A stretch of DNA of 52,964 nucleotides, taken from Clostridiaceae bacterium (GTDB lineage Bacteria > Bacillota > Clostridia > Acetivibrionales > DUMC01). This document shows positions 1-52,964 of this stretch, one piece after another. Position numbers and translations under genes: made by a program. The DNA lies in assembly GCA_012840075.1 (NCBI GenBank), contig DUMC01000103.1, positions 1 to 52,964 on the forward strand, written 5' to 3'. The notes beneath the pieces were generated by a model. It saw only the letters and a list, made by a program, of their open reading frames with translations, was not told the origin of the DNA and did no database searches. The stretch's first letter is position 1, and each line of letters starts with the position of its first letter.

Positions 1-243
1 ACCATTGAATTATTTGATGTTAATAATGATATTCTGGCAGATATTAAAAGCATGCCTCATATTGTTTCTGCCGAATTTAAAGATAATATACTCCTTGTAA
101 AATCCACAAGAGGTAAAAACAATCTTGCTGTAATACTCGATTATCTTAAGTCAAAGAATATTGCTTTTGGAAAGATTTATTCAGAACCGCCTACGCTAAA
201 TGACGTTTTCCTTGAAATAACCGGTAAAGACTTGAGAGACTAG
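1..243 (+). CDS. ABC transporter ATP-binding protein, C-terminal fragment (5' end outside window)
   Basis: The reading frame is open from base 1 to the TAG at 241-243, so this is the last 80 residues of a gene that begins upstream of the window. The closing stretch PTLNDVFLEITGKDLRD matches the usual tail of ABC-2 type export ATPases, where a P-[ST]-L-x-D-V-F-L motif ends the regulatory domain. The Walker motifs lie outside the window. Two ABC-2 permeases follow 57 bp downstream on the same strand, so it most likely supplies the ATPase of that exporter, for drugs, peptides or lipids. The substrate cannot be told. An internal ATG at 52 is not the true start. Confidence 0.8.
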   Translation, partial: TIELFDVNNDILADIKSMPHIVSAEFKDNILLVKSTRGKNNLAVILDYLKSKNIAFGKIYSEPPTLNDVFLEITGKDLRD

Positions 244-299
244 GGCTTAGAGCAGAGCTTGAATCTCGAAATTATGGGATTGGAGGTAAAGTTAAAAAC

Positions 300-1517
300 A
301 TGTTTAAGCATATTTATATATATAGGCTAAAATGCATATTAAGAGATAAACAGTTACTATTCTGGACGCTGTTATTCCCCATATTATTGGGGTTGATGTT
401 CATCATGGCATTTTCAAATTTATTGAGCAGCGAATTATTTTCTGAAATTAAAATTGCTGTCGTGGATAATGAAGAATATAGGAAAAATCGCAGCTTCCAA
501 GCTGCATTATCCTCGGTTTCCGACAGTTCTAATTTTGATTTTGATTCCGATTCTGATACTGATGCTGATTCTGATTTTGACAGCTTTGCTTACAGATCGG
601 ACGAAGTAAAACTTTTTGATGTTACCTATACATCTCAAGAAGAAGCTGAAAACTTGCTTAAAAACGGCAAGATCGCAGGCTATATCTATTTTGATAAGGA
701 TATGAAACTTGTTGTTAAAAAATCCGGTGGTTTACAGCAGACTATAATAAAAAAATTCCTGGATGACTACCTGCAGACAACATCTACAATTTACAGGATT
801 ATAATTAAGGAGCCGTCTGCCGTTCAAAAAGGACTTTTTAATATCGTTTACAACAGAATAAACTTTATTGAAGATGTTCCTGTCGGCAAGGCTTTTCCCA
901 ATACTACAGTGCATTACTTTTATACATTAATAGCTATGGCCTGCCTTTATGGAGGTTTCTGGGGATTAAAAGAAGTAACGGCGATTCAAGCAAACCTATC
1001 TTCCCAAGCTGCAAGAGTAAATTTGGCTCCAACCCATAAATTGAAGGTTTTCTTTATTTCAGTTCTTGCCGCAGTTACAATACAGCTTTCTATAATATTT
1101 ATTTTACTTCTGTTCTTGGTTTTTATCTTGAAAGTTGATTTCGGCAATCAGATAGGGTATATAATTTTAACTTGCATAGTAGGTACATTTACAGGTGTAA
1201 CCTTCGGAACTTTTATTGCATCAATTGTAAAAAAAGGTGAAGGTGTAAAAATAGGTGTACTGATAGGTGCTTCCATGACAATGTCCTTTCTTGCAGGAAT
1301 GATGCACGCAAACATGAAAATAATTGTAAATACCAAGGTGCCACTGCTGGGATATATTAATCCTGCAAATCTACTATCTGATGCCTTCTACTCATTATAT
1401 TTTTATGACACTTATACACGTTTTTTTATAAATATAGCCTTACTATGCTGTTTAACGGTTGTTTTCAGCTTAATCACTTATTTAGCTCTAAGGAGGCAAA
1501 AATATGCTAGTATATAA
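300..1517 (+). CDS. ABC-2 type transporter permease, first subunit
   Basis: This 405-residue membrane protein has the ABC-2/YhgE-like layout: one N-terminal helix (about residues 20-42), a large outside domain (45-200), then five or six helices to the C terminus. A GGAGG lies 13 bp before the ATG, rather far but the best option. It follows the ATPase fragment and overlaps the next permease by 14 bp, so the three should form one export complex. Residues about 78-98 are an Asp/Ser/Phe-rich run (FDFDSDSDTDADSDFDSF) encoded by a tandem GAT-TCT-type repeat inside the extracellular domain. This looks like a later insertion. Substrate unknown. Confidence 0.85.
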   Translation: MFKHIYIYRLKCILRDKQLLFWTLLFPILLGLMFIMAFSNLLSSELFSEIKIAVVDNEEYRKNRSFQAALSSVSDSSNFDFDSDSDTDADSDFDSFAYRSDEVKLFDVTYTSQEEAENLLKNGKIAGYIYFDKDMKLVVKKSGGLQQTIIKKFLDDYLQTTSTIYRIIIKEPSAVQKGLFNIVYNRINFIEDVPVGKAFPNTTVHYFYTLIAMACLYGGFWGLKEVTAIQANLSSQAARVNLAPTHKLKVFFISVLAAVTIQLSIIFILLLFLVFILKVDFGNQIGYIILTCIVGTFTGVTFGTFIASIVKKGEGVKIGVLIGASMTMSFLAGMMHANMKIIVNTKVPLLGYINPANLLSDAFYSLYFYDTYTRFFINIALLCCLTVVFSLITYLALRRQKYASI

Positions 1518-2667
1518 AGCTTTTTTCAAGATAATCTATAAGAACTTGCCGGAAATTTTAATATATGTTTTAGTCTTTTTATTCCTTGCAATTTTTTTAA
1601 GTTCCACATATAGTAGCACTCAAAGTACGGACTTTACGGAAACAAAAATTAACATTGCCTTTATAAACCAGGATAAAGACTCAATGCTTGTAAACGGATT
1701 AAAGAGTTATTTGGAAAAAAACGCAAATATTATTTATACTGAGGGTGATGGTAAAAATTTGCAGGATGCTTTATTTTTCAGACAAATAGAATATATTTTA
1801 AAAGTACCGGAAGGTTTTTCAGAAAGTATACTGAAGGAAAAAATAATAAAACTTCAAAGAACTGCAGTACCTGACTCAACAGGAAGCGTATATATCGACT
1901 CCCTTGTCAATAAATATCTCAATACTGCCGTTCTTTACATTAAAAACTTAAGAAATATCACAGAAGATCAATTGATATCTTATATTGAAGAAGATTTAAC
2001 AAATGAGACCCAGGTTTACGTGAATAATTTTGGTAACCGGACTTCAAACGGTAATGTAGTATATTACTTTAATTACTTGGCCTATTCCATACAAGCCAGT
2101 TTAATTCTGGGAGTATGCGCCGTAATGTTGGTTTACAATAACATCGATATAAAAAGGAGAAACCTCTGTTCTCCCTTAAAACCAAAATATATGAACTTTC
2201 AAATGATTCTTGGGAATCTAAGTTTTGCCGTTTTATGCTGGTTAATATTAATTAGTGCAAGTTTATTCATCCATGGGGAATATATGATTACGTCAAATGG
2301 ATTACTGCTTTTGCTAAACTCATTTATTTTCACTATTGCGTCATTAAGTTTAAGCTTCCTGCTTGCAAACATTGTAAAAAGCAGGAATGCCATGTCCGGT
2401 GCTGCAAATGTTTTCGCCCTTGGTAGCTGTTTTATCAGCGGAGTTTTTGTTCCCCAAGAATTTCTGGGTAAACAGGTGTTGGATATAGCCGCTTTTACCC
2501 CGACTTTTTGGTATGTTAAAGCCAACAACCTGATTGTCGGTATGACAAACTTCAATTCTGAAAACCTTATTCCGGTTATTAACTGTATGCTCATTGTTAT
2601 GGGATTTGCAATTGCATTGTTATCTGTCTCTCTGGTAATAATTAAGCAAAGAAGGGTCAACACATAA
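1504..2667 (+). CDS. ABC-2 type transporter permease, second subunit
   Basis: A 387-residue paralogue of the preceding permease with the same plan: N-terminal helix (about 12-32), a soluble loop domain, then a C-terminal bundle of five to six helices. The segment ISGVFVPQEFLG near residue 315 resembles the conserved SG.f.P...lP region of ABC-2 membrane proteins. The start is well supported by AAGGAGG seven bases before the ATG, and it lies inside the end of the upstream gene, which indicates translational coupling. It probably forms a heterodimer with the upstream permease. A hairpin with a T tract follows directly. Confidence 0.85.
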   Translation: MLVYKAFFKIIYKNLPEILIYVLVFLFLAIFLSSTYSSTQSTDFTETKINIAFINQDKDSMLVNGLKSYLEKNANIIYTEGDGKNLQDALFFRQIEYILKVPEGFSESILKEKIIKLQRTAVPDSTGSVYIDSLVNKYLNTAVLYIKNLRNITEDQLISYIEEDLTNETQVYVNNFGNRTSNGNVVYYFNYLAYSIQASLILGVCAVMLVYNNIDIKRRNLCSPLKPKYMNFQMILGNLSFAVLCWLILISASLFIHGEYMITSNGLLLLLNSFIFTIASLSLSFLLANIVKSRNAMSGAANVFALGSCFISGVFVPQEFLGKQVLDIAAFTPTFWYVKANNLIVGMTNFNSENLIPVINCMLIVMGFAIALLSVSLVIIKQRRVNT

Positions 2668-2700
2668 AAGCCAGTGCATTTTGCCCTTCTTTCTTTTTTC
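2648..2700 (+). terminator. Probable terminator of the ABC exporter operon
   Basis: AAAGAAGGG (2648-2656) can pair with CCCTTCTTT (2684-2692), followed by a T-rich run to 2700. The left arm overlaps the end of the second permease gene. The loop is long at 27 nt, so the call is moderate. The convergent MFS gene ends at 2768. Confidence 0.5.
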
Positions 2701-2756
2701 TAATTTTTTTAACTTTTCCCATTTTATGCGTTATGCGTTATTTTCCCCTCGAAACG

Positions 2757-2806
2757 TCTTTTTTCTTTTATGTAACAGACATCTTTTTTCTTTCACGTAA
2801 CAGAAG
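2757..2806. repeat. 25-bp tandem duplication at the 3' end of the MFS gene
   Basis: Two near-identical 25-bp units (2757-2781 and 2782-2806) share CTTTTTTCTTT followed by GTAACAGA. The second unit encodes the last residues of the MFS protein on the minus strand and the first lies across and after its stop codon. This looks like a recent slippage duplication. Confidence 0.7.
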
Positions 2807-4090
2807 GGAAATAGCTATCCCGACAAGTATTACAATCAAAGTATAACTTATACTGAAACCTGCTTTAAAGCTTTCTTTTTCAGCAACTAGCCCAATTAGC
2901 CACGGAATAGTCATTGATCCTAATGACATTGCCATATACAATATTCCTGTTACTGTCCCTGATATGGACGGGAACATCGAATTTGCATACGCCAATCCCG
3001 TTGGATGAAGACCTGAAAAGAATAATCCGCTGAAAAAAACACCTGCAGTAATCATAAGAGGATTTGATGCAAATATTGTAAATGGATAGAATACAAAACA
3101 CCCTAATGCACAGCTTAATATTGTTTTTGAATACCCGATTTTTTCAGATAAAAATCTGCAGGCAAACCTTCCTAAAGTCAGTCCAAGATAAAAAACAGAA
3201 ACCATACCCGAGCCGAGTATTACAGAAAAATTTATGCCGTCAAGATATGTATTAATCCACCCAATCAAGCCTGTAGCTGCTCCGTTATAAATAAAGCTTA
3301 CAAAAAATAGCATAATGAATATAGGATTTAATATGATTAATTTAACGGATGCCAAACCGATTTTCGTATTTTTGCGACTTTTAACATAATTGTTATTATG
3401 ATTGTTCTTATGATTATTATTATAATTGTTATTATAATTGTTGTTATGATTGTTATTAGATACACCTTTATAGCTTTTTACAGCATTATTACTTTCCCCT
3501 GTAGTTAGATTATCACTTGCAGATGTAAATCTATCACTTACGGAAGGATATTTAATAGGCATAATTATTAATAAAAATATAATCCACACTACGGCAGCAC
3601 CATAATATACTACTCTCCAATGGTAATTCAGAGAAAGCACCAAACCGGCAAGTATGGGACCAATGAGGCTTCCTGCTCCGTATATCCCATGCAGGGTATT
3701 TAAAGCAGATCCTCTTCTACCCTGATGTATATCAGCTATCAAAGCGTTTAAGCAGGTATTTAGAACACCTCTTCCAAGCCCTGTAATACAAACAAAGAAT
3801 AAAACCAAAATCCAACTTCCTGTTGCTGCCGTTAATAAAAATCCAATTATATGCAGTATACATCCAAGATTTATTACTGTTTTTTTACCGGCAATATCGG
3901 ATATATATCCTCCGAACAGCCCACCTACAAATGTACCCGCTGCATATGCGGTAAATATAACACCTGCAACCCCCACAGTAATACGGAAATCTTCAATTAT
4001 TAACGGAAGAGTGGGTGAAATAATGAAAGATACAATTCCTATTAAGAAATATCCAAAATAAGCTACAAATGAAAGCAGTTGAATATTCAA
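2768..4090 (-). CDS. Major facilitator superfamily transporter with Asn-rich central loop
   Basis: About 440 residues with twelve predicted membrane helices in two groups of six. GGYISDIAGKK after helix 2 is the MFS motif A (G-x3-D-x2-G-[RK]2). The most likely start is a TTG at 4090, seven bases after GGGGGT; the frame can also be read from a TTG at 4105, but that codon sits within the ribosome binding site. Between helices 6 and 7 the cytoplasmic loop carries an insert rich in N, Y, H and K (coded around 3375-3500) made of short NNNY/NNNH repeats, which lengthens the protein beyond the usual 390-410 residues. Substrate unknown; the overall look is of a sugar or drug antiporter. It is a single gene with its own upstream region. 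Confidence 0.85.
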   Translation of the reverse strand: MNIQLLSFVAYFGYFLIGIVSFIISPTLPLIIEDFRITVGVAGVIFTAYAAGTFVGGLFGGYISDIAGKKTVINLGCILHIIGFLLTAATGSWILVLFFVCITGLGRGVLNTCLNALIADIHQGRRGSALNTLHGIYGAGSLIGPILAGLVLSLNYHWRVVYYGAAVVWIIFLLIIMPIKYPSVSDRFTSASDNLTTGESNNAVKSYKGVSNNNHNNNYNNNYNNNHKNNHNNNYVKSRKNTKIGLASVKLIILNPIFIMLFFVSFIYNGAATGLIGWINTYLDGINFSVILGSGMVSVFYLGLTLGRFACRFLSEKIGYSKTILSCALGCFVFYPFTIFASNPLMITAGVFFSGLFFSGLHPTGLAYANSMFPSISGTVTGILYMAMSLGSMTIPWLIGLVAEKESFKAGFSISYTLIVILVGIAISLLLRERKKMSVT

Positions 4091-4579
4091 AATATTTACC
4101 CCCAAATAACTTCAAATAATTTTGGCAATTTTTTTATCAATTATTTTTATTAGTTTTATTTTTTAATTAATCTATATTAATTTTATCAATTATTTTCATA
4201 AATAAAATAACAAATTAATAATAAATTAATTCTTTAACTAAAGTTATATATTAATTCTAATTCTATCTTAAATTACACATTAATTCTATCTTACCTGAAA
4301 ATATATATTAATACATCATAATAGCCATATATGATAACCGAATTTTATCAGCCGGCAAGAACATATTTTAATTTCTTGCAGTCTTTACTAATGCAAGCGT
4401 ATTATCATATAATACATTTAACACTTTTAATTTTCAGCTTATATAAATATGCAGTTTATATCACTTTGAGGTTAGTAGTTTTGTGACAGCATATTAGTGG
4501 TTTGTGACAGCATAGTATTGACATACTAGTTTTGATGTTATGTTCTATATTTTAAGACATTTATGATAAAATTTGGGGT
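4091..4579. other. AT-rich divergent intergenic region with degenerate repeats
   Basis: This gap separates the minus-strand MFS gene from the plus-strand AAA+ gene. The left part (about 4130-4320) is low-complexity, with recurring ATTAATTCTATCTTA-like segments. The right part holds the direct repeat described separately at 4480-4514 and a TTGACA at 4518-4523. I see no coding frame or structured RNA. Confidence 0.5.
4480..4523 (+). promoter_or_regulatory. Direct repeat TTTGTGACAGCATA x2 with 21-bp period beside a TTGACA box
   Basis: TTTGTGACAGCATA occurs at 4480-4493 and again at 4501-4514. The period is exactly 21 bp, two helical turns, so a dimer of a regulator could bind both on one face. 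A TTGACA at 4518-4523 follows, with weak -10 candidates further on. The next gene begins at 4580. An operator is inferred from geometry only. Confidence 0.4.
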
Positions 4580-6508
4580 ATGGTGATAGATTTGAAAAAC
4601 GGAAATTACAAAAACGATATGCTTTCTTTTTATAATGAAATAAAAAAAGCAAGTTTAGCTCTTAGATCTTTATCCATATATAGAAGAATACTAGAAAGTA
4701 GCGTAATGATTAACTTACAGAATTTGCTCAATTATCTTGAAGCAAATACAAAAAAAGAGTCTTTTAATATCGGAACATTTACAGATTTATATAATAAATT
4801 ATATTTTGAACTTGTCAACTGCAAAAGCACCGATCCTTTTAATTCTTCAAACAACGTTTTTTGCTGCAATTCTTCATTAAAGCAGTTTATTGCAGAATAC
4901 GTGCTATTTGATGAAAATGTATTTACAAAACAAGCAGAAAAATGCCCTTATGAGAAAATAAACCATTTATTAAAGTCTGCAGCTTCTAATGATCTTGACT
5001 ATTTGCATATTCTATGTCGGCTTTCTTGTGCTGAACTTAAACAATATGTATTAAATTTGATATCCAGCGATAGGCATCTACCTGATATATCCAGTAATAA
5101 GCAGCTAACTGATAGCCGGACATCTACATATGAAAACCGACTACCTAATAGCCGGCTATCCGAAAACAAACTGTCTGATAGCTATCTGTCTTTTGAAAAA
5201 ACTATAATTAGTAATTTACCGGACTGGAATATAACATATGATTGTCATAGCGGTGATTATCAAACCGACATTTGTCCGGATAAAAACTTTTATCAAGAAG
5301 GAAATTTATGTAAGGAAAACTTTCATAAAGAAAATTTCTATTTAGAAAAAGGCTCTTATCCTGACGGAAACAATGAGGATGGTAAAAATGATTTCCCGGG
5401 AAATAGAAATAATTTGTTTAATAACAACTTTTTAATTAATTCTATTGATGAAATGAAAGCCCAGAATATTAACCAAGAGAACAAAGACCAGGGTAGTAAT
5501 CAAAATTATGATGATAATAATAAAAAGGAATGTCATAACAATAAAATGGAATGTCAGCATAATAACCACTTAAGCAGTATGCTGAAAAAATTTTTTTCTG
5601 AGGACGACTGGAAAAGTTTGATTGAACCTCTAGCCAGGTTCCATTATAAATGGGGTTATGGCGATTTTGCTCGCTACAGGGCTTTTGTATGGTATCATAG
5701 TAATAGTATTAATAACGGCTCCGATAAAGGCATCAGCAATGGAAGTTTCAGTAACGGAAGTAGCGGTTATTTGAAGGGTATAGCCAATCCTGACCCTATT
5801 AGGTTATCCGACCTGATAGGTTATGAGACTCAAAGGCAAGAGGTGCTCGACAATACCCTTCGCTTCTTAAAAGGATACCCTGCAAATAACATGTTATTAT
5901 ATGGAGATAGGGGAACGGGAAAATCCTCCACGATAAAAGCATTGGTAAACGAGTATTATGAGCATGGCTTGAGATTAGTGGAAGTTCCAAAGAAATATTT
6001 GATGGACTTTCCCGATATAATAAGAATCCTTGAAGGCCGCAAGCATAAGTTTATAATTTTTATTGACGATCTGGCTTTCGAAGACAATGAAGAAAATTAC
6101 ACCGCACTAAAAGCAATACTTGAAGGAGGAGTCAAAAGTAAACCATCCAATGTAGTTATTTATGCTACTTCGAACAGACGCCATTTAATTAAAGAAAAGT
6201 TCAGTGACCGCGCCGGACTTACCTCGGGCAATCCCGATGAAGAAATACATGCTTCTGATACAATTCAGGAGAAATTGTCTCTGGCAGATAGATTCGGAAT
6301 AAAGGTGACATTTTACGCTCCGGACAAGGTGGAATTTTTGAAAATTGTTGAAGGTATGGCTGAAAAACGAGGTCTCAAAGTTAGTAAAGAATTTTTGCAT
6401 AAAGAAGCATTAAAATGGGAATTAACTTACAACGGCCGCTCACCAAGAACCGCAAAACAATTCATAGACTGGCTTGAAGGATACTTAAAAGAAAAAGGAC
6501 GCGTTTAA
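4580..6508 (+). CDS. DUF815-family AAA+ ATPase with long N-terminal low-complexity linker
   Basis: The C-terminal 250 residues match the DUF815 group of AAA+ ATPases: LIGYETQRQEVLDNT, Walker A GDRGTGKSS near residue 443, Walker B FIIFIDDLAFE near 490, a sensor-1 like YATSNRRHL, and RSPRTAKQF near the end. The family is usually near 420 residues; this one is 642. The excess lies at residues about 165-335 (coded around 5060-5570), a region rich in N, D, S, K and H with short internal repeats such as SRLSENKLSDSYLS. The function of the family is not established; a chaperone-like or DNA-linked role is a guess. The ATG at 4580 is close to its GGGG, so a GTG at 4583 or TTG at 4592 may be used instead. 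It appears to be transcribed alone. Confidence 0.85.
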   Translation: MVIDLKNGNYKNDMLSFYNEIKKASLALRSLSIYRRILESSVMINLQNLLNYLEANTKKESFNIGTFTDLYNKLYFELVNCKSTDPFNSSNNVFCCNSSLKQFIAEYVLFDENVFTKQAEKCPYEKINHLLKSAASNDLDYLHILCRLSCAELKQYVLNLISSDRHLPDISSNKQLTDSRTSTYENRLPNSRLSENKLSDSYLSFEKTIISNLPDWNITYDCHSGDYQTDICPDKNFYQEGNLCKENFHKENFYLEKGSYPDGNNEDGKNDFPGNRNNLFNNNFLINSIDEMKAQNINQENKDQGSNQNYDDNNKKECHNNKMECQHNNHLSSMLKKFFSEDDWKSLIEPLARFHYKWGYGDFARYRAFVWYHSNSINNGSDKGISNGSFSNGSSGYLKGIANPDPIRLSDLIGYETQRQEVLDNTLRFLKGYPANNMLLYGDRGTGKSSTIKALVNEYYEHGLRLVEVPKKYLMDFPDIIRILEGRKHKFIIFIDDLAFEDNEENYTALKAILEGGVKSKPSNVVIYATSNRRHLIKEKFSDRAGLTSGNPDEEIHASDTIQEKLSLADRFGIKVTFYAPDKVEFLKIVEGMAEKRGLKVSKEFLHKEALKWELTYNGRSPRTAKQFIDWLEGYLKEKGRV

Positions 6509-6621
6509 TGGAAACTCAAATTAATTTTTCACCTGGGCATCTACGAAGTCATATCTTGGAGATGAAAGCCGAGTGAGACTTGAATTAATTAAGCCAGACT
6601 TGAAGCGGATAAACTGATAAA

Positions 6622-6641
6622 CGGGGTCAGAATTGACCCCG
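6622..6641 (-). terminator. GGGGTCA palindrome, possible terminator
   Basis: CGGGGTCA (6622-6629), a 4-nt loop and TGACCCCG (6634-6641) form a perfect 8-bp hairpin. Read on the minus strand it follows the oxidoreductase gene and is succeeded by TTTATCAGTTT, a weak T tract. The same GGGTCA.../...TGACCC theme occurs at 28757-28905, so it may be a dispersed repeat that also serves as a terminator. Confidence 0.45.
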
Positions 6642-6652
6642 CTACTTACACT

Positions 6653-7783
6653 TCAAATTTCAACTTTTTGCCCGGTTTCTGAAGATCTATACACTGCAAT
6701 TACAACATCGACGGATTTTCTTGCTGATTCTCCCGGTATGAAAGGTTCTTTGTCCTCCAGCACTGCTGTTATGAAGTTGGATACTATGTAAGAATGGCTT
6801 TCCATATCAACATTTGAAGGATCCGACGTTGATGACACGATAGGTCCTTGTTTGTCATCCAAAGCTATTTTTATGACATCCTCATCTACATCAGTTGTGC
6901 TAAAGTCATAACCAGCCAGCAAGACAATTTCCGGCAGCTTGCTTTCTACAGAAGACTGAGATACTGATTTTCTAATATATAACGTGGTCTTCCCTTCTGC
7001 GTATACAATTGTTCCTTTTTCAAATTCAATTCTGAGTCTGTCACCCTCAGGAGCATTTTCAGGGATATTTGAAAGTGTGGTTCCCATCAGTACACCTTTT
7101 GCACCGTTAGCAAATTCCAATATAGCCATTGCCGTGTCCTCAACCTCAATATTTCTTAACATGGCTTTGGCTATTCCATAAACGCTTTTTACATCCCCTG
7201 CAAGCCAGCACATTGTGTCTATGGCGTGAATTCCTTGATTCATAAGGCATCCGCCGCCATCATATTTTTTTGTACCCTTCCAATTGGAACTTGTGAAGTA
7301 CTCAGGTGATCTGTAACCTCTGTATTGGCATTCTACTATGGTCATTCTGCCAAGGATACCGCTGTCAATGATTTTCTTTGCCCTTCTTAACCCGCTTCTT
7401 GTCCTGTTAGGAAATACGCATCCCAGCTTAAGCTGTTTTTCACGGGCAATATTAATCATTTCCGTCATTAATTCACTCTTTATTTCCAGTGGTTTCTCGC
7501 ACAGCACATGTTTCCCGTTTTGCAGGCATTCAATAGTATGTACTCCATGCAATCCGCTGGGAGAACATATACAAACCGCATCTACCTCGTTGTCACGAGC
7601 CAATTCCCTAAAGTCCATGTAAACTTTTTTCGCACCGTATTTTTCTGCAAAGGCTTTGGTTTTATCCAAGCTGCTGTGACCGCTTACTGCTACTAGTTCT
7701 GCTCTGCCGTCAGCCAGCATTGATTTTGCATGGAAATGAGCTATCATCCCGGTAGATATTATACCAAAACGAACTTTGTCCAA
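6653..7783 (-). CDS. Gfo/Idh/MocA family NAD(P)-dependent oxidoreductase
   Basis: A roughly 376-residue protein with an N-terminal Rossmann fold starting KVRFGIISTGMIAHFHAKS, the CEKPLE motif near residue 97 whose lysine is the catalytic residue of the family, and LMNQGIHAIDTM near 187 with the conserved histidine and aspartate. The C-terminal half is the alpha/beta dimer domain. Such enzymes oxidise or reduce sugars, inositols or sugar acids. GAGGTGGT precedes the gene; a TTG at 7783 has the best spacing, while GTG codons at 7786 and 7792 sit too close. Two amidohydrolase-fold genes lie upstream on the same strand at 80-260 bp gaps and may act in the same sugar or lactone pathway. The exact substrate is unknown. 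Confidence 0.85.
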   Translation of the reverse strand: MDKVRFGIISTGMIAHFHAKSMLADGRAELVAVSGHSSLDKTKAFAEKYGAKKVYMDFRELARDNEVDAVCICSPSGLHGVHTIECLQNGKHVLCEKPLEIKSELMTEMINIAREKQLKLGCVFPNRTRSGLRRAKKIIDSGILGRMTIVECQYRGYRSPEYFTSSNWKGTKKYDGGGCLMNQGIHAIDTMCWLAGDVKSVYGIAKAMLRNIEVEDTAMAILEFANGAKGVLMGTTLSNIPENAPEGDRLRIEFEKGTIVYAEGKTTLYIRKSVSQSSVESKLPEIVLLAGYDFSTTDVDEDVIKIALDDKQGPIVSSTSDPSNVDMESHSYIVSNFITAVLEDKEPFIPGESARKSVDVVIAVYRSSETGQKVEI

Positions 7784-7863
7784 CACGACCACCTCAATCC
7801 TGTATTTTCAATAATCTTTCAATGCTATAACTTAATTTCCTAATGATGTAATTTAATTTCCGC

Positions 7864-8625
7864 TTAACCAAGAATGTTTCTTACATTGTTGTAGAATATA
7901 TCTTCCTTCACGGAACTGTCAACTTCTGCTTTCTCTACAAGTAAAATCGTGCTTTTCATGCAGTACAAAGGATGATTTGAGCCATACAATATTTTACGAT
8001 GATCAACCACTTTTGTCAATTTCTCGATGATAAACAGCAAATCTTTAAACCCTGAAGTATCAACAAAAACATTTCTTCTTGAATTTATAATATCTTTTAT
8101 ATTCATTATTTCACCATATCTTATGCTCAAAAGAATCACAGTATTTTCGGGATGTGACTCTAAAAAATGTGACAGTTCAGCCTTATCAATACCTCTTGGT
8201 TGAAAAAGATAGTTTAATCTTTCATCTTCCATCCTTATGGTGATAAATAAAGGTAATTTTTTCTCTGCCAGTATCCTGCAAAGTCTCTCTACAGGTTGGT
8301 TGTCAAGGGTGTATCCGTGATATCCCGGGTAAATCCTGACTCCCTTTATATCAAATAGTTTTATACCTTCTTCAATATCATCTATAAACCACGGCAATTC
8401 AGGGTTTACAGTAAGTACATGTTTATACGGTGTACCTTTGATTATTTCATGCAAATCCTGGTCTCCTTCAAAAGGGTCGTTATAAAATATACTGTTTAAG
8501 GAAGATACATATCCATATTCCATGTTATTTACTTCATGTATACTTTTTAAATCATTAAAAGTGATTTTGCGAATTTTTCTAAAAGGCCAATTTCCCACTA
8601 GGCAATTAACATCTATTTTTTTCAC
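7864..8625 (-). CDS. Amidohydrolase-fold (PF04909-like) protein lacking metal ligands
   Basis: A 253-residue TIM-barrel protein that aligns by eye with the neighbouring amidohydrolase at 8723-9463. The first strand reads KIDVNCLVGNWPF where an active enzyme has D-x-H-x-H; the barrel strand FITIRMED stands where the neighbour has LVHAFKK; VILLSIRYGE replaces MAHLGG; and the last strand has YGSNHPLY in place of GTD. All expected metal ligands therefore appear changed. It may be a catalytically inactive partner, a metal-independent enzyme or a binding protein. The start is GTG at 8625, eight to nine bases after AAGGGAGA. It sits between the active paralogue and the Gfo/Idh/MocA gene. Confidence 0.75.
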   Translation of the reverse strand: MKKIDVNCLVGNWPFRKIRKITFNDLKSIHEVNNMEYGYVSSLNSIFYNDPFEGDQDLHEIIKGTPYKHVLTVNPELPWFIDDIEEGIKLFDIKGVRIYPGYHGYTLDNQPVERLCRILAEKKLPLFITIRMEDERLNYLFQPRGIDKAELSHFLESHPENTVILLSIRYGEIMNIKDIINSRRNVFVDTSGFKDLLFIIEKLTKVVDHRKILYGSNHPLYCMKSTILLVEKAEVDSSVKEDIFYNNVRNILG

Positions 8626-8722
8626 AACATCATCTCCCTTTTCAAGCTAATGTATCCTAAATTTTGGCAATATATCAGTGCTTCGGCAATTTTTCCTTGA
8701 TTCTAACAACACACCAGCTTAT

Positions 8723-9463
8723 TTATCCGTGAAGAACTTTAAGAGCATTTTTATAATAAATCATTTCCTTTTCTTCAGGAGTTAGATTAGCCTCTTCCAC
8801 CTGCCCGTAATTTACAAGAAATGAACCTACCATATCCGTTCCGAATACTATTCTCTCAACCCCGATTTGCTCAACGGTGTAATCCAAGTCGTCCCGCCTG
8901 AATATTGACCCTGAAAAATCCACCCATACATTCTTGTATTTCTTTATGCATTTTACCCCATGATAAGCATTTCCACCCAGATGAGCCATTATAAGCCTTG
9001 CTTCAGGATATCTTGATGCCAGGTCCGCAACATGAGTTCCTACTGTTTCATATTCAAGCTGACCTACGGTTTTCTTAAAAGCATGTACTAAAACCGGTAT
9101 ATTATAATCTATGCATTTTTCAACAAGAGGAAATACCCTGGGATCATTGCAAAAAGTGGCTACCCATAATTTCATGCCTTCCATATGATAGTCTTCAATG
9201 CCTTTTCTAAGTACATCCATGCAGTTATCATGTACGGGATTAACATAACAAAAGCCGCCTATCCGTTCAGGCTGCTCTTTTATAAATTTATAAACTTCAT
9301 AATTGAGATAATCGATCTCATCTTTGTCCGGGTAGTGACTCCTTATACCGGAAATGTATACCTTGGAAATATTGTAAAGTTCACATGCTTTAATAATTTC
9401 ACTCTTATTTTCCTCAATCGTTCCACCCCAAATATGTGCATGAATATCGATTAACAAGCACAT
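8723..9463 (-). CDS. Amidohydrolase family metal-dependent hydrolase
   Basis: A 246-residue TIM-barrel hydrolase of the Amidohydro_2 type. The metal-binding set is visible: D-I-H-A-H on the first strand (about residues 6-10), LVHAF (near 127), MAHLGG (near 160) and the terminal aspartate in FGTDMVG (near 208). Members act on lactones, carboxylates and related small molecules. The ATG at 9463 directly follows GGAGGTGA; the spacing is short, so a TTG at 9457 is also possible. It is the first gene of a minus-strand group with the metal-less paralogue and the Gfo/Idh/MocA oxidoreductase. The pathway cannot be fixed from sequence. Confidence 0.8.
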   Translation of the reverse strand: MCLLIDIHAHIWGGTIEENKSEIIKACELYNISKVYISGIRSHYPDKDEIDYLNYEVYKFIKEQPERIGGFCYVNPVHDNCMDVLRKGIEDYHMEGMKLWVATFCNDPRVFPLVEKCIDYNIPVLVHAFKKTVGQLEYETVGTHVADLASRYPEARLIMAHLGGNAYHGVKCIKKYKNVWVDFSGSIFRRDDLDYTVEQIGVERIVFGTDMVGSFLVNYGQVEEANLTPEEKEMIYYKNALKVLHG

Positions 9464-9544
9464 TCACCTCCGGAAATAATTAACTCCCCTTTACGAGAAG
9501 CAAAGCTCTCCTTTATTCACATTATATACTTTTTTAATTAATTT

Positions 9545-9808
9545 TTATATATCTTCTTTATTAAGTTCTAAATACATATTATGGAGTTCATCTATTTTTT
9601 TACTCATAAATATAATTTCTTCATCAATTTCAAAATTTTTACTGAATAGTATGTCATCTAGTTCTTTTCTTAAAGTTTCAATTTCTTTCAATATCTCTTT
9701 TAATATCTCTTTCTTGTGGCCTTCTCCTATTATTTCTTCTTTTATGATCTCTTTAACACCTTTGTCATTTGGATTTTTTTTGTCATCCTTGCTGCCATTT
9801 GTACTCAT
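9545..9808 (-). CDS. Spo0E-like small protein (putative Spo0A~P phosphatase)
   Basis: The C-terminal part, IETLRKELDDIL followed about 13 residues later by EEIIFMSKKIDELHNMYLE, has the two-helix pattern of the Spo0E-like family, whose signature is S-Q-E-L-D followed by a leucine. Here the motif reads S-K-K-I-D, so the glutamine and glutamate are changed. Family members dephosphorylate Spo0A~P and delay sporulation. The N-terminal 40 residues are charged and repetitive (KEI/KEEI). I chose the ATG at 9808 because GAGG lies eight bases before it; an in-frame ATG at 9832 has no clear binding site. It stands alone and diverges from the ferredoxin gene. With the motif changed, phosphatase activity is uncertain. 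Confidence 0.6.
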   Translation of the reverse strand: MSTNGSKDDKKNPNDKGVKEIIKEEIIGEGHKKEILKEILKEIETLRKELDDILFSKNFEIDEEIIFMSKKIDELHNMYLELNKEDI

Positions 9809-10341
<533 letters not shown>

Positions 10342-10411
10342 AGTAATTGTTTTATTTTGCTCATTGAGCTTGTCTCCGCTCAAAGAACCATAACCCCAAA
10401 AGGATTATTTG

Positions 10412-10449
10412 AAAGAATATGGTACAAACGCCATATTCTTTTATTTTCT
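10412..10449 (+). terminator. Rho-independent terminator after ferredoxin gene
   Basis: AAAGAATATGG (10412-10422) pairs perfectly with CCATATTCTTT (10431-10441) around an 8-nt loop, followed by TATTTTCTT. The 11-bp stem and the T-rich end fit a terminator for the ferredoxin transcript. Confidence 0.8.
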
Positions 10450-10511
10450 TAGCTGTTTTTCTTTTTTCTCTTATCTTTCTTTACTTTGTTTTCGTTCTAG
10501 TTATTTCCGTT

Positions 10512-11288
10512 TTATATCACCGTTGCATTCAATAGTTCCTTCATTTCCATAGCATTACGGATCGCCTTACCAACAGGATGATTGTTAAAAGCGATGATAG
10601 TTATATCTGAGTAATTGCTTACCTGGTGTATTCTTGGCAGCCATTCCGACAATTCTTCCTTGCTGTACAAGTAGTTGTATCTTTCCGATTCCTCGTTAGA
10701 GTACCATTTTTCCTTGTTTCTTCCATGCATTCTTATGTATGATATACTAGACGTTACAGCCAGCACAGGTCCAATGAGACCTCTTATTCTAGGTTCATCT
10801 ACACATACGAAACCAACATTTTCTTTCTTTAATAATTCAATCACATCTTTTCTAATCCAGTTTATATTCCTGAATTCAATGCATAGCTCAATTCCTTCAA
10901 ACCAGGACCTTAGAGTTTTGATATAATCTATATTTTCTTGCTTGTAATTAAATGAATACGGAAGCTGTGCCAACAGGCATAAAAGCTTTCTGCTTTCGAT
11001 AATGGGTTTGACTGAATTCACGAATTTTTCCGCATCTGCCTTGGATAAATCCCTTTTATGAGTAAAACCCCCATATAACTTTACTGCAAACTTAAAGTTA
11101 TCAGGAGTTTTATTATTCAAGCTCCCAAAAAGTTTTACGGAAGGCATGTGATAATAAGTAGAATTTAATTCCGTAAAATCAAAAAATCTAGAATAGTATT
11201 CCAGCATGTCACTTTTTTTAATGCCTTGAGGATAAAAAGGACCTATCCAATCAATATATGAGAATCCTGAAGTTCCAACATAAATCAT
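10512..11288 (-). CDS. DUF72 family protein (YecE-like)
   Basis: A 258-residue protein that begins MIYVGTSGFSYIDWIGPFYP, the standard opening of DUF72 (YecE) proteins, followed by ELNSTYYHMPS, FKFAVKLYGGFTH, ELCIEFRNINW and, near the C terminus, IIAFNNHPVGKAIRNA. The family has a TIM-barrel-like fold and no settled biochemical role. Length is normal. It is a single gene on the minus strand between two convergent or divergent neighbours, with a good ATG start. Confidence 0.9.
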   Translation of the reverse strand: MIYVGTSGFSYIDWIGPFYPQGIKKSDMLEYYSRFFDFTELNSTYYHMPSVKLFGSLNNKTPDNFKFAVKLYGGFTHKRDLSKADAEKFVNSVKPIIESRKLLCLLAQLPYSFNYKQENIDYIKTLRSWFEGIELCIEFRNINWIRKDVIELLKKENVGFVCVDEPRIRGLIGPVLAVTSSISYIRMHGRNKEKWYSNEESERYNYLYSKEELSEWLPRIHQVSNYSDITIIAFNNHPVGKAIRNAMEMKELLNATVI

Positions 11289-11589
11289 CTTTTGCTTTCC
11301 TCCGAATCATACAATATTTCCAAGGTTCAATTATTTCTTAACGGAACTATAGCCGATTCATCGTAAAATTATTATTGACATAATATAAATAATTTTAAAT
11401 TTACAATAAAAGCACAATTCAAATACCTTATTAATATAATACTACCAGATAAGAATTATGTATACGGATATTGTTTAATATTATCTTATTTTTTATTTGT
11501 GTAATATATATTCTTTAACTGAGCCCAATAACTCTAATGGCACTAACATAAAAATACAAACTTAAATTAACATAAGGGAGTGACAATAT
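11289..11589. other. Divergent region upstream of cwlJ
   Basis: About 300 bp between the DUF72 gene and cwlJ. A TTGACA lies at about 11376-11381 without a convincing -10 at 16-18 bp. A sporulation sigma factor promoter for cwlJ is expected here but I could not identify one securely. Confidence 0.35.
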
Positions 11590-12033
11590 ATGCCAATGTC
11601 CGATAGAGAATTATTTGCAAGATTAATCAGATGTGAAGCAGAAGGAGAAGGTATTGACGGAATGCAAGCTGTTGCAACTGTTGTTATGAACAGGGTTCAT
11701 GTTCCATATGGTGAATACTTGAGAACGGGACAAGGAAATCTTCGAAGAGTTATAGAACAACCTTATCAATTTACTTGTATGCTTACCAGGGTATATGGAC
11801 AAGACAACCTACAAAATGTTTATAATATTCCGGCTGAACAAATTCATTATGAAATAGCTGATTGGGCTTTAGCGGGGAACAAACATCCGGGTGCCGGTGA
11901 TTGCTTATGGTATATGAATCCTTTTAGTGAAATTTGTCCCCGTACTTTTCCTCGCACAGGTACAGGCACCTTATTTAACAGGATTAATCAGCATTGCTTT
12001 TACACACCAACATCATTGTATGCTCAGACATAA
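11590..12033 (+). CDS. cwlJ: Spore cortex-lytic enzyme CwlJ
   Basis: A 147-residue Hydrolase_2 (SleB/CwlJ) domain and nothing else, without a signal peptide, as is typical for CwlJ. The segment LIRCEAEGEGIDGMQAVATVVMNRV carries the likely catalytic glutamate at residue 16 within CEAEGE. DCLWYMNPFSE near residue 118 matches the family's W-Y-x-N-P motif. CwlJ degrades cortex peptidoglycan during germination and sits in the spore coat. A GGGAGTGA lies before the ATG at 11590. The next gene, 31 bp on, is gerQ, whose product anchors CwlJ in the coat of Bacillus spores, so the pair is a functional operon. Confidence 0.93.
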   Translation: MPMSDRELFARLIRCEAEGEGIDGMQAVATVVMNRVHVPYGEYLRTGQGNLRRVIEQPYQFTCMLTRVYGQDNLQNVYNIPAEQIHYEIADWALAGNKHPGAGDCLWYMNPFSEICPRTFPRTGTGTLFNRINQHCFYTPTSLYAQT

Positions 12034-12064
12034 TTTTTATGAAAAATTAAAAAATTGAGAAAGG

Positions 12065-12541
12065 ATGTTATATATGAATAATTCAAGAAATTGTTTTGGT
12101 AGCAATATGTCACAAATACCGGTAACTCAATACACACCTAATTTAACTACCCAAGGTTATAAACCAATGGGAACCTCTCCCGGAAGCACTCCGGTACCAA
12201 TATCTGCTTTACCTACGGGCGTACCGGTCGGACCTGCATATAACGGTATAACTGCCGTCCCTAACGGGTTAACTACCCTACCGCCGGTTTCCGGAACCGT
12301 AAGCGGGGCACAGGCACCCCAAACAGTCCAAAGCCCCTTTTATCTAGCGGGATTTTTGAGAAGCCATATTGGTCAAAGAATGAGAGTAGAGTTTTTAATA
12401 GGAACTTCAGGAGCTTTGGTTGACAGAATCGGTACTCTTGTAGATGTAGGTGCAAGTTATATAGTTTTGGAGCCTGTAGATTCTGATGATTTAATAGTAG
12501 CTGATCTTTACTCAATAAAATTTGTTACAATTTACAGATGA
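12065..12541 (+). CDS. gerQ: Spore coat protein GerQ
   Basis: A 158-residue protein. The last 70 residues (LAGFLRSHIGQRMRVEFLIG through LYSIKFVTIYR) match the GerQ (YwdL) domain. The first 85 residues are rich in Pro, Thr, Gly and Val (PVPISALPTGVPVGP), like the low-complexity N terminus of known GerQ proteins, which is cross-linked into the coat. In Bacillus GerQ is needed for CwlJ to be placed in the spore, and the adjacency to cwlJ supports that role here. The frame opens at TTG/ATG codons near 12065-12074; the ATG at 12074 follows GAAAGGATG and may be the actual start. A strong terminator follows. Confidence 0.9.
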   Translation: MLYMNNSRNCFGSNMSQIPVTQYTPNLTTQGYKPMGTSPGSTPVPISALPTGVPVGPAYNGITAVPNGLTTLPPVSGTVSGAQAPQTVQSPFYLAGFLRSHIGQRMRVEFLIGTSGALVDRIGTLVDVGASYIVLEPVDSDDLIVADLYSIKFVTIYR

Positions 12542-12593
12542 TTTATTATCTAATTAATCTGAACAGTAAGGCTTCTGCAAACTGTAAACCTCC

Positions 12594-12630
12594 GGGTGTA
12601 TTATACAAATACACCCAGCCCTCTTTTTCT
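12594..12630 (+). terminator. Terminator of the cwlJ-gerQ operon
   Basis: GGGTGTATT (12594-12602) pairs perfectly with AATACACCC (12608-12616) around a 5-nt loop, and the sequence then runs into CTCTTTTTCTT. A clear intrinsic terminator 50 bp after gerQ. Confidence 0.85.
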
Positions 12631-12819
12631 TAATTTCAGTATTAATTTCTATCACTTTTTTCTCACCATATTACCTCTTTCTCAGCCCATCAAATGGTTT
12701 AATTTTCCATCAATTCATTATGTTAATGGAAATAACTTCATAATTTAAATTTTTTACGGAAAATAGCTTTTTTTTCAAAATAATAATTGCCTGGTGTTAA
12801 ATTTATTATATAATTTAAA

Positions 12820-12850
12820 TGTTAACCTATTAAAGTGTTAACCTATTAAA
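12820..12850 (+). repeat. Direct repeat TGTTAACCTATTAAA x2
   Basis: A perfect 15-bp direct repeat, 12820-12834 and 12836-12850, separated by one base. Each copy holds the palindrome GTTAAC. It lies about 230 bp before livJ and just upstream of the inverted repeat at 12866-12925, so it may be part of a regulatory region. Confidence 0.6.
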
Positions 12851-12865
12851 TTGCAATACTTTAAG

Positions 12866-12935
12866 TTGCTGTGTGCAATGGTTACGGAACATTGTTGAAC
12901 ATTGTTTGACAATTGCATGCAGCAATAAGTATTGA
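12866..12935 (+). promoter_or_regulatory. Inverted repeat around a tandem decamer, overlapping a candidate livJ promoter
   Basis: TTGCTGTGTGCAAT (12866-12879) faces ATTGCATGCAGCAA (12912-12925), a 14-position stem with two G-T pairs in its middle. The loop contains two perfect tandem copies of GAACATTGTT (12887-12896 and 12897-12906). A TTGACA (12906-12911) lies at the loop/right-arm boundary and TATTGA follows 18 bp later, so the right arm covers a possible promoter spacer. It could be an operator or a structured leader for the livJ transporter gene. The role is inferred. Confidence 0.45.
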
Positions 12936-12954
12936 GTTATGTGTTATATTATTA

Positions 12955-13046
12955 TTGTAAGTATTAAGCATTATTAAATACTAAGTATTATTAAGTATTA
13001 TTATGTATTATTAAATACTTAAGTATTAAGTATTAAGTATTAAAAA
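12955..13046 (+). repeat. Degenerate TAAGTATTA tandem repeats in livJ leader
   Basis: About ten imperfect copies of TAAGTATTA / TATTATTAAA run without interruption from about 12955 to 13046, ending 10 bp before the livJ ribosome binding site (GAGGAGGAT). Such slippage-prone DNA within a 5' leader could vary in length between strains. Confidence 0.65.
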
Positions 13047-13071
13047 TAATTTATGAGGAGGATCAAACAAC

Positions 13072-14238
13072 ATGATAAATAAAGCAAAGAAAATATTCGC
13101 TTTCTTTCTCATGGTAAGCATGGTTGCTGTATTTTTTGCAGGCTGTACCGTCAGTCAATCTTCGTCAAATGAAATCAAAATAGGTTTAAACTACGAGCTT
13201 TCCGGTAAAGTTGCTTCTTACGGTAACAGTTCAGTCGACGGTATATTGCTGGCTTTTGAAAAAATCAATGAGGCAGGCGGAGTTCTCGGCAAGAAAATCA
13301 ATCCCATAAAGATGGACAATAAATCAGATTCAGCCGAAGCAACCAGTGTTGCTACAAGGCTTGCAACACAAGAGAAGGTAGTTGCAATTCTCGGTCCTGC
13401 AACATCGGGTGCATTTAAAGCCACCATCCCCGTTGCAACCAAGAATAAAATACCGGTACTTTCAGCATCTACTACCGCTGATGATGTTACAGTAGATGAA
13501 AACGGAGTAAAAGAATTTGCTTTCAAGATTTGTTTCAATGACAATTTCCAAGGAACTGTAATGGCTAAGTTTGCATTGGAAAAACTAAATGCAAAATCCG
13601 CAGTTATTATTTTTGATAACTCAAGTGATTATAGTATAGGTCTTTCCAAGAGCTTTAAAGAAACATTCACCAACGGTGGCGGAAAGATCGTAACTGAAGA
13701 GGCTTATGTAGCAGGAGATACTGACTTTAATGCAATCCTCACCAAGATCAAAAGTATGGATTTTGACATAATATATATTCCAGGTTATTATGAAGAAGTA
13801 GGTCTTATAATCAAGCAAGCAAGAGCTCTTGAAATTAATGTACCGGTTCTTGGCGGAGACGGCTTTGACTCTCCTCAACTTGCTGAACTTGCAGGAAAAG
13901 AAGCATTAAACCAAGTATATTTCTCCAACCATTATTCTTCACTCTATGAAAATCCAAAAGTTACCGATTTCATTGAGAGCTTCAAAGCTAAGTATAATAA
14001 AGAACCTGATGCATTCGCAGCTTTGGGTTATGACCTTGGATATTTTATAGCTGATGCTATACAAAGAGCAGGTACCACGGATACTGTTAAAATTAAGGAT
14101 GCATTAGAAGCAACCCAAAACTTCGAAGGTGTTACAGGAACCATATCAATTGATGAAAATCATAATGCTGTAAAATCAGCTATAATTATCGAATTAAAAG
14201 ACGGAGAACAAGCAAGCGCTATAAAATATGATCCGTAA
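13072..14238 (+). CDS. livJ: Branched-chain amino acid ABC transporter, substrate-binding lipoprotein
   Basis: A 388-residue Leu/Ile/Val-binding protein of the periplasmic-binding-protein type I fold (Peripla_BP_6). The N terminus is a lipoprotein signal: KKIFAFFLMVSMVAVFFAGC, with the lipobox FAGC putting the lipid on Cys-25. IKIGLNYELSGKVASYGNSS and VAILGPATSGAFKA are typical family segments. It captures the amino acid outside the membrane and delivers it to LivHM. GAGGAGGAT precedes the ATG. A terminator-like hairpin and 530 bp separate it from livH, a usual way to make the binding protein in excess over the membrane parts. Confidence 0.92.
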   Translation: MINKAKKIFAFFLMVSMVAVFFAGCTVSQSSSNEIKIGLNYELSGKVASYGNSSVDGILLAFEKINEAGGVLGKKINPIKMDNKSDSAEATSVATRLATQEKVVAILGPATSGAFKATIPVATKNKIPVLSASTTADDVTVDENGVKEFAFKICFNDNFQGTVMAKFALEKLNAKSAVIIFDNSSDYSIGLSKSFKETFTNGGGKIVTEEAYVAGDTDFNAILTKIKSMDFDIIYIPGYYEEVGLIIKQARALEINVPVLGGDGFDSPQLAELAGKEALNQVYFSNHYSSLYENPKVTDFIESFKAKYNKEPDAFAALGYDLGYFIADAIQRAGTTDTVKIKDALEATQNFEGVTGTISIDENHNAVKSAIIIELKDGEQASAIKYDP

Positions 14239-14770
14239 TTTGAATATGTTCCCCATTACATGGATTAGTGCTTAGGTAGCAATTAAATTTTAATCATAAT
14301 TCAATAAGCATAAAGAACCTGAGAGCTAATAATATTGAATATTGTTAAAAATTTAATAAAATGATCCTGAGGGACTAGAAATAAATGAGAGGGCTAACCT
14401 CTCATTTATTTTATTAATTTGCAATTATCAATTTGTATCAATTTGCAACTATCAACTTTTTGATATACTTCCAATATAACTTATTTTTATATTAATTAAC
14501 TGAACTTTTTTAATATATAAGTTATTTTTTTGTTGCCATTTATCATTTATTTCTGAAAACATAAAAATCACCTTTTAAATTTAATCAAAAAAATATATAA
14601 TATTTTTAAAAACAAACATGTGAGATATTCAAATTTTTTTGTTCTTTTGGTTTAATAAAAATAAGAAAATTTTATTTTATATTTATTATATAAGTGGGTA
14701 CTCGCCAAATACCGGTTGGTTGATAGCAGTCCCTTTATATAATAAACCTGTTATTTAGGAGGGTTAAACA
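14239..14770 (+). other. livJ-livH intergenic region
   Basis: The 530-bp gap contains the hairpin at 14379-14411 and, beyond it, AT-rich DNA leading to the livH ribosome binding site AGGAGGG at 14757. GAAAATTTTATTTT near 14666 is faintly like half of a CodY box, but too weak to call. No small gene was found. Confidence 0.4.
14379..14420 (+). terminator. Strong hairpin between livJ and livH
   Basis: AAATAAATGAGAGG (14379-14392) pairs perfectly over 14 bp with CCTCTCATTTATTT (14398-14411) around GCTAA, followed by TATTAATTT. It probably ends most livJ transcripts, or protects the livJ message as a processed 3' end. Confidence 0.8.
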
Positions 14771-15652
14771 TTGGCAGAGTTTATTCAACAGTTAATTAAC
14801 GGTCTTTCTCTTGGTAGTATATATGCCCTAATTGCGTTAGGATATACTATGGTTTATGGAATTATAAAACTGATTAATTTTGCCCACGGAGATATTTACA
14901 TGATAGGCGCATATGTAGGATATATATGTATAAAATACCTTAATTTAGGATTCTTTCCTGCACTCATAATCTCAATGATAACATGCTCACTACTTGGCAT
15001 TATAATTGAGAAAATAGCCTACAAGCCACTTAGAAACGCAACAAGGATAGCAGCACTGATAACTGCCATAGCAGTTTCTCTTTTCCTTGAATATACGACT
15101 ATGTTTATTGCAGGCGCTACAGTAAGGACCTATCCGCAAATTTTAGGAAATATAACATTTAAGCCCATGGAGGGTGTTATTGTAAATATCCAGCAAATAT
15201 TCATATTTGCCGTAACTATCGTACTAATGACTGTACTGCAATTCATAGTACATAAGACAAAAGTCGGAAAAGCTATGAGGGCAGTTTCTTCAGATAAGGA
15301 TGCAGCACAACTTATGGGTATTAACACTGATAAAGTTATATCCTATACTTTTGCAATCGGTTCCGCTCTTGCAGGTGCTGCAGGCATACTTGTCGGAATT
15401 TACTATAACACAATCAATCCTTTAATGGGTATGCTTCCCGGTCTTAAAGCCTTTGTTGCGGCAGTTTTCGGAGGAATAGGAATAATTCCGGGAGCCTTAA
15501 TCGGCGGTATAACCATCGGTGTAATAGAAACAATGGTCAGCGGTTATGGAAGCTCTCTATATAAAGACGCCGTTGCCTTTGCTATACTAATTCTTGTATT
15601 GTTGATAAAACCTTCGGGACTACTTGGTAAAAACACACGTGAGAAAGTGTAG
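14771..15652 (+). CDS. livH: Branched-chain amino acid ABC transporter permease LivH
   Basis: A 293-residue BPD_transp_2 permease with about eight helices. The opening FIQQLINGLSLGSIYALIALGYTMVYGIIKLINFAHGD is the hallmark of LivH, and LPGLKAFVAAVFGGIGIIPGALIGG near the C terminus is the loop that contacts the ATPase. The start is TTG at 14771, seven bases after AGGAGGG. It forms the membrane channel with LivM, whose gene follows after 10 bp. Confidence 0.93.
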   Translation: MAEFIQQLINGLSLGSIYALIALGYTMVYGIIKLINFAHGDIYMIGAYVGYICIKYLNLGFFPALIISMITCSLLGIIIEKIAYKPLRNATRIAALITAIAVSLFLEYTTMFIAGATVRTYPQILGNITFKPMEGVIVNIQQIFIFAVTIVLMTVLQFIVHKTKVGKAMRAVSSDKDAAQLMGINTDKVISYTFAIGSALAGAAGILVGIYYNTINPLMGMLPGLKAFVAAVFGGIGIIPGALIGGITIGVIETMVSGYGSSLYKDAVAFAILILVLLIKPSGLLGKNTREKV

Positions 15653-15662
15653 GTGAAAATTT

Positions 15663-16652
15663 ATGAAATTATCAAAAAATGCGTTAATTTCCACGAAATC
15701 TAACAAAAAATTGATAAACTTCCTGGTAATTATAGCAGTTTACGGGATTGTGCAATTATTAATTTTCTTGGGTATATTGGGTGATTATTATCAGGTTACT
15801 TTAGCTATGATATGCATAAATATTATTTTGGCAGTAAGCCTTAACCTGGTGACAGGTTTCACCGGTCAGTTTTCCTTGGGCCATGCAGGATTCATGGCTA
15901 TAGGTGCTTATACATGCGCTATCATAACAAAAAGGTATGATTCTCCCTTAGCTTTCATAATAGGAATATTTGCTGCAGCAATATTGGCTGCAATAGTAGG
16001 TGTTCTCGTCGGAATACCTACGTTAAGATTAAAAGGAGATTATTTGGCTATTGCTACATTAGGTCTTGCGGAAATAATCAGAATCCTGATTTTAAACTTT
16101 GATAGTTTTACAGGAGGAGCAAGGGGTCTCGGTAGCATACCCCAGTATACTAACTGGACTTGGCTTTATATTTTTACAATAAGTACCATAATCGTTATAA
16201 AAAACTTTATAAATTCATCCCACGGAAGAGCTTGTATATCAATAAGAGAAGATGAAATTGCATCGGAATCCGTTGGAATAAACTTGACCAGATATAAAGT
16301 ATTAGCGTTTGTAATAGGCGCTTTTTTCGCAGGTATTGCAGGCGCTCTTTACTCTTCGTACTTTTATTATATAAAACCGGGCCTTTTTGATTTTATGAAA
16401 TCTATTGATATCTTAGTTATCGTAGTGCTTGGAGGTATGGGGAGCCTGACAGGCTCAATTTTGGCATCCATATTGCTTGCCATAATCTCCACATATCTGC
16501 AATCTTTTGCAGAGCTTAGAATGATCATTTACGCAATACTTCTTTTGTTGATCATGATATTCAGACCACAGGGGTTAATGGGTACGAAAGAGTTCAGTCT
16601 TTCAAAAATATTTAATAAAAAACAAGCCCCGCATGAAAACAGCGCATCCTAG
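15663..16652 (+). CDS. livM: Branched-chain amino acid ABC transporter permease LivM
   Basis: A 329-residue permease with about ten helices. NLVTGFTGQFSLGHAGFMAIGAYT is the typical LivM signature and DILVIVVLGGMGSLTGSILA is the ATPase-coupling loop. It pairs with LivH to make the channel. The ATG at 15663 follows GTGAAAATTT, a modest binding site, and coupling to livH translation is likely because only 10 bp separate the genes. livG begins 74 bp downstream. Confidence 0.93.
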   Translation: MKLSKNALISTKSNKKLINFLVIIAVYGIVQLLIFLGILGDYYQVTLAMICINIILAVSLNLVTGFTGQFSLGHAGFMAIGAYTCAIITKRYDSPLAFIIGIFAAAILAAIVGVLVGIPTLRLKGDYLAIATLGLAEIIRILILNFDSFTGGARGLGSIPQYTNWTWLYIFTISTIIVIKNFINSSHGRACISIREDEIASESVGINLTRYKVLAFVIGAFFAGIAGALYSSYFYYIKPGLFDFMKSIDILVIVVLGGMGSLTGSILASILLAIISTYLQSFAELRMIIYAILLLLIMIFRPQGLMGTKEFSLSKIFNKKQAPHENSAS

Positions 16653-16726
16653 TGCCTAGGTAGAAAAGAGCATCCTGACATCTAAATAAAGGGTAGAAGC
16701 TAATTAAACATAGGAGTGATTATATA

Positions 16727-17518
16727 ATGGCAATAATTACAGTTAAAGATATAACAATGATATTTGGTGGTCTGGCAGCCTTAACAAGTGTTGACTTTTC
16801 ACTGGATAGAGGGGAGCTTGTTGGTCTTATAGGACCTAACGGAGCCGGAAAAACCACGATTTTCAATGTGTTAACCGGAGTATACATGCCAACGTCAGGT
16901 ACTATAGAATACCAACCTAATGAAGACAGTCCTCCAAGGAACATTATTGGGTTAAAACCTCACGCTATATCAAAAATAGGTATAGCAAGGACGTTTCAAA
17001 ATATAAGGTTATTTAAAAACCTAACTGTACTGGATAATATCAGAATAGCCATTCATCAGAATGTAAATTATGGGATTCCTTCAGCATTTTTCAGATTGCC
17101 CTCATTTTATAAAGAAGAAGAAGAAATCCTTAAAAAGACAAAAGAAATATTGGAAATATTCGGACTGGACATGAAGAAAGATGAGCTTGCGAGAAATCTT
17201 CCTTACGGTGAACAAAGAAAACTGGAAATAGCAAGAGCTCTTGCTACAAACCCCAAATTGTTGCTGTTGGATGAACCGGCAGCCGGTATGAATCCGCATG
17301 AAACTGCAGCTTTAACCGAACTTATAAACTGGATTTGGAAAGAGTTTGATCTTTCAATCCTTTTAATAGAACACGATATGTCCCTTGTGATGAAAATTTG
17401 TCAGAGAATAATAGTATTAAATTATGGCATGGTAATAGCTGAAGGAACTCCTGAAGAAATCAGGAATGATCCGAAGGTTATCGAAGCTTACCTTGGAGGT
17501 GATACACTTCATGCTTGA
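16727..17518 (+). CDS. livG: Branched-chain amino acid ABC transporter ATP-binding protein LivG
   Basis: A 263-residue ABC ATPase. Walker A GPNGAGKTT is near residue 38, the signature is degenerate (LPYGEQRKLEIARAL, near 162, as usual for LivG), Walker B LLLLDEPAAGMNP is near 182, and the switch histidine is in LLIEHDM near 213. The C-terminal BCA_ABC_TP_C tail VIEAYLGG is present. GGAGTGATT precedes the ATG. Its last 8 bp overlap livF. Confidence 0.93.
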   Translation: MAIITVKDITMIFGGLAALTSVDFSLDRGELVGLIGPNGAGKTTIFNVLTGVYMPTSGTIEYQPNEDSPPRNIIGLKPHAISKIGIARTFQNIRLFKNLTVLDNIRIAIHQNVNYGIPSAFFRLPSFYKEEEEILKKTKEILEIFGLDMKKDELARNLPYGEQRKLEIARALATNPKLLLLDEPAAGMNPHETAALTELINWIWKEFDLSILLIEHDMSLVMKICQRIIVLNYGMVIAEGTPEEIRNDPKVIEAYLGGDTLHA

Positions 17519-18215
17519 GTTGAATAATATCGATGTACATTACGGAGTGATACACGCACTTAAAAATATATCTTTAAAAGTTGAAAAAGGCGAAATTGTA
17601 ACCTTAATCGGAGCTAACGGAGCAGGCAAAACAACTACCCTAAGAACTATTTCAGGTTTAATTAAACCTTCAAAAGGAACTATAACTTTTAAAGGTCAAA
17701 GAATTGACGGGGCGAGTGCGCCGGAGATCGTAAAAGCAGGTATTTCACATGTACCTGAAGGCAGGCGTATTTTCCCTGATATGACTGTGAGGGAAAATCT
17801 GGAACTTGGAGCTTTCCTGAGGAAAGACAAGGATGAGATACAAAAAGATATGGAACTTGTTTTTGCCAGGTTCCCCATACTAAAGAACAGGAGTAAACAA
17901 AATGCTGGCACCTTAAGCGGCGGAGAACAACAAATGCTTGCAATAGGCAGAGCGCTTATGGCCAGGCCGGAACTTCTTTTGATGGATGAACCTTCTATGG
18001 GTTTGGCACCGCTTTTGGTAAATGAAATATTTTCAATAATAAAAGAAATAAATGAACAAGGAACAACCATTCTTTTGGTTGAACAAAACGCAAATATTGC
18101 TCTATCTATTGCTGATAGGGCATATGTTATAGAGACGGGATCCATAGTGTTGGAAGGTTCCGGTAAAGAACTGGCAAATAGCGAACAAATTAAAAAAGCT
18201 TATTTGGGAGGGTGA
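17511..18215 (+). CDS. livF: Branched-chain amino acid ABC transporter ATP-binding protein LivF
   Basis: A 234-residue ABC ATPase starting MLELNNIDVHYG, the usual LivF opening. Walker A GANGAGKTT, signature LSGGEQQMLAIGRAL, Walker B LLLMDEPSMGL and LLVEQNA are all intact. The frame stays open upstream to 17466, but the ATG at 17511 has GGAGGTGATAC before it and starts at the conserved residue, so it is preferred. It overlaps livG by 8 bp and pairs with it as the transporter's motor. Confidence 0.93.
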   Translation: MLELNNIDVHYGVIHALKNISLKVEKGEIVTLIGANGAGKTTTLRTISGLIKPSKGTITFKGQRIDGASAPEIVKAGISHVPEGRRIFPDMTVRENLELGAFLRKDKDEIQKDMELVFARFPILKNRSKQNAGTLSGGEQQMLAIGRALMARPELLLMDEPSMGLAPLLVNEIFSIIKEINEQGTTILLVEQNANIALSIADRAYVIETGSIVLEGSGKELANSEQIKKAYLGG

Positions 18216-18219
18216 TTTT

Positions 18220-18870
18220 ATGTTTGTCAAAAACAGAATGACCAGCAATCCTTATACAATTTCTCCGGATGCAACAATTGCAGATGCATTGGAACTGATG
18301 AGAAAGAATAATGTACGAAGGTTGCCTGTAGTAAAAAACGGAGAACTTGTCGGAATAATTACCGAAAGAGAAATTCTGGAAGTTTCCCCATCCAAAGCTA
18401 CTACTCTAAGTATTTTTGAATTGAATTATCTTTTATCAAAAACCAAAGTAAGTGCAGTAATGACTAAAGATGTAATAACAATTTCTCCCGATACTCTTCT
18501 TGAAGAAGCCGCAGTACTTATGAGAGATAACAGGGTAGGTGCTCTTCCTGTTCTTGAAAATAACAAGCTTGTTGGTATTATAACGGAAACCAATATTTTC
18601 GATGCATTTATTGATTTATTGGGCTTCAGGGAACCGGGTACCAGAATAGCAGTGGAAGTTGATGACACCCCCGGCATACTTGCAGATGTTGCTAGCGTAA
18701 TTAAAAACTACGGTGCAAACATTACCCATCTTGTAGTTTACAGGAGCAGTCCCGGTAAAAGCGTAATTGTTATCAGGGTTAATACCCCTAATACTGATGA
18801 TATAGTAAACACCCTTGAAAAGCAGAATTATAAAGTAACATCCGTACTAAAAAACGACGGTGCTCATTAA
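18220..18870 (+). CDS. CBS-CBS-ACT domain protein (AcuB-like), probable liv operon sensor
   Basis: A 216-residue protein with two CBS repeats (about residues 1-55 and 75-130) followed by an ACT domain (about 138-210, RIAVEVDDTPGILADVASVI). This resembles AcuB-type proteins. CBS pairs bind adenosine nucleotides and ACT domains commonly bind amino acids, so the protein could sense both energy state and branched-chain amino acids. It begins 4 bp after livF with GGGAGGGTGA as its binding site, so it is almost certainly the last gene of the operon. Whether it controls transport, transcription or an enzyme elsewhere is not shown. Confidence 0.85.
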   Translation: MFVKNRMTSNPYTISPDATIADALELMRKNNVRRLPVVKNGELVGIITEREILEVSPSKATTLSIFELNYLLSKTKVSAVMTKDVITISPDTLLEEAAVLMRDNRVGALPVLENNKLVGIITETNIFDAFIDLLGFREPGTRIAVEVDDTPGILADVASVIKNYGANITHLVVYRSSPGKSVIVIRVNTPNTDDIVNTLEKQNYKVTSVLKNDGAH

Positions 18871-18972
18871 ATATAAACCAGGCATTATTAAGTATAAAAA
18901 AATATAAATATATAATATATACACTATCAAATCTATAAGTTTATCAAAGAAAGGGATTATGTTCAGCAATGA

Positions 18973-18995
18973 AAGGGGACAATGAATGTCCCCTT
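18973..18995. terminator. Bidirectional terminator-like hairpin between liv and ger operons
   Basis: AAGGGGACA (18973-18981) and TGTCCCCTT (18987-18995) form a perfect 9-bp stem with a 5-nt loop. The T-rich flank is better on the minus strand (TTCATTGCTG), which would end the ger operon; it also lies 100 bp after the CBS-ACT gene of the convergent liv operon. Confidence 0.6.
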
Positions 18996-19060
18996 AGCTT
19001 CATTACTTGGGTATACAACAACTTATTACTAAAATTCCACCTTAGCGCTAAAATTAGTAT

Positions 19061-19234
19061 TCACCACCTACGCACTAAAATTACCAAGGGATACACGAAG
19101 CTGGCCAGTGCTATCAATAATATACCGACAGCGGCAATTTTATTTTTTTTAACCCAGTTATATCTTGCAAAAGTTAATAAATAAAAGAACAATAACCCGA
19201 GAATAAAAATTGTAATATAAACCAAATTATTCAA
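19061..19234 (-). CDS. Small two-helix membrane protein, probable Ger receptor D subunit
   Basis: A 57-residue frame starts at TTG 19234 (complement) and ends at TGA 19061-19063. AGGAG sits right before it, within the end of the gerC-type gene, whose stop codon is only three bases away. The product reads LNNLVYITIFILGLLFFYLL, then a short basic loop (RYNWVKKNK), then IAAVGILLIALASFVYPLVI and a basic end: two clear membrane helices in a hairpin. Some Bacillus GerA-type operons encode a fourth, roughly 70-residue two-helix D subunit (GerKD, GerUD) that tunes receptor activity. Position, size and topology fit. It is too short for usual gene finders, and the start codon is TTG. Confidence 0.65.
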   Translation of the reverse strand: MNNLVYITIFILGLLFFYLLTFARYNWVKKNKIAAVGILLIALASFVYPLVILVRRW

Positions 19235-19237
19235 CTC

Positions 19238-20566
19238 CTACTCCTGTGTTTTCAATTCTTCTACATCTATAATTGGAGAGCTCTTTAACAGTATTCCGGT
19301 TCTTCTGATATTAAAAATGATGTTTATATTAACTTCGGAATCTTTAAATTTCTCTAGCCAATTAAAGTTTTCCCATTCTTGGATAGTTCTGAAATTTGAA
19401 CATACCACTCTACCAAAACGGAATATATCTACTCCCCATTCTCTACACTTTTCAATTAAAGAATTCATTTCTTCCTTAAACTTTTTTACTACAGCTTCTT
19501 CAAGGCTTGATTTTAGCGGTTCTTCTTCATAATTTAAATGGCTTTGTATTGCCAGTATATCTCCTTCCAGATTTATTTTTACATCAAATATAACTTTATC
19601 ACCTTTCATCTTAGCTTCTACCTTTGGTTGCCTTTCCATTCTTATATCAATAGGCACATATTTATCCGGATAATATAAGTCTTGAATACTGAAGTTACCT
19701 CTCTTAAATTCACCTAAAATTATACTTAACATTCTTGTTTCTTCACCGGTTAATTCACCTATCATCTTGTCTCCGTTAAAAACAGCAGTACCATAAAATT
19801 CTACATTTCCCCCTCCTTTTCTCGGTATCTCACCTGCAGTATATTCTTTCTCTGTGCTATATTGATTTTGCAGTTCTTCTCCAGTTTCCACAAAATTTTT
19901 CATATCGTTAACACCTGCCAGAATTGCCATAGGCTGTCTAAATGTAGATTTTAAGCCGGTATAAAACTCATGCAGCCTTGTATGAATTATATAGCCTGTT
20001 TCTGATGTCTCGCTTACTATAAGTTCCAATGCTTTTGATATGGCATTACCCTCTATTGGCTCATATTTTTCAAGAAATTCATAAGCACTTTCTTTAGAAA
20101 CGACTACATGTATTGAATGCCTTATTTGCCTAAACCTTATTATAGGTGCTATGAAAGTACTTACTCCTTCTTCTGCAATTTCCTTGGAAAAGACCAGCAT
20201 TTTTGCATGCATAAAATTTAATTCGCGGGCAAGTGCCGAGTTAATCATGTTAATTCCTGTAAAAAATGTAGGTGCATCAATAACCAGTATTTCAAAATCC
20301 GCACCTATGGTACCTCCTGTTTCACCCCCACCTCCGCCTTTCATCGTATGGAACTTAATTGTTAGTCTATATTTATCCGTAACACCTTTATCAATTCCAA
20401 CGGCAATAACATAAGTATATTCATCAAGTTCTTTTGCATCGTAACAACTGGTGAATATAAAGGACATAATCAGAATCAGAGCTAACATCATTATTTTATT
20501 TTTTCTTTTAATATTTCTTAAGCCCAACTTCCTTAAGCTCAATTTTATTATATTGATCAAATTCAC
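19238..20566 (-). CDS. Ger(x)C family spore germination lipoprotein (receptor C subunit)
   Basis: A 442-residue germinant receptor C subunit. The lipobox FTSC near residue 41 follows a hydrophobic stretch (MMLALILIMSFIFTSC) and leads into YDAKELDEYTYVIAVGIDKG, the usual opening of Ger(x)C proteins. The C-terminal domain WGVDIFRFGRVV...W is also typical. The frame starts at GTG 20566 with AAGGGG before it; an ATG at 20491 or 20488 would give a more standard signal peptide. The lipoprotein sits on the inner spore membrane with the A and B subunits. Its neighbours are gerB upstream and the small D-like gene downstream. Confidence 0.9.
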   Translation of the reverse strand: MNLINIIKLSLRKLGLRNIKRKNKIMMLALILIMSFIFTSCYDAKELDEYTYVIAVGIDKGVTDKYRLTIKFHTMKGGGGGETGGTIGADFEILVIDAPTFFTGINMINSALARELNFMHAKMLVFSKEIAEEGVSTFIAPIIRFRQIRHSIHVVVSKESAYEFLEKYEPIEGNAISKALELIVSETSETGYIIHTRLHEFYTGLKSTFRQPMAILAGVNDMKNFVETGEELQNQYSTEKEYTAGEIPRKGGGNVEFYGTAVFNGDKMIGELTGEETRMLSIILGEFKRGNFSIQDLYYPDKYVPIDIRMERQPKVEAKMKGDKVIFDVKINLEGDILAIQSHLNYEEEPLKSSLEEAVVKKFKEEMNSLIEKCREWGVDIFRFGRVVCSNFRTIQEWENFNWLEKFKDSEVNINIIFNIRRTGILLKSSPIIDVEELKTQE

Positions 20567-20793
20567 CCCCGCCCCTTGTTTTTCTTTTTTTTTTTTTTGT
20601 ATTTCCGTTTATTTTTAAATTACCTATTATTAGTTTTTGATACTATTATCAATTTTTTTTATATTTTTATATTTCCCGGTTATTATCAGTTTTGTTGTTT
20701 TTGTTGAGTATTTTATAACTTAAAGGTGTACTTTAGGGATTTAGGTACTTTAGGTGCTTTATACTTTAGGCGGTTTTTTATGCTGATTTCATT

Positions 20794-21909
20794 TTATCTG
20801 CTCTTTTTTGTTTTTGCCGGCTTTCTTTTTTTCCTATCTTTTATTGTTGAAAGCAATAAGGTAATAATCACAGGAATTAATACTCCAAGCCATAAATACT
20901 CCCTTAACCTATTTACATAGCCAAGAGCCACCTCTTCAAGGTCACTAGGGGTAATCGCTATAGTAAATGTTAAGACACACATGGAAGCAATTATAGGTCT
21001 TATGTCTTGAATTCTGAAGACCTTGCAATATATACTTGCAGCCATATATACTTCAACGGTAACTGCCAATAAAGTTGCGATGTTCCATGTAAATAAAAAT
21101 ATCGTATCCAGTCTTTGAAAAAATCTTCCATAATCTATAAGAGATACCATCTCATATAAAGGAGATGTGATTTCTTGGGCTGTATAATAAGGAAAGGTTA
21201 GGGAAAAACATAACACACAGCCTGAAATAAGTATCGCTGATATTATTATACTTGCATAACCCACCTTTTTAATATGCTCTAAACCCTGCAATGAACCGGC
21301 AATTATGGCGGCAATAATTGAATATCCATATACGGAGTTTCTTCTGATTCCGCGAATTATTATTTTATCAAGCCCATACCCGAAAAAGGGACTCAATCTG
21401 TGAATACTGTAATTTTGCCCGGCAAGAATTAATACGGCAACCAAACCTATAAAAAGAACAGGTGCTAATACTCTTGCAAGCCTGGCTTGTGTTTCAAGAC
21501 CGTAAATACTTACAATTAAAACACCTATAAGAAAAAGCCCCATTATATAGCTTGGAGGACTGACGGGAAGAACATAAACTTTCATAACTTCAGTAAATTC
21601 TCTTAAAAGGGCTGATCCGTCAATTAAGAAACCTGCAAAAAGAGCAAGAGAAAATATAGAGCCAATAAATCTACCTGCAGATAATTCGTAGATATCTATG
21701 AGGTTTTTGCCTGGCCATTTACGAAGCAGAAGATATACCAAAGAAAAAATAACTAAGGCGGTAGCTGCAGATATCAAAGTCATAAGCCATCCTGCAGAAC
21801 CTACAAATCTTGTTATTACACTTGGACTTGTAAAAAACACTCTTGCCACGATTGTAATCGTAATTAAGCTTATTGCTTCCTGCGGCCCGAATTTTCCCTC
21901 TTTAATCAT
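20794..21909 (-). CDS. GerB family spore germination permease (receptor B subunit)
   Basis: A 371-residue membrane protein with about ten helices, of the GerAB / amino acid permease (APC) superfamily. The opening FGPQEAISLITITIVARVFFTSPS is typical of the family. The B subunit is the part that binds the germinant, as shown for GerAB with L-alanine. The C terminus is short and basic (KKRKPAKTKKSR). GGGAGAG precedes the ATG at 21909. It lies between the A gene (224 bp upstream) and the C gene (227 bp downstream), a somewhat loose operon. Confidence 0.9.
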   Translation of the reverse strand: MIKEGKFGPQEAISLITITIVARVFFTSPSVITRFVGSAGWLMTLISAATALVIFSLVYLLLRKWPGKNLIDIYELSAGRFIGSIFSLALFAGFLIDGSALLREFTEVMKVYVLPVSPPSYIMGLFLIGVLIVSIYGLETQARLARVLAPVLFIGLVAVLILAGQNYSIHRLSPFFGYGLDKIIIRGIRRNSVYGYSIIAAIIAGSLQGLEHIKKVGYASIIISAILISGCVLCFSLTFPYYTAQEITSPLYEMVSLIDYGRFFQRLDTIFLFTWNIATLLAVTVEVYMAASIYCKVFRIQDIRPIIASMCVLTFTIAITPSDLEEVALGYVNRLREYLWLGVLIPVIITLLLSTIKDRKKRKPAKTKKSR

Positions 21910-22133
21910 ACTTCTCTCCCGTTATATGAATATTTTTTCTTCTTTCTGTCTTATAATTTCATTATTAAATTTTTTCATTATTTATCTTCTGACAATTTTT
22001 AATAATTATTTAGCCATCTGTTTTTTAATAATTGTTTAACCATCTATTTATTTTTACAAGATTAATATTTTTAAATACTGAATTCGTGAAATCAACAAGT
22101 ATTCAGTTTAGCAAAATTCAAAAATTGTATTCA

Positions 22134-24320
22134 TTACTTAACCCATTTTCTTGGATCCCCGTTTGATGTTGTATTACGTTTAAGGGTATTCAAATAGTCA
22201 CTTCTTTCTTCATTTCCATATGGGATTCTGAAAAACACACCCATATTACCTTTTGTCTTAGGTCCTACAGGTGATAATAAAGGCACTCCGAAAGATTTAA
22301 TATTACATAGCGAACCAATAATAAGGAAAAGTCCTAAGGAAATACCGTAAAATCCGGCTAATCCTGCAAGGACGATTAATGCAAATCTTAAAATTCTTAT
22401 GCTAAAACCTAATGCAAAATCCGGAGCTGTATAATTTCCAAGTCCTGTTACAGCAACAACAATTATTAGTATAGGGCTTACTATGCCTGCTGCTACAGCC
22501 GCTTGTCCAAGTATCAGAGCTCCAATAATCCCCAAGGTTGTTCCGATTATTCCCGGGACCCTTACTCCTGCTTCACGAATTAACTCAAAAGACAACTCCA
22601 TCAATACCGTTTCTATCAGAACCGGAAAAGGAACATTTTCCCTTGATTGAGCTATAGCTATTAACAAATCTGTCGGAATCATCTCCTGGTGATATAATGT
22701 CAAAGCAATATAAAAACTTGGCAATGTTACTGAAATCAAAAGTCCGATTGCCCTTATATTTCTTAAAACCGTTGCGAACTGCCATTTCATATTCGCATCT
22801 TCAGAAGATTGAATCATATGGAAAAAACTCATAGGAACTGCAATTATAAAAGGAGTTCCGTCCGCAACTATTACTACTTTTCCACTCATTAAAAAGGATG
22901 CTGCCCTATCCGGCCGTTCCGTCCTCAATACCTGGGGAAAAATCATGAAAGGTCTGTCTTCTATTAGCTGCTCCAGCATTCCCTCTCCACTTACAAAATC
23001 AATATCAAGACTGGCTATTCTTTTTTTTACTTCGTTTACAACTTTTGGATTAGTTAAACCTTCAATATATAATATACCGCAGTGGGAATTATTTTCCCTT
23101 CCAACAGGTACAATTTCCGTAACCAAACGGTTGTTTTTTACTATGCGCCTGATCAAGGTGATGTTTGTCCTCAGATTTTCATTAAATCCTTCCTGAGAAC
23201 CCTTGATAACATTTTCTGTAACCGGCTTTTCCACACTTCTCTTTTCATAACCCCTCGTTTCAAAAATTAAAGCCCTGTCACAGCCATCCACAAATAAGAC
23301 GGTAAGACCGTTTAATATCTGCCTTATTATCATTTCAAAATGATTTTCTCTCTTAGTATCATGTACAGCCAGCACATTTTCTTCAATATATTCAATTAGA
23401 TCATTTTGCGTATCTGCATTCTCAAAAAGGTTTGGCATCATTAACTGGCGCAGTATATAATTGTTTATGGTTTCCCTGTCCACCATACCGTCGATGAAAA
23501 CAATAAAAGCCTTATGCTTTTTAGCAACCATAAACTGCCTAATAACAATGTCGGAATTTTTATGTGTAACAAATTCTTCTTGAATTTTTTTCAGATTAAC
23601 TTCCAGTTTTTCATTTACTTCTTTTATATTGACAATATCTTCATCTTTTGCAACATCTTCTTTTTTCGATGAACCTTTTCCGGAATTTTTTCCGCCGGAA
23701 TTTTTTCCGGATGATAAATCTTTCTCATCTCCTTTTTCTTCATTACTGCAGTCTTTTTTGTCGTCTTTTTTGTTCTTTTCATTTTTCTTCTTTCCTGATT
23801 CAGCGTTTCCATCAGCGTTTTTATCAGCATTTTTATCTGTGTGTTTATCATCGTTCTTATCATCGTTTTTTTCATCTTTTTTTTCATCGGTCTTTTCAGC
23901 TTTATCGCTTTCATCATTTTTATCGCTTTTTTCTTTTTTGTCCTTTTTTGCTTCTTTTTTCGCTTCATTCCATTCTTCTATTTTCAACGGAGTCTTAGTC
24001 TTCATATTTTTGCTGTTTTCATTGTGTTGTTTTTTTTCTTTGTCATTTTCTTTATTACTTTTGCCGTTTTCTTCACCGTTTTCTTCGTCTTGATGTGTCT
24101 GACCTTGTGTTCCGCCTTGTTTCTGGTTTTGTCCTTGTTTTTTTCCCTGGTTCTGTTCGTGATTTTGTTCTTTGTTTTGTTCTTGACTTTGCTTTAAATC
24201 TTCTTCAAAACCGTCTCTGTCCGTACCCTCATACTCGGTTTCAAGTAATTCAAACTCATCCTTTCTTTTAGGTTCATGATAAACCAAATATTTTTTTAAG
24301 ATATTCATCACGTTATTCAT
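22134..24320 (-). CDS. GerA family spore germination protein (receptor A subunit) with long charged N terminus
   Basis: About 728 residues. The C-terminal 480 are a GerA domain: a soluble part (EVNEKLEVNLKKIQEEF onward) and a membrane part with helices at IGLLISVTLPSFYIALTLYH, VPGIIGTTLGIIGALILG and beyond, and PFLIAVPMSF-like segments. Typical A subunits are 480-560 residues. The first 240 residues here are extremely charged and repetitive, rich in K, D, E, N, Q, S and G, with runs such as KNDDKNDDKHTDKNADKNAD, and lie on the cytoplasmic side. The ATG at 24320 is nine bases after AAGGG. The A subunit, together with B and C, forms the inner-membrane nutrient receptor that triggers germination. 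Confidence 0.9.
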   Translation of the reverse strand: MNNVMNILKKYLVYHEPKRKDEFELLETEYEGTDRDGFEEDLKQSQEQNKEQNHEQNQGKKQGQNQKQGGTQGQTHQDEENGEENGKSNKENDKEKKQHNENSKNMKTKTPLKIEEWNEAKKEAKKDKKEKSDKNDESDKAEKTDEKKDEKNDDKNDDKHTDKNADKNADGNAESGKKKNEKNKKDDKKDCSNEEKGDEKDLSSGKNSGGKNSGKGSSKKEDVAKDEDIVNIKEVNEKLEVNLKKIQEEFVTHKNSDIVIRQFMVAKKHKAFIVFIDGMVDRETINNYILRQLMMPNLFENADTQNDLIEYIEENVLAVHDTKRENHFEMIIRQILNGLTVLFVDGCDRALIFETRGYEKRSVEKPVTENVIKGSQEGFNENLRTNITLIRRIVKNNRLVTEIVPVGRENNSHCGILYIEGLTNPKVVNEVKKRIASLDIDFVSGEGMLEQLIEDRPFMIFPQVLRTERPDRAASFLMSGKVVIVADGTPFIIAVPMSFFHMIQSSEDANMKWQFATVLRNIRAIGLLISVTLPSFYIALTLYHQEMIPTDLLIAIAQSRENVPFPVLIETVLMELSFELIREAGVRVPGIIGTTLGIIGALILGQAAVAAGIVSPILIIVVAVTGLGNYTAPDFALGFSIRILRFALIVLAGLAGFYGISLGLFLIIGSLCNIKSFGVPLLSPVGPKTKGNMGVFFRIPYGNEERSDYLNTLKRNTTSNGDPRKWVK

Positions 24321-24369
24321 CGTCTTCAACCCTTTTCAACCCTTTCAGATACTAGGATTAAAACTGTTC

Positions 24370-24553
24370 AGCACGGATATTAAATTAAACCATTTAAACT
24401 GAAATATTTAAATTAAATTATTTAGTATGAATATTAAATAAAACTTTATTTAATACAAGTATTAGCATAAACATTAACACAAGCAAATAAAACTCTTTTT
24501 GGTATGAATATTAATTAAAACTATATATTATTTAGCATGGATATTAGATATTA
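24370..24553. repeat. Degenerate 20-bp repeats upstream of gerA
   Basis: Four related copies of AG[CT]A[CT]G[AG]ATATTAAATTAAAC start near 24370, 24424, 24501 and 24534 (the last ones more diverged). They fill most of the gap between the YkvI-like gene and gerA and all lie upstream of gerA. They may be regulator sites or decayed tandem repeats. Confidence 0.45.
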
Positions 24554-24576
24554 TTTGTATTTTCCGAATTTATATG

Positions 24577-25890
24577 CTATTTATACAATTTTTCTTTAAT
24601 AAAAGAGTACAAAAGGCTTATTAGAAGAGTACATCCTGCATAACCCATTAAAGGATACAGGTGACTTACAAGATTTGAAAAACCGTATTTGCTAACCAAA
24701 AAAGCAAGAATGGCAGTAAAAATTATCACTATTTTATTATTAAAGATAATCATTGTCTTTATGCTTTTGTTACTACTTAATTTTTTATTAATATTAGAGT
24801 TTCTTATACGTAATTTTTTAATTTTTTTGATGTTTTTATAATTATTTTTATAATTATTCCTAAAATATTTATTGTTTTTGAAGTACTTGTCATATCTGGA
24901 ATCCCTATTATACTTATAATTCCTGGATTTTTTACTATTATAAAGATTCATGATTTTTAAAGAATTGTTTAAATTGTTGCTTGAATGAGATATTCGGGCA
25001 GCAAATCCAAAAAGGCTTCCTACGGCAGTAGTATATATCTCAGCCAGAAGTACAATCACATAAATGATCTGTATCACATGCGATATTTTTCCGGAAATAT
25101 GAGCCATGGGTATTTCCATAAATACTATTTCAGTCAAGTTCCTTCTGAGAGCTATATAAATGGCCAAAGCTCCCAGACCTAGAAAAATACCTCCTAAGAC
25201 CGAGCCTTTTTTAATTGCAGAACTGTCTTTTGCATTATTCCCTAAAGGAGCAAGTACAGATACTGAAATTATAATGTTGTATGAAGCATAAAGTATTGCA
25301 GCCCAAAACCAATTCGCTATTAGGTAATTCACTTTCAGTCCGCTACCAAATGCATAATACTCATGGTTCATGTTTATAGGAATAAAGATAATTGAATATA
25401 TGCTCACCCCTAGGGCAACAATCAATAGAAACGGTACAACAAAGCTGATTGAATTAACAACGCCATCTATACCTGTAAGCACAGTAATAGCAGTAATAAC
25501 AGCCATTAATAAGTTTCCCCAAATTTCAGGTACATTAAATTGTTGTTTGAAAATTGCTCCCGAACCTGCTATCATGGCTGTAAGAGAACCAAAGAGGAAA
25601 AATGTAATCATAAAATCCAGCACAGGACCGAGATATTTTCCCCCGGCCTTTTTTATAACATCGATGTGGGAAGATGAGTTAAGGAATTTTCCTAATTTCA
25701 TGATGATATAGCCATAAAAAATAAATAAAATTGTTACAATTACCAGCCCAATAAAGCCATCATATCCAAAGACGGCAAAAAATTGTAAAATTTCTTGACC
25801 TGAGGCAAATCCTGCTCCTACGACTGTTCCTACATATGTAGCTGCAATTTTAAAGGTAGAAATTCTACGATTGGATGTTCCGTTACCCAT
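24577..25890 (-). CDS. YkvI-like membrane protein (APC-superfamily transporter)
   Basis: About 437 residues with ten or so helices. FKIAATYVGTVVGAGFASGQEILQFF at the N terminus is the signature of the YkvI family, related to sodium-coupled transporters; the G-A-G-F-A-S-G stretch is the discontinuous helix 1 expected for substrate binding. The start is the ATG at 25890, right after GGAGGTAAT; an upstream in-frame ATG at 25908 lies before that binding site and is unlikely. Residues about 310-385 (coded around 24760-24980) are a basic N/K/Y-rich insert with SRDYKY/NNYKNNYKN-like repeats between two helices. Substrate unknown. It lies upstream of the ger operon on the same strand, 250 bp away. 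Confidence 0.8.
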   Translation of the reverse strand: MGNGTSNRRISTFKIAATYVGTVVGAGFASGQEILQFFAVFGYDGFIGLVIVTILFIFYGYIIMKLGKFLNSSSHIDVIKKAGGKYLGPVLDFMITFFLFGSLTAMIAGSGAIFKQQFNVPEIWGNLLMAVITAITVLTGIDGVVNSISFVVPFLLIVALGVSIYSIIFIPINMNHEYYAFGSGLKVNYLIANWFWAAILYASYNIIISVSVLAPLGNNAKDSSAIKKGSVLGGIFLGLGALAIYIALRRNLTEIVFMEIPMAHISGKISHVIQIIYVIVLLAEIYTTAVGSLFGFAARISHSSNNLNNSLKIMNLYNSKKSRNYKYNRDSRYDKYFKNNKYFRNNYKNNYKNIKKIKKLRIRNSNINKKLSSNKSIKTMIIFNNKIVIIFTAILAFLVSKYGFSNLVSHLYPLMGYAGCTLLISLLYSFIKEKLYK

Positions 25891-26062
25891 TATTACCTCC
25901 ATATGCATATCTTATTATATATACATATGGCTTGAGGGAAATAATTATGTTTGAACATTGTGGTTTTGGCAAGTCTCTGATATCAAAATCAGGGTTGATA
26001 TAAAAGCCAGATCTGTCAGATCCGATACAATAGACAAGTCCGATACAAAATCAAGATAAAAC

Positions 26063-26121
26063 AATTACAATAAAATAAGATAAAATAAAACAAAATAAAA
26101 TAAAATAAAATAAAATAAAAA
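26063..26121. repeat. AAAAT pentanucleotide microsatellite
   Basis: About ten tandem copies of TAAAA, slightly interrupted, lie just beyond the tRNA-Arg terminator and 170 bp upstream of the YkvI-like gene. It is probably only a slippage tract. Confidence 0.7.
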
Positions 26122-26157
26122 AAGACCTATAAGCGCTAAGGCTTATAAGTCCTTTTT
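26117..26157 (-). terminator. Terminator of tRNA-Arg
   Basis: TATAAGC (26128-26134) and GCTTATA (26141-26147) pair around a 6-nt loop, extended by imperfect pairing of AAAGAC with GTCCTTT. On the minus strand it is followed by a long T run, so it should end the tRNA-Arg transcript. Confidence 0.7.
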
Positions 26158-26171
26158 AAAAATATTCAAAA

Positions 26172-26248
26172 TGGCGTGCCGTACAGGACTTGAACCCATA
26201 ACCTTCTGGTCCGTAGCCAGACGCTCTATCCAGTTGAGCTAACGGCAC
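26172..26248 (-). tRNA. tRNA-Arg (anticodon ACG)
   Basis: The minus strand folds into a full cloverleaf: acceptor GTGCCGT paired with ACGGCAC, D arm GCTC/GAGC, anticodon stem TCTGG/CCAGA with loop CTACGGA, T arm with GGTTCAAGTCC, then discriminator G and an encoded CCA. The anticodon at the middle of the loop is ACG, which reads CGN arginine codons after conversion to inosine. Confidence 0.95.
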
Positions 26249-26266
26249 TAGTGATTTATCATAGTT

Positions 26267-26295
26267 ATGATACTACAAATCTTGAAGAAAATCAA
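26267..26295 (-). promoter_or_regulatory. Sigma-A type promoter of tRNA-Arg
   Basis: On the minus strand TTGATT (26295-26290) and TATCAT (26272-26267) are separated by 17 bp, and the tRNA begins 18 bases after the -10. Good spacing and 4/6 plus 5/6 matches. Confidence 0.6.
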
Positions 26296-26321
26296 GACCT
26301 TTTTTACTTAACATTTCTGTT

Positions 26322-26351
26322 TTGATTTATGATCAATTTATATGATATAAT
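26322..26351 (+). promoter_or_regulatory. Promoter of the dnaD-like gene
   Basis: TTGATT (26322-26327), an 18-bp spacer and a perfect TATAAT (26346-26351) lie 32 bp before the chosen ATG at 26384. Fits a vegetative promoter. Confidence 0.65.
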
Positions 26352-26383
26352 AAACTAAAAAGATTAAAGAGAGGTTGGCAGTT

Positions 26384-27373
26384 ATGTATTTCCAAGAATT
26401 TAAATCGGTTTTGTACTCAGACACTCTTGTGCCTGACATTTTTATATGTGAATACCTTCCCACCATGCCTCCTGAGTATGTGAAGGTATACTTGTATTGC
26501 TTGTTTTTATGTAAGTACCAGAAAAAGGCAACTGTTGACGACCTCTCGAAAAAACTTGAGCTGGATTATGATACAGTGAGCAATGCGATTTCTCACCTTG
26601 AAAATTTAGGCATAGTATCAAGAATGGAAAACGGTATTACAATTCTTGATATAAAGGAAAAAGAAATAAATAAATTATACAGACCAAAGACAACTTCTAC
26701 TCCGGAAGAAGCTTTGCATAGTTCCGAAAAAAGCAAAAAGCGCAGGGAAACAATCGAAGCAATAAACAAGAATTTCTTTCAGGGGCTTATGTCGCCATCC
26801 TGGTATACTGATATAGATGCGTGGTTTGATAAATACAAATTCGAAGAAGATGTCATGTATGCATTATTTCAGCATTGTTATGACTATAAAGGACTTTCGC
26901 CTAACTACATTGCAAAAGTAGCGGAAAGCTGGCACAATAAGAATATTGTCAACAGTTTCGATTTAGACAGGTATTTTATACAATATCAAAAAGTTAAGGA
27001 AATTAAGGCAAAAATAGCAAAGAAGCTGAATCTTAACAGATTGCTTACAGAATATGAAGAAAATTATGTAGAAACTTGGGTTGAAGAATACGGATACGAC
27101 TTTGATATCATAGAAATAGCCCTTAAAAAAACCACATCAAAAACTAACCCTAACTTTGATTATATAAATGCAATTATAAAGGATTGGTTTGAAAATAACC
27201 TAAAAACAAAAGAAGATATAACAAAATACGAGAGCATGAAGAAAAGAAATTATAAAAAAGGCAAAAATTTGCAGGAAAAAGATAAGGATACTGTCTCGCA
27301 AAAAGACAATTTCCAGCAAAGGAAATATGAAGATGAATACTATGATAAATTTTTCCTCAATACCGGAAAATAG
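26384..27373 (+). CDS. DnaD-domain replication protein
   Basis: About 329 residues. The N-terminal half has a winged-helix (YLYCLFLCKYQKKATVDDLSKKLELDYDTVSNAISHLENLGIV) and the C-terminal half holds two DnaD/DnaB_2-like segments, including YNRLTEYEENYVETWVEEYGYDFDIIEIALKKT-type helices ending in INAIIKDWFENNLKT, the typical Y-x-x-x-I-L-x-x-W signature. Such proteins help load the replicative helicase at the origin and at restart forks. The ATG at 26384 is nine bases after AGAGAGG; the TTG at 26375 lies too close. The helicase-loader gene follows after 185 bp. Confidence 0.87.
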   Translation: MYFQEFKSVLYSDTLVPDIFICEYLPTMPPEYVKVYLYCLFLCKYQKKATVDDLSKKLELDYDTVSNAISHLENLGIVSRMENGITILDIKEKEINKLYRPKTTSTPEEALHSSEKSKKRRETIEAINKNFFQGLMSPSWYTDIDAWFDKYKFEEDVMYALFQHCYDYKGLSPNYIAKVAESWHNKNIVNSFDLDRYFIQYQKVKEIKAKIAKKLNLNRLLTEYEENYVETWVEEYGYDFDIIEIALKKTTSKTNPNFDYINAIIKDWFENNLKTKEDITKYESMKKRNYKKGKNLQEKDKDTVSQKDNFQQRKYEDEYYDKFFLNTGK

Positions 27374-27558
27374 CATTTTATTAGGGAAATAACTAACTTA
27401 AAGAATAACCGGCGAAAAAACAATTATCCTATTTGTTAGTTTTATATTGTGTATTGTATTGTATTGTGTATTGCGGATAATACCTCGTTTAAGCTTTGTT
27501 AGAAGTATTTCACATGAAAAAATATCCCAATTGGTAAATCGGAGGATTCAAACAACAG

Positions 27559-28605
27559 ATGTATGAAAATATATTCAATCAAATAAGAAGAGAATACGAA
27601 GAAAAACAAAAAATTGCCCGAGAAAAACTAATAAAGAAAAAACAGGAACTGGCCGAAAAACTACCTGAAATAATAGAAATTGAGAATAAAATCCATACAA
27701 CCGGATTAGCATACAGCAAACTTATCCTAGCAGGAAAAAACAGTTCCGATGCGGAAGTTTTATCTTTGCTTGAGGATATTGAAAAGCTGAAGGAGCAAAA
27801 AAAGAACTTACTTTTATCCAACGGATATCCTGCTAATTATTTGGAGCCCGAATATAGCTGCCAGGCATGCAAAGACACAGGTTTTATAAATAATAACGGT
27901 TATACTGAAAAATGCTCTTGTTATAAACAACAATTAATAAATTATTTATACCATCAGTCCAATATGGAACTGGTGAAAACCGAAAATTTCGATAATTTTA
28001 ATGAAAACTATTATCCGGATGTAGTAGATGAGGAAAAATACGGCATAAAAATTTCTCCAAGAGAAAACATCATTAAAATAAAAAACCGTTGTCTTAGATT
28101 CTTGCAAAATTTTGATAAACCTGAGGAGAAAAACTTATTTTTCAGCGGCCCTCCAGGTGTAGGGAAAACCTTTATGGCAAGCTGCATAGCCAAGGAACTC
28201 TTGGACCGTGGAAAAACGGTTCTTTACCAAACATCACCTGTGCTATTTAACATTATTAATGAATACAAGTATAATTTTTCAAAGGATGAATACTACAGTG
28301 ATGTCGGATATCGCAACATATTTGAAGTAGAACTGCTTATAATAGACGACCTGGGCATTGAACCACCAACTCCGGCCAGATACGCAGAATTATTAACTAT
28401 CTTAAACATAAGACAGATAAATAACCTCACAAGACCATGCAAAACAATAATATCCACAAATATCGGACCTAGGCAATTGTATGAATATTATACGGAAAGG
28501 GTAGCTTCCAGAATAATCGGCAATTTCGACATGCTAAAATTCGCAGGAGAAGATATCCGCCTATTGAAAAGGCAAATGAGACAGGGGGACGGTTCTCTTG
28601 TCTAA
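27559..28605 (+). CDS. DnaC/DnaI-like helicase loader ATPase
   Basis: A 348-residue AAA+ ATPase. The N terminus is a coiled coil, then CQACKDTGFI...CSCYK (about residues 100-120) forms a likely four-cysteine zinc site as in DnaI. Walker A GPPGVGKT is near residue 196, Walker B LLIIDDLGIEP near 258, sensor-1 IISTNIG near 296 and ERVASRIIGNF near 313. It loads the replicative helicase, working with the DnaD-like protein encoded just upstream. The last nine residues (MRQGDGSLV) and the stop are contributed by the first unit of the repeat array that begins at 28580, so the natural C terminus seems to have been replaced. Confidence 0.88.
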   Translation: MYENIFNQIRREYEEKQKIAREKLIKKKQELAEKLPEIIEIENKIHTTGLAYSKLILAGKNSSDAEVLSLLEDIEKLKEQKKNLLLSNGYPANYLEPEYSCQACKDTGFINNNGYTEKCSCYKQQLINYLYHQSNMELVKTENFDNFNENYYPDVVDEEKYGIKISPRENIIKIKNRCLRFLQNFDKPEEKNLFFSGPPGVGKTFMASCIAKELLDRGKTVLYQTSPVLFNIINEYKYNFSKDEYYSDVGYRNIFEVELLIIDDLGIEPPTPARYAELLTILNIRQINNLTRPCKTIISTNIGPRQLYEYYTERVASRIIGNFDMLKFAGEDIRLLKRQMRQGDGSLV

Positions 28606-28722
28606 GACAGGGGGACGGTTCTTTCGTCTTTTTTGGAGTTAGACTTGGATTATTCACTTCAGTTTGAGACAAAGGGACGGTTCTCTTGTCTTTTAATGAG
28701 ACAAAGGGATGGTTCTCTTGTC
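28580..28722 (+). repeat. REP-like 23-bp hairpin repeats, left block (4 units)
   Basis: Units at 28580-28602, 28606-28628, 28668-28690 and 28700-28722 follow the pattern GACA[GA]GGGGA, a CGG-type centre, then TTCTCTTGTC. As RNA from this strand each folds to a 10-bp hairpin that uses several G-U pairs; the other strand cannot fold as well. The first unit lies within the dnaC-like gene. Facing copies occur at 28921-29091. Confidence 0.85.
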
Positions 28723-28756
28723 TTTTATAGAGTTAGCTTTTGATTATTTCTCCAGT

Positions 28757-28905
28757 TAATGGGGTCAATTTTGAATTATTCACAGTGGTTAATATTCACA
28801 TTGGTAATAATGCCAATAACAAGTTTGAAGCAAATAATGAGGCCAAGTTTGAATTATTTATTTCGGTGAATGAGGACAAGCAAATTATTCAAGCTTGACC
28901 CTATT
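28757..28905. repeat. Second repeat family with GGGTCAA / TTGACCC ends
   Basis: Between the two hairpin blocks GGGGTCAATTTTGAATTATT near 28759 faces ATTATTCAAGCTTGACCC near 28886-28904, with TTATTCAC and GGTGAATGAG further inside. This is a long imperfect inverted repeat, and its GGGGTCA ends are like the palindrome at 6622-6641. No coding frame is evident. Confidence 0.5.
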
Positions 28906-28920
28906 TGTGATCCCATTTAA

Positions 28921-29091
28921 GACACAAGAACCGTCCCCATGTCTCACAGACAAGAGAACCGTCCCCATGTCTCACACAGACAAGAGAACCGTCCCCATGT
29001 CTCACAGACAAGAGAACCGTCCCCCTGTCTTACATACAGACAAGAGAACCGTCCCCCTGTCTTACACAGACAAGAGAACCGTCCCCCTGTC
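28921..29091 (-). repeat. REP-like 23-bp hairpin repeats, right block (6 units, inverted)
   Basis: Six units at 28921-28943, 28949-28971, 28979-29001, 29007-29029, 29039-29061 and 29069-29091, spaced by 5, 7, 5, 9 and 7 bp, are the reverse complement of the left block: GACAAGAGAA, CCG, then TCCCC[AC][TC]GTC. A broken seventh tail, CCCCTGTCTTACATA, runs into the end of ypeB and gives that gene its TAA. The spacers are CTCACA- or TTACA-like. The unit resembles dispersed repeats of many Clostridia. Confidence 0.85.
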
Positions 29092-29102
29092 TTACCCCTG
29101 TC

Positions 29103-30497
29103 TTACATAGTTAAAATACCATTAGGTGTGTTAATTATTAAAAGTATGTCCTCTTCCTTGCCGGTCATGGCATTTATATATACAATAAAGTCTTGATTGT
29201 TGAATCTGCCTTTAAACTCATAAGTTAACAGTTCAGTATTATAATTAGTCGGTATTATAGCTAAGCCTGCACTGCTAATTTCTATTTTTTTATTGATTTT
29301 TGCTCTTGCTTCTTCCATGGTAATTTTAGGAGTTTCAATTTCTCTTTCTCTATGACAGGTTAAATAGCCCTTTGTTTCGAATCCTACAATTTCTCCCGTA
29401 TCTAACGCAATTTTCACTTTTATTAGGTCAGGATATACGATAACATCTCCCTGTTTATAAGCATAATTGATAACAGCGGTTCCATCTTCACTTAAATAGT
29501 AAGTATCCTGCATATTTTTAAAACCGTGTTTCTCTAAGAACTCCTTGCATATTCTTTTTGCTTCCTCTATGCCAATATCTTTATCCTGGCTGACGGGTCT
29601 GTTATAAAGCATCCAATAAGGATGGCCTCCCTTTTGCGTAAAATCAACGGAAGCAGTCTGTTCTTCAGGAGCTCCTTTAAATCTCACAGTAAAACTATAA
29701 GTCTTAATAGGACCGGAATCGTTTCTACCCGTTGATTCCACAGATTCTACCTTATCTTTTCCGAAAAATTCAATAACCTTCTGTTTAACAGCTTCAACAT
29801 CCATTTCCTCACCGGTAAGTCCTTTAGGCTGGATATCTGAAAGGTGATCCGAAAAAGGTCCGTCATATATAAGTGTTGGATAATCTTGAAATGTTTTTTC
29901 CACATTTTCAAATTGTTGATCCGTCATATTTGCTGATGTTCTTTGAAATATGCTTGGTCCTTTTCTGGACAGTTCTCCCCATTTCAGCCTGCCATCTGCC
30001 AATTCCTGCTGTAGCTTTTCAAGGCTTTTCCCAAGTGCGGTAGCATACCCATGGAGATCTTCCAGAGTATTAAACTCTTTTTCTGATAACTGTTCTCCAT
30101 TCAAGCATTTATTATTTACCGAATATGAAAAATCACCTACCTGAGCTAAAAATTTTGAAGTATTTGCAAGTATATTTTGTGAAACAGGTAATTGTCCCAA
30201 GTAAGCTTGAGCAAAGTTAGCCTGTCTCCAAGCTTCCTGCAAGGTAGCCGCTGTTTTTTGGGGTGTAGATGTTATCAACGATTTAACTAGCAAAGTCTCT
30301 ACGTTATTCACATACCCTATCATTTCATAAAAAGCCCTATTGTATTGATTATCAAGCTTCTGCCTCAATCTGGCAGCATTTTGATATTGGTAAATTCCCC
30401 AGCCGGCCACTACGGCAAGAGTAACAATAACAATACTGTACATTTTTCTGTCGCTGAGCCTACGTTTAAAATCCAATAATTTTTCCCTGATCCCCAA
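29103..30497 (-). CDS. ypeB: Germination protein YpeB
   Basis: A 464-residue protein with an N-terminal membrane anchor (YSIVIVTLAVVAGWGIYQYQ, about residues 19-38), a helical domain and C-terminal PepSY-like repeats (FTVRFKGAPEEQTASVDF and INYAYKQGDVIVYPDL near the end). YpeB is needed to keep SleB stable and located in the spore. The start is TTG at 30497, with GGAGGTG before it. Its gene follows sleB at a 97-bp gap on the same strand, the classical pair. The stop codon lies in DNA that looks like the tail of the REP array, but the protein is of normal length, so little or nothing is missing. Confidence 0.92.
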   Translation of the reverse strand: MGIREKLLDFKRRLSDRKMYSIVIVTLAVVAGWGIYQYQNAARLRQKLDNQYNRAFYEMIGYVNNVETLLVKSLITSTPQKTAATLQEAWRQANFAQAYLGQLPVSQNILANTSKFLAQVGDFSYSVNNKCLNGEQLSEKEFNTLEDLHGYATALGKSLEKLQQELADGRLKWGELSRKGPSIFQRTSANMTDQQFENVEKTFQDYPTLIYDGPFSDHLSDIQPKGLTGEEMDVEAVKQKVIEFFGKDKVESVESTGRNDSGPIKTYSFTVRFKGAPEEQTASVDFTQKGGHPYWMLYNRPVSQDKDIGIEEAKRICKEFLEKHGFKNMQDTYYLSEDGTAVINYAYKQGDVIVYPDLIKVKIALDTGEIVGFETKGYLTCHREREIETPKITMEEARAKINKKIEISSAGLAIIPTNYNTELLTYEFKGRFNNQDFIVYINAMTGKEEDILLIINTPNGILTM

Positions 30498-30593
30498 GGT
30501 AACACCTCCATATTTTCATTAAACATTGTACTCATTAAACATTGAACATTCATCGTATTCTTACATTTGCTGAATTCTCATTAAAGAAAGAAT

Positions 30594-31088
30594 TCATTTT
30601 CCAAAATAATGCTTTCCTATTTTTTTAACAATCTGCCTGCTCCATATCCATTTACTTGTAGCTGTTGCAGGGTTCCAATAATATACGCATCCGTTTGTGG
30701 GATCCCATCCGTTTAAAGCATCTCTTGCTGCTTTTACTACAGAAGAATTAGGATCAATAGGTATATTAATCTGTCCGTCAGAAACGGCAGTAAACGCACC
30801 GGGCTGGTATATTACCCCTGCTATTGTGTTAGGAAATCTAGGATCTTTTACTCTGTTTAGAATTACCGCACCAACAGCTACTTGTCCTTCATAAGGTTCT
30901 CCTCTTGCTTCACCGTTAATTGCCCTTGCGAGAAGTTGTTCTTCGCTTATATTCCGATTTTCCTGGGCTATAGTATTAGTATTGTAATAAACCAAAGAAA
31001 TCAGCAATACAATGACAAATACGAACAAAAGGATGCTTGTTTCTCCTTTGCTACTGATTTTTTTACAACCACTATAATATCTCTTCAA
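30594..31088 (-). CDS. sleB: Spore cortex-lytic enzyme SleB (catalytic domain only)
   Basis: A 164-residue protein with an N-terminal membrane or signal segment (TSILLFVFVIVLLISLVYY, about 17-35) and a C-terminal Hydrolase_2 domain (about 47-164). NGEARGEP holds the catalytic glutamate at residue 60; YYWNPATATSKWIWSR is the substrate-side motif. Bacillus SleB is about 300 residues and has an N-terminal peptidoglycan-binding domain that is absent here. It is a lytic transglycosylase acting on cortex with muramic-lactam. The start is TTG at 31088 after GGAGGTTAAG. ypeB follows, which supports the identity. Confidence 0.9.
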   Translation of the reverse strand: MKRYYSGCKKISSKGETSILLFVFVIVLLISLVYYNTNTIAQENRNISEEQLLARAINGEARGEPYEGQVAVGAVILNRVKDPRFPNTIAGVIYQPGAFTAVSDGQINIPIDPNSSVVKAARDALNGWDPTNGCVYYWNPATATSKWIWSRQIVKKIGKHYFGK

Positions 31089-31920
31089 AAATTACTTAAC
31101 CTCCTTCCAGTATATTTATCTAAGATATTTTAGCTAAACAGGTATAAAAATTCGGATTCATGCTAAAGTTATAATTACAAAAATTCAGATTTAAGCTTAA
31201 TTTAAGTTATAATTTAATCAGATAATCAGGTATTTTTCATTTTAAGTTATTTCAATTATCTTAATTATCTTAAGTTCAACCAATTTATATTCCTGTTAAG
31301 TTTAATAAATTTTAATAATGTTAATAATTTTAATAAGTTAAAAATTTTTTAAAATGTTAAAATAAACCTAAATAAATATAAACAAGTGTTTCTCTCACTT
31401 AATTTATTCAAGATATTTACCGTATTTTTAGATTAGTATTTTATCGAATATATTTTCCGTATTTTATTTAGAAATTATTCGCAGTACGTCATATTGTTCT
31501 TTACGTTATGTTGTTCTTCACATTTATATTGTTCTTCAGATAAGATGTTCTTAACTATTCTTAGTTAAACATAAGACTTTTTAATAAAACACTTGGATAA
31601 CCAATTGGGTATCTGACACAGTAGTGCCAATCTGTATAACTACAAAAATCAAACTAAACCAAAATAAATTGAAGATTAAACTAAATCAAACTAAATCTTA
31701 AAGCAAAATGAATATTGAGAACGTCTCAATAAAAAAACTCAAAAAAAATTTAAATTTTAAAACTGGGGCATAATAAATTTTTAAAAATGTTAGAAATTTC
31801 AGTAAATCTGCCAATAACAGAAGGGATTATAAGTGAATTATCAGGATGATAAGTTAGCGAAATTATAAATTAGCGAAATGATAATCTTAGAAGGATGATA
31901 AACTTACGCCAAATGAATAT
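31089..31920. other. 830-bp AT-rich gap with short repeats
   Basis: No gene or RNA was found. About 31491-31556 carries four imperfect copies of ATATTGTTCTTCAC-like units; 31650-31700 has AAACTAAATC-type repeats; 31840-31905 has GATGATAAGTTAGCGAAAT-like repeats. A perfect 8-bp hairpin TATTGAGA/TCTCAATA (31713-31731) may end the yhaN transcript. Low complexity suggests repeated slippage and decay. Confidence 0.5.
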
Positions 31921-34752
31921 CTACGGCAGAATTATCAGATTTAAATTATTCCCAAATACTTGTTTTGCAATCTCAACTTCCCTCTTTTTGCAAGTGAATA
32001 GGAATATCTGGCGTTCTTCCGACAGCTCCCTGAACAAATTCAAAGTTTTTTCAATCCTGCTGTCATCATATTGGGCAAATACTTCATCCATTATGATAGG
32101 GAGATTTTCGCCATCCGGTGAAAAAATATCCGATAATGCCAGTCTGAAAGCTAAATAAATTTGATCCACGGTACCCTTACTAAGGTGGCCTACATGTACT
32201 ATCTTTGACGTGTCAGAATCCAGAATCATTAACTCTAATTCATCATTAGCACGCAAATCATAATACTTGCCATTTGTCATTTTGCTGATATAAAAGCTCA
32301 TCCTCTCGTTTAAAGTCGGTAAATATTTCTTTTTTATCTCTTCACTTGCAATAGTAAGAACTTCCAAAGCTTTATTCAGGGAAAACTTAAGTTTTAACAG
32401 GTTATCCCTTTTTTCTTCCAGTTCAAGTATACTTTCAACTATCTTCTGCAGCTTATAATTATCAAAACCCGATGTTGCGATTATAGTTTCATATTCTTTT
32501 ATATTTAAACTTAACTTGTACATATTTTCTTCAAGAGCCGCTCTATACTTTATGATATCAGCTTCAACAGCGCTTATTTTTTCTTTAATATTATAAATAT
32601 TGCAATCACGATTGATTCTCTTATTATCTTTAATACTATAATTAAAATTAATTCTATGTATAATATCTATAATATTTTTAAGCCATTGATAATCATCATT
32701 CTGTCCAACCTTTGAATCGCCGTTCCATTTAATCTTGGAATCGTCATCTTCTCTAATATTAAAACCGTCATTCCCTTCAATCTTAGAATTATCATTCTGT
32801 CCAATCTTATAATCATTGTTCCACTCAATCTTAGAATTATCATTCTGTTCAATCATGTAATTATCCTTCCACTCAACATTGGGCTTAATGCTTTGTTCCA
32901 CCCCAATGTCCCCTTCGTCTTTCACGTTTTCTTCGTTTTTTTCAAAAACGTTGATAATCTTTTTCTTAATTGTCCTAACTAATCCCTCAGCATCATTTAT
33001 AAGATAAGTATTTTGAGTTTGTATTTCATCTATTTCTTTTTCTATACTTTCAACTATTCTTTTCAATTTGACCACAACATCTCTTTCACAATCTTCAAAC
33101 TCAACATTACTGCCCGTGAGAGCGGAAATCCTCTTAGTTATATACTCTATTGTATGAGATAAATTAACATTTAAAGCTTTAATTTGCTCTAACTTATCCC
33201 TTATAAGGTTAAACTGTTCTTCCAATTTGTTTTTTCTATCTGAAATACTCTTAATTGATCCTGCCAAGGTTCTTTTATAAATAAACAAGATTATGGAAAT
33301 TATTAGTAACATTATATCAAAAGTACCAAGGACAGTTCTAAGCAAATTATCACTGCCAAAAATATTTCTATTGCTAAACAGATTATTGCTAAAAATGCCC
33401 TTTATATTGTCTATGCTTAAGTTAAAGTTTAACGCCGTGTTTAAGTTTAATATAACAAATAGGGCAAAAGATATAATTAGAGCGGTTAAAGCCATTAAAA
33501 ACGAAGAATCAATAATTCTTTTGTTTTTCTGCCTTTTTTCATATTCTTTGTTAAGTTTCGCTATTTCTTCCTCATATTTTTCGTATTCACGGTTTAACTC
33601 ATAAACATTAAGATTAAATATATCATTAATGAGGTTCGATTCGTCTTTATTCTTATCATCGATCTGCTGTTTAAATTCATCATTGCTCTCGTCATTGATA
33701 TGCTGATTAAATTCATCTTCATTTCGCATGTTAAATTCATTATTACTTAATAGATTACATTCATCATTATTTAGCGGATTAAATTTATAATCTTTTTGTT
33801 GACTAAATCCATCATCATTATCATTTAGTTTAGATTCATAATCATTCTGATGACCCATAATCGCATTCATAATCGGACTCATATTAGTTTTACAATCATC
33901 TTTTAAAAATGTCCTAAATTTTTTTAACAAATCATCTTTTATCTCCTCGAGCTCTTTACGAACTTTTTCATTTTCATTTACAATCTTAATAATATCGATT
34001 ATCTCCGTGATACCGCTTATTAATTCTTTTTGCTTTTTATAATTTTCCAGTAAAATTACTGAATTCCTGAGCTTTTCTTCAATTTCAAGAATCATAGACC
34101 TTTTATTTTCCAATTCCTTTAATTCATCTCTCAGTTCTTTAAGCCTGTCATTTATTTTGTCTAAAGGGCGGGATGACGATTTTTCAGTACCTACATATGT
34201 TAATAAAGCATCCTTAAGAGCTTTTTCAGCTCTCTTGAAGGATATGTTATCAAAACCTGATTCGCTAATATTGATAAGTTTACTCAAAACTTCTTGTTTA
34301 CCGTTTCCTTCAACTTTAACATCCATCTGCTTTATGAAAACACTTTTTTCAAAGCAAACTTCATTCAAACCAAAATGCGCTTCCGCAAACCTAACAGATT
34401 TATCCTTGGAGATTTCGAAAGTATTTGTAATATCATTAAAGGAAGAATCAAGAATCTTAACAGTGCTGTTAAAAAAATCCCTGATGACGGTGTATATATT
34501 ATTTCCAATTGAATATTCAATAAGACCGCCGTAATTTTTGAAATTCCAAGGAATGAAACGTTTTAGCGGAGGTAATACTCCGTCTTTTTCTCTTCCTCCC
34601 TTCAGCCCGTAAAACATTCCCTTTACAAACCATTGAATCGTAGACTTTCCTGCTTCATTATTGCCGTATATAATATTAAAACCTTTTGCAGGTTTAATTT
34701 CCAAATTTCCTATTTTCCCAAAACCATTAATAACGATTTTTTTAATAATCAC
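31921..34752 (-). CDS. yhaN: YhaN-like SbcC/SMC-type ATPase with central membrane helices
   Basis: About 943 residues. The N terminus has IVINGFGKIGNLEIKPAKGF and Walker A GNNEAGKST; the C terminus has the ABC signature-like HLSKGTVDQIYLAFRLAL and Walker B LPIIMDEVFAQYDD. Between them lie long coiled coils but no C-x-x-C zinc hook; instead two hydrophobic segments (LMALTALIISFALFVILNL near 420 and TFDIMLLIISIILFIYK near 490) would put the coiled-coil apex in the membrane. The length matches B. subtilis YhaN. Two low-complexity inserts occur, one with a 16-residue repeat (QNDNSKIEWNNDYKIG-like). I chose GTG 34752, overlapping yhaO by 11 bp, over the earlier TTG 34785. Confidence 0.82.
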   Translation of the reverse strand: MIIKKIVINGFGKIGNLEIKPAKGFNIIYGNNEAGKSTIQWFVKGMFYGLKGGREKDGVLPPLKRFIPWNFKNYGGLIEYSIGNNIYTVIRDFFNSTVKILDSSFNDITNTFEISKDKSVRFAEAHFGLNEVCFEKSVFIKQMDVKVEGNGKQEVLSKLINISESGFDNISFKRAEKALKDALLTYVGTEKSSSRPLDKINDRLKELRDELKELENKRSMILEIEEKLRNSVILLENYKKQKELISGITEIIDIIKIVNENEKVRKELEEIKDDLLKKFRTFLKDDCKTNMSPIMNAIMGHQNDYESKLNDNDDGFSQQKDYKFNPLNNDECNLLSNNEFNMRNEDEFNQHINDESNDEFKQQIDDKNKDESNLINDIFNLNVYELNREYEKYEEEIAKLNKEYEKRQKNKRIIDSSFLMALTALIISFALFVILNLNTALNFNLSIDNIKGIFSNNLFSNRNIFGSDNLLRTVLGTFDIMLLIISIILFIYKRTLAGSIKSISDRKNKLEEQFNLIRDKLEQIKALNVNLSHTIEYITKRISALTGSNVEFEDCERDVVVKLKRIVESIEKEIDEIQTQNTYLINDAEGLVRTIKKKIINVFEKNEENVKDEGDIGVEQSIKPNVEWKDNYMIEQNDNSKIEWNNDYKIGQNDNSKIEGNDGFNIREDDDSKIKWNGDSKVGQNDDYQWLKNIIDIIHRINFNYSIKDNKRINRDCNIYNIKEKISAVEADIIKYRAALEENMYKLSLNIKEYETIIATSGFDNYKLQKIVESILELEEKRDNLLKLKFSLNKALEVLTIASEEIKKKYLPTLNERMSFYISKMTNGKYYDLRANDELELMILDSDTSKIVHVGHLSKGTVDQIYLAFRLALSDIFSPDGENLPIIMDEVFAQYDDSRIEKTLNLFRELSEERQIFLFTCKKREVEIAKQVFGNNLNLIILP

Positions 34753-36148
34753 TAATATCAACCTGTCCTTTTTCCATTGCTTCAAGACCGTAATAAAGAG
34801 ATTTTAATAAAAGCTCTTTTTCTTCGTTGTCTTGCGTTGAATTTACCAAATCCAAAATCTTTCTAACAAACAAACCTTTTAGTCCAAAATCTCTTTTTAT
34901 TTCATCAAAATCGTAATCACGCCTTGTTTTATTTTTAATTTTAGCAAAAAAGAATATATCGTTAAAATAGGAAGAAATATACTTGATATCCGGAGAAAAG
35001 TCCGGGCTTATATATCCCATAAGTGATATATTCACTAGTAAATTCTGATAAGTTTTAGGCTTAATGCAATCGCTTCCGAATTTTATACCTGTATTGCCAA
35101 ATTTTATATCGTCATCGTCATCGTTGAGCTTTTTATCGTCATTGTTAATTTTTATCCCTAAGTTATCGTTGTTTAAAATTTCCTTAATTTTACTATTTAA
35201 ACTTTCCTTAATTTTTTCAATTATCTCTTCATCAGTCATGCACCCGGTAATATTTACTTCTAAATCCAGGTATTCCTTTCTATTTCCAGGGATAAATTCA
35301 ATCTCCAGCTTTTTATTTCCCATATCGTCTATTGAAATGCTCCCAAAATAAAATCCATGCTGTCCGGGTTCATCGAATCCCAAAGGTTCAGGGCTCCCAG
35401 GATTATATGCGTTTTCAAGACCTGCTACCTTGTCAATTCTATTGTGGAAATGCCCAATTCCTATATAATCCATGTTTATAGAAGCAAGAATTTCAACTGA
35501 TATTGGATTATAGCTGTTTTTGTCAAAATCGAAGCCAACAGAACCGTGTAAAAGGAGAATATTTATTTTATCCTTATCAGTGGATTTGATATAGTTAACG
35601 GATTCTCTTTTATAGTTAACGGATTCATCTTTCTTTAAATGCTCATGCTCTTCATCTTTATAACCATCTTCATAACCCTCTTTATAATCTTTATAATCTT
35701 TTTTATAACCTTTAAGTTTATAACCTTCAAGAAAAGCTTGTCCGTAAATGCAAACATTCTTTTCTTCATTTTCTTCAAAAGACAGGAAAGGATCGGTTAA
35801 AATATGTACATTTTCAGCCCAATTGAAGCTTTTGTAATAGGAACCTTCAACCCACGGATCATGGTTCCCCGGTATTATAATTACCTTTGTATCGTGTATT
35901 TTTTTAAAAGACTCATTAAGAAAATAAATAGTGGATTTTGTAACATAGTTATGTTCGTATAAATCGCCGGTTATAAATAAAAAATCCACTTGTTCTTTCT
36001 GCGCGAACCTTATTATATTTTCAAAAACCATTTTTAAATCAAGCCTTCTTAGAGAAGACTTGTCATTTTTTTCACTTAAAGTACAGAGAGATGAAAATGG
36101 AGCATCCAGATGCAAATCAGCACAGTGAATGAATTTTATTTTCCTCAA
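34742..36148 (-). CDS. yhaO: YhaO-like SbcD-type DNA repair phosphoesterase
   Basis: A 468-residue calcineurin-like phosphoesterase. The metal motifs are FIHCADLHLDAPF (D-x-H), FITGDLYEH (G-D), IPGNHDPW (G-N-H-D), LLHGSVG and IGIGHFHN (G-H). B. subtilis YhaO is near 410 residues. The extra length comes from two inserts: KGYKKDYKDYKEGYEDGYKD with flanks (residues about 155-205) and a D/N-rich GIKINNDDKKLNDDDDDIKF (about 335-360). It is probably a nuclease subunit that works with the YhaN-like ATPase, as in the Mre11/Rad50 pair. TTG at 36148 follows GGAGGAGAG. It lies 6 bp after acpS. Confidence 0.85.
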   Translation of the reverse strand: MRKIKFIHCADLHLDAPFSSLCTLSEKNDKSSLRRLDLKMVFENIIRFAQKEQVDFLFITGDLYEHNYVTKSTIYFLNESFKKIHDTKVIIIPGNHDPWVEGSYYKSFNWAENVHILTDPFLSFEENEEKNVCIYGQAFLEGYKLKGYKKDYKDYKEGYEDGYKDEEHEHLKKDESVNYKRESVNYIKSTDKDKINILLLHGSVGFDFDKNSYNPISVEILASINMDYIGIGHFHNRIDKVAGLENAYNPGSPEPLGFDEPGQHGFYFGSISIDDMGNKKLEIEFIPGNRKEYLDLEVNITGCMTDEEIIEKIKESLNSKIKEILNNDNLGIKINNDDKKLNDDDDDIKFGNTGIKFGSDCIKPKTYQNLLVNISLMGYISPDFSPDIKYISSYFNDIFFFAKIKNKTRRDYDFDEIKRDFGLKGLFVRKILDLVNSTQDNEEKELLLKSLYYGLEAMEKGQVDISDY

Positions 36149-36154
36149 GGCATT

Positions 36155-36544
36155 TCATCTCTCCTCCGTTTCAATAATCACCTGAGCAATGGCATACTCT
36201 TTACAGTGAGATAAGCTTACGGATATGCTTTTTGCATTCATGCCGTCATATAACTCCTTGGCATTTCCTTTTAACACTAAGTGCGGCTTATTGCTGCTAT
36301 CATTAACAATTTCTATATCCTTCAAGCTAATTTTTCCTCCAAAGCCGGTACCTAATGCTTTAGAAGCCGCTTCTTTTGCTGCAAAACGTGCCGCAAAACT
36401 TTGATATCGGGAAGCATTTTTGCTTTCACAATAAGAAATCTCATTTTCGGTAAAAACCTTGTTTTTAAAACTATTCCCCCTTTTTTCAATTGCTTTGCGT
36501 ATTCTGTCTACTTCTATAATATCGATTCCGCAGTGAATAGCCAT
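36155..36544 (-). CDS. acpS: Holo-[acyl-carrier-protein] synthase
   Basis: A 129-residue AcpS. GIDIIEVDRIRKAIE at the N terminus holds the metal-binding aspartate, and FAARFAAKEAASKALGTGF has the catalytic glutamate and lysine. It moves the 4'-phosphopantetheine of CoA to a serine of acyl carrier protein. The ATG follows GGAGC at short distance. yhaO follows after 6 bp, so acpS may lead an acpS-yhaO-yhaN unit. Confidence 0.95.
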   Translation of the reverse strand: MAIHCGIDIIEVDRIRKAIEKRGNSFKNKVFTENEISYCESKNASRYQSFAARFAAKEAASKALGTGFGGKISLKDIEIVNDSSNKPHLVLKGNAKELYDGMNAKSISVSLSHCKEYAIAQVIIETEER

Positions 36545-36770
36545 GCTCCATACACCTTTCTTCTTAATGAAAAGGCATCCTCACACAAATTTCTAAATCA
36601 AAAATGGGCATTACTCAGATCCAAATTATTTGCCATACCTACCTCATTTGCTTTGCCGCACTTGTCTCATTTTACGAGAAGTGAAAGTAAAATTTTTAAT
36701 CCTGATCCTATTTGCCATTTTAATCCTATTTGTCAACTTGTCAATTTAAATCTAACCTTATTTGTTTCTT
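36545..36770. repeat. Decayed repeat with CCTATTTG units between acpS and nucleotidyltransferase
   Basis: Within this gap CCTATTTG appears at about 36709 and 36726, with CCTTATTTG further on, in surroundings such as GATCCTATTTGCC. CCCTATTTGTGATCCC occurs in the 28.9-kb repeat region, so this may be a remnant of the same dispersed family. No gene seen. Confidence 0.35.
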
Positions 36771-37526
36771 TCACTTGCTTCTAGAAGAAAGATAACTTAC
36801 CGCCGCGTAAAGATCACCTGATTTATCAACATCTTGCCCTATTTCAGGGTACGAAGAAATTATTGCTTTGCCGTTAATGCCTGTTATTTGAAAAAACTTT
36901 TTCTCGACCATTTCTATTGTAATTCTTCCCGCAAGAAATTTTAACATGAATCCTATTCCCAAAAGGCGTGCCATTTTTACAGGCTTCTTGCGATACGAGA
37001 TAAGTTTTTGTCCAAAGTCATAATTCTTCAATATAATTTCAGGTTTTAAATAAAAAACATTACCACCTGTATACTTACCTTCTCTTAACTTTACGTAAGT
37101 ACGTTCCATTTCAGGATATTTTTCATCATTTAATTCTTTTTTTACGATAGGATAACACAGGTCTGCCTGTGCCAGTTCCGCCCTTTTAATAAAATCATAA
37201 ACCGCCTCTTTTGTAATAAGAGGTATATCACAAGTACAAATTATCAGGTTTTCTTTATAACCCAGATATTCCAGCCCTGCTAAAATATTTTCCATTATTG
37301 TGCCGCTAGAATATATTATTTTATCAACTTTTTCTTTAAAAACCTCTCCAAAACCGATATTGGGCAGCCCTACAATTACAATTTTTTCTACGTCATCAAG
37401 TTCTCTCAAAGTATCAATTACGTATTCTATCATCATTTTTCCGTTTATTCGATAAAGTGCTTTGCTGCCTGATTCTTCCAGACCTTTTATTCCTTGTCCC
37501 CCTGCCAGTATTATCGCATTTACCAT
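36771..37526 (-). CDS. MobA-like nucleotidyltransferase family protein
   Basis: A 251-residue NTP-transferase. The N terminus AIILAGGQGIKGLEESGSKALYRINGK has the L-A-G-G glycine-rich loop and the conserved lysine; ICTCDIPLIT near residue 98 has the metal-binding aspartate. It resembles MobA or GlmU-type transferases, but the target (sugar phosphate or cofactor) is unknown. A C-terminal region VGKKFFQITGINGKAIISSYPEIGQDVDKSGDL-like is common in the Clostridial members. GGAGGTTAAC precedes the ATG. It lies 21 bp after the GntR gene and is probably in one operon with ispE. Confidence 0.82.
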   Translation of the reverse strand: MVNAIILAGGQGIKGLEESGSKALYRINGKMMIEYVIDTLRELDDVEKIVIVGLPNIGFGEVFKEKVDKIIYSSGTIMENILAGLEYLGYKENLIICTCDIPLITKEAVYDFIKRAELAQADLCYPIVKKELNDEKYPEMERTYVKLREGKYTGGNVFYLKPEIILKNYDFGQKLISYRKKPVKMARLLGIGFMLKFLAGRITIEMVEKKFFQITGINGKAIISSYPEIGQDVDKSGDLYAAVSYLSSRSK

Positions 37527-37547
37527 GTTAACCTCCGTACTTTAAGA

Positions 37548-38231
37548 TTATACCAGGTTGTTTCTTTTCAGAGCGTTTAGTATTGCCGACTCCTGGCTTT
37601 TTATATGTTTGTGGGCGGATTCTCTGGCCAAGTTCGGATCTCTGCTCAAGATAGCTGAGCATATTTCATTGTGCTCTCTTATTACTTCTTCGTTGTTGCC
37701 AAAATCCTTAAGATATATAACTCTGAACCTATAAACTTGTTCTCTCAAGTTATTGGCTATCTGCATAAGTTTGTCGTTTTTCGATGCTTTGTAAATCACA
37801 TCATGAAATTCAATATCTTTTTTTATAACACCTTGAAGATTACCCTTTTCTACATAATTTTCAAGTTGTGATTGAACATGTTTTAATTCTTTTATCTCAT
37901 CTTCATTAATCCTCTCAGTTGCCAATGCAGTTGCAAGGCCATCTAAAGTTGCTCTTACTTCAAGAACATCCATAATGTCTTTTTCCGTCAGTCTCGCTAC
38001 ATGAGCTCCTCTTCTTGGAATCATCACAACAAGTCCTTCTAACTCTAACTTTCTTATAGCTTCTCTCACAGGTGTTCGGCTTACTCCCATTTTTTCTGCA
38101 AGTTGAACTTCCATAAGCCTTTCACCGGGCTTTAATTCCCCCATGATTATTGCTTCCCTTAAGGTTGAAAATATTACTTCTCTTAAAGGTTTATAATTAT
38201 TCAAGTTAACTTTTCCTAATCTTCCAGCCAT
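37548..38231 (-). CDS. GntR family transcriptional regulator (FadR/FCD type)
   Basis: A 227-residue regulator: an N-terminal winged helix (REAIIMGELKPGERLMEVQL...MGVSRTPVREAIRKLELEGLV, about residues 20-80), then an FCD all-helical ligand domain (VLEVRATLDGLATALA onward). FCD domains bind metals and small organic acids. AGGAGGATATT precedes the ATG. It lies 12 bp after ispE and 21 bp before the nucleotidyltransferase, a conserved Clostridial arrangement. The ligand is unknown. Confidence 0.9.
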   Translation of the reverse strand: MAGRLGKVNLNNYKPLREVIFSTLREAIIMGELKPGERLMEVQLAEKMGVSRTPVREAIRKLELEGLVVMIPRRGAHVARLTEKDIMDVLEVRATLDGLATALATERINEDEIKELKHVQSQLENYVEKGNLQGVIKKDIEFHDVIYKASKNDKLMQIANNLREQVYRFRVIYLKDFGNNEEVIREHNEICSAILSRDPNLARESAHKHIKSQESAILNALKRNNLV

Positions 38232-38243
38232 AATATCCTCCTC

Positions 38244-39167
38244 TTATGTTGTTTCTGTTACAAATAAATGATAATCTTCATGACAATCATCGCATTTCAT
38301 CTCTTGATATGCCATATCTGCCGAAGTTTTATCTGCAAATATACCAAATACTGCGGGACCACTGCCGCTCATTAAGCTTCCAAGAGCTCCAAGACTAATA
38401 AGTTTTTTCTTTAGTTTATTTATGATACTAAATCTATCCGCAGTAAATGTTTCCATAACATTTACCATATTTTCAGCCAGGAGCTTTATATCACCTTCAG
38501 CAATAGCAGATATTAACAAATCTATATTCGGCCTTTTATTCACTTTATTAAAATCAAAATTTTCATACACCCATTTTGTAGAAACATGGATTTTTGGAAT
38601 CGCCAGAACAATATAAACCTTAGGTATTGCAGGCAACTCTGTCAAAATATCTCCTATTCCTTCAGCAAGTATGGTACCTCCTTTAATGCAATAAGGCACA
38701 TCAGCTCCAAGTAGCTTTCCTACTGCCATTAATTCATCCACACTAATCCCGCAATCAAAAAGTTTATTCATTCCAATCAGCACCGAAGCAGCATCAGAAC
38801 TTCCTCCTGCCAAACCGGCAGCTACAGGAATATTCTTTTCTATTTTTATTTTTACACCATGTTTTATTCCATATTTACAGCTATATTTATTCAAAAACAA
38901 TTTTGCTGCTTTATACGCTATATTTCTATCATCACATGGCACTTTGGAAGAATTACATTCAAGCTCTATACCTTCACCAATGGCATCAATTACCAAATTA
39001 TCATGGAGATCTATGGTTTGCATAATTGTCTTTATGTTATGATAACCATCCGGCCTTTTTTCTGTAATATCAAGGGACAAATTAATCTTCGCCCTTGCCT
39101 TCATACTAACAGTCGGAACTTGGTCATTGTTGCCAAAACGTATTAAGCTTTGTGTACTAAACTCCAT
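38244..39167 (-). CDS. ispE: 4-diphosphocytidyl-2-C-methyl-D-erythritol kinase
   Basis: A GHMP kinase of the non-mevalonate isoprenoid pathway. KARAKINLSLDITEKRPDGYHNI is the IspE opening, IPVAAGLAGGSSDAASVL is the ATP-binding motif and GSLMSGSGPAVFGIF the third GHMP motif. The start is uncertain: ATG 39167 has AGGTG 12 bases before it; ATG 39104 starts at the conserved core (286 residues, the family length) but lacks a binding site; ATG 39200 is the longest frame. It sits beside veg and yabG as in B. subtilis. Confidence 0.93.
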   Translation of the reverse strand: MEFSTQSLIRFGNNDQVPTVSMKARAKINLSLDITEKRPDGYHNIKTIMQTIDLHDNLVIDAIGEGIELECNSSKVPCDDRNIAYKAAKLFLNKYSCKYGIKHGVKIKIEKNIPVAAGLAGGSSDAASVLIGMNKLFDCGISVDELMAVGKLLGADVPYCIKGGTILAEGIGDILTELPAIPKVYIVLAIPKIHVSTKWVYENFDFNKVNKRPNIDLLISAIAEGDIKLLAENMVNVMETFTADRFSIINKLKKKLISLGALGSLMSGSGPAVFGIFADKTSADMAYQEMKCDDCHEDYHLFVTETT

Positions 39168-39311
39168 ATTTTTCTCATTGCACCTGCTCTTCCATCTCAT
39201 CCGGTGTTAAAGCTTCTTTACATTTTTCTTTAGTTATTTTTTTGTATCTTGTATCCATACTTTTTATATTTGCATACATTATATATTATTTAGTTTGTTC
39301 TTTCAATTAAA

Positions 39312-39343
39312 AAAATGCCTGAATTTTTAAATTCAGGCATTTT
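39312..39343 (-). terminator. Terminator after the SPOCS-LysM gene
   Basis: ATGCCTGAATT (39315-39325) and AATTCAGGCAT (39330-39340) pair perfectly, flanked by A and T runs, so it can act in both directions. On the minus strand it follows the SPOCS gene and is succeeded by TTTTTTTAATT. Confidence 0.8.
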
Positions 39344-39393
39344 AAAATTCAGATATTTTAAACGGGTGTAAATATAATGCCACCAACGCTATC

Positions 39394-40971
39394 CTACTCT
39401 GCCTTACGGGTTATCAATATCTGCATTCCGGGTTCTACTGCATCCTCATCACTCAAGCCATTAGTTCTTTGTATTTCATCAATAGTCGTCCTGTATCTTT
39501 TAGCAATTTTCCAATATGTATCTTCCGGTTGCACAAAATATATGACGATACTCGGCCTTTTATCGCTCCTTGCACTTTCATCCAATTGCTCTTCGGTTAT
39601 TTTTTCTATTATGCTTCTTTCAACGGTATTATATATTTTGCAGTCAACATTTAGAATCAATTTAATTTCTACATCTTTTGAAGATATTAAACTGTGATCA
39701 ATGTACTCTAAAGACATCTCCGGTTTACATTGCATATTTGGTTTTACACCTTTGATTTCAACGGTATGACTTACAGGAACAGTTGCCCGGTAACATGATA
39801 GTTTCTGACCCTCATTTTCATAAAAATAGTTTATATTACATGTCACAAAACCTTCTAACTCTATTTTGTCTTCCATCACTCTATAATCTGTTAACACCGG
39901 AATGCTATAAATATTTAAAATTTCGTTAATCTCCGGATTATCACTTCCAATGTTTACAACTTCTTTAGTTATTATCTGGGAACTATTTGCAAAAACTCTT
40001 TCGTTAAAAACAATATTCTCCTTCTCAATATTAAATTGTGATCTCATGCCATAAGCATCAACCAAATAATCGATATCGGCTTTTTCATTTGCCCATACAT
40101 AGGCACATACTTCAATATCTCCTTTTAATATCTTGTATTCCCCGTCTAAATCCTCTTCAGCCTCAAAATTGCACTCTCTTACTTCATAATCTACCTCGCA
40201 AGAAGAGTTTTCAGTGACACCTTGAATTTCAACTACATGGGAAAAAGGAATTGAATGCTCCATATACCTTACACTAAGTTCATTATCATCACCCAAATAT
40301 ATGGTCGTGACATTTAACTCACCTGATATTGTAACCTTATCATCCGATACTATAAAATCCTTATTTACCACTTTAACATCATTTCTTAGAATTTCTCTTA
40401 TAGGAGGATATTCTTCAGGAACTTCTAAAGTTTCATTAACAGTATAAACAGATTCGTTACTTCCTACATATCTCGTAAGATCCATGCTTTCCTTTAAAAC
40501 CTGGGCACTGTCATTGTTCGTTATGTCACTTACTAAAATATGCTCTTCTTCAATTATAGCCGTGCGGTTAAGTTGTAATATTGCTTTTACATTAATTTTT
40601 CTGCTATTGCTAATTATGCATTCTACATGTTCAGGAACCCATTTAATTATATTACGTACGCCTTCAGTCGTACCGGGTGTATCCATTTTGTGTGAGAATG
40701 GAATACTGGTGTTTATACTTTTAATGCTTATTTCAGAATCTTCAGGTTTATAAAGTATTTTATATCGAATAATTCCTTTAACTAGAGTATTCTCATCTTT
40801 TGCATCCACTTCAATATCAGTCGTAAAGACATCTACATCTGCCGAAAGTATCTGAGCCACGTCCGGTTTCGTGTCCGGAACAATAATATCATTCTCAACA
40901 ATTATTTGCGTAGTTTTATCTTTTATTACTCTGTTAACTTTTACTACTTCTCTAACCAGGTCAAGGGACAT
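39394..40971 (-). CDS. SPOCS (DUF3794) and LysM domain protein
   Basis: A 525-residue protein of repeated SPOCS/DUF3794 domains (the first around residues 40-125, others around 185-270 and 330-430), ending in a LysM domain (VQPEDTYWKIAKRYRTTIDEIQ and PGMQILITRKAE, about 480-525). The family occurs in spore formers; related SPOCS domains are found in spore coat morphogenetic proteins, and LysM binds peptidoglycan, so a place at the cortex/coat boundary is likely. The ATG at 40971 follows GAGGTGG; the longer frame to 40986 lies upstream of that site. In B. subtilis a small spore gene (sspF) stands at this place in the yabG-veg-x-ispE order. Confidence 0.85.
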   Translation of the reverse strand: MSLDLVREVVKVNRVIKDKTTQIIVENDIIVPDTKPDVAQILSADVDVFTTDIEVDAKDENTLVKGIIRYKILYKPEDSEISIKSINTSIPFSHKMDTPGTTEGVRNIIKWVPEHVECIISNSRKINVKAILQLNRTAIIEEEHILVSDITNNDSAQVLKESMDLTRYVGSNESVYTVNETLEVPEEYPPIREILRNDVKVVNKDFIVSDDKVTISGELNVTTIYLGDDNELSVRYMEHSIPFSHVVEIQGVTENSSCEVDYEVRECNFEAEEDLDGEYKILKGDIEVCAYVWANEKADIDYLVDAYGMRSQFNIEKENIVFNERVFANSSQIITKEVVNIGSDNPEINEILNIYSIPVLTDYRVMEDKIELEGFVTCNINYFYENEGQKLSCYRATVPVSHTVEIKGVKPNMQCKPEMSLEYIDHSLISSKDVEIKLILNVDCKIYNTVERSIIEKITEEQLDESARSDKRPSIVIYFVQPEDTYWKIAKRYRTTIDEIQRTNGLSDEDAVEPGMQILITRKAE

Positions 40972-41065
40972 AGTTATCCACCTCATATCTAAAATATACT
41001 AACAAAAGATTTGCTATAGTAATATATATTGACAAGATGTACAAAATATTACTTTATAAACAAAA

Positions 41066-41099
41066 AAATAAAGCAATCTCTAATTGGATTGCTTTATTT
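41066..41099 (-). terminator. Terminator of veg
   Basis: AAATAAAGCAATC (41066-41078) and GATTGCTTTATTT (41087-41099) form a perfect 13-bp stem. Read on the minus strand it is followed by a run of Ts and lies 175 bp after veg. Confidence 0.8.
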
Positions 41100-41274
41100 G
41101 ATATCGTTATTAAATACGACTATACAAATATTAAGGTTCAATACTAAGGTTTAATAATAAAATTTAATTTAATGCATAAGCATCATCAAACATAAAAAAC
41201 TATTTTTGATATCAGGATTTTTCCCGCCTTGAAATTTGAAAATTTTTTCAAGAAACGATATCCTGAATATCATT

Positions 41275-41541
41275 TTAGCTGACATGTATTCTCCGGTTAT
41301 CACTACATACAACAAGTTCAATGGCATTTGTAAGTACGTCTATATAGCTGTAAGAAACTCTCCTGGTCATTTCATATTCGTTCTCAAATCTTACAGTAAA
41401 TATGTTTGGATAGGTGTTTTCAATAATGCCTTCTCTTATAACGGTTTTTTTTCTACCTTTATTCGACTTCAGTTGGACTCTTTCACCTATGCAACCTTCA
41501 ATACATCGCTTGATTTCCAGTAAATCACTTTTGTCAGCCAT
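41275..41541 (-). CDS. veg: Veg protein
   Basis: An 88-residue Veg-family protein. LLEIKRCIEGCIGERVQLKSNKGRKKT and REGIIENTYPNIFTVRF and RRVSYSYIDVLTNAIEL align closely with B. subtilis Veg. In that species veg stimulates biofilm formation and is strongly expressed. GAGGTGATCC precedes the ATG. It lies between the truncated yabG and the SPOCS gene as expected from gene order in other Firmicutes. Confidence 0.93.
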   Translation of the reverse strand: MADKSDLLEIKRCIEGCIGERVQLKSNKGRKKTVIREGIIENTYPNIFTVRFENEYEMTRRVSYSYIDVLTNAIELVVCSDNRRIHVS

Positions 41542-41703
41542 CGGATCACCTCATCTTTGGTTTGGAAACATTATATCACAAATTTGGACAAATGTCAAAA
41601 AAATTTAAATATTATAGCAATTATCATAGAGTGCTGTCAAGTGTTATTTTGGGCTGTAATTTTAGATTATGTTGCATAAATTTGTGAAAAATTAAAAAAA
41701 AAA

Positions 41704-41729
41704 CTATAAGCATTTTCATACGCTTATAG
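41704..41729 (-). terminator. Terminator of the truncated yabG transcript
   Basis: CTATAAGC (41704-41711) pairs with GCTTATAG (41722-41729); the minus strand continues into a long T run (complement of 41692-41703). A clear intrinsic terminator. Confidence 0.75.
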
Positions 41730-41787
41730 GCAATTTGCCGAATATTTTTTACTCTTTCGTCACTTTAATTTTGAATCACTTTCGTCA

Positions 41788-41880
41788 TCTCTTATGACCA
41801 TTATCCTTTATGACAGTACTCTTATGAACGTTATCCTTCATTGTCCGTTATTTCTTATGCCCATTATCCCTTATGGCCTC
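41788..41880. repeat. Three degenerate 30-bp repeats after truncated yabG
   Basis: Three units share TCTTATG followed by CNTTATCC and TTATG-like ends: they begin near 41790, 41820 and 41850. They lie directly after the stop codon of the shortened yabG frame. Confidence 0.55.
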
Positions 41881-41892
41881 CGTATACTTTTT

Positions 41893-42195
41893 TTATCCTT
41901 TAGCATATCTTTTAAATAATTGTTTTTTTGACAAGACCAACGATTTTTTAAAGCTACAAGTACTTTTTAGATCTTCACTATAATCTATGTTCACTCTATT
42001 TTTATATTCCCTTACTTTTTCTTCAGGTTGCACGACAAGATCTGACGCCGGCGCATCCGCTTGTATACGACAGGTAATACCTTTTAGAGTTGCAATTTCA
42101 TCTTTTCCGTTGTTTTGAATATCAACAACCTTGAAAAATATATCATACCCATAAGACTTTCTAGCTACAATATCACCAATTTTTAAGTTTCCCAT
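41893..42195 (-). CDS. yabG: Truncated YabG: N-terminal domain only
   Basis: About 100 residues. MGNLKIGDIVARKSYGYDIFFKVVDIQ, then ATLKGITCRIQADAPASDLVV, match the N-terminal domain of the sporulation protease YabG, which is normally near 290 residues. The part with the peptidase (starting F-x-x-P-G-x-V-L-H-x-D-G-D) is missing; the frame ends KKQLFKRYAKG and stops. YabG trims coat and cortex proteins in Bacillus and activates germination proteins in Clostridioides. The ATG at 42195 follows AAGGTG; an ATG at 42213 also exists. Since veg and ispE follow in the usual order, this is the native locus. It could be a dead gene, a surviving regulatory domain, or the result of sequence error. Confidence 0.75.
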   Translation of the reverse strand: MGNLKIGDIVARKSYGYDIFFKVVDIQNNGKDEIATLKGITCRIQADAPASDLVVQPEEKVREYKNRVNIDYSEDLKSTCSFKKSLVLSKKQLFKRYAKG

Positions 42196-42317
42196 TGTTT
42201 TCACCTTGCTCATTACTCATCGATTCTTATTACATAATATGCCGTTTGTGTGCAATTGTGAAGGTTGCACCACATTTTTACTTATAATAATATTGATCTT
42301 ACTTATATCGTTTTTTA

Positions 42318-43316
42318 TTATATTATTATCTCATAATCTTCTAAAAACTTCCTGTGGCAATCAATTTCGCTTACCGCTTCTTTTAGTTTATCTATCAAAA
42401 CCCTTTGGACCCAACCTTTACGGCTGTTATAATACCTGTTAGCAACTCTCCAGAACTTTTGGGGAAATTGAAGTATTATTTTCATCACATAAAAATCCTC
42501 AACTGTCAATTCATTCACACGCCGGTATTCATCAGTAATTATTTTTGCTTCATGAACATCCCAATTACATTTTCGCATTCTTCTTCTAATAAGATTAGCT
42601 AAGTCATATACTTTAAGATCATAACTGCAATAATCAAAATTAATTAAAAACTCTTCCTTGTCCGTCATGATTATATTATTATTTGTAAGGTCATTATGGC
42701 AAATGCTCCCCAATCTTCTGGTTTCTTCAACCAATTTATCGTATATTGGACTTGATACGTATTCAAGCGCTTCTTTTCCTATCTCATAGAAATAATTACA
42801 ATATTCCAGGAATAAATAATCAAAATCTCCCTTTCTTCTAGATGCAATTTTTTCCATACGTTTTAATTCTCTTAATCTTTTATTGAAAATAAAAGGCAGC
42901 TTACCTAGCTCGTCTGATTCGCAACCTGTATCTTTTTGGGTATAACCAACAGAAGCAAGATGCATCCTTGCCAATAGATTTGAAGCCCTTCTTACATCAT
43001 CCGCGCTTTCAAAGTCACATTTTCTTCCCTCGATATATCGTGCAACTATGTAATATTTTCCATCAATATTAATATATGGTTCACCTGAATCGGTGCAAAG
43101 ATAATAATCATGATTATAAAACCCGTTATTTGTCAAATAATTTTTCACATTATGTACAAACCAAATCCTATTAACATTACCTACAGTCTCCCTAAGTAAA
43201 AATTTTTCCTTGGATGTAGTCAATAAATATCCATTTCTGACCAGTGTTAAACTCTTTATATTCAAACGGTATTTGGAATTCAATATATTTATACAAGAAT
43301 TATACATATTATACAT
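42318..43316 (-). CDS. CotS-like spore coat kinase-fold protein
   Basis: A 332-residue protein of the CotS family, with the aminoglycoside-phosphotransferase fold. KFLLRETVGNVNRIWFVHN gives the N-lobe, VARYIEGRKCDFESADDV follows, and SICHNDLTNNNIIMT (near residue 220) has the catalytic H-x-D-x4-N. The next motif reads LINFDYCSYD where family members usually have I-D-F-D, so the metal-binding aspartate appears to be asparagine. CotS proteins are part of the spore coat and some are kinases. GGAGGC precedes the ATG at 43316. Confidence 0.82.
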   Translation of the reverse strand: MYNMYNSCINILNSKYRLNIKSLTLVRNGYLLTTSKEKFLLRETVGNVNRIWFVHNVKNYLTNNGFYNHDYYLCTDSGEPYINIDGKYYIVARYIEGRKCDFESADDVRRASNLLARMHLASVGYTQKDTGCESDELGKLPFIFNKRLRELKRMEKIASRRKGDFDYLFLEYCNYFYEIGKEALEYVSSPIYDKLVEETRRLGSICHNDLTNNNIIMTDKEEFLINFDYCSYDLKVYDLANLIRRRMRKCNWDVHEAKIITDEYRRVNELTVEDFYVMKIILQFPQKFWRVANRYYNSRKGWVQRVLIDKLKEAVSEIDCHRKFLEDYEIII

Positions 43317-43560
43317 AAACAGCCTCCAGTTGAATTTTTTGAATAATTAGAACATAATAAAGTTGCTCTAAAAAAAGTTATAAGAACAACATGTTCTACA
43401 ACAGTTTCTTTTTTAAAACATTAAAATATTAAAATATTAAAATTTAATTTTTTTTAATATACTTTTTTATACCTATACAAACTCAACAGCTAAAAAATAC
43501 ATTTATTTGTATAAATATATGCATGTTAAGCAAGTCATATTCTAAGAGAGAAGTAAACTC

Positions 43561-44808
43561 CTATCGGCAAACCCATATTAATGATAACTTAGAGAAAAGT
43601 TTAAATATAAAAAATGCTGCAAAAACCGACAGAAGGGGTAACAGCGGAAAGGCATACCTGTCAAAAGCCATGTATACGCAATGAATCGCATTAAAGTAAA
43701 ATAAAACACTTATTGGTAAAAAATACGTGCTGAATTTCTTTAACAAAAGCCCAGGAATAACCAAAAAGCCTGTCAAGATTAGAAAATGACATGGCAGGAT
43801 ATTAGAATACGTGATACCTCCAAACTCTTTCCAGTAAAAGATAGTAAACCATAATAAATATGTCTTATCAACTGTATACCATTTTAAATATCTCCAGAAG
43901 TCATTTTCAAAATCTTCTTTAATTCGCTTTTTAGCAACTTCTACTTCTATTCTGTTTGTTTCAAAAGCGTTTTTCCCCAACTTGTAATAAACTATATTTT
44001 CAGGCGTTTGGTTATATCCTATATATGTGCCTTGCAGCAAAGGGTTTCCGCTGGATTCCGCAAGAGGTATAAAAGTTTTATATTCAAAATAATTTCTTAC
44101 CCACCACGGCATCATAATAAATGTAAATGCAAAGATCATGGCTATCCATGACATGACAAAGCCTTTCACCTTGTATTTTTTATTTATCAGCATGTGAAAT
44201 AGAAGCAATAGAGGATATAGTGCAATTGTTGGTCTGCATAAAGTTGCTAAGGTCCATATTAAGCCGAGTAGCATGAACTGGGATGTTTTTGGAGTCATCG
44301 AGAATTTTAAAGATAAATAAATCAATAACATCAAAAGAGGAGTAAATAAATTTTCCGTTAAGAAGTAGCCAGGTGTGATAATATTAGGATAATAAAATGA
44401 AACTAAAAATGAAGATATCAATGCAACTTTTTTATCAAAAATACACTCAGCAATCATGAAAACAAGAATGATGGTTATTAAACTTAATACAGCTTGAATG
44501 GTTCTTCCTATCTGAAGACCAATAAAGCCATATCCGAATATTTTGAAAATGGCTGCTAAAAAAAACGGATATAAAGGGGTTACAAAAACCGTAGGTTCGT
44601 TATATTCATGAAAAATAAATATTCCTTTTCTTGCCAGGGCAATAGCGCTTTTTATATAATTCAAATCATCACTTGCCAGGTTTAAATTATTACCGTAATA
44701 GAAAATAATACATAATTTCAAAGTAAATGATAATGATATAAGTATAATTAGCCATATTTTATATTTATCCGTAATGTATTTTAAAAATTTATCTCTTAGT
44801 CTTTTCAT
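43561..44808 (-). CDS. Family 39-like membrane glycosyltransferase
   Basis: A 415-residue protein with about ten helices. SDDLNYIKSAIALARKGIFIF near residue 40 has the acidic D-D-x-x-Y motif of the first outside loop of GT-C enzymes (PMT/ArnT-like), and FVTPLYPFFLAAIFKIFGYG is typical of this group. Such enzymes move sugars from a polyprenyl phosphate carrier onto cell-wall polymers or proteins at the outer face. The start codon ATG at 44808 lacks a strong binding site. It does not overlap neighbours and may be a single gene. The acceptor is unknown. Confidence 0.8.
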   Translation of the reverse strand: MKRLRDKFLKYITDKYKIWLIILISLSFTLKLCIIFYYGNNLNLASDDLNYIKSAIALARKGIFIFHEYNEPTVFVTPLYPFFLAAIFKIFGYGFIGLQIGRTIQAVLSLITIILVFMIAECIFDKKVALISSFLVSFYYPNIITPGYFLTENLFTPLLMLLIYLSLKFSMTPKTSQFMLLGLIWTLATLCRPTIALYPLLLLFHMLINKKYKVKGFVMSWIAMIFAFTFIMMPWWVRNYFEYKTFIPLAESSGNPLLQGTYIGYNQTPENIVYYKLGKNAFETNRIEVEVAKKRIKEDFENDFWRYLKWYTVDKTYLLWFTIFYWKEFGGITYSNILPCHFLILTGFLVIPGLLLKKFSTYFLPISVLFYFNAIHCVYMAFDRYAFPLLPLLSVFAAFFIFKLFSKLSLIWVCR

Positions 44809-44890
44809 AGTTATGTTTAATTTTAAATTCTATTCTGCTATCATTTACTCTGTACATCCTAATATCTTATTTTGTTCCTTTTGCTTTTCT

Positions 44891-45091
44891 TCACACTACA
44901 AACAGCGATTTGAGAGCGATTAAAAGTATTATCCCCGGTATACCCAGAAACCCCGTAATAAGCATGGAAAGAAAATTAATATTTATGTGAAAACTAAAAT
45001 ATGTACTAAGCAGCGGATTTAACAATGTAAGAATAATAGTACCTAGAATAGCATTGCCTGCTAACTTAAAAATAAACTTTAAAGGTTTCAA
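44891..45091 (-). CDS. bofA: BofA-like pro-sigma-K processing inhibitor
   Basis: A 66-residue membrane protein with two helices; the end NFLSMLITGFLGIPGIILLIALKSLF has the G-x-P-G motif of the BofA family (PF07441). In Bacillus BofA holds SpoIVFB, which cleaves pro-sigma-K, inactive until the signal from the forespore. The start is TTG at 45091 after GGGGTGAAC. The DUF2508 (YaaL-like) gene lies 110 bp upstream on the same strand, as in B. subtilis yaaL-bofA. Confidence 0.88.
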   Translation of the reverse strand: MKPLKFIFKLAGNAILGTIILTLLNPLLSTYFSFHININFLSMLITGFLGIPGIILLIALKSLFVV

Positions 45092-45202
45092 GATAGTTCA
45101 CCCCGGCTTTCAGCTAATAACTAATTTGTATCTTTAATTTAATTTATCTCAATCATTTAATATTTATATTTTACTTTCTTATTTTTTTCAGCATTTAATA
45201 TT

Positions 45203-45706
45203 TTATTTTTCAATATTCACCGGAATACCTGAGCCGGTACTTGCGATTCTTGATACATTGCTTTTTAACACAGTGGCACTTGTACCTTTTTGAAAACTTG
45301 CACCTTTGCTATTGAAGTTAATACTTATATGATCGTTTTTAGCTGCAATATCATTTTCGAAAATGTTTACCCTTATACCTTTTTCCTTTGCTTTTTTAAG
45401 AAAATATTCATACTTTATTTGCGCTGCTTTAAGCCGGTATGTATAATACTCAATAAATTCATTTTCGACTACATACTGAAAATTTAAATCTGCGTTTAAC
45501 CATTCGTTTTTAGCTTCTTTAAGATCCTGAATAAGCATTTCCTCTTCGCTGTATTCATTTTTACTTCCAATGTAATCCAAACCTTTACCACTTAAAACCT
45601 GTTGCAATTTATTTTTGTTGAATAAACAGAATAAGTTATTTAATAACCTTAATAACCAATCAAAAATTGCTTTAAAAAAGTTTTTATTTGTGTAATTAAG
45701 CCTCAT
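45203..45706 (-). CDS. DUF2508 (YaaL-like) protein with extended C terminus
   Basis: A 167-residue protein. LIQDLKEAKNEWLNADLNFQYV...EFIEYYTYRLKAAQIKYEYFLKKAKEKGI (about residues 60-122) is the DUF2508 domain, normally the whole protein of about 75-90 residues. Here it has a 55-residue N-terminal extension with aromatic/hydrophobic start and a 45-residue Ser/Lys/Thr-rich tail ending GSGIPVNIEK. AAGGAGAG precedes the ATG at 45706. Function unknown; the neighbour is bofA. Confidence 0.78.
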   Translation of the reverse strand: MRLNYTNKNFFKAIFDWLLRLLNNLFCLFNKNKLQQVLSGKGLDYIGSKNEYSEEEMLIQDLKEAKNEWLNADLNFQYVVENEFIEYYTYRLKAAQIKYEYFLKKAKEKGIRVNIFENDIAAKNDHISINFNSKGASFQKGTSATVLKSNVSRIASTGSGIPVNIEK

Positions 45707-46052
45707 GGAAAGCTCTCCTTTTCACATGCTTTTTGTAAATTGTATAAATCAATTTTTTGCCTGTATTTTATGCTAAATCCGGGTGTTACGTGGGTTTACA
45801 ATATTTTGTTTAGTACCATTTTATGCATGAGCCATGTTATCAGTGAACGATAAATATATAGTCTTCATTCAATTTATGATGTAAGTCCCGGATTTATGCA
45901 TAAAATTAACATTTTTCTTAATGAATTATGGACATATATTAATTTAGTTATACATAATTCTGTAAAATGAAGAGATTTCCATGAGCAATAACTGCCGACA
46001 GTTATGTATTATCGGCATCTTCACCAATTTCAATCTTTATCAATTTTTATTT
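45707..46052. other. Intergenic region containing the 45765-45906 inverted repeat
   Basis: Between the Nudix gene (its downstream side) and the DUF2508 gene (its upstream side). Apart from the inverted repeat listed separately the DNA is AT-rich and without a coding frame. Confidence 0.4.
45765..45906. repeat. 142-bp element with near-perfect 19-bp terminal inverted repeats
   Basis: ATTTTATGC-TAAATCCGGG (45765-45783) is the reverse complement of CCCGGATTTATGCATAAAAT (45887-45906) except for one inserted base. Pairing can continue for four more bases inward after two mismatches. The 100-bp centre has no gene. It looks like a MITE-type element or a structured leader of the DUF2508 gene. Confidence 0.6.
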
Positions 46053-46691
46053 TCACCTGTTTTTCTTTAGTCCGTCTATATTTATATTCTTTAATTCTTC
46101 AACGACAGCATTCGAAGTTATATACCGAAATCTTCCCCAGTCTTTCCATCTTCCGTTTATGCATTTAAGCCTTTCAATAACAAATTGAAGTTCTTTCGGT
46201 GATACTTCCTTGACATCACTTATTTCATCATCAAGCGCGTCTTTAAGCAGCACACCGCTTAGTTCTTTTAATATGAATAAGTATGAATAAAACATAAAAC
46301 TTTCGTTTTCGAATATAAAATTTATCTTCAACACACCGCTAAATTTCACTATTTCAACTTCAAGTCCTAATTCTTCCTTAACTTCTCTAAATAAAGCTTC
46401 CAAAACTTTTTCATTATAACCCAGCCCTCCGGTAGGTATTCTATATATATCATTCGGATAACCTTCACATGTAATTGCAATTATTTTTCCGTTCGGCCTT
46501 ATAACACAAAAAACAACTTCTCCTCTTCTATCGCTTAAAACAAGATTTTTCATCCTTTCAAAATAATCCTTGTTTTCCAGGATGAGTTTAATTTCTTTGC
46601 AATCGGGATGATGTGCATTGAATATTTTACATAGGTTTTTATACTCATTTTCGTAAAATTCATTATTAACAATAAACGAATTTTTTCCCAT
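46053..46691 (-). CDS. Nudix hydrolase family protein
   Basis: A 212-residue Nudix protein. The Nudix box reads GGLGYNEKVLEALFREVKEELGLEV (about residues 93-117), matching G-x5-E-x7-R-E-x2-E-E-x-G, with all acidic residues. It should cleave a nucleoside diphosphate linked to some X. The ATG at 46691 follows AAAGGAGTAAAACAT; the frame extends to a TTG at 46736 with no such site. Single gene; substrate unknown. Confidence 0.88.
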   Translation of the reverse strand: MGKNSFIVNNEFYENEYKNLCKIFNAHHPDCKEIKLILENKDYFERMKNLVLSDRRGEVVFCVIRPNGKIIAITCEGYPNDIYRIPTGGLGYNEKVLEALFREVKEELGLEVEIVKFSGVLKINFIFENESFMFYSYLFILKELSGVLLKDALDDEISDVKEVSPKELQFVIERLKCINGRWKDWGRFRYITSNAVVEELKNINIDGLKKNR

Positions 46692-47101
46692 ATGTTTTAC
46701 TCCTTTGTCATTTCTAATTTTTACATCAAGTACCAAATTTATTCTATTTTGTAAAATAAAAGTTTGTAGTTTTATAACATTGATATTTTTTATATTATCA
46801 CTGCTAAAAAATAATGTACATACGAAAATAAACGGGTATTTTATAATTATAAATAAGAAAAATTGATGTATGGAATATGTACTTTTGGTGATTTTTTTAT
46901 TTGCAAGTAGTATTGTTCATGTGTTATGATTGATTATATTATTTTAATAATGTTTTTAATTATTTTTCCAGGAAATAAAATGATGAATGAAGTAAAGATA
47001 TGATTGATAGTTAATCAAATTAAACTTAATACATTAAAATCAGAAACGGTTTTATTAACTTAAAGTTAGACATTCTATTAATATACGGGGTGTTGTGAGG
47101 C
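46692..47101. other. Divergent region between Nudix and VanW genes
   Basis: About 400 bp, very AT-rich. GTGAGG lies before the VanW ATG. No promoter of good match, RNA or gene found. Confidence 0.35.
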
Positions 47102-49048
47102 ATGGATTTAAATTTAGAAAAAAAGAGTACAAAATCTGTAACGAGAGTAATATTAATATTTCTTTCAGTAGTTATAATCTTGACATTTTTTGTTTCTGTA
47201 AACGTAGCATATTCCATATTGCGGAATGACAGGATTTATAAGGGTATTTATGTAGATAATATAAATGCAAGTGATCTGTTGCCGAGGGAACTTTATGACA
47301 GGCTGGAAGCACAGTATAAAAATGAATACAATAATATTAAAATAAAAATAAAAGCAGGGGAGTACCAAGCTGAGTACTATCTGAAAGATTTTGATTATGC
47401 ACTCAATATTGACGATGTTGTTGATGAAGCTTTTTCCTTTGGCAGGCGAGGTAATATATTTAACAGGTTGTCAGAAATTTTAAACTTAAGCCTTAATGAT
47501 AAAGTTATTAATACAGAAGTAAGTTATAGTGAAGAAAAAGTCGACTTGGCTGTAAATTCAATTTATAACCAAGTTTATGTTCCTGTAGAAGAGCCTGATT
47601 TTGAAATTCAAAATGATAGAATTTACCTAAAAGCAGGACACAATGGTAAAAGTATAGATAAAGATTTATTAAAGGATGAAATAATAAAGTTTATAAAAAG
47701 CAGAAAAAATGCAAATGTAGATATTCCTATAATTGTTACCGAAAAAGCAAAAGTTGACTTAGATTCTATGTATGAAAAAATCAATTTAGAACCTGTCAAT
47801 GCAACGGCAAAAGTTGAAAACGGAAAATTAGTGATAATTCCTCATAAACATGGTGTAAAAGTCGATAAAGAAGATTTAAAAATTGCTGTTGACAAAATCA
47901 ATAACAATGAGAACATAACAGAACAAGTAAAAGTAGAATTAATACCTCCTGAAATAACCCAGGAATATATGAACAAAAATCTGTTCAAAGACGTAATTGC
48001 TTCTTATGCAACTTATTTCTCTACAGAGGGTCAAGCTAATGTTGACAGGGCCCAAAATTTAAAAATTGCAGCAGACAAAATCAACGGAAAAATACTTGCA
48101 CCTGGAGACGTATTTTCTTTCAATGAAGTAGTAGGCGAGCGTACTGAAGCTAACGGGTTTAAGAAAGGAATGGTTTTTGAAGGCGGAAGAGTTGTTGAAG
48201 GCATAGGCGGTGGAATATGCCAGGTAAGCTCAACACTATATAATGCAGTATTGAAAGCAAACCTAAAGATTGTTGAAAGAGTAAATCATATGTTTACCGT
48301 TGATTATGTGCCGGCAGGGCTGGATGCAACCGTAGCATACGGGGTTATTGACTTCAAGTTCCAAAACTCCACCAGATGGCCGATAAAAATTGAAGCTTTT
48401 ATGACTGAAAATAATCAGCTCTTTATGAGATTAATAGGTACAAAAGAAGAAGCCGACATTTCGGTAGAGATGTATACTCAATTAATTAAAACAATACCTT
48501 TTAAAACTGTATATGAAGACAATCCAAATTTGCCTGAAGGTACGATGCAGATAAAACAACACGGAAAAAACGGCGCTGTAGTTGATACTTATAAGATTGT
48601 AAAGAAAAACGGGGTTGAAATCAGCAGAACAAAAATAACTACAAGCTCTTATACTCCTCTTGATCAAATTGTTGTAAGAGGAACAGGTAAGGTAAATAGT
48701 TACCAGGAAACCATTCAAAATCAAACACAGGATCAAGATCAAATCCGAAATCAGGAGCAAATTCAAGAAAAGATACAAGAACACAGTCAAGAGCAAGAAC
48801 AAGAAGAATTAGAGGAACAAATTAATGAGCAACTACAAGAACAAGTTCAAGAGCAGACTCAAGAACAAAATCAAGTACAGAATCAATTACAAACTAATGA
48901 GCAAATTCCAGTACAGACTCAAGATCATAATCAAGAACAGATTGAAAGACCGACACAAGAACATGTTCAAGATTATCTTGAGGAACGTGCACAAGTATCA
49001 GACCAAGAGCAAGCTCAAGATGTTCAAAACAATAACAATATAGAATAA
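47102..49048 (+). CDS. VanW and peptidoglycan-binding (PG_binding_4) protein with Gln/Glu-rich tail
   Basis: A 648-residue exported or anchored protein. An N-terminal membrane segment (VILIFLSVVIILTFFVSVNVAYS, about 17-39) is followed by two PG_binding_4-like repeats (about 60-285) and a VanW domain (about 285-440): GDVFSFNEVVGERT, FEGGRVVEGIGGGICQVSSTLYNAVL near 355-385. A G5-like segment may follow (TVYEDNPNLPEG.. to VVRGTG). The last 110 residues are almost only Q, E, N and V, with repeats such as QEQTQEQNQVQNQLQ. The family is common in Clostridia near sporulation and wall genes. The role of VanW is not settled. It is monocistronic. Confidence 0.87.
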   Translation: MDLNLEKKSTKSVTRVILIFLSVVIILTFFVSVNVAYSILRNDRIYKGIYVDNINASDLLPRELYDRLEAQYKNEYNNIKIKIKAGEYQAEYYLKDFDYALNIDDVVDEAFSFGRRGNIFNRLSEILNLSLNDKVINTEVSYSEEKVDLAVNSIYNQVYVPVEEPDFEIQNDRIYLKAGHNGKSIDKDLLKDEIIKFIKSRKNANVDIPIIVTEKAKVDLDSMYEKINLEPVNATAKVENGKLVIIPHKHGVKVDKEDLKIAVDKINNNENITEQVKVELIPPEITQEYMNKNLFKDVIASYATYFSTEGQANVDRAQNLKIAADKINGKILAPGDVFSFNEVVGERTEANGFKKGMVFEGGRVVEGIGGGICQVSSTLYNAVLKANLKIVERVNHMFTVDYVPAGLDATVAYGVIDFKFQNSTRWPIKIEAFMTENNQLFMRLIGTKEEADISVEMYTQLIKTIPFKTVYEDNPNLPEGTMQIKQHGKNGAVVDTYKIVKKNGVEISRTKITTSSYTPLDQIVVRGTGKVNSYQETIQNQTQDQDQIRNQEQIQEKIQEHSQEQEQEELEEQINEQLQEQVQEQTQEQNQVQNQLQTNEQIPVQTQDHNQEQIERPTQEHVQDYLEERAQVSDQEQAQDVQNNNNIE

Positions 49049-49131
49049 CCCGAAGAAAAACATCTTGAAAGCCAATGGAGAAGCTAAAAAATAGAAAAGG
49101 AAAAATCCATTTACTCCACATTTATCAATTT

Positions 49132-49193
49132 CGTCAAACATGTATAACGTCAAACATGTATAATCGGACATGTATAACGTATAGACATGTAAC
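49132..49193. repeat. Tandem 16-bp repeats with core ACATGTATAA
   Basis: CGTCAAACATGTATAA occurs twice in tandem (49132-49147 and 49148-49163), followed by TCGGACATGTATAA and CGTATAGACATGTAAC. Each unit holds the palindrome ACATGT. The array lies between two convergent genes. Confidence 0.7.
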
Positions 49194-49296
49194 CTGACTT
49201 ATAAACGACAGCAGGTGATGGTTTAGTACAAGTGATAATGTGTCATAAATCGGATTTTTCCTTTTTATATACATTTATTAAATATGGTTTGTAATT

Positions 49297-49830
49297 CTAA
49301 TAAATATCTACACTAATTGCACCATTATTTTTCAAAATATCAGATACCTGATCGGCTTTTTCATCATCTATCCTCATTGTGAATAGGATTTTTCCTGCTT
49401 TTATATCGGTCTCATATTGCCTGCTTTGAGTTTCCGGTATTCCTAAGTCAATCAAACCACCAATTATACCACCTGTTACTGCACCGGAAATCAAACCTGT
49501 TATAGGTCCTGCTGCAGCAATTATGCCTAAACCCGGGATCATCATGCTTCCGGCACCTATCAACAAACCCGCCAAGCCACCAAGTACTCCTCCTGTCATT
49601 ACTCCATCCGAGATATTATCATTTATATTTTGCCTACCTCTATTGTCTGCATTTTCTAATCTGTTATAATTTTGTCTATTTACAACTTCATTGCGATTTT
49701 GCTCTCCTTGTTCGGTTTCTCTTGCTACAATTGATATATCTTCTGTTCTTAATCCTTGTTCTTTTATCTGCCTTGCAGCATTTTCCGCATATTCCCTTCT
49801 GTCAAAAATAGCAGCAACTGTCTTAGCCAT
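49297..49830 (-). CDS. General-stress-type 17M-like protein with glycine-rich membrane segment
   Basis: A 177-residue protein. AKTVAAIFDRREYAENAARQIKEQGLRTEDISIV at the start resembles the general stress protein 17M-like domain. A central glycine-rich hydrophobic region (VMTGGVLGGLAGLLIGAGSM and GLISGAVTGGIIGGLI, about 79-135) is glycine-zipper-like. The end GKILFTMRIDDEKADQVSDIL is a second ferredoxin-like half. A N/R/Q-rich linker (about 42-72) contains repeats. AGGAGGATT precedes the ATG. The role may lie in envelope stress, by family resemblance only. Confidence 0.7.
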   Translation of the reverse strand: MAKTVAAIFDRREYAENAARQIKEQGLRTEDISIVARETEQGEQNRNEVVNRQNYNRLENADNRGRQNINDNISDGVMTGGVLGGLAGLLIGAGSMMIPGLGIIAAAGPITGLISGAVTGGIIGGLIDLGIPETQSRQYETDIKAGKILFTMRIDDEKADQVSDILKNNGAISVDIY

Positions 49831-50101
49831 TTTGAATCCTCCTATTTAATTAGTTTTCTACTCACAAAATACTTTAAATACTTAAATTAAATATAATGTT
49901 GTAGAAATAATTTTATTTTAAAATGAATTTTTTAGAATATTTTCAACTACGTTTATATTATGGATTAAAATTTGTAAAGTATTCTTAATAAAAAAAACGA
50001 CTTTTTATTGTATAATTTTATTGAATAATTGTTTTATAAAGAAATTTAGAAGATTTTTTCAGAAATTCATAAAAACTTACTAGGAGTTGAAGTTTACACA
50101 A

Positions 50102-50686
50102 ATGACGCGAATGAAGCATCATTGGAAAAATTTTATTTTGCTGTTTGCAGTTATAATTACATTATTGTTCCCGCTAAATGCAAGCTCCGAGGAAACAATG
50201 GATGAAATTATAAATAAATCGGCAGATGCATTGGTCAAATTAAGATTAATGATTGGAGATGAAAAGGGTAATTTAAAGTTAAATGACAAGCTGAAAAGAT
50301 GTGAATTTGTAGCTTTAATTAATCGAATGATGATGTATGAAACAAACGAAAATTCTAACGATGATATACCGTTTACTGACGTTAATAAAAACCACTGGGC
50401 ATACAACAGCATAAAGACAGCTGTGCAATATGGTTTAATCAGTGGCTATACCGATAATACGTTCAGGCCCGATAATACCGTTACCTTCGCTGAAGCACAA
50501 ACCGTAATATTAAGAGCTTTAGGATATAAGGATCAAATCAGTAATAATTGGCCTGATAATGTTATAAAGAAATCATCTGAACTAAAACTTGATAAAAATC
50601 TTAAATTAGATAAAAACAAGCCATTGACAAGGGGTGAAGCGGCAGTTTTAATTTATAACGCTTTAACCGTAAAATTTCACAAATAA
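50102..50686 (+). CDS. S-layer homology (SLH) domain protein
   Basis: About 194 residues, with an N-terminal signal peptide (FILLFAVIITLLFPLNASS) and three SLH repeats: the first degenerate (LVKLRLMIGDEKGNLKLNDK), the second clear (FTDVNKNHWAYNSIKTAVQYGLISGYTDNTFRPDNTVT), the third near the C terminus (KPLTRGEAAVLIYNAL). SLH domains bind pyruvylated wall polymers. It has no other domain, so it may be a small wall-associated protein. The ATG at 50102 is rather far from AGGAG (50082-50086), while the TTG at 50087 abuts it; the ATG at 50111 is a third option. Confidence 0.85.
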   Translation: MTRMKHHWKNFILLFAVIITLLFPLNASSEETMDEIINKSADALVKLRLMIGDEKGNLKLNDKLKRCEFVALINRMMMYETNENSNDDIPFTDVNKNHWAYNSIKTAVQYGLISGYTDNTFRPDNTVTFAEAQTVILRALGYKDQISNNWPDNVIKKSSELKLDKNLKLDKNKPLTRGEAAVLIYNALTVKFHK

Positions 50687-50809
50687 AAGAAAAAATTTTA
50701 TGTAAATATATAAATGTTTTTGTTTTGACATTACTGCTAAATTAGGTTATTATTTTATAATAAAATTAGAAATATGTAAACTTTTAAAAAGATATTAGAG
50801 GTTGTTAAT

Positions 50810-51316
50810 ATGCAAATACATAGTTTTTTAGCAATGATTTTCGTTTTTGTTATTTTGCCTTTATTTTTATTATTTTCGAATCATATAATTTTTTACATTA
50901 CAATGTCATTAATATTATTAATTGACTCCATAAGGTCAATTTATTTTTCTATTTCAGGAAAGAAAATAATTACACCTGAATTAGATGAAGAAGATTTGGA
51001 ATTTATCGATAATTTAAAAACAACAACGGGATTCGACTTAAAATGGTTTAACACATGTCTCAAAATTGCAAGATATTTAATTGTAATTTTATTTTATATA
51101 TATTGCTCTTTTATTGCAAATAGTATGATTGTCAATATACTAGTAACTATAGTCATATTATATTGGATACACAGAATTATTGATTCTTATAAAGAAGAAA
51201 TCAATATAAAAACAGTATTGCCGTTTAATATTGAAAGAATTATAAACCTTATAGCAAATATTTCATCAGCATTTGTTATAGCACTTGTTTCAATAATTAG
51301 GATTAAGATGAAATGA
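50810..51316 (+). CDS. Membrane protein of unknown function
   Basis: A 168-residue protein with four or five helices: FLAMIFVFVILPLFLLF, IIFYITMSLILLIDSI, a cytoplasmic acidic part (ELDEEDLEFIDNLKTTTGFDLK), ARYLIVILFYIYCSFIANS, IVNILVTIVILYW and a last helix IANISSAFVIALVSII. The family is not recognised. AGAGG lies before the ATG. It is followed by the 6S-like RNA. Confidence 0.65.
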   Translation: MQIHSFLAMIFVFVILPLFLLFSNHIIFYITMSLILLIDSIRSIYFSISGKKIITPELDEEDLEFIDNLKTTTGFDLKWFNTCLKIARYLIVILFYIYCSFIANSMIVNILVTIVILYWIHRIIDSYKEEINIKTVLPFNIERIINLIANISSAFVIALVSIIRIKMK

Positions 51317-51866
51317 TCTAAAAAATATTGGGAAATAAAAATTTTTATATTCATGAATATATTTTAGATTTTTGGATACATTAATTAATGCAAAAGACTC
51401 TCCAGCATATAGACGTTAAACGGATGATTCCGATTTCGTAAGTAAAATTACCAGGCAGTTGATATCATTCTTGTCTAAGGGGACATTAATACAATGATAT
51501 TAACTGCGGGTATAATTACTGAGAAGCAGTGTAGAAACTGCAGGAAAATTAATATGCTGGAGGGTCTTTTGTACATATGCTAAAGACTTCAACCACAACG
51601 CAGACTCAGCTCATTTCTCGTTTTTAAAACTAATAATTAATATAACAAGCCTTGATTTTTCATTCCACTAACTTCATTGCATAATCTTGCAATTAAATTA
51701 TTATTAATATTTAAATTCTCTAATCTTATATTATAAGTTCTAACATACCGTCATCAATTTTTTAATATATCTTACTATAATTAATTCTCCGTCAATTTGA
51801 CTAATCAGTAATGGCAATTTACCATTTACATAAAAAAATAGCACCTTTTCTTGTTAAGATGCTATT
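51317..51866. other. Intergenic region with the 6S-like RNA
   Basis: 550 bp without a coding frame. The 6S-like RNA takes up 51391-51571. The rest (51572-51866) is AT-rich and I see nothing in it. Confidence 0.45.
51391..51571 (+). ncRNA. ssrS: 6S RNA-like long hairpin RNA
   Basis: A 181-nt stretch whose ends pair perfectly: CAAAAGACTCTCCAGCATAT with ATATGCTGGAGGGTCTTTTG (20 bp with one T-G). A central region stays mostly open, with small hairpins CGGA/TCCG on the left and GCAGT/ACTGC on the right. Beyond it GCAGTTGATATCATT pairs with AATGATATTAACTGC (15 bp, one G-T), and a small apical hairpin (TGTC/GACA) caps it. A closing stem, a large central bubble with a hairpin on its 3' side and a long terminal stem make up the form of 6S RNA, which binds the housekeeping RNA polymerase in place of open promoter DNA. 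The strand is chosen from the position of the right-hand hairpin and is less certain. Confidence 0.7.
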
Positions 51867-51867
51867 C

Positions 51868-51959
51868 TGGCGGAGAAGGAGGGATTCGAACCCTCGCTAG
51901 AGTTGCCCCTACTAACGGTTTAGCAAACCGTCCCCTTCAGCCTACTTGGGTACTTCTCC
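51868..51959 (-). tRNA. tRNA-Ser (anticodon GCT)
   Basis: The minus strand gives GGAGAAG/CTTCTCC as acceptor, anticodon stem ACGGT/ACCGT with loop TTGCTAA (anticodon GCT, codons AGY), a long variable arm as in serine tRNAs, T arm GGGTTCGAATCCC and an encoded GCCA end. Confidence 0.95.
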
Positions 51960-51985
51960 AAGGAAATTATAAAATTTAAATTTAA

Positions 51986-52076
51986 TGGCGGAGAGAGTGA
52001 GATTCGAACTCACGGTAGGCTTACACCTACGCCGGTTTTCAAGACCGGTGCCTTAAACCAGCTCGACCATCTCTCC
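51986..52076 (-). tRNA. tRNA-Ser (anticodon TGA)
   Basis: The minus strand gives GGAGAGA/TCTCTCC as acceptor, anticodon stem CCGGT/ACCGG with loop CTTGAAA (anticodon TGA, codons UCN), a long variable arm, T arm GAGTTCGAATCTC and an encoded GCCA. It is 26 bp upstream of tRNA-Ser(GCT), so both are probably one transcript. Confidence 0.95.
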
Positions 52077-52205
52077 GCGTCATAACACATGGCGATATTT
52101 ATTTTACAACTTTTAAAATGATTTGTCAATACTTAATTAATGTAAAATATTTACATATACTTAAAAATTTTTGATGAGATATACCTACTAAAATTTCAAT
52201 AAATA

Positions 52206-52724
52206 TTATAAGTACTGACTTTCTCTATTTTTTCTTACTGCATCATTAATAGTCTTAATTTCTTCTGCTGATAAAGGATATTTTGATTTACCGCCAACAA
52301 TTGGTTTTCCAAATGTAGTGGATGAATCTCTGGTATACAATGAAGTTATAACAACCCCATTGTCATTCCCATCCAAAAGTGCAAGTGAATAACTTAAGTC
52401 ACTTCCAACATCATCAAAAGCGTTAAATCTTGATATTGAAACCTTTTGTATACAATTTAATACATTCCTATCTAATCTGTTTAAGTGAGCTTCGATTTCT
52501 TTATTTTTATTTATAATTTCATCAGTCTTTAAAATACAGCTTTCTAACAATTTTTCCAAATCAACATCTTTTTCCAGTCTCATAAATTTTTCATATTTAG
52601 ACTTAAGCTTTCTAATCTTTATTGAATTTGCAATACTAAAAAAAATCAGAAAGATTGTTAAGATCGAATTTATGAATAAAATAAAAAATATAATGCTATT
52701 ATCTAAAGAATCAAAATTGTGCAT
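52206..52724 (-). CDS. DUF4446 family protein
   Basis: About 172 residues with an N-terminal membrane helix (SIIFFILFINSILTIFLIFFSIA), a coiled coil (about 30-85) and a C-terminal DUF4446 domain with VSISRFNAFDDVGSDLSYSLALLDGNDNGVVITSLYTRD. This family is often encoded next to parA and parB near oriC in Clostridia; function unknown. The ATG at 52724 has AAGGGG seven bases before it; the longer frame to 52772 has none. A parS site lies 225 bp upstream, so parB is likely just beyond the window. Confidence 0.88.
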   Translation of the reverse strand: MHNFDSLDNSIIFFILFINSILTIFLIFFSIANSIKIRKLKSKYEKFMRLEKDVDLEKLLESCILKTDEIINKNKEIEAHLNRLDRNVLNCIQKVSISRFNAFDDVGSDLSYSLALLDGNDNGVVITSLYTRDSSTTFGKPIVGGKSKYPLSAEEIKTINDAVRKNRESQYL

Positions 52725-52948
52725 ATTTGTACCCCTTACTCCTTTTACGAAAATTAAATTGAATATATCCATAAAAATATTTTAATAATTTAATAACTTA
52801 TAATCCTTCCAGTAATTAGATGAATAAGTTTTCATATATTTTTTTATGATGTTAACATCACATAACTAAATCTACATGCTTATGTTATCACCAATAAGAT
52901 ATACTGCTCTTCTTCCTCAAAACCTAAATATATTTTTCAGATTCTAAA

Positions 52949-52964
52949 TGTTTCACGTGAAACA
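52949..52964. promoter_or_regulatory. parS chromosome-partition site
   Basis: TGTTTCACGTGAAACA, the last 16 bases of the window, is the perfect palindromic consensus to which ParB (Spo0J) binds. Such sites cluster near oriC, often within or next to the parAB genes. It sets this window in the origin-proximal part of the chromosome. Confidence 0.93.

Follow-up and report, generated by a model that had tools for sequence, protein, structure and literature searches.

The dnaC-like gene and ypeB converge in the window, which is the whole stretch of 52,964 nucleotides analysed here, and two arrays of a short hairpin repeat face each other where the genes end. This raises the question of what the repeat is and how it came to lie at the ends of two genes. 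As a whole, the region is very probably best explained as a BIME-like cluster whose units are a mobile, non-autonomous hairpin repeat. The features of the region are as follows.

27559-28605, plus strand: dnaC-like gene, with its last residues from unit 1 and its TAA where unit 1 meets unit 2
28579-28603, plus strand: unit 1 (AGACAGGGGGACGGTTCTCTTGTCT), by sequence match, core match and folding
28605-28629, plus strand: unit 2, whose first A completes the dnaC TAA and whose last T opens a run of six T
28667-28691, plus strand: unit 3, by sequence and core match
28699-28723, plus strand: unit 4, by core match with one mismatch
28762-28901, no strand: spacer between the arrays, with a second interspersed repeat, GGGTCAANTTTGAATTATT, in inverted orientation at its two edges
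28920-28944, minus strand: unit 5, by sequence and core match and folding
28948-28972, minus strand: unit 6, by sequence and core match and folding
28978-29002, minus strand: unit 7, by sequence and core match
29006-29030, minus strand: unit 8, by sequence and core match and folding
29038-29062, minus strand: unit 9, by sequence and core match
29068-29092, minus strand: unit 10, by sequence and core match
29095-29105, minus strand: truncated unit AGACAGGGG (29095-29103) with the flank TA, as a whole TAAGACAGGGG, between unit 10 and ypeB
29103-30497, minus strand: ypeB, with C-terminus and stop position as in its relatives

The 25-nt unit AGACANGGGGACGGTTCTYTTGTCT is present in ten sharply bounded copies at 28579-29092, and the coordinates of all ten confirm the original prediction of four units facing six, with the unit size corrected from 23 bp to 25 nt. 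Its hairpin has up to 11 pairs and a 3-nt loop, and the arrays are interleaved with the second repeat. The eleventh, truncated copy beyond the ten full units belongs to an 11-nt tandem duplication (29084-29106) in which the start of unit 10 was copied together with its flank. When up to three mismatches are allowed, the core has 11 matches in the window compared with 1.34 expected, a number reached by none of 100 shuffles; one of them, at 35533 with three mismatches, is probably due to chance. Seven units were folded as RNA, the other three being identical in sequence to two of these, and all seven fold better in the sense strand (-6.4 to -11.5 kcal/mol) than in the opposite strand (-2.0 to -4.5), as the original prediction had it. 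Unit 2 is the weakest fold (z -1.05, matched by 31 of 200 of its shuffles). Folded with DNA parameters, four units are weak in the sense strand (-2.1 to -3.3). The long duplex foreseen for a transcript crossing the region is supported by computed folding of such a hypothetical transcript, with predicted 530-nt folds of -243 and -256 kcal/mol (z -16.5 and -17.2).

Counting the unit across the genome, a check proposed with the original prediction, reveals a dispersed family. The exact core has 150 matches in the 3.78 Mb of its own genome, spread across many contigs, and the reversed pattern used as control has none; when two mismatches are allowed in a core shorter by one base, the numbers are 257 versus 80. 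The edges of the 25-nt unit are sharp and the flanks near random, and the flank profile displays no GTAG/GTGG or CGTC tag, just a weak T two bases upstream. The exact core was found in 13 of 60 genomes, including other families of the order.

The genomic context was read around the first 100 of the 150 exact matches in the list, which gave 45 loci, namely the window and 44 other stretches; the ORFs used were called mechanically, at 120 amino acids or more (150 or more for background ORFs), and are not curated genes. Sites hold one to ten units. The units are mainly oriented like their ORF (50 co-oriented, 11 opposite, 7 without ORF), and for 19 of the 69 first units there is no ORF of like orientation within range upstream. 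Among 49 clusters 19 are convergent and none divergent. In the related genome G048, 14 of 44 clusters are convergent and none divergent, and the orientation bias is weaker (35 versus 16, p 0.01). One cluster (L149, 1531-1606) sits within an ORF of 722 codons.

A link to a Y1 (REP-associated tyrosine, RAYT) transposase, which the original prediction suggested looking for, is present in related genomes and, as a fragment, in the genome itself. In both G048 (contig C95) and G009 (contig C32) a RAYT ORF is preceded by an exact unit whose end lies 47 nt upstream, and in G048 an inverted unit begins within the transposase's own TGA. The G048 enzyme is named REP-associated tyrosine transposase by NCBIfam, above cut-off. 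The genome of the window holds the C-terminal half of a related RAYT, cut by the contig end (G000:C79:3778-4164), with two inverted units directly downstream; of 18 RAYTs compared, the G048 enzyme matches this half best (47% over 129 amino acids). This fragment could be a dead gene, and no complete cognate transposase was found in the assembly. The genome has a single intact Y1 gene (L034, 314 amino acids), which was rejected as the cognate because it belongs to another group and is flanked by degenerate GGGACATTTCTT repeats, with no window unit beside it. Two Y1 remnants (L035 and L036) were also rejected, with no core at up to three mismatches and no match to any of the 18 RAYT queries.

The presence of the Y1_Tnp domain alone predicts nothing because RAYT genes are common: the domain is found in 45 of the 60 genomes, this one included, compared with 13 for the exact core. 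Among the first 21 Y1 loci viewed, the exact unit was present at two, and at 13 there was no match to the full core with up to three mismatches within 600 nt. The RAYT proteins are 245 to 326 amino acids long and carry a Y---NP signature (YIHNNP and similar). PF01797 (Y1_Tnp) is above cut-off in seven of eight proteins, the eighth being the C-terminal fragment without that part, and NF047646 (NCBIfam) is above cut-off for L048 and below it for L034. As to a C-terminal helix-turn-helix-like extension, weak matches below cut-off were seen in three of the eight (HTH_23, E 0.015; HTH_31, E 0.01; Bac_DnaA_C, E 0.029).

The linkage extends across the order. From a longer list of matches, 30 loci were taken, of which four had no readable ORF. 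Among the resulting 26 RAYT ORFs, 18 have a plus-oriented core within 300 nt upstream, 13 have a minus-oriented core downstream and 12 have both, while 66 control loci (298,463 bp) held four core matches. Two of the 18 upstream repeats (L240 and L241) lack a stem and look like chance matches, so sibling repeats with a common core and differing stems are found at 16 to 18 of the 26 RAYTs. An alignment was made of the RAYT-linked repeats, omitting one of the 18 (L234), keeping L240 and L241 and adding unit 1 of the window. Since these repeats were located by their core, its invariance in the alignment is by construction, which is not so for the covariation of the stem. The stem has 33 two-sided cells compared with 11.6 after shuffling, a value reached by none of 500 shuffles, and slid structures give 7 to 17. 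Covariation is weak when only pairs changed on both sides are counted (7 versus 5.6; 91 of 500 shuffles reach 7) and for further pair types (19 versus 14.6; 15 of 500 reach 19).

The units also have a particular position relative to stop codons. Of 50 gene ends examined, 27 have a unit, whole or truncated, whose AGACA begins within the stop codon, a truncated unit being judged by three or four letters past the stop. None of 87 background ORFs shows this (Fisher 4e-15). The first A of such a docked unit completes TGA or TAA, and its first AG completes TAG. In G048 a smaller share is docked (6 of 35). It is possible, and we propose it tentatively, that the stop codon itself is the integration site, in which case the Y1 enzyme would join the repeat directly behind T or TR in the sense strand, and the first bases of the repeat would rebuild the stop. 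The repeat could then multiply in an AT-rich genome and leave genes unbroken, and each target mRNA would gain a sense-only hairpin right behind the stop, which could slow termination.

Docking might instead reflect survivorship, if insertion occurs anywhere near gene 3' ends and only those insertions persist that keep or restore a stop. Units are indeed present at many other distances from the stop. Moreover, among the 12 proteins with a full docked unit the six tested look full length, their matches reaching the end of the profile or nearly so: GalK, WhiA, DAHP synthase, alpha-galactosidase, an Hsp18-like protein (its match is below the NCBIfam cut-off) and Gnd, whose end is level with that of its nearest relatives. 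The L006 and L165 proteins run off the edge of their loci. However, insertions 0 to 5 nt past the stop would be equally harmless, yet only three full units lie there, compared with 12 at offsets -2 and -1 (binomial 1e-5), and survivorship is therefore rather doubtful as the explanation. No empty-site pair, that is the same gene end with and without a unit, was found.

The two genes of the window differ in how the repeat affects them. According to the original prediction the first unit supplies the last nine residues and the stop codon of the dnaC-like gene. This is nearly right: eight residues (RQGDGSLV) are coded entirely within unit 1, and the TAA is formed by the last T of unit 1, one spacer A and the first A of unit 2. 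Two relatives of the same family end in EDIRTIRK* and EDIRAIKRR*, and the window protein in EDIRLLKRQMRQGDGSLV*. The conserved EDIR-type motif was found in 33 of 37 relatives, with 3 to 13 residues following it; the 14 of the window protein are thus only just beyond the natural range. At ypeB, whose TAA (29103-29105) was thought to come from the tail of the last unit, the truncated unit contributes, with its own first A, just the last base, and the other two bases lie outside. YpeB ends were read in 30 loci (its own and 29 relatives, from 57 genomes with a match), and the end residue is the same in all 29 relatives, with 14 TAA, 13 TAG and 2 TGA stops. The claim that the arrays invaded both gene ends is thus unsupported: DnaC does have a repeat-encoded end, but for YpeB the constant C-terminus is the very result named beforehand as refuting a change. 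This shows that the repeat can leave a neighbouring protein intact, as in YpeB, or lengthen it, as in DnaC and in Clp-type ATPases elsewhere in the genome; the comparison of the latter with relatives covered two loci out of 20, including the gene of this genome, and is left out of the evidence.

It is unlikely that the arrays are retained because they terminate transcription of dnaC and ypeB or form hairpins at the 3' ends of their mRNAs, with an orientation that reflects RNA function and not mobility, even though several observations fit. The units fold better as RNA in the sense strand and are co-oriented with the upstream gene, unit 2 ends in six T, and 28300-29400 contains five terminator-like patterns compared with 0.8 in shuffles. 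REPs of E. coli that lie at most 15 nt from the stop are reported to make ribosomes stall (PMC12306157). On the other hand, the three terminator-like matches within the arrays pair segments of neighbouring units across their junctions and have tails such as GGTTCTTTCG in place of T runs. Outside unit 2 there are four T at most (units 3 and 4), the number of units per site ranges from one to ten, and Rfam gave sub-threshold matches only, with no family reaching its gathering score.

Chance or a purely local tandem repeat grown by slippage has virtually no probability, since short tandem duplications are clear (11 nt at 29084-29106; an AGACA copy at most 14 nt before 30 of 140 units) but a local origin is refuted by the exact cores on many contigs, those in other families of the order and the linkage to transposases.

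For a mobile hairpin repeat, the preferred explanation, the analogy with IS200/IS605 and the RAYT literature suggests that copies are most likely inserted by a RAYT-type Y1 (HuH) transposase which recognises the hairpin in single-stranded DNA. The copies lie mainly at gene 3' ends in the sense of the gene and very frequently start within the stop codon, so that the first bases of the unit complete the codon and the protein is untouched. Convergent genes thereby have plus units behind one gene and minus units behind the other, and tandem duplication would then extend each side. All three reading frames of the consensus unit are open, and a unit landing just upstream of or inside the stop would therefore add a short tail, such as RQGDGSLV in DnaC.

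The repeat is a REP/BIME-like family: a 25-nt palindrome dispersed in high copy, in inverted clusters and physically linked to a RAYT. It shares with the REP, BIME and REPIN elements of Escherichia and Pseudomonas the short palindromes in inverted pairs or arrays near gene 3' ends and a repeat for each transposase, but differs in lacking the 5' GTAG/GTGG or CGTC tag and in having a shared apical core and a variable outer stem. The GTAG REPs sometimes provide TAG stops as well, and a stop-supplying repeat is thus a known kind of element. Palindromic repeats translated within proteins are also known as RPE in Rickettsia and as in-gene REPs, whereas here mostly C-terminal tails are formed.

The closest published type is the TIRYT, also without the GTAG tag of classical REPs. 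TIRYTs (TIRtrons), described by Di Nocera et al. (2013, PMC3733652), have a RAYT-like Y1 transposase and, on its two flanks, inverted repeats that carry the G-rich motif GGGGWSAS; some of these repeats are self-complementary, and families of them are found at other genomic sites, many in dimers or clusters. The RAYT-like Y1_Tnp gene and the genome-wide clusters are alike here, and 12 of the 26 RAYT ORFs have inverted cores on both sides, but the core GGGGACGG is one position off that consensus, the host belongs to Clostridia, and the stems vary between transposases with compensatory changes. Besides the inverted cores flanking RAYT ORFs, GGGGACAG lies near some other Y1 genes. TIRYTs have been equated with subclass 2.1 TnpA-REP (RAYT group 1), for which neither automatic nor manual searches found REP-like sequences near the genes (Quentin et al. 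2018, PMC6006769). The long Y1 proteins, the Y---NP signature and possibly a C-terminal helix-turn-helix-like extension suggest that the present RAYTs may belong to this subclass; the difference is the hairpin repeats beside most of them. Searches of the open literature gave no title on bacterial repeats for the core GGGACGGTTCT and nothing for REPIN, RAYT and Firmicutes combined.

These results extend the known transposase-linked hairpin repeats by a large family in Clostridia. If the enzymes are of subclass 2.1, they would have the REP-like neighbours that the published survey did not find for such genes. The statistical case that repeats of this type settle inside stop codons is clear, and docking makes it possible to test how these poorly understood transposases choose their targets.

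The gap between the dnaC-like gene and ypeB contains ten copies of a hairpin unit, four on the + strand beside dnaC and six on the - strand beside ypeB.

27559-28605, + strand: dnaC-like gene
29103-30497, - strand: ypeB

The facing arrays of the original prediction are thus borne out by a unit search of the window. The cluster is no chance product, because the core of the unit (at most 3 mismatches) has 11 matches in the window compared with 1.34 in shuffled sequences, and 0 of 100 shuffles reached 11. Alignment of the copies in the genome shows that the unit, AGACANGGGGACGGTTCTYTTGTCT, is exactly 25 nt long and sharply bounded, and that its flanks are approximately random except for a weak T two bases upstream.

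A second interspersed repeat, GGGTCAANTTTGAATTATT, is unrelated to the unit and has 24 copies in the genome with at most 2 mismatches, three of them in the window (reversed control 0). Inverted copies bound the spacer between the arrays (28762-28901), which with these ends resembles a 140-bp miniature element, and partial relatives are interleaved with units 2 to 4. Other tandem repeats in the window are found at 32691-32876 (24-48 nt, inside a long open frame) and at 23800-23900 (12-24 nt).

A genome-wide count, as the original prediction had proposed, shows a dispersed family with 73 and 77 exact cores on the two strands of the 3.78 Mb assembly (193 contigs) and no match to the reversed pattern. 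The exact core is present in 13 of 60 genomes searched, this one included, and the second-highest count is 59 in G048, a related genome of the same order. When units at most 400 nt apart are taken as a cluster, 19 convergent and 0 divergent arrangements are found among 49 clusters of this genome in the loci examined (p 4e-6), compared with 14 and 0 among 44 clusters in G048 (p 1e-4). The + units always lie ahead of the - units within clusters at these loci. Units also mostly follow the direction of the upstream gene, with 50 co-oriented, 11 opposite and 7 without an ORF (p 5e-7); the corresponding numbers are 35, 16 and 7 in G048 (p 0.01) and 6, 0 and 1 in genome G012.

The position relative to the stop codon was analysed for the 50 first units that directly follow a co-oriented ORF of 120 aa or more. 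The start of the unit lies within the stop codon for 12 full units, 12 truncated units and 3 next units where the first is read through, dnaC included. The A or AG of such a docked unit forms the last base or bases of TGA, TAA or TAG, an arrangement absent from all 87 background ORFs (150 aa or longer; Fisher 4e-15). TAG constitutes 17 of 27 docked stops versus 18 of 87 in the background (p 8e-5). Mere tolerance of harmless insertions fails as an explanation of this peak because 12 full units lie at offsets -2/-1 and only 3 at 0 to +5. Docking is weaker in G048 (6 of 35), where many units are found 3 to 11 nt past the stop.

Docked proteins appear to be full length in the six tested out of 12 that have a full unit on the stop. 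The end of Gnd is at the same level as in 7 of 12 relatives, including the two nearest (TAA and TAG), while five more distant ones are shorter; the five other proteins reach the end of their NCBIfam profile or stop at most 2 positions short. The C-terminus of WhiA varies among relatives, and comparison with them does not decide the matter.

The suggestion that the repeats invaded both genes and supplied their ends holds for DnaC only. YpeB ends in ...TPNG[IV]LT[MI] and a stop at an identical position in every one of the 29 relatives examined (14 TAA, 13 TAG and 2 TGA, with TAA in both same-family relatives), so the repeat has left the protein unaltered. DnaC ends in EDIRLLKRQM-RQGDGSLV*, of which the last eight residues are encoded by unit 1, compared with EDIRTIRK* and EDIRAIKRR* in the two same-family relatives. 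The extension is modest, because the tails already span 3 to 13 residues in the 33 readable relatives out of 37. Other repeat-encoded C-terminal tails in this genome are found in a ClpB-like ATPase (locus L006, 1-1524, +; ...MRQGDGSSVSN), another Clp-type ATPase (L165, 1-1554, +; ...RQRDGSLVS) and a further protein (L137, 1880-3130, +; ...RQGDGSSVR). At locus L149 two + units and one - unit form a cluster (1531-1606) within an open frame of 722 codons (2-2170, +), and some units may be translated inside a protein.

The predicted RNA fold of seven units is -6.4 to -11.5 kcal/mol in the sense strand and -2.0 to -4.5 in the opposite sense because the stem has G-U pairs, in agreement with the one-sided folding first proposed. 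Unit 2 has the weakest fold, no better than many of its own shuffles, and DNA parameters give only weak hairpins (four units). For the whole 530-nt region the predicted folds have -243 kcal/mol on one strand and -256 on the other, 16 to 17 SD below shuffles, which is consistent with the long duplex that a hypothetical crossing transcript would form. The units may also affect RNA.

A Y1 (REP-associated tyrosine, RAYT) transposase had been suggested as a partner, and the exact unit is indeed found beside RAYT genes in two relatives. In both G048 and G009 its end lies 47 nt before the ORF; in G048 an inverted unit starts within the transposase's own TGA stop, and a search for a downstream unit in G009 found none. 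NCBIfam identifies the G048 enzyme as a REP-associated tyrosine transposase, and TnpA-REP (PDB 4er8) was the sole solved structure found at E 0.01. A decayed second copy of the G048 transposase with internal stops, 83-84% identical, lies some 2 kb away from the intact gene (G048:C95:7722-8098). Y1 genes are widespread in the order regardless of the unit (45 of 60 genomes), and among the first 21 Y1 loci two have the exact unit, six a near-core and 13 no core within 600 nt.

A Y1_Tnp search of the present genome rendered one intact gene and two remnants, none with the window unit beside it. The intact gene (L034, 1024-1968, -) was rejected as the cognate because degenerate GGGACATTTCTT repeats flank it and it is a member of a different RAYT group. 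With the G048 enzyme as query, the genome gave the C-terminal half of a relative of the cognate type (G000:C79:3778-4164; L139, 1576-1965, -), which has the G048 enzyme as top match among 18 RAYTs, is cut off by the contig end and has two inverted units just downstream. The Y1_Tnp search presumably missed it because the domain falls beyond that end. Contigs C65, C115 and C121 also start in or near units, and these contig ends suggest that the repeats break the assembly.

Of the 26 RAYT ORFs readable in 30 loci across the order, a + core lies upstream of 18 (in L240 and L241 with no matching stem) and a - core downstream of 13, with 12 ORFs having both, while a control gave 4 core matches in 298 kb of 66 loci. 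The core is invariant in the alignment of these repeats by construction. The stems differ between transposases (AGACA..TGTCT, GAGTC..GACTC, GAAGC..GCTTC, GAACAG..CTGTTC and others), and their changes are compensatory, with 33 two-sided cells compared with 11.6 when shuffled (0 of 500 shuffles; slid controls 7 to 17). Two coarser covariation measures are weaker and were reached by 91 and 15 of 500 shuffles.

Stop provision by repeats is not new in kind. According to Di Nocera et al. 2013 (PMC3733652), REPs are mostly found behind genes, often less than 20 bp from the 3' end, and GTAG REPs often supply the TAG stop of flanking ORFs. The same paper describes TIRYTs, RAYT-like enzymes that have inverted repeats in place of GTAG REPs on their flanks; GGGGWSAS is present in some of these repeats, some are self-complementary, and some recur in the genome. 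In Quentin et al. 2018 (PMC6006769), 20 of the 26 TIRYT examples fall into subclass 2.1, whose genes are reported to have no REP-like sequences nearby. REPINs are defined as inverted REP doublets (Bertels and Rainey 2011, PMC3116915), PMC8266576 describes how TnpA-REP recognises GTAG and the hairpin, and RepRanger (PMC12306157) cites work in which REPs at most 15 nt from the stop codon reduce translation in E. coli. The present family fits as a TIRYT-like REP family without the tag. No description of stop provision of this extent and exactness in such a family, with linked stem covariation, was found in searches confined to open papers.

A short direct duplication of flank and 5' arm is recurrent, as 30 of 140 units are preceded by a copy of AGACA that begins 6 to 14 nt away, for 20 units at 10 to 12 nt; a few of the 30 may have arisen by chance. 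The ypeB side gives an example at 29084-29106 (TAAGACAGGGG twice). Copies are probably inserted by a Y1 transposase that recognises the hairpin as single-stranded DNA, and the arrays would then probably lengthen by tandem duplication. The preferred insertion site is likely to have T or TR before the join, which a stop codon always supplies at the start of non-coding DNA.
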